IMG/VR virus record: IMGVR_UViG_3300044997_001301
Location: 1 to 31,167 of that record
Source: a virus
DNA length: 31,167 nucleotides
Reading direction: 5' to 3' (one strand)
This document shows positions 1-31,167 of the stretch, one piece after another; within the stretch, counting starts at the first letter, position 1; each line of letters opens with the position of its first letter. Under the pieces are notes generated by a model that did no database searches, was not told the DNA's origin, and saw only the letters and a list, made by a program, of their open reading frames with translations. The position numbers and the translations under genes were made by a program.

Positions 1-511
1 CTTCATCTTCTACTTCGTCTTCACCTAAAACTGCTTTCAACGCATCACACAAGGCAGCTGCGTGCTCACGAGGTAAAGTAAGAGTTACTTCACCTTCATC
101 GCTACCATCCTCTTCACCGGGTAGACCAAGGGCCTCAGCATCGTTAACTTCCTGATCAACGGGCTGACCACCCATAACATCCTCATATAGTTTATCAAAA
201 ATAGATTTGCTCATAAAATTATTTATTGTTTGTACTTCTGTTTTTTCAAGATTTTGTGAGAATTTCTTTGGTTCATAAAAATTATCTTTTTTAGCTGTCT
301 CTGGATTGATTAAATCTTTCTTAAAATTATCAGCATTCTCTGGGCCAGAGTTTTTCGGAAGAAATGCTTTAGAATCGACTTTAGCTTCAACAGGTTTTTT
401 ATCTGTAGCTAGTTTAAATGTATCTTTAGGAGGAAAAACCGATTTCTTTTCCTCAATAACAGACTTTTCATATACATCTCCCATTTCTACTAGCGTTCTG
501 ACCTGGTTCAT
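1..511 (-). CDS. Acidic-ended protein of unknown function, C-terminus outside window
   Basis: The reading frame runs from an ATG at 511 down to base 1 without a stop, so about 170 residues are visible and the C-terminus is missing. The first 99 residues are Lys-, Glu- and Pro-rich and look disordered. Residues from 100 on begin MSKSIFDKLYEDVMG and lead into a Glu/Asp-rich stretch around a helix-like segment (PREHAAALCDALKAVL), ending in alternating Glu/Asp. I do not recognise the family. An acidic tail and a position near the terminase are reminiscent of small prohead-core proteins such as T4 gp67, but that is a guess. It is divergent from the terminase with only 11 bases between starts. TAAATA lies 6 bases before the ATG on the minus strand. 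A second in-frame ATG at 214 has the same motif 5 bases upstream, so a shorter product is possible. Confidence 0.7.
   Translation of the reverse strand, partial: MNQVRTLVEMGDVYEKSVIEEKKSVFPPKDTFKLATDKKPVEAKVDSKAFLPKNSGPENADNFKKDLINPETAKKDNFYEPKKFSQNLEKTEVQTINNFMSKSIFDKLYEDVMGGQPVDQEVNDAEALGLPGEEDGSDEGEVTLTLPREHAAALCDALKAVLGEDEVEDE
220..225 (-). promoter_or_regulatory. TAAATA late-promoter-like motif before an internal ATG at 214
   Basis: On the minus strand the sequence reads AATAAATA, then ATTTT, then ATG at 214. The same 16 bases (AATAAATAATTTTATG) precede the tail tube gene at 5216. Here the motif lies inside the open frame that starts at 511, so it would drive a nested, in-frame short product. 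Confidence 0.5.
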
Positions 512-517
512 ATTAAG

Positions 518-523
518 TATTTA
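518..523 (-). promoter_or_regulatory. TAAATA late-promoter-like motif for the 511 minus-strand gene
   Basis: The minus strand reads CATAAATA, six bases, then ATG at 511. The motif overlaps the first base of the divergent terminase frame at 523, so the two transcription units share their control region. Confidence 0.5.
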
Positions 524-2238
524 TGTTATATATGCCAAAAAAACTAGAAAGTCAATTTTATTTAGGTAATCAAAACCTACCTACCTTAGAAGCTACATTT
601 GATTATGAAGCACATCCAGAATGGGTTGAAGACATAGCAAAGTGTAGAAAAAATATTTTATTTTTTGCTGAGAACTTTTTTTATATTACTAATCTTGATG
701 AGGGAAAAATGAAGATTAAGCTTCATTCCTATCAGAAAAAAATACTTAGAAGTTTAAGAGATAATAGATTTGTATGCTTATTAGCAAGTCGTCAAATTGG
801 TAAAACTACTTTAATGACAATATACGCTTTATGGATTGCTAGCTTTTTTGAAGATCAACGTATTCTTATTGTAGCAAACAAAGAGCAAACTGCTATTAAC
901 ATTTTTAAGAGAGTTCGTTTAGCTTATGAGAAACTACCAAACTACCTCAAACCAGGAACTGTAGAATACGGTAAAACATCAATGTCTTTAGGAAACGGAT
1001 CTAGCATTGGAATTTCGACAACTAGTAGTGATGCAGGTAGAGGTGATAGCTGTAATGTTCTTATTTTAGACGAGTTGGCATTTATTGACAATCATCTTGT
1101 CGTACAATTTTGGAGTTCAGTATATCCAATTATTTCGTCGTCTAAAAAGTCTAAAATATTTGTTGCGTCAACTCCAAACGGTACTGGTAATTTATTTCAC
1201 GATTTATATACTGGCGCTGTAGAAGGTAAGAATGATTGGCATGCAGAAAAAGTTGATTGGTGGGAGTTTCCTGGACGTGATGAGGTATGGAAAGAAAAAA
1301 CTATAAGGACTTTAGGAAGCAGAGAGGTGTTTGATCAGGAATTTGGTAATGTATTTTTGCAGACCGGTGAAAGCGCTTTGGATGAAAAATTATTTGAAGA
1401 AATGAAAGAGACATGCTCGGATCCAAGATTTGTTTTTGAGGAAGGAAAATATTTACTTTGGGAAGAGCCTAGTAAGGACAATTTATATGTTGTTGGTGTT
1501 GATATTAGTGAGGGGGTAGGCGAGGCTGCAAGTGTAGTGCAGATTTTTGATATTACAGATTTAAGAGAAATAAAACAAGTAGCAATTTATCATAATCGCG
1601 AAATAAGCCCTTACAATTTTACTACAAAACTTTTTGAAATCTTACAACACTGGGGCTCTCCGCCTGCACTAATTGAAAGAAATAATTGCGGTGCACAAGT
1701 TGTTGATCAATTAAAAAATGTTCATCACTATGAAAATATTATTTCTTACGGAGCTAAAATAAACGGGAACAAATATAATAAATTAGGAGTACAAGCTCAT
1801 ACCAACTCCAAATACAAAGGAGTAATGAATATGAGATATTGGTGTAATGAAGTTAAAACATTAAAAATATTTGATTTACAAACATTAAACGAATTAAAAT
1901 CCTTTGTTAGATATCCTAATGGTACTTGGGCTGCAAAGCCTGGAGCTGATAATTGGGATGACCGAGTTATGAGTTTGGTATGGGCACTAATGATACTAGA
2001 AAACGATCTTGTTGAAAAATACTACGAAATCGAACAGTTTGATTTAAATAGAAAACCCCTTAAACTAAAATCTCTCGATTTTGGTATTAAGCATTTTATA
2101 AACCCTACATCTATCTATTCAAATGAAAAGGAAAATTTAGGGGGCAATCCTCTTCCTATATACATTCCTAGTACAGAAAATACTTCTGCAAATGATTTGG
2201 CTGATTTAGAAGCAGAAGGTTGGAGACGTTTAGGTTAA
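523..2238 (+). CDS. Terminase large subunit (T4 gp17 family)
   Basis: This is the packaging motor: an N-terminal ATPase that pumps DNA into the prohead and a C-terminal RNase H-fold nuclease that cuts the concatemer. Visible motifs, counted from 523, are the Walker A SRQIGKTT (89-96), Walker B VLILDE (179-184, with D183 and E184) and the coupling motif ASTPNGTG (from 215). The nuclease acidic residues are D327 in VDISEG, E385 in ALIERN and D479/D480 in NWDDRVMSLV. Length is 571 residues against about 610 in T4, so it appears complete. The start is uncertain: ATG at 523 (MLYMPKKL) or ATG at 532 (MPKKL). Neither has TAAATA at the usual distance; TAAGTA at 514-519 lies 3 bases before 523. The small terminase is not next to it, as it would be in T4; a candidate lies at 15392-15868. 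Confidence 0.96.
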   Translation: MLYMPKKLESQFYLGNQNLPTLEATFDYEAHPEWVEDIAKCRKNILFFAENFFYITNLDEGKMKIKLHSYQKKILRSLRDNRFVCLLASRQIGKTTLMTIYALWIASFFEDQRILIVANKEQTAINIFKRVRLAYEKLPNYLKPGTVEYGKTSMSLGNGSSIGISTTSSDAGRGDSCNVLILDELAFIDNHLVVQFWSSVYPIISSSKKSKIFVASTPNGTGNLFHDLYTGAVEGKNDWHAEKVDWWEFPGRDEVWKEKTIRTLGSREVFDQEFGNVFLQTGESALDEKLFEEMKETCSDPRFVFEEGKYLLWEEPSKDNLYVVGVDISEGVGEAASVVQIFDITDLREIKQVAIYHNREISPYNFTTKLFEILQHWGSPPALIERNNCGAQVVDQLKNVHHYENIISYGAKINGNKYNKLGVQAHTNSKYKGVMNMRYWCNEVKTLKIFDLQTLNELKSFVRYPNGTWAAKPGADNWDDRVMSLVWALMILENDLVEKYYEIEQFDLNRKPLKLKSLDFGIKHFINPTSIYSNEKENLGGNPLPIYIPSTENTSANDLADLEAEGWRRLG

Positions 2239-2241
2239 ATA
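2236..2241 (+). promoter_or_regulatory. TAAATA late-promoter-like motif for the 2247 gene
   Basis: TAAATA starts on the terminase stop codon (TAA, 2236-2238), followed by ATATT and ATG at 2247: a 5-base spacing. It also supports ATG 2247 over the upstream in-frame TTG at 2220. Confidence 0.5.
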
Positions 2242-2246
2242 ATATT

Positions 2247-2855
2247 ATGGCAAACTTAGTTAACTATTCGCAGAGTCCCTTTAATAAATCTAGAAAAGAT
2301 AAATTTCTACTAGTTTTAAATTTCCCTGACGGATTAAAGAATATTGCTAAAAGAGTTGCCAGATTTAACGATAATATTTTTCCTGATGCTCTTCAATTCT
2401 CTGTATACGGTTCTTTAGTACCTGATGTAGAGATACCTGCTTTAAATTTACGATATTCAGGTCAAACATTAGCTACATCAAGTCAAGCTAGAAATTCTTA
2501 CCCCCCTCTTACAGTAAATTTTACTGTAGACAACAGATTTAATAATTACTGGACAATATATAAATGGTTGAATTTATTAAACCATGATAGAACAGGTATA
2601 TATAATTCATCTGATATTCTACCTGAAAATAAATTTAATAATAAAGATATACTAGTTTATGCTGCAAATATATCTATTTTTGCTTTAGACGAATACGATA
2701 AGAGATCTATAGAATTTAAATATATTAATGCTTTTCCTACAGCTCTAGGTGGAATTTCTTTTAATAATAGAGATCCCGGTGAAATAGAAACATCATTTAC
2801 TTTTAATTATTCACAGCTTTTAGTTTCTTTGGTCGAGACTGTAGATAGTTTGTAA
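2247..2855 (+). CDS. Tail-tube-fold protein (gp19/gp54-like paralogue)
   Basis: The 202-residue product has the layout of the T4 tube-protein fold. An early strand FLLVLNFPDG is followed by a mid-region pairing VEIPALNLRYSGQTLATSS with PLTVNFTVDNRFNNYWTIYK. A late strand pair follows (IEFKYINAFPTALGGISF, then ETSFTFNYSQLLV), where T4 gp19 has its inter-subunit strands. It sits between terminase and sheath and is separate from the more obvious tube gene at 5216. Its role could be tail completion or termination, or a special tube ring; the sequence does not decide. ATG 2247 is preferred over TTG 2220 because the motif TAAATA lies 5 bases upstream and the extra nine residues overlap the terminase. 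Confidence 0.7.
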   Translation: MANLVNYSQSPFNKSRKDKFLLVLNFPDGLKNIAKRVARFNDNIFPDALQFSVYGSLVPDVEIPALNLRYSGQTLATSSQARNSYPPLTVNFTVDNRFNNYWTIYKWLNLLNHDRTGIYNSSDILPENKFNNKDILVYAANISIFALDEYDKRSIEFKYINAFPTALGGISFNNRDPGEIETSFTFNYSQLLVSLVETVDSL

Positions 2856-2884
2856 AAAATTAAAAAGTTTAATCCAAAAAACAA

Positions 2885-2890
2885 TAAATA
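2885..2890 (+). promoter_or_regulatory. TAAATA late-promoter-like motif for the sheath gene
   Basis: AATAAATA, six bases, then ATG at 2897. The 41 bases between 2855 and 2897 are otherwise A/T-rich filler without a hairpin that I can see. Confidence 0.55.
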
Positions 2891-2896
2891 CTTTAT

Positions 2897-5191
2897 ATGG
2901 CACGTACAATTCAAAGCCCCGGTGTTCAGATTAGTGAAGTAGATCTTTCGTTAGGAGCAGTAGGATTACCACCGACTACTGTATTTATTCCAGGTTTTGC
3001 TGAAAAAGGCCCTACCTCCGAACCAATTAGCATTGCTTCACTCTCCGAATTTGAACAAGTTTTTGGCGTACCAACAAATGCTGCGGAAAGATATTTTTAT
3101 CATTCAACAAAAGCAGTTTTACAGTCTCCTGCTAGCGTTATTGTCTATAGATTACCTTATGGCGCCGGCGCTGGATTAGATTATACTGATGATTATTCAG
3201 CTCTTGTATATCCGGTGGTAACATATGTAAACGGCGCTAGTTCTACCTCACTAAGTCTCCCTACAACCGGTACATATTTCTTTGGTAAGCCAACTCATAT
3301 TAAGTTAACTCAATCTCAATATCTTTCTATTTTACGTGGCGATGCTTATTCATGGTCAGCAAATGCAACAGGTCCCGACTCATTTAATACCACAGCTTCT
3401 CTCGGCGGTGCCGGTTTGATAATTTTAAATAAAGCGCAGACTACTATTAATACACGCTACGAAGGTACATATGTTGGTATAATTGATAACACAAATTTAA
3501 ATCCTGCAACAAATTTTGATAACGTTAATAATGTCCTTTCAATTAATACAAATGCATTAACAACTTCTGGGAGTGAATATGTTACACTCCCGGGTGTTAG
3601 ATTAAATTTCTCTCTATCCGCTACACCCGGTGGTGCTTCTGGAAGCGTATCAGAAGTAATGGAAAACGTTTCAAATTTCGATATATTTTCTAATCAATAT
3701 GATGATACAGTAACAGTTGGAGTATTTAAACTTCGTCAGTCTGTTTATTCACCAGATACTATTACATTAGATTATGTATTTCAAGAAGGATATGTCGGTT
3801 CACTCGATTATCACCGTCAAATTAACAATGAAAACGGCGGGCCTGCAACAAGCTTCTATATTGAACAAATAGATAATCCATCAACAAACGTTACCGTAAT
3901 TGTTAATTCCAATATTTCTTCTAAAAATGAGGTAACTTGGCTAGATTCTAACGGTGTTCCAAAGAAAAAAGCAAGATTTCTCAGTACACCCATGTCGTCA
4001 CTACTTGCAAACGAAACGGAGCAAGAATATGAAGTACGTGTTGGCGCACCTTCCGCAGTTGTTCAGGGTTTAATAGCTGATTATGGAAGTACAGATTCTC
4101 TTGTAGCATTAGGCGACTATAATGATCAAGATCTTGCAACAAAAGAAATCGGTACATTGCCTACTAAGCTTTCTATTGCATTAGATAAAGTAAATAATAC
4201 AGATTTATTTCCTATTAATATTGCAGTAGAAGCAGGTCTCGGAACCGTATATGTTAATTCGTTTAACCCACGTACATTAAATTATTTCGATGATAGTATA
4301 CCCTTCGATTCCATGGTACAATCTCTTACTTCTCAGAATAATTCTACAATTCCCGTAGCCATTACTCGCTACAACGCTGTAGCTAATACGTTTCTCGCAT
4401 TAGCTAATAATCGTAAAGATCTTCTCTTTATAGCTGATCCTATTACGAATATCTTTGTACAAGGTTCAAATGTTAAGACTCTTGACTTACCTACCAATAC
4501 ATTTTCAAATAATATTTATTGGCCATTAAGAAACCAGTTTGCTGGTATTAATACAAGTTATGCTTGTGCATTTGCAAATTGTGCTAAAGTAACTGATGTT
4601 GCTTCTTCTGAGGAAGTATGGGTTCCTTTTTCTGGTTTTGCTGCAGCTGCAATGGCTAATACAGATAGTAATTTTCAGCCTTGGTATGCACCAGCAGGAT
4701 TTACCCGCGGCATACTCGCAGGGGTCAATGATATAGCAATATATCCCAAGCAAAAGCAACGAGATCAGCTTTATAAGACTAATCTAAATCCAGTTACATT
4801 CTTTCCTGCTGAAGGGTTTGTAATCTTCGGTCAAAAGACACTTCAAAAGAAGCCAAGCGCATTTGATCGTATTAATGTACGTAGATTGTTCTTAAGCTTA
4901 GAAGCATCAACAAGAGACACAATTAAATACTTTGTATTTGAACCAAATACATTATTTACCCGCACTCAAGTATTAAATGCTATCACACCTATTTTTGATA
5001 ATGCAAAAAATACTCAAGGTATATATGATTATCTAATAATATGTGACGAAAGAAACAATACACCAGAAGTTATTGATGATAATACTCTTGTAATAGACAT
5101 TTATATTAAACCGGTGAGAACAGCAGAGTACATCCTTTGTAACTTCTATGCAACAAGAACTGGTACAAACTTCCAGGAGATTATTACATAA
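2897..5191 (+). CDS. Tail sheath protein (T4 gp18 family)
   Basis: This contractile sheath subunit polymerises around the tail tube and shortens to drive the tube into the cell. The N-terminus (ARTIQSPGVQISEVDLS, then TTVFIPGFAEKGP) is the family's typical start, which threads to the neighbouring subunit. The C-terminal part has the conserved core: FDRINVRRLFLSLEASTRD at about 655-675, FEPNT, then IDIYIKPVRTAEYILCNFYA near the end. At 764 residues it is about 100 longer than T4 gp18 (659). The extra length lies in the variable middle, probably an exposed insertion domain. It is followed by gp19 after 24 bases. Confidence 0.95.
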   Translation: MARTIQSPGVQISEVDLSLGAVGLPPTTVFIPGFAEKGPTSEPISIASLSEFEQVFGVPTNAAERYFYHSTKAVLQSPASVIVYRLPYGAGAGLDYTDDYSALVYPVVTYVNGASSTSLSLPTTGTYFFGKPTHIKLTQSQYLSILRGDAYSWSANATGPDSFNTTASLGGAGLIILNKAQTTINTRYEGTYVGIIDNTNLNPATNFDNVNNVLSINTNALTTSGSEYVTLPGVRLNFSLSATPGGASGSVSEVMENVSNFDIFSNQYDDTVTVGVFKLRQSVYSPDTITLDYVFQEGYVGSLDYHRQINNENGGPATSFYIEQIDNPSTNVTVIVNSNISSKNEVTWLDSNGVPKKKARFLSTPMSSLLANETEQEYEVRVGAPSAVVQGLIADYGSTDSLVALGDYNDQDLATKEIGTLPTKLSIALDKVNNTDLFPINIAVEAGLGTVYVNSFNPRTLNYFDDSIPFDSMVQSLTSQNNSTIPVAITRYNAVANTFLALANNRKDLLFIADPITNIFVQGSNVKTLDLPTNTFSNNIYWPLRNQFAGINTSYACAFANCAKVTDVASSEEVWVPFSGFAAAAMANTDSNFQPWYAPAGFTRGILAGVNDIAIYPKQKQRDQLYKTNLNPVTFFPAEGFVIFGQKTLQKKPSAFDRINVRRLFLSLEASTRDTIKYFVFEPNTLFTRTQVLNAITPIFDNAKNTQGIYDYLIICDERNNTPEVIDDNTLVIDIYIKPVRTAEYILCNFYATRTGTNFQEIIT

Positions 5192-5204
5192 TTAATCTAA
5201 AGAA

Positions 5205-5210
5205 TAAATA
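5205..5210 (+). promoter_or_regulatory. TAAATA late-promoter-like motif for the tail tube gene
   Basis: AATAAATA, ATTTT (5 bases), then ATG at 5216. It is identical in sequence to the motif before the nested start at 214 on the minus strand. Confidence 0.55.
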
Positions 5211-5215
5211 ATTTT

Positions 5216-5764
5216 ATGGCAGACGTAAATCAACTTATAACAGACTTTTACAGAGTAGCGGCAACAAGAGAATTTGCACGTGATTTTAATTTTAGAGTCC
5301 TTTCTATAAATACCGGCGGAGCAAGCACAGTTACATATGATGAGAATGATCTTGTTTATGTAAAAACAGCTACATTACCGGAAAGAGCTATAACAAATAT
5401 TCCCGTACCTTACATGGGGTTAAATTTTAACTTACCCGGCAATGCAACTTACCCCGGCAGTGAAGCCTATACATTAACGTTTTATGCAGATGCGAATTCT
5501 CAGATTCGTCAGAAATTTGAACAATGGTCAACCGATATTTTTGATGATTCTAATTCTACTGGTAATTATTTTGCTCCTAAACAAACAGCTATTATAGATC
5601 TAGTACAACTAGATAATCAAATGAATAAAGTCGCACAATATCAATTGGTTGGTGTTTCTGTAAGAAGTGTCGGGCCCTTAGCTTATAATATAGCTGAAGG
5701 CACAGGAAATACTATAGAATTTACAGCTACTGTTTCGTATCATTATTGGAGAAAACTATCTTAA
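5216..5764 (+). CDS. Tail tube protein (T4 gp19 family)
   Basis: The inner tube subunit that sits inside the sheath and carries the DNA. At 182 residues it is close to T4 gp19 (163). The pattern fits the family: an N-terminal helix (ITDFYRVAATREFARDF), a first strand (NFRVLSINTG), a loop ending PERAITNIPVPYMGLNFNLPG, and YTLTFYADANSQIRQKFEQW, which resembles the T4 stretch WTVTVMNDEAHDARQKFVDW. It ends with the strand IEFTATVSYHYWRKLS, as T4 gp19 ends with a strand finishing in LDYWE. It lies directly after the sheath, as in T4. Confidence 0.93.
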   Translation: MADVNQLITDFYRVAATREFARDFNFRVLSINTGGASTVTYDENDLVYVKTATLPERAITNIPVPYMGLNFNLPGNATYPGSEAYTLTFYADANSQIRQKFEQWSTDIFDDSNSTGNYFAPKQTAIIDLVQLDNQMNKVAQYQLVGVSVRSVGPLAYNIAEGTGNTIEFTATVSYHYWRKLS

Positions 5765-5779
5765 ATTTAATTTTTTAAT

Positions 5780-5785
5780 TAAATA
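5780..5785 (+). promoter_or_regulatory. TAAATA late-promoter-like motif for the gp54-like gene
   Basis: ATTAAATA, TTTAG, then GTG at 5791 (5 bases). The fixed distance is the main support for using a GTG start here. Confidence 0.5.
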
Positions 5786-5790
5786 TTTAG

Positions 5791-6699
5791 GTGAATAACC
5801 CGTTTACCAATGCATTAAATGCTTTAGGTAATAATTTTGTTGGTTTAGCTAATGGTACTAATCCTCTTTTTGCGCCTCAGGTAACTAATCTTTTTGGTTT
5901 TAATATACCCGGTGTTCCAATAATAAGTGTAAGAGATTATTTTCTTTTTCAAATGGAATCGTGGTTTACCTCTATTCCTAACTCTTCTCAGTGGATTGTA
6001 GTTATTGATAACTATCCTGCAGCGCTAAGAACAAGTATAATTCAAGGACTAGAAAGAACAGACGGGGCAAAAAAAGGATTTGATATTAGTACTGCTGCAA
6101 CTATTTTAAATAGTTATCCTTTACAAAAAATTATTGGTTGTTTGTTTGCCCATTCTATTACTATACCTACTGAACAATATGATGTTACTTCTGCTTCTGT
6201 AAATAATAATCGTGGCTTTCTGCCCGGTATACTGGGAGGCGGCCGGTCAATAGAGCCCCCTTCTTTGGTAATTGATTTTAGAGAAACAAACACCTCATTT
6301 ATAGATTTTGTAATACGCCCTTGGGTTATTCTTTCATCTCACTTTGGTCTCGCTGCACGACCTAATGATATTAGAGGAAGAAAAGATTTTAGAAATATGA
6401 AAGTAAATATGTCATTATTAGAATATACAAGAACGTATCATAGTGTTTCAATGATACCGAGAAAAGTCTTTAATTTTTACAATTGTGTACCTTTTCAAGT
6501 CTCAGAACAAAGTTTAGATTATTCAGATGATAAACTTACAACCTATGCAACAAGATGGACCTATTCTAATTATACTGTTGAAAATAATTTATATCTACCT
6601 ATAGCCGATATAGTAAACAGAATTTCAAATGGAGAGATACCTAGAATTACTAGCTTTCAAAACGGTATTGGTAGTATAAACCCACTTGGATTCTTATAA
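5791..6699 (+). CDS. Baseplate tail tube cap / initiator (T4 gp54-like)
   Basis: T4 gp54 joins gp48 on the hub and starts polymerisation of the tail tube. This 302-residue protein is close in length to gp54 (320). Its C-terminal half has the same signature: FYNCVPFQVSEQSLDYSD at about 228-245, against T4 FTGCIPISVSAPELSYDGD, followed by a strand like TRWTYSNYTV where T4 has FDVTFAYRVM. Upstream, SLVIDFRETNTSFIDFVIRPW matches the tube-fold strand-turn-helix. The T4 comparison is from memory, not a search. The start is GTG, chosen because TAAATA lies 5 bases upstream. It is located after gp19, whereas T4 places gp54 after gp48, so order is shuffled. Confidence 0.82.
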   Translation: MNNPFTNALNALGNNFVGLANGTNPLFAPQVTNLFGFNIPGVPIISVRDYFLFQMESWFTSIPNSSQWIVVIDNYPAALRTSIIQGLERTDGAKKGFDISTAATILNSYPLQKIIGCLFAHSITIPTEQYDVTSASVNNNRGFLPGILGGGRSIEPPSLVIDFRETNTSFIDFVIRPWVILSSHFGLAARPNDIRGRKDFRNMKVNMSLLEYTRTYHSVSMIPRKVFNFYNCVPFQVSEQSLDYSDDKLTTYATRWTYSNYTVENNLYLPIADIVNRISNGEIPRITSFQNGIGSINPLGFL

Positions 6700-6707
6700 A
6701 TCTTAGT

Positions 6708-6713
6708 TAAATA
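6708..6713 (+). promoter_or_regulatory. TAAATA late-promoter-like motif for the 6719 gene
   Basis: GTTAAATA, GCGAT, then GTG at 6719 (5 bases). The overlapping ATG at 6717 runs straight into TGA, so GTG is the only workable start here. Confidence 0.5.
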
Positions 6714-6718
6714 GCGAT

Positions 6719-7588
6719 GTGAATGATTTTATTATTAAAGTTTTTTTACCACTGAAAAAACAATACTATACATTTAAGGAAATAAAATATAGTACATATA
6801 AAAATTTAGCTAAAACAATTTTAAATAATAATAATGCTGATATTTCAATTTTTTTTAACAATTTAATATTAATACATAGTAATGATAAACAAATAAATTT
6901 TAATTTTTTAGAAAAATTAATTATTTTATTGGCATTAAGAATAATTTGTGTTAGCCCGGTTTTAGAGTTTAATATTCAAGATAAAAATAAAAAACAACAA
7001 TTAGTTTCAGTAGACTTATCTAAGCTTTTACAAAACATTCAAAATATAGATTTTGATGATAAAGAAGTTCAATTTCTAGAAAATATAGAAGTTAATTTTT
7101 CTTTACCATCTAATTTATTTTATAATACTTTAGAAGAGCATTATCTTTCAACTATAAAAAGTGTAATAATTAATAAAACTGTATATGATGTAAACGATAG
7201 TAAAATACTTGATTCTTTACCAACCTCTACATTAAAATATGCAAAAGAGCTTTTTGATAAAATTAATAATAGTATTTCAAAGTATTTTTTAATAAAAATA
7301 TTTTTCGGTGAAAATGAAAATCTTGAATTACCTTTATCTTTAAAAGACAATACTATAATTGAATTTTTAAAAATTTTGTTTAAAAGAGATTTATTATCTC
7401 TCTATGAATTTGAATATTTTTTTATTTCTAAATTAAACTTAACTTACGATTTATTACATAATTCTACTCCTGCAGAATTAAATGTATTTATGAATATATA
7501 TAAAAAGGACTTAGAGGAGCGTAATAAACAACAACAAGGTAACAACTTGAATCTTCAATCCCCTAACTTAAATAAAATAAATGAGTAA
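6719..7588 (+). CDS. Probable baseplate hub protein, gp26/gp51-like
   Basis: This 289-residue protein is very rich in Lys, Asn, Ile and Leu. Its start (FIIKVFLPLKKQYYTFKEIKYSTYKNLAKTIL) has the form of T4 gp26/gp51 proteins: a short strand motif, then YK-x-(F/L) leading into a helix. After it comes LEKLIILLALRIICVSPVLEF, comparable to the family's segment where a helix of LxLxxRxxS type precedes a beta region. The C-terminal 30 residues are Gln/Asn-rich and look disordered. It starts with GTG and overlaps the next gene by 8 bases. The next gene has the same general plan, so the two may be the gp51 and gp26 counterparts. The assignment rests on pattern and position between gp54 and the tape measure. 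Confidence 0.5.
   Translation: MNDFIIKVFLPLKKQYYTFKEIKYSTYKNLAKTILNNNNADISIFFNNLILIHSNDKQINFNFLEKLIILLALRIICVSPVLEFNIQDKNKKQQLVSVDLSKLLQNIQNIDFDDKEVQFLENIEVNFSLPSNLFYNTLEEHYLSTIKSVIINKTVYDVNDSKILDSLPTSTLKYAKELFDKINNSISKYFLIKIFFGENENLELPLSLKDNTIIEFLKILFKRDLLSLYEFEYFFISKLNLTYDLLHNSTPAELNVFMNIYKKDLEERNKQQQGNNLNLQSPNLNKINE
7569..7574 (+). promoter_or_regulatory. TAAATA late-promoter-like motif inside the end of the 6719 gene
   Basis: CTTAAATA, AAATAA (6 bases), then ATG at 7581. It lies within the coding end of the previous gene, so chance is harder to exclude here. Confidence 0.35.
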
Positions 7589-8333
7589 TTCCGCCGAACT
7601 TCTAAGACAGTTAGAAGAGCTTAATAAAACAAATTCAATTTCTGTTTTTGTTCCCTCTTTAAAAAAAGAGATAAAAATAAAAAACATTACTCTCAGACAG
7701 CAGAAAAATCTTTTAAAAACTTCTATTGATGAAACGTTAACTAAACTATCATTTATTATTAATATTTATAATATTTTAAAAGAAAACATTTTAGACAATA
7801 TTAATGTAGATGAGCTTTTTACTTTTGATAGAACAGCTATTGCAATAGCTTTAAGAGCTTATTGTTTAGATTCAAATTACAAATTAAATGATAATAACTA
7901 TAATTTATTGGAAAAAATAAAAGAATACCCTACAATTTCGTTTAATTTTATTTCAGAAAAAATAATTGAAATTAATAATTTAAAAGTTGCATTACAAGCA
8001 CCACGTTTAAATGTAGATTACAAGATGAGTCAATTTAGCTTGGAACATTTAAAACAATTAGAAGACAGAGATTTTAAAAATGTAATCGGTGAATTATTTG
8101 TTCAAGAAATTACTAAATTTATAAAAAGCGTTTCTTTTGAGGGGGAAAAACCACTTTTTATTGATTTTAATAACACTGCTATATCTGAACAAATAAAAAT
8201 AATTGAAAAATTCCCTTCATCTTTGACTAACAACATATTAGATTTTATAAAAAATTACAGAGATATTGAAAATAAGATAACTTCCATCGGTCAATTTAAT
8301 ATAGAAGTTGACGGGGCTTTCTTCTCAATTTAA
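7581..8333 (+). CDS. Baseplate hub subunit, gp26/gp51 family
   Basis: The 250-residue product fits the T4 base plate family that includes gp26 and gp51, needed to assemble the central hub under the tail tube. Seen in sequence: ISVFVPSLKKEIKIKNITLRQQ (a strand-turn-strand then helix with the RQQKNLLK stretch) and FDRTAIAIALRAYCLDSNYKL, the helix that corresponds to the FDxEYLFLxLRxxS stretch in the family. Its C-terminal half is mostly helical. It overlaps the previous gene by 8 bases and precedes the tape measure, matching the T4 grouping of hub genes. Whether it is gp26 or gp51 cannot be decided. Confidence 0.6.
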   Translation: MSNSAELLRQLEELNKTNSISVFVPSLKKEIKIKNITLRQQKNLLKTSIDETLTKLSFIINIYNILKENILDNINVDELFTFDRTAIAIALRAYCLDSNYKLNDNNYNLLEKIKEYPTISFNFISEKIIEINNLKVALQAPRLNVDYKMSQFSLEHLKQLEDRDFKNVIGELFVQEITKFIKSVSFEGEKPLFIDFNNTAISEQIKIIEKFPSSLTNNILDFIKNYRDIENKITSIGQFNIEVDGAFFSI

Positions 8334-8344
8334 TTACTATTTCT

Positions 8345-8350
8345 TAAATA
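8345..8350 (+). promoter_or_regulatory. TAAATA late-promoter-like motif for the tape measure gene
   Basis: CTTAAATA, TTATTA (6 bases), then ATG at 8357, in a 23-base intergenic gap. Confidence 0.5.
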
Positions 8351-8356
8351 TTATTA

Positions 8357-10411
8357 ATGGAAGAGCTATCTAATGAACAGCTTATAGCTGTTTTCGGCAA
8401 AGGATTTGAAGACTTAAAATCTGCAAATCTACAACAATATAAGTCTATTGAAAAAATAGAAAATATACTTAATAAACGATTTAATATTGATGATGACAGA
8501 TATAAAATGCAAAAAGCAGATGAGATACGTAGAGAAAAGAAAAATGATGAACCAAAGCAAATTGAATTTTCTAGAAAAGCACAAAAACAACTACAAACTT
8601 TAGATCAATCTGAAAAATATAGCGCTATCTTAAAGGAAATAAAGAATTCACAGAAAAAAGAATCCGGTTCATTACTTAAATTATTAAGTCCTATTTTATT
8701 ACTTCTCGGGGGCGTAGCGGGATTAGCTTTTGGTGTTGAAAAAATACCTGTAGTCAAAAAATTATTTGAACAATTCAAGCAAGGATCTGTTATAAGTAGC
8801 TTAAAAAACTTAACAAGTATTTTTAATAAAAAGGGATTAGAGTTTAAAGAATTTATAAGAAATATACCATTTGTTGGTCGTATCATAGATGCATTTGACG
8901 GTTTTAGATTAATAGCTCGTGGAGAAGTGGGTAAAGGGTTAAAGCACCTTGCTTTTGCTATACCTGGAGCTGAATTTATTGCTCAATTTTTTGGCACATC
9001 AAAGCAAAGATTGCTTCAAGATTATGAAACAATAGGAGATAAAAGTAAAAAATTTAATTTTTTTGGCATGAATTTTACAATTGAACAGCTATTTCAAAAC
9101 CTTACATCTGGGCTAGAAGGGGCATTTATAAGTATAACTGATTTTTTTGAAAAAATAGGTAAAATTTTTGTACAATTATACCAAGTTGTAACTAAAGGTT
9201 CTGGTATAAATTTTGAAGATATTATAGGGCTATTAAATCAAATCGAAACATATTTTCCTTCGGTTTCAAAAATTACCGGGTTTTTAAAAATGTTTACTCA
9301 ACAAGCTTTTGTTTGGCAAGCTGGCAGAGAGACGGGAGGAAAAACGGTTGAAGATTTAAACGTAGGCGATATTTTTAATTCTGTGTTTACTGAAATTTCT
9401 AAAAAGATTAATACAGTAATTGAAACTATAGTTGATATAGGTAATGCTGTCGGGCTTATTTTTAGTAAAGATGTTACAGATGCACGCAAAGGATTTGCAA
9501 TCTTAGATAAATATGCTCCCGGTCTTTCAAATGGCTTGAGAGTTGCAAGAAATGTTTTAGATAAAATCTATGAAATTGATTCAGCAAAAGGTTTTTTTGC
9601 TAAAATAAAAGCTGTAGGAAAAGCATTTACCGAAGGTAACAAATATAGTCCAGAAGCTGCTTTAGATCAAGCAAAAGAACAGGATATAGAAGATGTAAAT
9701 TCATTTGTAAGTGCAAGAAAAAATACTGAATTACAAGAATTAAGAATTAATAAAGAGATAGAAAATGAAAAGAATCCTAATAAACAAGTATTAACAGAAA
9801 CATTAAAAGCAGGAGTAGGAGGTGCTGCTTTAGGAGGTAGTGTAGGCCTTGCATCTTCATTAGTACCCGGGACACCTTTTTTCGGGCAACCTCTTACTGC
9901 AGCTATGCTTTATGGTATTGTATCTGGTGTTTTATCAAGTGCAGGTACTTTTATTTTAAAAGGAGCAAGTGAAACATATAAAGATTTGTTTAGTGGTGAA
10001 GATAGAGATGAAAGAATAAAAAAATTAGAAAGCAGTAAACAACTACAAATTAAAACACGCGATACATTAAGAGAAGAAGGTTATAGACAAATAGATGAAG
10101 ATTATTTCAATAAAATAAAACCTATTGATTTAAAACCTGAGGAAGCAAGCAAACCAAGTGATCAAGTAAAAACTCAACAAAAAATAATTGATTTACTAAA
10201 TGAGGTAAAAGAATTATTCGCTAAACAATTAAAGTTTAATGAAAGCAGTTATAAAAACGACCAGGAATTAAATCGCGCTATATTAGCTTTAAATAAAACT
10301 GCTGTAGAAAATAAAGCCCCGGTAATAGTAAGTAATAATTCAAGAAATTTTGTTTTAACAGATAAAACGGTATCTAATTTTGAATATAGAGCTAACCTTG
10401 TTGGCGCTTAA
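8357..10411 (+). CDS. Probable tape measure protein (T4 gp29-like)
   Basis: The 684-residue protein lies between the gp26/gp51-like genes and gp48, the place of gp29 in T4 (590 residues), which sets tail length and is part of the hub. The N-terminal 100 residues are charged and likely coiled coil (KSIEKIENILNKRF). A membrane-like segment (about 106-126, LLKLLSPILLLLGGVAGLAF) and a Gly/Ala-rich hydrophobic region (about 480-535, GGAALGGSVGLASS onward) are typical of tape measures, which can enter the host membrane. The C-terminus ends in VIVSNNSRNFVLTDKTVSNF, resembling the Asn/Ser-rich tails of gp29-type proteins. At the usual 0.15 nm per residue a tail of about 100 nm would follow (inference). 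No catalytic motif is seen. Confidence 0.7.
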   Translation: MEELSNEQLIAVFGKGFEDLKSANLQQYKSIEKIENILNKRFNIDDDRYKMQKADEIRREKKNDEPKQIEFSRKAQKQLQTLDQSEKYSAILKEIKNSQKKESGSLLKLLSPILLLLGGVAGLAFGVEKIPVVKKLFEQFKQGSVISSLKNLTSIFNKKGLEFKEFIRNIPFVGRIIDAFDGFRLIARGEVGKGLKHLAFAIPGAEFIAQFFGTSKQRLLQDYETIGDKSKKFNFFGMNFTIEQLFQNLTSGLEGAFISITDFFEKIGKIFVQLYQVVTKGSGINFEDIIGLLNQIETYFPSVSKITGFLKMFTQQAFVWQAGRETGGKTVEDLNVGDIFNSVFTEISKKINTVIETIVDIGNAVGLIFSKDVTDARKGFAILDKYAPGLSNGLRVARNVLDKIYEIDSAKGFFAKIKAVGKAFTEGNKYSPEAALDQAKEQDIEDVNSFVSARKNTELQELRINKEIENEKNPNKQVLTETLKAGVGGAALGGSVGLASSLVPGTPFFGQPLTAAMLYGIVSGVLSSAGTFILKGASETYKDLFSGEDRDERIKKLESSKQLQIKTRDTLREEGYRQIDEDYFNKIKPIDLKPEEASKPSDQVKTQQKIIDLLNEVKELFAKQLKFNESSYKNDQELNRAILALNKTAVENKAPVIVSNNSRNFVLTDKTVSNFEYRANLVGA

Positions 10412-10417
10412 TAAGTA
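10412..10417 (+). promoter_or_regulatory. TAAGTA variant of the late-promoter-like motif for gp48
   Basis: AATAAGTA, TTATT (5 bases), then ATG at 10423. One base differs from TAAATA, but distance and the following TTATT match the 18001 gene exactly. Confidence 0.4.
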
Positions 10418-10422
10418 TTATT

Positions 10423-11763
10423 ATGAATCACGTTTTTTCAATTTCAAAAAGTAGAAATTTCAGTGATATATCACAAAGTAAAATTGATAATTTAGAAGTC
10501 TCAACTCCTTATCTTGTTTCACCGAGCAATACATCTTACGGCGGTGCTACAAATTCAGATGGTTCAATTGTACAAGGTGCAACTCAAAATGTTGTTCAAG
10601 ATTTTTACTGGACGTACTCTAAAACCGGAGATATAGCAAGAGCAGAAGTGCCTAGAATTATTCTTCAAGAAAAAAGATTAAAAGTAAATACGTTAATTTC
10701 TCAATTAAAATATTCATTTGGCGCTACAGCCACTGGAATTTCAGGGGGTTTAAGAGATTTATCTAATCAAGCCGCGGCATTAAGCTTTTTAAATGCTACT
10801 GCAGATCAAGCTGACACATTATCAAATAAAGTCAATGAAAAAATAGCTGAATTTTCTTCTCGAGTTGTAGATAACAACTCAATTTACAATAGAAAAAATA
10901 ATTATTTAAAACCCTACCAAAATCTTTATATTACAGAAGATACTGGTTGGAATTTTATTCTACCCTACTTTGATAATTATAATAATGCTCAACAAAATAT
11001 TTTCTCTGGTGATGCTAATACTCCTTATTCAGGTTTAGTTAAGGTAGGAGCTGATTTTTTATCAGATATATCTAGCTTTATTAGTACTCTTAGAAATCCT
11101 GCAGATATTACCTTTGTTGAAAAAGCAAAACTTTATAATTACCCAATGGAAGGCGAAGAATTTAGTTTTTCCTTTCCATTAATTAATACAGGAAGTGCGT
11201 CTTTTGAAGACGTTATTAGAAATTGGGAGTTATTATTTTTACTATTATATAATAATAAACCATCTAGAAGAAGTGTATCAGTAATCGATCCACCGGTATT
11301 ATATCAAGTAACTATACCTGGCGTAAAATTTCTTCCTTTTTGTTATATTAGTAATATTGCTGTAGAATTTCAAGGTTCAAGAAGAGAACTTTCTTTTGGG
11401 TTACCTATAATAGACAATTTAAATGTTCTTACAGAAGTAAGACAAGGCACAACAGGAAGACGGTTATCACCCGATGAGATAGGACCTAATCAACCGGAGT
11501 CTACTTCTGTAATAAGAGATTTTACCAATTCTGAAGTTACTCGAAATATAAAAACCATTGTTCCTGATGCTTATTTAATTAAAATAACATTAAAAAGTTT
11601 ATTAACAGAGACTAAAAATTTTATGTATGAGCTAATTAACGACAACCCTGTTGTCTCTACATCTGTTTTAACCCCTAATACTTTTTTACAAGGACTTATA
11701 CCGCAGCAAACTAATGCAAATTCTAACACACCATTTAGACCTGCAGATGTAAATACTAGATAA
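10423..11763 (+). CDS. Baseplate tail tube cap (T4 gp48-like)
   Basis: T4 gp48 forms the ring on the hub on which the tube grows. This 446-residue protein ends with the same succession as gp48 (364 residues). A helix with aromatic residues (ELLFLLLYNN) is followed by PPVLYQVTIPG at about 289 (T4 NPTVWMVKNFG), LPFCYISNIAVEFQ (T4 FGPCQIQSIRFDK) and PDAYLIKITLKSLL at about 382 (T4 PSTFTLEITMREI). The N-terminal third is Ser/Asn-rich and unlike T4. It lies directly behind the probable tape measure, exactly as gp48 follows gp29 in T4, and is followed after one base by gp53. The comparison is from memory. Confidence 0.8.
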   Translation: MNHVFSISKSRNFSDISQSKIDNLEVSTPYLVSPSNTSYGGATNSDGSIVQGATQNVVQDFYWTYSKTGDIARAEVPRIILQEKRLKVNTLISQLKYSFGATATGISGGLRDLSNQAAALSFLNATADQADTLSNKVNEKIAEFSSRVVDNNSIYNRKNNYLKPYQNLYITEDTGWNFILPYFDNYNNAQQNIFSGDANTPYSGLVKVGADFLSDISSFISTLRNPADITFVEKAKLYNYPMEGEEFSFSFPLINTGSASFEDVIRNWELLFLLLYNNKPSRRSVSVIDPPVLYQVTIPGVKFLPFCYISNIAVEFQGSRRELSFGLPIIDNLNVLTEVRQGTTGRRLSPDEIGPNQPESTSVIRDFTNSEVTRNIKTIVPDAYLIKITLKSLLTETKNFMYELINDNPVVSTSVLTPNTFLQGLIPQQTNANSNTPFRPADVNTR

Positions 11764-11764
11764 T

Positions 11765-12130
11765 ATGAATGGAAATTTTCAAAATAATATAAAAGATTTA
11801 CCTCAGCTAAATAGTACCAGGTACGAAAATATTTTTAAGGTTTATAAAGAAAAAAATTACTATTATTATAATTTAATTCAATCAATATACTTACCGTCTG
11901 TTATAGACGACGAAAAGGTTTTTTATATGGTTATTTCTAACAGAATGCCCTGGACATCAATTAGTTATAATGCTTATAAAACTATAGATTTATGGTGGTT
12001 AATATGTCTTGCCAATAACGTTTTTAATCCAGTTGAATTTGCTAAAGCAGGCTCATCCCTTAAGATAATAAAGTCTATTTACGTTAATGATATAATAAAA
12101 GATATAAGAACCTTCCTTGCAACAAAATAA
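11765..12130 (+). CDS. Baseplate wedge protein (T4 gp53-like)
   Basis: T4 gp53 (196 residues) clamps the wedge to the hub. This 121-residue version keeps the core: YYYNLIQSIYLPS (T4 YRLRTYYIKGSP), then NAYKTIDLWWLICLANNVFNP, which matches T4 IYGNPQLYWVLLMCNDNYDP, and a C-terminal KIIKSIYVNDIIKDI (T4 IKIIAKSDINSFMNDLIR). The central T4 insertion is absent, which explains the short length. The ATG lies one base after the gp48 stop and the gene overlaps the next by one base (TAATG), so it is probably translated by coupling; it has no TAAATA at the 5-6 base distance. Confidence 0.8.
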   Translation: MNGNFQNNIKDLPQLNSTRYENIFKVYKEKNYYYYNLIQSIYLPSVIDDEKVFYMVISNRMPWTSISYNAYKTIDLWWLICLANNVFNPVEFAKAGSSLKIIKSIYVNDIIKDIRTFLATK

Positions 12131-13734
12131 TGAGTAGCGAATTTACTAATAGAGAACTATCAAAAATTATTTCAAATAATAATGATTTTTCAGATACTAT
12201 TAATAACAATCCTTATCTTTTTAATGTAAGGCTTTTATCTTCAGATGATAGGCTGCAACCACTAAAAATAGGCTCAATAAATTCATTAGTTTTAGAAGAA
12301 TCATTTACAAATTTTTATTCAAAAGGCTATCTTATATTAAACAATACATTTGATGCAGTTGAAAGGTTAGCTGATCTCGAAAATGATAATAACTTAAAAA
12401 CAAACACAACTGGTAGCTTTACACCAGACCGTGGTTTTATTTTTAAAGGCGACAGCCGTGATTTATTATTAGTAGATATCTTACCAAAATTAAATGAATC
12501 TGAATTTAGTGAAAAATTTACAGACGAAACAAGAAATAATAATGCGTTTAAAATTTCACAACTATTTGTTATTTATAATACTGAAGAAATTGAAGGAGAA
12601 AATCCTGGACAAAAATTTAAAAAATTATATTTTCACGACTGGACTTACAATATGCTTGTTGAAAAAAATTCTTATTTTAACACTGCATCATTTGTAGATT
12701 CTGAAAATATAACAAATTTTAGTAATAATGAAAGAAGCCTAAAAACCGGTTTAGCAATAAAATATTTTTTAAATGAATTTTTTAATAAAGATCAAGACAC
12801 GGTAAGTTTTAGTGATGACTTTGATGAAGGTAGTAGAGAAATATTTTTTTCTTCTCCAGCAAGATTTAAAGGTATTGATACTCTAGCTTACATTCTAGAT
12901 AGACATATTTCAGATGAAAATAGTAATTTTGATAGAGCTTTTTTAAGGTTGCGTAGAGACAAATATGAATTTTCTTTAATAAGCTTAAAAAATATATTTT
13001 ATAATTCGTTAAAGCAAAATACTGATAATAATTCAGTTGATATTGCTGGTGGAAGCAGATATCTCGAGACTTTTAAGCTCGGATTATATTCAAATGCTGA
13101 TCAGCAGTACTATCTTACGCCCGGAAATTATACACCTAAAATAGCATTATTTTTAGACAAATATGGAACTATTAATAATATGGTTTGCGATTCTATGCCC
13201 GGTATGTACTCTCAACAAACTATCTGCACTACTGCAGTTCATAGTTACAGTGAAGAGGAAAAATTATTTGCTATTGATTATGAAAATAATGATATTCAAA
13301 ATATAACTAAAGTATATATTGAGAATTATGTCGATCCCTTCAAGCAACTAAGTAGAGCTGGTTCAGCTTTTCCTAATTTCTTTCCTGGACAAAATAGATT
13401 ACAGCAAAAAAATATAAAAAATGTATTTTCAAATATAGAAGATAAAGATCAAAGATTAAGCGATGGTAGAAATGAGGTGCTTTTTAATACCATATTCTTA
13501 AACAATACTATTTCTTTTAAAGTACCGGGTTCTACTCACCGTACAGCAGGCGTTTTTATTGGTATAGATAGAGATGGGTCTATAATTTATAGTGATTTTG
13601 ATAGTAAAATGCTCGGTGTATATTTTGTCGTAGAAGTAAAGCACATCTTTAAAGGAAACGAGTATTTTAATGAATTAAGATGCGTAAAAACCTACAGTTT
13701 TAATAGCTTATTTTTAAATACTAATAGCGCATGA
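12130..13734 (+). CDS. Baseplate hub protein (T4 gp27-like)
   Basis: The 534-residue product looks like a gp27/VgrG-type hub ring protein, which links the tube to the puncturing spike. An early segment NPYLFNVRLLSS followed by INSLVLEESFTNFYSKGYLIL is the usual first barrel. The C-terminal barrel shows NTISFKVPGSTHRTAGVFIGI, then a segment ending LGVYFVVEVKHIFKGNEYFN and a closing strand ELRCVKTYSF, the classic second-barrel order of this fold. T4 gp27 has 391 residues; the excess is in the middle. It is joined to gp53 by a one-base overlap and to the next gene by four bases (ATGA), which suggests translational coupling. No lysozyme-type spike (gp5) is present in the window. Confidence 0.72.
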   Translation: MSSEFTNRELSKIISNNNDFSDTINNNPYLFNVRLLSSDDRLQPLKIGSINSLVLEESFTNFYSKGYLILNNTFDAVERLADLENDNNLKTNTTGSFTPDRGFIFKGDSRDLLLVDILPKLNESEFSEKFTDETRNNNAFKISQLFVIYNTEEIEGENPGQKFKKLYFHDWTYNMLVEKNSYFNTASFVDSENITNFSNNERSLKTGLAIKYFLNEFFNKDQDTVSFSDDFDEGSREIFFSSPARFKGIDTLAYILDRHISDENSNFDRAFLRLRRDKYEFSLISLKNIFYNSLKQNTDNNSVDIAGGSRYLETFKLGLYSNADQQYYLTPGNYTPKIALFLDKYGTINNMVCDSMPGMYSQQTICTTAVHSYSEEEKLFAIDYENNDIQNITKVYIENYVDPFKQLSRAGSAFPNFFPGQNRLQQKNIKNVFSNIEDKDQRLSDGRNEVLFNTIFLNNTISFKVPGSTHRTAGVFIGIDRDGSIIYSDFDSKMLGVYFVVEVKHIFKGNEYFNELRCVKTYSFNSLFLNTNSA

Positions 13735-15395
13735 GAACACCAACAAGAACACTTTATCCTGAGTTATTAGATAATAATATTACAAATTCTCTAGATTTTT
13801 TAAAAGAATATACAAGCTATCTTGAAAATATTGGAGGCAATTCAAATGAAGATCTCACCGACAAAGCACAAATAGTAATTGATTTTTATAATGCAAAAAA
13901 AACAGGGGACACGATTGAAAATATATCTACTTTTTTTAATAATTTAGATAAAAATAAATTTAAAAATTTAAATTTAGATTATGTTTATTTTTGGGTTAAA
14001 AAATACCATACATTACCAGATATTATAAAGAGTAAAATTAATTTAAATAAAAATTCGTATTATAATGAAATAAGCGATAGTATTGGAATATTAGCAAACA
14101 TAACAAATAAAATGAGTGATAACACAGGACCGGTATGGGATTTTAATTTTACTAACTTTGGTATACCTCAGCCATACTCCAATGAAATGCAAAATAAACT
14201 AAGTAATAATACAAAAGAAATTTCGTATGATTTACAGAGAAAAAATACTTCTTTAATGAGAAATAATTTAAAAGGTCTTTTACTTCAAACTACAAAACTT
14301 GATAAACAAATACAACAAGTAGCAGCAGACCCAACGCAATCACATTCAACTAACTTAATTACGGATTTTAAATTTTTTCAAGACTTTTTTTCTTCGCTAC
14401 AATCTATGGTAGATAATCTTAAAGGGTCTTTTAGTTCTGATTATTATGAATTTTTAAGCTATTTTAGTGTTATTAATGATAAGAAAGGTTATAATCCTAG
14501 GGCTAGCGAAAATTTACAATTTATTTATAATCTATTTTTTGAAATTGATATTGAAGGTAAAAGACAGAAAGTTGATCTTCTTCAAAAGAAACTTAAAAAT
14601 TCTATGAGCTCTAGAACAAATAAAAATGCCATTAGTGTTGAGCGATTAAATTCGAGTAATGTAATGTATAATACTGATAGTATTAATCAAAATTACCTTG
14701 GAGTAAGAAATGAATTTAAAATACCAATTCCAATTTCAATAGAAAATAGTAATTTTATTAATCAAAATTCTAGTTTTATGCAAATTCCTAATAATGCGTT
14801 AAGCAAGATAAATGATGCTTTTGAAAAAATAGGACCTAATAATATTCCAGGTTTTTCTGCAGCTTTAAATAACCAAATAAGTAATACTCTAAATACCTTT
14901 GGCTTAGGTAGTCTAGATCCAACTAGCAATATCAATTCTCTTTCTAATCTTGTATTAGGCCCATTAGGCAACAGTCTATCAGAATTTACATCATTAGTTA
15001 CAAACCCTTTTAGTATTTTATCAGATAGTATTAAAATAACTGGTTCTTCTGGAATACCGAGCATTCTTCCTTTTGAAGATTTAGGTAGTTTTCCTGAAAT
15101 AGCCTCTCTTGTTACACAAACTAATTTAAATCAGCTTGATCCTACAAGTGTCTTATCTTTAGTAGAGAGTATAAAAAATATAGTTTGTAATTTTAAACTT
15201 CCTATTATAGGTAAAATCGATTTTTCTGAATTCTTTACAGTAGGGCTAGATGGTAAAGCATTACTAGCTAAATTAAAGAGTATGATACCCAAATTCCCTA
15301 AGAAAGATGATTTTGTAAGATTCATGAAAGATTTAATACCTGATTTTAAGAGTATATTTAAAAATATATATAAAAAACTATTTGAATGTGATTAA
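13731..15395 (+). CDS. Unrecognised hub-associated virion protein
   Basis: I do not recognise this 554-residue protein. The N-terminal half is helical and Lys/Asn-rich. The middle (about 190-300) looks alpha-helical and may form a coiled coil (KLDKQIQQVAADP, then a long hydrophobic helix region). The C-terminal third (about 350-500) carries repeats of Asn-Ser-Leu-Pro-Gly flavour, such as NTLNTFGLGSLDPTS and TNLNQLDPTSVLSLV, and ends in a basic helical tail with PKFPKKDDFVRFMKDL. Its four-base overlap with the gp27-like gene argues for equimolar synthesis with the hub. It could be a hub-distal or spike component replacing gp28 or gp5, but no enzyme motif is visible. It ends on a TTAA shared with the convergent gene. 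Confidence 0.75.
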   Translation: MRTPTRTLYPELLDNNITNSLDFLKEYTSYLENIGGNSNEDLTDKAQIVIDFYNAKKTGDTIENISTFFNNLDKNKFKNLNLDYVYFWVKKYHTLPDIIKSKINLNKNSYYNEISDSIGILANITNKMSDNTGPVWDFNFTNFGIPQPYSNEMQNKLSNNTKEISYDLQRKNTSLMRNNLKGLLLQTTKLDKQIQQVAADPTQSHSTNLITDFKFFQDFFSSLQSMVDNLKGSFSSDYYEFLSYFSVINDKKGYNPRASENLQFIYNLFFEIDIEGKRQKVDLLQKKLKNSMSSRTNKNAISVERLNSSNVMYNTDSINQNYLGVRNEFKIPIPISIENSNFINQNSSFMQIPNNALSKINDAFEKIGPNNIPGFSAALNNQISNTLNTFGLGSLDPTSNINSLSNLVLGPLGNSLSEFTSLVTNPFSILSDSIKITGSSGIPSILPFEDLGSFPEIASLVTQTNLNQLDPTSVLSLVESIKNIVCNFKLPIIGKIDFSEFFTVGLDGKALLAKLKSMIPKFPKKDDFVRFMKDLIPDFKSIFKNIYKKLFECD

Positions 15396-15868
15396 TCTTT
15401 TTTGCTTTCAATAATTTCTGCATCTATAATTTTTGCACTGTTATTTGCACTATCAATTAACATCTTAAAAACCTGTTCTCGTGTTGCTAAAAGTTTTGTA
15501 GTATTATCACTCTCTTTTAATTCTTTTCTACTTTTAATATCCATATCTTTTGCTTTTATTATCGTTTCATTTTTCTTATCCGAAACTATAATTTTATTTA
15601 AAGTCTCTATAGCTGTAGATGTAGCAGCAATAAGATCAGCCAAGCTACTTACATCCTTACTTTCTGGTGCGGATGAAATATAATCCTTCACATTCCCTAC
15701 AACTTCAATACTTTCCTTTATAAGTTTACCTGCATTTTCTATTACAAACTTTTCCATATTTTCTTTTGTCAATAAATCAGCTTCAACTTTTAATTTTTCA
15801 GCTTTTTTATTAGCATCGTTTAATTGACTTAGCAGGTCACCTACCATTTCATTAAGCTCTTCACTCAC
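15392..15868 (-). CDS. Small helical protein, candidate terminase small subunit (gp16-like)
   Basis: From GTG 15868 the product has 158 residues, almost all predicted helix. The centre reads SSLADLIAATSTAIETLNKI followed by a Lys-rich helix (IIKAKDMDIKSRKEL) and a C-terminal LATREQVFKMLIDS. T4 gp16 (164 residues) likewise has a central oligomerisation region with [21 protein letters not shown] followed by KDMKD. The resemblance is in pattern and size only. The start is set by TAAATA at 15874-15879, five bases before the GTG; a longer ATG start at 15886 would place the motif inside the coding region. It lies head-to-head with the dUTPase and tail-to-tail with the 13731 gene. A coiled-coil tail chaperone is the main alternative. 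Confidence 0.6.
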   Translation of the reverse strand: MSEELNEMVGDLLSQLNDANKKAEKLKVEADLLTKENMEKFVIENAGKLIKESIEVVGNVKDYISSAPESKDVSSLADLIAATSTAIETLNKIIVSDKKNETIIKAKDMDIKSRKELKESDNTTKLLATREQVFKMLIDSANNSAKIIDAEIIESKKD

Positions 15869-15873
15869 AATAT

Positions 15874-15879
15874 TATTTA
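15874..15879 (-). promoter_or_regulatory. TAAATA late-promoter-like motif for the 15868 minus-strand gene
   Basis: The minus strand reads GATAAATA, ATATT (5 bases), then GTG at 15868. The same TAAATAATATT precedes the ATG at 2247. It decides the start of this gene. Confidence 0.5.
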
Positions 15880-15885
15880 TCACCA

Positions 15886-15913
15886 TTGATTTTAATGATA
15901 CAGTATTTACAAT
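15886..15913 (+). promoter_or_regulatory. Candidate sigma70-type promoter for dUTPase and clamp loader
   Basis: TTGATT at 15886-15891 and TACAAT at 15908-15913 are 16 bases apart, close to the bacterial -35 (TTGACA) and -10 (TATAAT) boxes. The ATG follows the -10 box after six bases, so this transcript too would have almost no leader. In DNA this AT-rich such matches arise by chance, so the call is tentative. It fits the expectation that these two genes are early or middle genes, unlike the structural genes around them. Confidence 0.35.
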
Positions 15914-15919
15914 AGAAAT

Positions 15920-16396
15920 ATGTATAATGTAAATAGAGATAATTCTGCTTTAGATCCTAATAATCAGTATATACCTGTTTTAAAATTTGAAAAAACACAT
16001 GATTTAGCTAAGCTACCTACAAAAAACCATGAATCTGATACAGGCTATGATTTATATTCTATTGAAGACAAAGTAATTCCTGCTCGTGGCAGTGTAATTG
16101 TTGGAGTTGGCCTTAAATTTGCTTTTATTCCTGAAGGATATTGGATAAAAGTTGAATCACGTAGCGGACTAGGCTTTAAACACGGAATTTTTGCTCATCC
16201 AGGTATCATAGATAATGATTATAGGGGCGATGCTGGGGTAAAATTATATAATTTTACAGATAATGATTACAAAATTGCGGTTGGAGATAGAATAGCTCAA
16301 CTAGCAATATATTTTAATCTTACAATGCCTGTTGAGTGGGGGCATGTACAGAATTCTGCCCGTGGTGCAAAGGGCTTTGGATCATCAGGTAAATAA
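15920..16396 (+). CDS. dut: dUTP diphosphatase (trimeric dUTPase)
   Basis: Hydrolyses dUTP to dUMP and pyrophosphate, keeping uracil out of phage DNA and supplying dUMP for thymidylate synthesis. All five motifs of the trimeric family are visible in 158 residues: I DTGYDLYS (40-47), II ESRSGLG (79-85), III GIIDNDYRGD (95-104, with the catalytic Asp in IIDNDYRG), IV GDRIAQL (122-128) and V ARGAKGFGSSG (147-157). Motif II has ESRSG where PRSSG is common. About 18 extra N-terminal residues precede the core. It overlaps the clamp-loader gene by one base (TAATG), so the two are co-translated. It has no TAAATA at the usual distance upstream. Confidence 0.95.
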   Translation: MYNVNRDNSALDPNNQYIPVLKFEKTHDLAKLPTKNHESDTGYDLYSIEDKVIPARGSVIVGVGLKFAFIPEGYWIKVESRSGLGFKHGIFAHPGIIDNDYRGDAGVKLYNFTDNDYKIAVGDRIAQLAIYFNLTMPVEWGHVQNSARGAKGFGSSGK

Positions 16397-17322
16397 TGAA
16401 TTTAGATTTTAACAGTCTTTGGGTTGAAAAATATAGACCTAAGAGCCTATCTGAGTTTATAGTTACTGAAACAAATAAAAATATTATTGAATCTTATAAA
16501 AATAAAAAGGAAATACCTAATCTTTTGTTTATTGGAACACCCGGTTTAGGAAAAACATCGTTAGCCAAGATTCTTGTTAATAATATATTGGATTGCCAGT
16601 ATCTTTATATTAATGCAAGTGATGAAAACGGAATAGATACTATAAGAAGTAAGGTAATTAGCTTTGCACAAACAAAAAGCTTTGATGGTAAAATAAAGGT
16701 TATTATTTTAGATGAAACAGATGGCTTATCTATAGACGCACAGCGTGCTCTTCGTAATACAATGGAAGAGTTCGCCCATATTACACGCTTTATTTTAACT
16801 GCTAATTATTCTTATAAAGTTATTCTACCGTTACAAAGCAGATGTCAGACGCTAGACTTAACCCCCCCTCTTGACGGAATGCTAAAAAGATGTGCAACTA
16901 TACTTAAAAATGAAAAAATAAGTGTAAAAGAAACAGAAAAGCCAAAGCTAGTTTCTTTTATTAAGAAAATCTATCCTGATTTAAGAAAAATAATTAATGA
17001 ATTACAGAAATACTCTTGTTCTGGTACACTTTTGTTGCCTGAAGCTAATAAAAATGATGTATGTGAGCTAATTTTTAATGAAGCTAGAAAGAAAAATTTA
17101 TCTTCACTTAGAAAAGCTTTAATTGAAAGTGAATCTTCTTTTAATTCAGACTATGTTGCTCTTTTAAGAGATTTATTTAATTATGTTGATTTACTAGAAA
17201 TAGACCTCAACATTAAGAAAAAGTGTTTATTACAGATTGCTGAACATATCTACAGGAGTTCTTTTGTAGTTGATCAAGAAATTAATTGTTATTCTTGTTT
17301 AATTTATATTTCCGAAGTTTAA
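16396..17322 (+). CDS. Sliding-clamp loader ATPase subunit (T4 gp44)
   Basis: This AAA+ ATPase, with gp62 in T4, opens and loads the gp45 clamp for DNA replication; in T4 the loaded clamp also activates late promoters. Seen in 308 residues (T4: 319): LWVEKYRPKSLSEFI at the N-terminus, Walker A GTPGLGKTS (47-55), Walker B with DETD (106-109), sensor 1 around TANYSYKV (135-142) and the SRC motif (148-150, in LPLQSRC) with the arginine finger. The C-terminal third is the helical collar. The partner gp62 and clamp gp45 are not in the window. It overlaps the dUTPase stop by one base and the convergent gene's stop by four. Confidence 0.93.
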   Translation: MNLDFNSLWVEKYRPKSLSEFIVTETNKNIIESYKNKKEIPNLLFIGTPGLGKTSLAKILVNNILDCQYLYINASDENGIDTIRSKVISFAQTKSFDGKIKVIILDETDGLSIDAQRALRNTMEEFAHITRFILTANYSYKVILPLQSRCQTLDLTPPLDGMLKRCATILKNEKISVKETEKPKLVSFIKKIYPDLRKIINELQKYSCSGTLLLPEANKNDVCELIFNEARKKNLSSLRKALIESESSFNSDYVALLRDLFNYVDLLEIDLNIKKKCLLQIAEHIYRSSFVVDQEINCYSCLIYISEV

Positions 17323-17930
17323 TTATTTTTAGGAAGGTAATTAGCTGTATAAGAAGCGGGATCTGATGCACCTTTAGCGGGTTCAGACGGTATCTTTACA
17401 TTTGTATTGCTTAAAACCCTATCTCCTGTTGAAAGTTTTTTGCTTCCAATATCGCTTAAACGAGTATTCATAGGAGAATAAAAAGGAATTTCTTGCTGCT
17501 CATCCTTTACCTTTTTTGGTCTTATATTTATACGTTTTGAAGGGTCATCAGCTTTAAACCTTTCCGGTACATCAGGTAAATTAGGGTATGTACTTAATGG
17601 CTCTAGCATTCTACCTGGTACAGTAACAAAGTCCATATATCTGCCTGGTGCTATTTCTGAAGTTATATCTATATTAATATCACTACCCGTATAATCCGTG
17701 TTACCTGCACCTTTAACATTAGGATAAACATTCTTTATTGCAGATACCCTTAAATTAAGTCCACTTGCAATCATACTTTTAATTTTTTCTTGTGTATTAG
17801 ATCCTAATGACTGAAACCAAGGATCTCTTAATGCATCTTTTTTAAAAACCACAACATCACCTGCTAAAAACCCTTGACTTGTAAATCGCTGCATATGTGA
17901 TTCTAAAATTTTGACAAACTTCCTGTTCAT
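17319..17930 (-). CDS. Conserved-looking protein of unknown function
   Basis: I do not recognise this 203-residue protein with certainty. The first 100 residues look like a compact beta-rich domain: FLAGDVVVFKKDAL, then a helix (QEKIKSMIASG) and the strand LRVSAIKNVYP, followed by INIDITSEIAPGRYMDFVTV. The GDVVVF and alternating strands suggest an SH3-like barrel (inference). The segment LSTYPNLPDVPERF leads to a Pro/Lys-rich, probably disordered C-terminus (KRINIRPKKVKDEQQEIPFY). It is convergent with gp44, with stop codons overlapping at TTAA, and divergent from gp25. A late-type motif lies 6 bases before its ATG, which suggests expression with the virion genes. Confidence 0.75.
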   Translation of the reverse strand: MNRKFVKILESHMQRFTSQGFLAGDVVVFKKDALRDPWFQSLGSNTQEKIKSMIASGLNLRVSAIKNVYPNVKGAGNTDYTGSDINIDITSEIAPGRYMDFVTVPGRMLEPLSTYPNLPDVPERFKADDPSKRINIRPKKVKDEQQEIPFYSPMNTRLSDIGSKKLSTGDRVLSNTNVKIPSEPAKGASDPASYTANYLPKNN

Positions 17931-17936
17931 TTAAAT

Positions 17937-17942
17937 TATTTA
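17937..17942 (-). promoter_or_regulatory. TAAATA late-promoter-like motif for the 17930 minus-strand gene
   Basis: The minus strand reads AATAAATA, ATTTAA (6 bases), then ATG at 17930. It lies in the 70-base divergent gap that also holds the gp25 motif. Confidence 0.5.
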
Positions 17943-17987
17943 TTGTTCTATATATGTATAAAATCAATTTTAAACTAATTAAACTCA

Positions 17988-17995
17988 TATAAATA
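17988..17995 (+). promoter_or_regulatory. TATAAATA, exact T4 late-promoter octamer, for gp25
   Basis: A full TATAAATA is followed by TTATT and GTG at 18001 (5 bases). If initiation occurs where it does in T4, the first transcribed base is the G of the start codon or next to it. It probably drives the whole baseplate-wedge cluster from 18001 on. Confidence 0.65.
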
Positions 17996-18000
17996 TTATT

Positions 18001-18486
18001 GTGGCTACAATAAAAGTTACCTCTGTTAAAGAACCGTTAAAAAGTAATAGTAACTTTACATTTACTGATTTAAAGCTAGATATAGAGTTTGACTATACCA
18101 GAAACAATGAATTTTTAAAAAGAAAAGAAATAAGGGACTTAATCTTGAACTACGATTATGGAGCTATAAAAAACTCAATCTTTAATCTCTTTAATACCTT
18201 ACCGGGTCAGAAAATACTGAACCCCTTATTTGGGTTAAATCTAGTTCAATACCTTTTTCAACCACTTAACGAAACAACGGCGTTATTAATAGGAAATAAA
18301 ATACTTGAAGGTATAAGCACTTTTGAACCAAGAGTAACAGTACAAAATATTAATGTAGTTGTTGATGAGGCAAATGCACAATATATTGTTACGTTGGTTT
18401 TGTCAGTATTATCTATAAATACAGGAACATCGTTTAAATTATCAGGAATATTAAGTAATTCTGGTTTTAACTTTGTAAATAAATAA
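18001..18486 (+). CDS. Baseplate wedge protein (T4 gp25 family)
   Basis: A lysozyme-fold-like wedge protein of the gpW/gp25 family that links the inner baseplate to the sheath. The 161 residues show the family order: FTDLKLDIEFDYTRNNEFL, a helix region with LILNYDYGAIKNSIFNLF, LPGQKILNPLFGLNL, and the diagnostic FEPRV at 108-112 (the EPR motif), followed by a beta hairpin and a final strand VTLVLSV. T4 gp25 has 132 residues; here the N-terminus is about 18 longer. The start is GTG, supported by TATAAATA five bases upstream. gp6 follows after one base, as gp6 and gp25 meet in the wedge. Confidence 0.92.
   Translation: MATIKVTSVKEPLKSNSNFTFTDLKLDIEFDYTRNNEFLKRKEIRDLILNYDYGAIKNSIFNLFNTLPGQKILNPLFGLNLVQYLFQPLNETTALLIGNKILEGISTFEPRVTVQNINVVVDEANAQYIVTLVLSVLSINTGTSFKLSGILSNSGFNFVNK
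18476..18481 (+). promoter_or_regulatory. TAAATA motif at the end of gp25, before gp6
   Basis: TGTAAATA, AATAAT (6 bases), then ATG at 18488. It overlaps the last codons of gp25 (AAT AAA TAA), so coupling could also explain this start. Confidence 0.35.
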
Positions 18487-18487
18487 T

Positions 18488-20347
18488 ATGGCTGAATTTA
18501 ATGATTTTAGCTTAAGAAAAGATAGTTACGCTGCATTTGATGCACAAAGCTTGAAAAGCTTAATTATTAAACGTCTTAATACCAATAACTTTTTTACGGA
18601 TCAAAATTTTGAAGGCAGTAATCTATCTTCTTTAATAGATATTATTGCGTATGCATACCATGTTTTACTTTTTTACTTAAATAGAACAGGATCTGAAAGT
18701 ACTTTTACTACTGCAGAGTTATTTGAGAATGTTAATAAAATAGTTAAAATCTTAAATTATAATCCCGTTGGTAATCAAACAGCAATCTTATCTTTTCTTG
18801 CACAAGCTAATGCCTCATTACCACCTAACACATATACTATTCCTAGATATTCTTATTTTTCTATAAATGGAACAAATTATAGCTTTAATAATGACGTAAC
18901 ATTTATCAAATCTACTAATGACACAGAAATTCTTAATGATTTACAAGAAAACAACTTACTCTACCAAGGCCTATATGTCGAATACCCTTCATATTCTGCT
19001 ATAGGCGAACCTTTTGAAATACTTACTCTTACTGTTGTTGACAATAATGGTGAAAATATACCTATTGATCATTTTAATATAGATGTTTATGTAAAAGATA
19101 ATACTGTAGATACCCCTAAATGGGTAAAATGGACACCTACACAATCTTTATTTTTAGAGAGAAGTAATTCTGAAGTTTATGAAATAAGATTAAATGAAAA
19201 TGAAAGGTATGAAATAAGATTTGGTAACAATGTTACAGGAAAGCAACTAAATACTGGAGACGAAGTAGCTATCTACTATATAAAAACAAATGGATCTCAG
19301 GGAGAGGTAGGCCCCGGTCTTTTAAACAATAATAAATTGTTTTTCTATAATACTAATAGGTTTAATTCTATTAAAACCGATACTACTCCAGAAAATTTAA
19401 ATATAATTACTTCTAGACAAGTAAACGATATTGAATTTACTAATGTTGATGCTAGTACTAACTTTATACCTAGAGAAACAGTATCTAGTATGAAAATTAA
19501 TGCTACTAATACTTTTAGAACACAATATAGACTTATAACATCTGAAGATTTTATAAATTATGTAAGCAAAAATTATAGTAATATAATTTCCTCTGTTAAA
19601 GCAGTTAATAACTGGGAGTACATATCGGGTCATTTAAAATACTATTTTGACTTAGGAGTATCTAGACCTAATTTAGAAAGCAGAGTTCTTTTTAATCAGG
19701 TAAAATTTGCTGACTCCTGCAATTTTAACAATGTTTATTTGTACGCTGTACCTAAACTTGAAAAACTTACATCACTTACAACTAGAGCTAGCTATTTAAA
19801 TGCTGCGCAAAAACAATTACTATTAAACGATCTTCAAAAAGTAAAGTTAACAACTTCAGAAGTAATAATCAACGATCCTGTCTACATGGCGGTCGATATC
19901 GGAATAGGGTTTCCCGGTGAACCTCTTTCACCTGATATTTCTATTAATTCTTTTCTAGAAATTTCTAGAGATATAACTTCTAAGAGAAATCCTGAATCAT
20001 TAAAAGATCAGATATCTCAAATATTTGCAAATTATTTTTCTACTCTTAAAGATAATCTCGGTAGTGTAGTAAATTTAACTGATATTACTAATCAAATATT
20101 AGCTATTCCAGAATCCGGAATTACAGACATTAATACGGAGAGAATTGAAGGAACCACTTCCATCACTATCCCGGGTATAAGTTTAGTTATTTATAACCCT
20201 ATATATCCTGAAAAAGATATACATGTTACTACGCAAGACTATCAACTACCCTATTTTAAATTTCCTTTTTTAAATAATACACTTGATTTTAAAAATAAAA
20301 TTAAAATTATTACACCTTCTATTACTTCATTAACTAGGGAGTATTAA
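18488..20347 (+). CDS. Baseplate wedge protein (T4 gp6 family)
   Basis: gp6 (660 residues in T4) forms the iris-like ring of the baseplate and belongs to the gpJ-like family. This 619-residue protein has the family N-terminus: FEGSNLSSLIDIIAYAYHVL, then FYLNRTGSESTFTTAELFEN and VKILNYNPVGNQTA. A wing-domain region with IRFGNNVTGKQLNTGDEVAI follows, and a C-terminal region LTTSEVIINDPVYMAVDIGI precedes a helical dimerisation area. The final 40 residues carry short strands. It overlaps the next gene by one base (TAATG), arguing for coupled translation with the large protein that follows, which occupies the place of gp7. Confidence 0.9.
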   Translation: MAEFNDFSLRKDSYAAFDAQSLKSLIIKRLNTNNFFTDQNFEGSNLSSLIDIIAYAYHVLLFYLNRTGSESTFTTAELFENVNKIVKILNYNPVGNQTAILSFLAQANASLPPNTYTIPRYSYFSINGTNYSFNNDVTFIKSTNDTEILNDLQENNLLYQGLYVEYPSYSAIGEPFEILTLTVVDNNGENIPIDHFNIDVYVKDNTVDTPKWVKWTPTQSLFLERSNSEVYEIRLNENERYEIRFGNNVTGKQLNTGDEVAIYYIKTNGSQGEVGPGLLNNNKLFFYNTNRFNSIKTDTTPENLNIITSRQVNDIEFTNVDASTNFIPRETVSSMKINATNTFRTQYRLITSEDFINYVSKNYSNIISSVKAVNNWEYISGHLKYYFDLGVSRPNLESRVLFNQVKFADSCNFNNVYLYAVPKLEKLTSLTTRASYLNAAQKQLLLNDLQKVKLTTSEVIINDPVYMAVDIGIGFPGEPLSPDISINSFLEISRDITSKRNPESLKDQISQIFANYFSTLKDNLGSVVNLTDITNQILAIPESGITDINTERIEGTTSITIPGISLVIYNPIYPEKDIHVTTQDYQLPYFKFPFLNNTLDFKNKIKIITPSITSLTREY

Positions 20348-23300
20348 TGGCATCTGTAAATTATACTTATGTATATTTCACAGCTACTGATTTTTCAGGT
20401 AGAGCTACATTATCTGCATTTACTTTACCTCAGAATAAATTAACTTTTGTACCTGAGTTTTTGACTTCTCCGGTTTTATCATCTGAAGATTCTATTTCTA
20501 ATAAAATATTAAGATGGGATTTCGGAGACGGTACATACTCAAATGAACTTACTTCTACTCATTACTATAAATGGCCTGGAAATTATAAAGTAAGATTAAC
20601 AGTTTATGATAAATTCGGTAATGCTTATGATAGCTCATTTCGACCCACAATAAAAGTATACGATTTTATACGAGATCAGCTAGTTTTTAAAGATTTCAGA
20701 AGATTTATATATGATGTTCCTGCTAGTAAAATTATTGAGCCTATCGAGTTACTGAGACAGACAAGCTGGCAATCATACAATGCGCTAAGTAGTACCGGTT
20801 ATACTATAAACTTATATGCTTCTGGAGCACTGGGTCAATATCAAAATATTGATAATTTTTATAATGATAAATGGTCTCATTTAAGGGCATTAAGCAGATT
20901 TTATATAAAAAACCCTATCGCCGATTCATTTGAATATTTATCTGTTAATAAAATTACTAATATTGGTGAAGAAATTTATGCTAAAATAAATGGTAATAGT
21001 TTTAGAATATGTAATAAAAATGATATAGGTAGTTTCTTTGTAGGTACAACAGCATCTTATGAATTTTATTATGTTGATGATGTTACAAAAAATTATACTT
21101 CTAGAGAACCACCTATCTTTATCTTTGCAACTCTAGATAATTCTAAATTTCCAGATAGATATACAATTTATAACGATTCTTATAAAGAAATAAACTTTCC
21201 ACCCTATGGTTATAATAATATAAAGCCCGCAGTACTGCCAATAATAAAAGTAAGGCACAATCCTGCTGAACGCCTTAATATTACAACAACCGGTATTGAC
21301 GGTGAAGGTGTGCTTTCTACTACTAAGTTTCATTTTCCTAAGTTAAGCTGGCAAAATACCGAAATTCCGTTTTTAATTAAAATGAAGGATGTGGATAACT
21401 TTACTACAAAAACATATCCGCCATTATATTCTTCAGTTACTGACGCTTCATTATCAGCATTAACCTCTTTCAATATTGATTTTGGGTTACAAAGAAAAGT
21501 GGGAAATAATTTTTATCCAGTAACCGCGGTTAATTTTTTTGAAGATTTTAATAATGATATACCCAGAAGCATTGGAGCTTTCTTTAAGGGATACTTTATT
21601 GTTAATGAGCCGACATATAATTTACAGCTAACAGCGAGGATGACTGTTCAAGACCCGATAAATTATCCTAAAGATTCATTTATAGGCTGGGCTGCTGTTC
21701 CACAATACGATGTACTAGTTAGACTTTTTAGAGAGCAAATTTATAGCTCTTGCTTAGGAGGGGTAACTTTAAGTATATCTGCTGCTAAGAATTTTTTTTA
21801 TAATTACGATAATAGAAATGTTTATGCTATTCAAGTGGCCCCTTCTGGAGCAGGTATTGGAAATGACTACCAAGCATGGTTTGCTGATGGATCTAGAGAT
21901 TCAATTATAAAATTTACCGCCGAGGGGGTATTGTTATCTTCCTTTACACTTTCTGCTTATCCCTATATTAATAATTCTACAGGTTTAAAAGATTATGTAA
22001 ATTTATTAAACCCTATCTTAAGTAGTGCAGCTCCCGCTTCATTGACTTTAGATGGTATCAGTGACGTATGGTTTTGTCTTGCAGATGCTGTTTCAAGTAT
22101 AAAAATAGATGGAAGGACAGGATTTTTAATTGCCAATGCTTATCCTGATGTTACTAATATATGCTATTTTTTGAGCGGTGATTATCATTTGCCGTTTTTA
22201 AGCGGATTTGCTGGAGAAAATCTAGTATACCCAGTTAGTATTGATTCTGATTTTAATAACGATATCTGGGTCTCTTATACACACCCAATATGCGGTTTTA
22301 TATGCAAGTATAATACTTATGGATCACTATTGTGTGTTGTTCCTTTCACCCCATTACATTCTCCAGCAGAAATTATAATTGATAGAAATAAAAATGTCTG
22401 GGTAACAGCATATAATTTAGCTGCATCCGGATATACTTTATCAGGAAGAAACGATTATATATATAAATTTAACACCCGAGGGGATCTTTCATCCGGCTAT
22501 CCTATATCTGGCTTCAAGTTCATTCATAATGCTACAACAGATATGAGTCAAAATTTATGGGTAGCGCAAGATAAAGATACAATTACAAGAATTGATGCAA
22601 TCGATGGGTCAACTTCAAATTATATAGCCGGATCTGCAAATTTTACAAGCTATATAGGTAGTTTTGGAGGTATAGCTAGTGATACTAATGACTTTTTATG
22701 GATTTTAAATAATTTTGATCAAAAGCTATATTTTATTGATACTCTTGCCCCAAAAGTTAGTAGTGTAAATTATTTGGATAGTGTTGATTTAATACTGCCT
22801 GGAGAATCTCCTACTAACATATTGAGTACATTTGCAGAAAGAAGTTTTCAAGCGTACGGTGATTGGCTGGGAACTAGATGGATTAATAAACGAATGATAC
22901 CTACCTTTCTTGTTAGAACAATTACCGGGGAAAGTAATTTCTTTAATATATTACCTCTTTCTGGACAATATAGTATTTCAAAAGTAAATGAAAATTTTAA
23001 TGCTTTAGGGTTTTATAAATCTTTAATTTTTAGTGAAGTAATGGAAGATAAATTTAATTTGTTTAATAATTTTATAGGAACGATCGTAGGCGGTGTTACC
23101 TCACAACCCTATGAACTTGGAAAAACAGTTTATGAAAAAATAGCTAATTTTGTAAATAATAAATCTGATATTGATAAATGTAACCTCGATTCTCTTTTAT
23201 CATTTTGCAAAGAACTATCTATTCAATTTGAACAGTATAATTATCCGTTTCCTCCCCAACTTACTAGATTAATAAACTTGTTAACTATAAAACATTCAAA

Positions 23301-23808
23301 CCTCTGGGGTACACAAAATAAGTTTAATCTTGATTTTAGAAAAAGAGGCACTCAATTTAACGAAAATTATGCTAAGAATAGAGGAAGCGAATTATCTACA
23401 TTAACATCATACATTACTGCTGGTACACCTGTAGTAGCGTACGAAACTTTTTCAGGTCTTTACTCATTAGTTAATACTTTGATAATACCTGGAAAAAATT
23501 ACGGTAATTTAATACCTCTTTCAGCTTATAGTTATGATTGGGGATGGAGTTTAGTAGCTCCCATACAGCTCTCCGGCTATAGAATAGCTGATTTTTATAA
23601 GTTTTATGAATTTGTAGAAGTGTATGATAATAATTACTATAACAATATAATTGATTGGGAAAATCAACTAACCACATTAACATATAATAACAACTCATTT
23701 AACGAATGGACAAAAAACAATGGAATCATGGAAAGCCTTATAAACTATGAATTAACCAAAGGATTAAGGCTAATTTTAAGCTCAAGCGACATTGTATACA
23801 ACAATTAA
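20347..23808 (+). CDS. Giant baseplate/virion protein with PKD domain and beta-propeller
   Basis: At 1153 residues it stands in the gp7 position after gp6 (T4 gp7: 1032) but shows domains gp7 lacks. Residues about 34-105 are a PKD domain (WDFGDGT at 57-63, then WPGNYKVRLTVYD). Residues about 480-800 hold six blade-like repeats of an NHL/Vgb-type propeller: AWFADGSRDSIIKF, DVWFCLADAVSSIKI, DIWVSYTHPICGFI, NVWVTAYN with YIYKFNTRGDL, NLWVAQDKDTITRI and LWILNNFDQKLYFI. The C-terminal 330 residues are Tyr/Asn-rich, with DWGWSLVAPIQLSGY, and may anchor it to the wedge. A receptor-binding or carbohydrate-contacting role is inferred from the PKD and propeller domains. Translation is coupled to gp6 by TAATG. 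Confidence 0.8.
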   Translation: MASVNYTYVYFTATDFSGRATLSAFTLPQNKLTFVPEFLTSPVLSSEDSISNKILRWDFGDGTYSNELTSTHYYKWPGNYKVRLTVYDKFGNAYDSSFRPTIKVYDFIRDQLVFKDFRRFIYDVPASKIIEPIELLRQTSWQSYNALSSTGYTINLYASGALGQYQNIDNFYNDKWSHLRALSRFYIKNPIADSFEYLSVNKITNIGEEIYAKINGNSFRICNKNDIGSFFVGTTASYEFYYVDDVTKNYTSREPPIFIFATLDNSKFPDRYTIYNDSYKEINFPPYGYNNIKPAVLPIIKVRHNPAERLNITTTGIDGEGVLSTTKFHFPKLSWQNTEIPFLIKMKDVDNFTTKTYPPLYSSVTDASLSALTSFNIDFGLQRKVGNNFYPVTAVNFFEDFNNDIPRSIGAFFKGYFIVNEPTYNLQLTARMTVQDPINYPKDSFIGWAAVPQYDVLVRLFREQIYSSCLGGVTLSISAAKNFFYNYDNRNVYAIQVAPSGAGIGNDYQAWFADGSRDSIIKFTAEGVLLSSFTLSAYPYINNSTGLKDYVNLLNPILSSAAPASLTLDGISDVWFCLADAVSSIKIDGRTGFLIANAYPDVTNICYFLSGDYHLPFLSGFAGENLVYPVSIDSDFNNDIWVSYTHPICGFICKYNTYGSLLCVVPFTPLHSPAEIIIDRNKNVWVTAYNLAASGYTLSGRNDYIYKFNTRGDLSSGYPISGFKFIHNATTDMSQNLWVAQDKDTITRIDAIDGSTSNYIAGSANFTSYIGSFGGIASDTNDFLWILNNFDQKLYFIDTLAPKVSSVNYLDSVDLILPGESPTNILSTFAERSFQAYGDWLGTRWINKRMIPTFLVRTITGESNFFNILPLSGQYSISKVNENFNALGFYKSLIFSEVMEDKFNLFNNFIGTIVGGVTSQPYELGKTVYEKIANFVNNKSDIDKCNLDSLLSFCKELSIQFEQYNYPFPPQLTRLINLLTIKHSNLWGTQNKFNLDFRKRGTQFNENYAKNRGSELSTLTSYITAGTPVVAYETFSGLYSLVNTLIIPGKNYGNLIPLSAYSYDWGWSLVAPIQLSGYRIADFYKFYEFVEVYDNNYYNNIIDWENQLTTLTYNNNSFNEWTKNNGIMESLINYELTKGLRLILSSSDIVYNN

Positions 23809-23811
23809 ATA
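23806..23811 (+). promoter_or_regulatory. TAAATA late-promoter-like motif for the 23817 gene
   Basis: ATTAAATA, TTTAA (5 bases), then ATG at 23817, partly overlapping the stop of the previous gene (TAA 23806-23808). Confidence 0.45.
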
Positions 23812-23816
23812 TTTAA

Positions 23817-26800
23817 ATGTTAAAGTCTAGTAGATTTATAGATGAAAGGTTAGCCGTATCAATAACTTCCTTAACACCTCCCGCAAACCCTGTAGATTTT
23901 AATAGCCCTCTTACTTTTCAAGTTTGGATAAAGTATAATAACAGCCTTTATACTAATACAGATGATTTTCTACAAAGATATAATTCTTACTTAAACAACT
24001 GGTATGAAGTAAAAAATATTCAAAGAAATATTCAAGAAGAAACAACCAGGTCTCTATACACAACACTAATAAATGAAATTGTTTTAAATTATACAACTAA
24101 CGATGAAAGACGGTTTTTAAAGAATATAGATTTTAATAATAATAAAGATTTAGCAGTTGCAGTTCCTTTTTTTGCACAAAAAATAAAAGAAATTTGTTTA
24201 TACTATAGTACGTTACGCGACGATGTAAAGACTGGTGTAACAAGATATAATTTAAAAGGTTCGAATTATGGTATTCAAAAACTTATTTATAATGAAATTT
24301 CTAAATCACTTGAAACTGAAGATTTAACTGATTTAATAAAAAATCTTAATCTTTCTCTTTCTTCTATCCGTAATAATATGGTTATAGATGTTGAAGATTT
24401 ATTTGATACGTATACAAACTATCTTGACACTAGCTTTACATATCCGGCCTCTTCTTATAATACTGAACAAGGAGAACGTAAAGAATTTTTTAATTTAAAT
24501 CAGTATAATTTAGACGAAAATCTTTTTTTAAATTTTAATTACTCAATAGTAAATGCAATAACTAGCTATCCTTTCTTTTTAATTGAACTCGGTAATAATA
24601 ACTTTAGTATATCACCTATTGTAAATAGTGAAAATTTTAATTTTTTAAAAGACAGTGATTTTATTAATACTGTTAATACTGAAAATAATAATAATTTAAA
24701 TTTAAATTTACAAAAAGAACTAATTGAAAAATACGTAGGCACTGATTTTTATTTTCTTTCTACGGGTAATACAGTTAATAAATTTCTATCCGGTACGCTT
24801 TTTACAGCTAACAATGAATTTGCAAACTATATTAATAAACGGTTTCCAAGTGTTGCAGCTGTTCCCAGTGAAGAGTTTCTTAAAACATCTAAAGATATAG
24901 GTCTATTTTTTAAGCCTGATAAAATAGGATTCTCTAATTTTAATAGTTTTGGTCAAAAAGCTACTATTAATAGAAATGTATTAAGTGCTAACACCGTATA
25001 TATATTTCCTGATCCTCAAAAATTTCAAAATATTTCAGGATTAACTGAGCAGGAATTTACCTCTCCATTAACTTTTATAGAAAATAATTATTATAATAAA
25101 ATAGATTTTTCTAACCAATATAGATTCGGTGATTCAGAGACTAATTCTTTTTTTCAAACGTTTCGAGCATATCAAACAAGAGAGCAATCATTAGATCTAT
25201 CCCTACAGGGATTATCTAGATATTCTGACCCTCAAGATTTTTTTAAAGGTGATATAAAAAATATATGGGCAAACGATGACGTATTTCCTAAAATACCTTC
25301 AAACCTGTTCCCAATTGATAGTAGACTAGAAAAATTATATTCCCTTAACAAAACTCTTGTACAGAGCAAAGGAGATATATACGGAAATGAATTTAATTTA
25401 TACAAAGATGTACACCCATTAAAAAAAGCAAGAAATAATAAAGAAGATCAAGATCTAGACATATATCTGTGTCTTTTGATAAGAGGTCATTTATTTTACG
25501 ATAGTATTTCCGGTTCAAATTTTGATTATACGACAATAAATCAGGAAAAAGGGTATTCAGGTATTATTCTTAAAACTACAGATAATATTCCTCCAGGTTC
25601 TGGGTATTATACTCAAGGCCCATCTTTTATATCCCCTTCTCCTTATGCTTTAGATGCATATAATGAAGGTGCGCCTAGATTTGTTCTTACCGGCGAAAAT
25701 GTACCTATAGTTTCTTATAGGTTTTATCCTGAATCTTTTTGCCCAACATTTATTCAATTAAATTTTTTATGTAATGTTTACGACGGTGTAACCTTTACTG
25801 TTAAAGGTGTACCTTTATCTGATTCTAGCTCAGATGATCCGCTGTATAACCCGGATATTGGTAGCTTATATTACAATGAATTAATTGATGGAGGTATGAA
25901 TAAAGACGGCCCAAATTATAGAGCTAATTTTGTATACGCTGGTAATTTTCTTTTTACCCCTACTCAATCTGCTTATACGGTATTTGATGGTACGTATTTT
26001 CTTGTAAATAGTTCCGAGCCTTGCGGTAATGAATTGGAGTTTGAAATATCATACAATGAAAAAAGTACTTTTCTTGATTATCATATACCTCAACGCGATA
26101 CACAGGTGTTAAAAGGCCTGTCTGGTTTAAATAAAAAAAGATCACTCTATCAGGTAAAATACATAGATTATGGAGATCTGTACTATAGAAATTCCAATTC
26201 TTCAATTATTCTACCTGCATCTGCTGCATTAAGCGGTATATATATAAAATATAATCAAATAATAAACAATGAATTAATAACTAAATTAATAAATTTTGAC
26301 ATATATTATGATACCTTGCAGTTTGAGACGGAAAATTATTTAATATTTGAAAAAATTGTTTTTGATTATGAAAGCAATTTAATTTTAAATAAAAGTAGAA
26401 ATGATTGTATTTTTATTAGAGGAGAAAATAAAAAAATAGAAAAAATATCAACAGTTTGGTTTGATGAAATAGAAAATATACTTTTCTTTTGTAAAACAAT
26501 TTTATTTAATGAGCTTAGTGCCACTAATTATAAAATAATTTATCCTGAAATTTATACTGTTAATATTGATACTTTAAGATATACAAAAATTTATCCTTTA
26601 GAGACATCTAGCACACTTACTTTTGATTACCTTAAACAGTTTTCACTTTCAGGTAACAGTATTAATGTTAATATCGTTGAAATAGACAAGCCCTTATTTA
26701 ATTATAATGACGATACCGGTCAATATAGCATTACATATCTCGGACGCGATATTGCTAATGTATTTTATATTTTTAAAGTACTGTTTAAATATGTAAACGG

Positions 26801-26957
26801 TAAAATAATTAACTTAATTAATACTATGTATAAATTAGCACCCGATGCCAATACTATAAATTTTTCAAGCCCTCTTTCCTCTTCATACTTAACATATAAC
26901 ATTCTAGGAAACAATCCTGGATACGTATCAAACGGAGCATTTGTTTTCGGGATATAA
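23817..26957 (+). CDS. Very large virion structural protein, family not recognised
   Basis: This 1046-residue protein lies in the gp8/gp10 area of the T4 order but matches neither by eye. The N-terminal 200 residues are helical ([20 protein letters not shown], then [20 protein letters not shown] and [20 protein letters not shown]), which could be a dock onto the baseplate. From about 530 on the sequence becomes beta-rich with Tyr, Ser and Gly, with two Cys in [19 protein letters not shown] and one in [13 protein letters not shown]. It ends with [17 protein letters not shown]. One base separates its stop from the adhesin ATG, so the two are probably co-translated. A wedge-to-fibre connector is my inference from size and position. 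Confidence 0.8.
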
Positions 26958-26958
26958 T

Positions 26959-29643
26959 ATGGCATATTACGATCTCACATCTAATAACGACACGTCTGTG
27001 TTGTATAAGCTAGATACTCTAGATACAACAAGAGATGTTATGGTTTCATTTGAGTATAAATGCGATGGTAGCGGGATAAATGGTTCAGAAGGGTTTTGCT
27101 TGTTTTTTGTTGATGCATGTATTGATTTTCTCTCAGGAGGAAGCCCAGGCCCAGGGCTTAGCTATACAAGCCTTACAGCTCTATCAGCTTCATCATTAGT
27201 TTTTTTTAATGGAATAAATAAAAGTGCATTAGGTATAGGTTTTGATATAACAGGTAACTTCGGTTCAGATATATTACAGCTTGATGGATATTCAATTCCT
27301 AGACCTAATACGATTAGTCTTAGGGCCGGTGAAGATAGAAATTTTAGCTTATTATACAGGACAGAAAATTTAGCATCTAGCGCATTTAATATGCCTTTAA
27401 GTATATATCAACAATCGGTTAGTAGTATATATAATGTATTTAGAGTGAGATTAACAGATCTGGGCGAAAGAGTATTAATAGATCATAACAATGGAAGCGG
27501 GTTTAAAAATTATTTAAATTTTAGGCTACCCTATAGACTTCCTGTTACTGTTTTTCCCTGTTTAGGGTTTGCAAATGGACCGGATATAGCAAATTTATAT
27601 ATTCGTAATTTTAATTTAAATTCTTTTATTCTTACTCCTACACCTACAGTAACACCTACAAGAACGATTACACCTACACCTACGCAAACACAAACACCTA
27701 CTACTACACCTACAATTTCTATAACGCCAACTAGAACTAATACACCAACCGTTACACATACACCCAATATTACTCCTACGATAACGCCTACAGCTTCTAT
27801 TACACCTACAGTAACGCCTACAGTTTCCATTACACCAACAATTTCTATTACACCTACGATAACACCTACAGCTTCTATTACACCTACGATAACGCCTACA
27901 ATTACGCCTACAGTTTCTATAACGCCTACAATTACGCCTACAGTTTCTATAACGCCTACAATTACGCCTACAGTTTCTATAACGCCTACAATTACGCCTA
28001 CAGTTTCTATAACACCTACTATCTCTATTACTCCTTCAATTACACCTACAATATCTATTACCCCTTCAATTACACCTACTATTACTCCAACCATAACTGA
28101 TACTCCTCTTCCTCCCCCTATAACACAAACACCTACACCGACAATATCACTTACTCCATCTGTAACAGTCACATGTACGCCTTCAATAACACCAACCATT
28201 ACACCCACTACATCAGTTACGCCTACCGTCACTCCTTCTTTAACACCTACATCCTCTGTTACGCCTACTGTAACAGTTACCCCAACATCTTCTGTAACAT
28301 CATCCGTTACCCCCACAATTACACCGACGTTAACACTAACACCAACAACAACAGTAACGCCTACTATCACTCCCACGATATCTATTACTCCTTCAATTAC
28401 ACCGACAATATCTATTACTCCTTCAATTACACCTACAATTACTATAACACCTACAATTACTATAACACCATTTTTATATAAACTATCTGGTCCTGGTATT
28501 AAGACACAGACAGACCAAGAGCTCACCATAGCTGCTATTGACAATAATTCAACACTCTACTTTAACTCAGGCCCTTCTTCTATTACTTCTGAATCAACTA
28601 TGATTTTGAAATATCAAAATCAAGTATTAATGTATGTTGTGTACGACTATTCTCGTGACGGAACTACGTTCGGATTTTCACCTACATCAGCAGATACCGT
28701 ATATTTTAATGTTTTTGCAGAAACTGCTTACAATTTCCAACCTCCAACACCTACGCCTTCTCTTACACCAACAGTTACCCCCTCCATTACACCGACTATC
28801 ACTAATACACCTACTCAAACACCTACAGTTACACAAACGCCGACTGTCACTGATACACCTACTCAAACACCTACAGTTACACAAACGCCGACTGTCACTG
28901 ATACACCTACTCAAACACCTACAATTACACAAACACCAACAAATACCCCCACAGTAACGCCTACCGTAACATTAACAGTCACACAGACACCAACAATTAC
29001 ACCAACTCTAACACAAACCCCTGATGTTACTCCCACACCTACAGTAACTCAAACTAGAGTACCGGTTGAAATATTAGTAGACTTAGGATTAAGTACAGAT
29101 CAGACCACTCTAGATTCAAATTCAAAGTACTGGAATAATATTACAGAGATTGTATCTGATATTAACAATTTAGTAGACACTACAAATACATCTACAGGGT
29201 TTGGTTTAAGTGCTGACACGTATAATGCTGCCGGTGCACCCTCTAACCCCGGACTTGAAACCCCCGATACTTTTTATTTGGGTAGTCTAGCTATTCAATC
29301 TGCAACAGAGGACTATATTTATAACAGTTCTTTTATTACCTTAGAATTTTACAATCTTAATACTAATAATCTTTATAATTTAAGTTTATTTGGTTCTTCT
29401 TCTGCAAAATTAGTAAGTGAAACAGAATATTCTGTTACTTTTGGTAGCGGTACAAGCTCTTATTCAGTACAGACTACCGGACCAGGTGCAGGTATACCAG
29501 TACCTACAGTAAGCGCTAATAATTATAATATATTTAGATTAGATAATTTAACACCCACCATTGGCGGTAGAATAACTATTATTGCTTCTTTAAGTTCAGG
29601 AACAGAAACTCTCATAAATGCTATTAAATTAACTAGTAGATAA
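26959..29643 (+). CDS. Modular adhesin with lectin-like head and Thr/Pro-rich stalks
   Basis: The 894 residues divide into five parts. 1-220 looks like an L-type lectin/concanavalin-fold domain ([51 protein letters not shown]). About 224-503 is a Thr/Pro repeat of [13 protein letters not shown] type. 503-593 is a small domain ([14 protein letters not shown] to [11 protein letters not shown]). About 595-700 is a second Thr/Pro tract. 701-894 is a beta domain ([49 protein letters not shown]) of a type I recall from secreted bacterial carbohydrate-active proteins. The ATG at 26959 is preferred to an in-frame TTG at 26941. It has no signal peptide. It is probably a tail fibre or host-surface binding protein; the adjacent glycosyltransferase suggests glycosylated stalks. 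Confidence 0.85.
27901..28013 (+). repeat. 30-base tandem repeat, nearly four perfect copies
   Basis: Copies begin at 27901, 27931, 27961 and 27991. Each encodes [10 protein letters not shown]. The first three are identical; the last diverges from about 28014. Perfect DNA identity, including silent sites, points to recent expansion by slippage or unequal recombination. Confidence 0.92.
28024..28083 (+). repeat. 30-base repeat ([10 protein letters not shown]), two copies, first location
   Basis: Copies begin at 28024 and 28054, differing at a few bases. The same unit reappears at 28381, about 357 bases downstream. Confidence 0.85.
28381..28440 (+). repeat. 30-base repeat ([10 protein letters not shown]), two copies, second location
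   Basis: Copies begin at 28381 and 28411 and match the 28024 pair almost exactly, which suggests a duplicated segment. It is followed by two copies of an 18-base unit at about 28441-28470. Confidence 0.85.
28741..29061 (+). repeat. Second Thr/Pro-coding tract
   Basis: About 320 bases encode a [16 protein letters not shown]-like series, richer in Gln and Asp than the first tract, linking the small middle domain to the C-terminal domain. Confidence 0.88.
28811..28930 (+). repeat. 48-base tandem repeat, about 2.5 copies
   Basis: Copies begin at 28811, 28859 and 28907. The first two are identical over the full 48 bases (16 codons: [16 protein letters not shown] in one phase); the third breaks down after about 20 bases. 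Confidence 0.88.
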
Positions 29644-29663
29644 TTGATTTTTTATAGCTTTGT

Positions 29664-29672
29664 TATAAAATA
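29664..29672 (+). promoter_or_regulatory. TATAAAATA, variant late-promoter-like motif for the glycosyltransferase
   Basis: TATAAAATA has one extra A compared with TATAAATA. Five A residues separate it from the ATG at 29678, the usual distance. The 34-base gap otherwise has only a weak A/T inverted repeat. Confidence 0.35.
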
Positions 29673-29677
29673 AAAAA

Positions 29678-30955
29678 ATGAGTAAAAACAGCCTGAATAA
29701 TAATACTATTTTTATTTCTATAGCTTCATACCGTGATCCTCAACTTTTGCCAACTCTTCGTGATTGTATTACAAATGCAAAAAACCCAGAAAACCTAAGA
29801 TTTGGCATAGCATGGCAGAGAGATGAAAAAGAATCTTTAGAGGAATTTACAAAAGATAAAAGATTTAGAGTATTAGACATACCTTATAAAGGGAGTAAGG
29901 GTACATGTTGGGCGAGAAACAAAATTCAATCATTATATAAAAATGAAAAGTACCACTTACAACTTGATAGTCATCATCGTTTCATTAAAGATTGGGATAT
30001 AAAATGTATAGATATGATAAAACTTTTACAGAAAAAAGGTCATAAGAAACCTCTACTTACAGCATACATTTCTAGTTTTGATCCGGATAACGATCCGCAA
30101 GCACGTATTAATATTCCTTGGAAAATGAATTTTGATAGGTTTATTCCTGAAGGTGCTGTTTTTTTCTTACCTGCATCTATAGATGAATATAAAGAATTAA
30201 ATTCCCCGGTACCTGCTAGATTTGTATCTGCACATTTTATTTTTACACTCGGTAAATGGATAAAAGAAGTGCCTTATGATCCTTATTATTATTTTCACGG
30301 TGAGGAGATTAACCTAGCGGTTAGATCATTTACTCACGGCTATGATTTATTTCATCCCCACATTGTTGTAGCATGGCATGAATATACCAGAAAAGGCAGA
30401 ACCAAGCATTGGGATGATGTTTCTGCATGGGGTGAAATGAATAATAAGTCACATCTACGTAATAGAAAATTATTTGAAATGGATAACGAGAAGAAAGATA
30501 TTGATTTCAGTAAATATGATTTTGGTAAAAAAAGATCGTTAAGAGAATATGAAAAGTATTCCGGATTATGTTTTAAGAAAAGAGCTATTCAAAGACATAC
30601 ATTAGAAAATAAGTATGCACCTAACCCTAATGAAAATCTTACGGATGAAGAGTTTGACGAATCTCTTTTAAGTATTTTTAAGCATTGTATTGATGTGCGT
30701 TATGATCAAGTCCCTGAAAAAGATTATGATTTTTGGTGTGTCGCATTTAAAGATGAGAAAGGTCAGGATTTATACCGAAAAGATGCTGATAAAGAAGAAA
30801 TTAATAGAATGATGAATGATCCGGATGGTTATTGTAAGGTTTGGAGAGAATTTAATAGCGAAAAAATGCCTCATAGCTGGATTGTATGGCCCCACAGTAT
30901 ATCTAAAGGCTGGGCTGAGCCAATAACCGGTGTAATTGGTAATAGAGTTAGCTAA
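29678..30955 (+). CDS. Glycosyltransferase, GT60 / Skp1-type polypeptide GlcNAc-transferase family
   Basis: The 425-residue protein has the pattern of the GlcNAc-transferase family that includes Dictyostelium Skp1 hydroxyproline GlcNAc-transferase (GT60). Seen: IFISIASYRDPQLLPTLRDC (11-30), then GTCWARNKIQSLY (75-87), HLQLDSHHRF (93-102) where DSHHRF is the metal/nucleotide-sugar site, and YYYFHGEEINLAVRSFTHGY (203-222) with WHEY (233-236). These enzymes transfer GlcNAc from UDP-GlcNAc to hydroxyproline or threonine of proteins. The family is firm, the acceptor is not. The last 110 residues (about 315-425, DFWCVAFKDEKG, MPHSWIVWPHSIS) are an extension I do not recognise. Its neighbour is a Thr/Pro-rich fibre, an attractive substrate. 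It lacks signal and membrane segments, so it is cytoplasmic. Confidence 0.88.
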   Translation: MSKNSLNNNTIFISIASYRDPQLLPTLRDCITNAKNPENLRFGIAWQRDEKESLEEFTKDKRFRVLDIPYKGSKGTCWARNKIQSLYKNEKYHLQLDSHHRFIKDWDIKCIDMIKLLQKKGHKKPLLTAYISSFDPDNDPQARINIPWKMNFDRFIPEGAVFFLPASIDEYKELNSPVPARFVSAHFIFTLGKWIKEVPYDPYYYFHGEEINLAVRSFTHGYDLFHPHIVVAWHEYTRKGRTKHWDDVSAWGEMNNKSHLRNRKLFEMDNEKKDIDFSKYDFGKKRSLREYEKYSGLCFKKRAIQRHTLENKYAPNPNENLTDEEFDESLLSIFKHCIDVRYDQVPEKDYDFWCVAFKDEKGQDLYRKDADKEEINRMMNDPDGYCKVWREFNSEKMPHSWIVWPHSISKGWAEPITGVIGNRVS

Positions 30956-30986
30956 AAGTTAGCGCATTTGAACTTTGTAAATTTTC

Positions 30987-30994
30987 TATAAATA
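30987..30994 (+). promoter_or_regulatory. TATAAATA, exact T4 late-promoter octamer, for the last gene
   Basis: TATAAATA is followed by ATTACTA (7 bases) and ATG at 31002. It is the second exact octamer before a gene in the window, after gp25. Confidence 0.6.
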
Positions 30995-31001
30995 ATTACT
31001 A

Positions 31002-31167
31002 ATGAAAATAGTTCGTGTTTCAAGATCTAACTTTTGGCAGATGTATTCGTGGATAAACTATTTTAAATTTGTCTTAAATAAAAAATATCATGTGATACCA
31101 GATGGAAAAAATCCTGATATAGTTTTTTGGACAAACTTACAAACAAATAAGAATGATTTTGATCAGT
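31002..31167 (+). CDS. Start of a possible second glycosyltransferase, cut by the window end
   Basis: Fifty-five residues are visible before the window ends. They begin MKIVRVSRSNFWQMYSWINY and continue with a Lys-rich strand, KKYHVIPDGKNPDIVFWTNL. A short N-terminal strand, then a segment where a residue string ending in DIVFWTNL appears, recalls GT10 fucosyltransferases (which have PDIVFYSxxG at this place) but only weakly. Position next to a glycosyltransferase adds support. The frame is open to base 31167. Confidence 0.55.
   Translation, partial: MKIVRVSRSNFWQMYSWINYFKFVLNKKYHVIPDGKNPDIVFWTNLQTNKNDFDQ

Follow-up and report, generated by a model that had tools for sequence, protein, structure and literature searches.

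In the C/Nu3 arrangement of phage lambda the scaffold is encoded inside the protease gene, a late gene, as an N-terminally truncated product nested in the same frame. Phage T4 offers further instances: for gene 17, the terminase, RefSeq annotates shorter gp17 forms with the remark 'internal transcription and in-frame translation of gene 17', while genes 49 and 21 each carry a second, shorter in-frame CDS, that of gene 21 being noted as internal translation initiation. Late transcription in T4, for its part, starts from promoters with TATAAATA at positions −13 to −6 of the RNA start, as given in PMC1524935; the T4 late sites listed in PMC2988020 have A at −13 in nine of fifty, with A/T-rich DNA downstream; and the late promoter motif stated for S-PM2 in PMC2984593 is NATAAATA.

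We analyzed a window of 31,167 nucleotides, the whole of the stretch taken from the IMG/VR virus record IMGVR_UViG_3300044997_001301. On its minus strand a frame that begins at ATG 511 stays open as far as the edge of the window (170 aa, with no stop in view in the ORF listing), and ATG 214 lies in that same frame, TAAATA ending 6 nt before the former start and 5 nt before the latter, so that the layout claimed in the original prediction was confirmed on the record (Table 1). The identity which that prediction had noticed between the inner start and that of the tail tube gene was likewise recovered: the 16-mer AATAAATAATTTTATG has exactly two copies in the record, at 212–227 on the minus strand and, at the tail tube start, at 5203–5218 on the plus strand. 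The outer part, which had been described as Lys-rich and disordered, is Lys-rich and is predicted to be mostly disordered except for one N-terminal helix, but is charge-balanced, with 18 K+R versus 17 D+E, which balance corrects the earlier description.

Table 1. Features of the nested gene and of its divergent neighbor at the edge of the window.
Feature	Position	Strand	Remarks
Outer putative late promoter TAAATA (CATAAATA)	518..523	−	6 nt before ATG 511
Long product from ATG 511	2..511	−	gene cut by the window edge; about 300 aa in relatives; family profile match E 3.3e-82
Outer part, 99 aa, Lys-rich	215..511	−	mostly disordered (predicted), one N-terminal helix; purifying selection
Inner putative late promoter AATAAATA (T4-type NATAAATA)	220..227	−	−13 to −6 of the inner ATG; part of the reading frame (codons ATA AAT A..)
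Inner nested gene from ATG 214	2..214	−	predicted leaderless; acidic C-terminal product; gene cut by the window edge
Terminase large subunit (gp17), divergent neighbor	532..2238	+	phrog_2, E 1.5e-48

Complete relatives of the long product measure 294–311 aa, the full gene being present in 12 of the 13 loci of the first relative set and cut by a contig end in the other one, and the inner product comprises some 175–226 aa in those relatives with the stop in view. A Walker-A-like motif of the terminase was found divergently upstream in 46 of the 55 loci having at least 700 nt of upstream sequence, the motif search being negative in the other nine.

Relatives were sought in two scans with peptides of the inner part as the search patterns, the promoter never being part of a pattern. 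The first scan matched 120 relatives, 80 of them listed; 79 of the listed viral-contig loci and the window make up the 80 genes counted, and in all 80 the inner ATG is joined in frame to an upstream open stretch, with TAAATA exactly 5 nt before it. One of these (L058) offers only 12 upstream codons before the contig ends, and a further locus, L042, was left out of the counts, its site and fusion being in frame and its frame breaking a few codons past the inner start. Dereplication at 90% DNA identity reduced the 80 genes to 59 clusters, and among these matches every one of the 59 has ATAAATA unchanged at −12 to −6, counted from the inner ATG, position −13 being T in 34, A in 21, C in 3, and G in 1. 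The second, held-out scan, run from divergent members, matched 348 relatives, and 34 loci on contigs absent from the first set, several of them near-copies of one another, were read among the 80 matches listed; again, every one of those 34 possesses both the in-frame upstream open stretch and the motif. There the spacing from TAAATA to the ATG is 5 nt in 31 loci and 8 nt in 3, all three of one lineage.

At the outer starts, TAAATA occurs at most 25 nt upstream of the ATG in 53 of the 58 examined and TAAGTA in the other 5. In seven of the 34 held-out loci there is no outer ATG; in each of those the outer frame begins with GTG and has TATAAATA directly upstream. The check which the original prediction had proposed, conservation of both starts in relatives, thus came out in its favor, with the inner ATG in every relative examined and the outer start either ATG or that GTG; and the case that would have spoken against it, a relative in which the outer and inner parts are separate genes, was looked for and did not occur among the relatives read. 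Two in-frame starts with a single stop are conserved among the relatives read.

The inner motif agrees with the NATAAATA octamer of T4-type (gp55) late promoters and, because it spans −13 to −6 as those promoters do, the predicted RNA start is the A of the inner ATG itself, in which circumstance the mRNA of the short form would probably begin exactly at its start codon, without a leader. That the motif is a T4-type late promoter with its predicted +1 on the inner ATG is a point absent from the original prediction. The likeness to T4 extends to the A/T-rich downstream DNA and to a gp55-type late sigma factor, encoded in 16 of the 17 long records of relatives (E 7e-24 to 4e-29); the gp45 sliding clamp was detected in 3 of those 17 with phrog_223, which profile may be too narrow. 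This leaderless geometry is predicted from promoter spacing; as the three held-out loci with 8 nt carry 3 nt more, the exact coincidence of ATG and +1 is not universal.

Where the nested gene departs from T4 is in having the motif within a coding frame and abutting the start codon. In the T4 late region, which holds gene 17, none of the 34 listed starts—internal starts not being among those—has TAAATA 4–7 nt upstream, and 22 of the 34 have a Shine–Dalgarno tetramer; the same placement of TAAATA was found at 0 of 22 starts in S-SM1 and 0 of 18 in phiM9. Within the window, by comparison, 12 of 23 gene starts have it (the outer start counted, the inner one not), versus one with a Shine–Dalgarno tetramer, the genes in this comparison being mostly structural and chosen by the analyst. 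From 2236 to 23811 in the window TAAATA stands 5–6 nt before many starts, which disposition makes leaderless late transcription across the structural genes probable. HTVC008M, a cultured T4-like phage of Pelagibacter (L140, L157), has TAAATA 4–7 nt upstream at 6 of 39 starts over two stretches, so that the layout may be testable in an isolate.

This same near-fixed placement, 5–6 nt before many starts together with the scarcity of Shine–Dalgarno sequences, is what would be expected if TAAATA were instead an A/T-rich, non-Shine–Dalgarno translation-initiation element, the short protein then arising by internal initiation on the long mRNA. The octamer, the variable −13 position, and the spacing equal those of a T4 late promoter, however, and gp55 is encoded in relatives; moreover, the distances between motif and outer start are spread over 3–13 nt, and before the capsid gene AATACTAATTTT lies far upstream of a start that, by eye, has AAGGAG-like sequences, as for a promoter followed by a leader. 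We accordingly hold translational initiation at the motif to be unlikely, even if it is the most serious of the alternatives. With its AATACTAATTTT well upstream of the start, the capsid gene also indicates that a promoter need not adjoin the start codon in these phages. In the gp23 leaders (minus strand; L133:6840-6945, L132:6685-6790, and L127) that element recurs in a CCTGAAT...GGTCGA context, and the AAGGAG-like site before the start in some members makes this, again by eye, a candidate conserved 5′ UTR; inverted repeats before gp23 revealed no clear common hairpin. In one relative, a short ORF between gp21 and gp22 (L132:5586-5801) shows TAAATA ahead of an ATG that lies in frame as codon 16 of the longest frame; this ATG could be a second nested start or simply the true start.

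To return to the preferred reading, in which a late promoter and a start codon coincide inside the gene, both parts of the frame appear to be translated, since the median dN/dS over 12 sequences was 0.13 for the outer part (65 usable of 66 pairs) and 0.15 for the inner (60 usable). This purifying selection on either side of the junction bears on whether only the short or only the long protein is functional, the other start being a relic of gene fusion, for which possibility one may cite the variable length of the outer part, 92–122 aa in most relatives and 335 in L079. Against such a relic stand, in addition, the promoter motifs at both starts family-wide, a frame that runs open across the junction in all the relatives read, and an inner promoter whose synonymous sites stay invariant even where protein identity has fallen to 38%; we therefore judge it quite improbable.

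Internal promoters that serve the genes downstream are common in phages, and in this instance the inner promoter might be there for the genes that come next—in L003, a 114-aa ORF and then gp14 (head closure)—with the Met at +1 being incidental. Of the 56 representatives that extend far enough, however, 54 show a perfect stem that contains GC, with T5 or longer after it, no more than 87 nt past the stop, versus 0 of 1,120 mononucleotide shuffles, and in all 56 a fresh TAAATA, closely followed by ATG or GTG, precedes the next gene. With a terminator and a new promoter motif preceding that gene, the inner promoter need not serve it, and with the ATG at the same in-frame place in all the loci read, we consider the explanation by downstream genes highly improbable.

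The bases of the motif are also singular as codons. All 58 aligned genes have ATA as the motif Ile codon and AAT as the motif Asn codon, whereas elsewhere in these genes ATA makes up 17% of the Ile codons (27% in the outer part) and AAT 60% of the Asn codons (70% in the outer part); these counts are taken over related sequences and hence are not independent trials. Conservation in at least 50 of the 59 sequences singles out 40 codon columns, and of these only the motif ATA, the motif AAT, and one Lys AAA are without synonymous change. In the window AAAA occupies −30 to −27 of the inner ATG (241-244, minus strand), which bases are invariant or nearly so (Lys AAA in 58 of 58) and are not common to the 39 other gene starts compared. 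That Ile-Asn-Asn/Thr before the Met was kept for the protein alone, with TAAATA a by-product, accords with an Ile-Asn invariant in all 53 aligned proteins, but protein conservation fails to explain the use of a minor Ile codon throughout, with ATT and ATC absent from that position, and this is to us the least credible of the readings.

Nor is the combination of an inner start with the motif a matter of chance, from which it is far removed. We took ORFs of 120 codons or more, drawn from the window, the cluster representatives, and four further stretches, and counted in them 1,324 in-frame ATGs more than 30 codons past the first; TAAATA stands 4–7 nt upstream in 56 of them, namely at 55 instances of the nested site and in 1 other gene. 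At 422 first ATGs, the distance to TAAATA peaks at 5 nt (42 starts) and 6 nt (35 starts).

The original prediction had also invoked capsid assembly, by analogy with the scaffold inside the lambda protease gene. The locus does resemble C/Nu3 in having a nested, in-frame, truncated late product; the outer part, however, matches no family in Pfam, PHROGs, or NCBIfam, and no protease match was obtained. Protease gp21 (Peptidase_S77) and capsid gp23 occur in 11 of the 17 long records each, close together and far from the nested gene, and in the single record where the scaffold was tested, a gp22-like one lies between the two. We therefore rejected a scaffold or protease identity for the nested gene: as an identity the lambda analogy fails, since the protease, scaffold, and capsid genes sit elsewhere in a cluster of their own. 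Two in-frame products remain the best reading, and this part of the original prediction has strong sequence support in the inner ATG, the motif, and the in-frame fusion found in every relative examined. The T4 counterparts share the common C-terminus of the two forms (gene 17) or the second, shorter in-frame CDS (genes 49 and 21); yet the terminase is a different gene, and the gene 49 and 21 proteins are unrelated to it, their annotation being without a promoter built into the internal start.

As for the protein itself, Pfam, PHROGs, and NCBIfam gave no usable match, nor did the PDB sequences; tblastn against isolated phage genomes returned nothing usable, one search giving 7 chance-level matches only; and the 7 pattern matches in bacterial genome contigs include no relative of the nested gene. 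The family profile reached a best E of 0.38 against the T4, HTVC008M, S-SM1, phiM9, and RM378 stretches, and the small-terminase profile phrog_445 had no match anywhere, controls included. AlphaFold2 on 53 sequences gave a mean pLDDT of 54.8 and a pTM of 0.14, with short helices predicted at 3–21, 104–113, 120–127, and 148–163. The region common to both forms consists of a KSIFDKLYEDVM helix, an acidic stretch, a second helix, and a conserved Gly/Lys-rich tail, and the inner part is acidic (48 D+E versus 25 K+R in L016). Our guess would be that the gene encodes an acidic accessory protein, late and for the most part disordered, which belongs to the virion or acts in head assembly; that the outer part is an extra module on only some copies of the protein is likewise a guess. 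Elsewhere in the window, the plus-strand ORF at 26941-29643 contains a long, low-complexity, Thr/Pro-rich repeat region.

Taken on the sequence evidence, which comprises a conserved nested start in frame together with its promoter motif, purifying selection on either part, a terminator, and the late sigma gene of the relatives, one late gene very probably gives rise to a long protein and to a shorter form without the first hundred or so residues. We propose that a T4-type late promoter before ATG 511 would drive the long protein, and that a second late promoter, written in frame as the codons ATA-AAT-A.., would yield a second mRNA beginning with the inner ATG itself, which leaderless message would then be translated into the N-terminally truncated protein; both RNAs would end at one intrinsic terminator. 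The RNA 5′ ends, the leaderless translation, and the accumulation of both proteins are what we infer from those features, and we have good confidence in the scheme as a whole: one late unit transcribed from two start points, with a leaderless short mRNA and a shared terminator. The gene would thus be a nested, in-frame late gene of the kind known in T4 (genes 17, 21, and 49), what is new being the coincidence of promoter, codons, and leaderless start, the last of these predicted. A literature search, mostly of papers available outside subscriptions, returned no paper dealing with the nested gene or with late transcripts of T4-like phages that lack a leader.

The locus thereby offers a clean, strongly conserved dual-coding promoter, whose bases are at once codons and a late promoter with its predicted +1 on a start codon, and it draws attention to a late protein family for which Pfam, PHROGs, and NCBIfam, the solved structures, and the genomes of isolated phages offered no usable match. 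A gene caller allowing one start per frame would annotate the long product only. On balance we favor, with some reserve, a wider account in which an uncultured T4-like branch moved its late promoters onto the start codons, with the result that the late program became in large part leaderless, and in which this fusion of promoter and start codon made, at the present locus, a gene within a gene, where seven bases would serve both as codons of the long protein and as the promoter for the leaderless mRNA of the short one, and have been kept throughout the lineage. The finding suggests that late transcription is leaderless in a widespread and uncultured group of T4-like water phages, unlike in T4 itself, where none of the starts compared has that layout.
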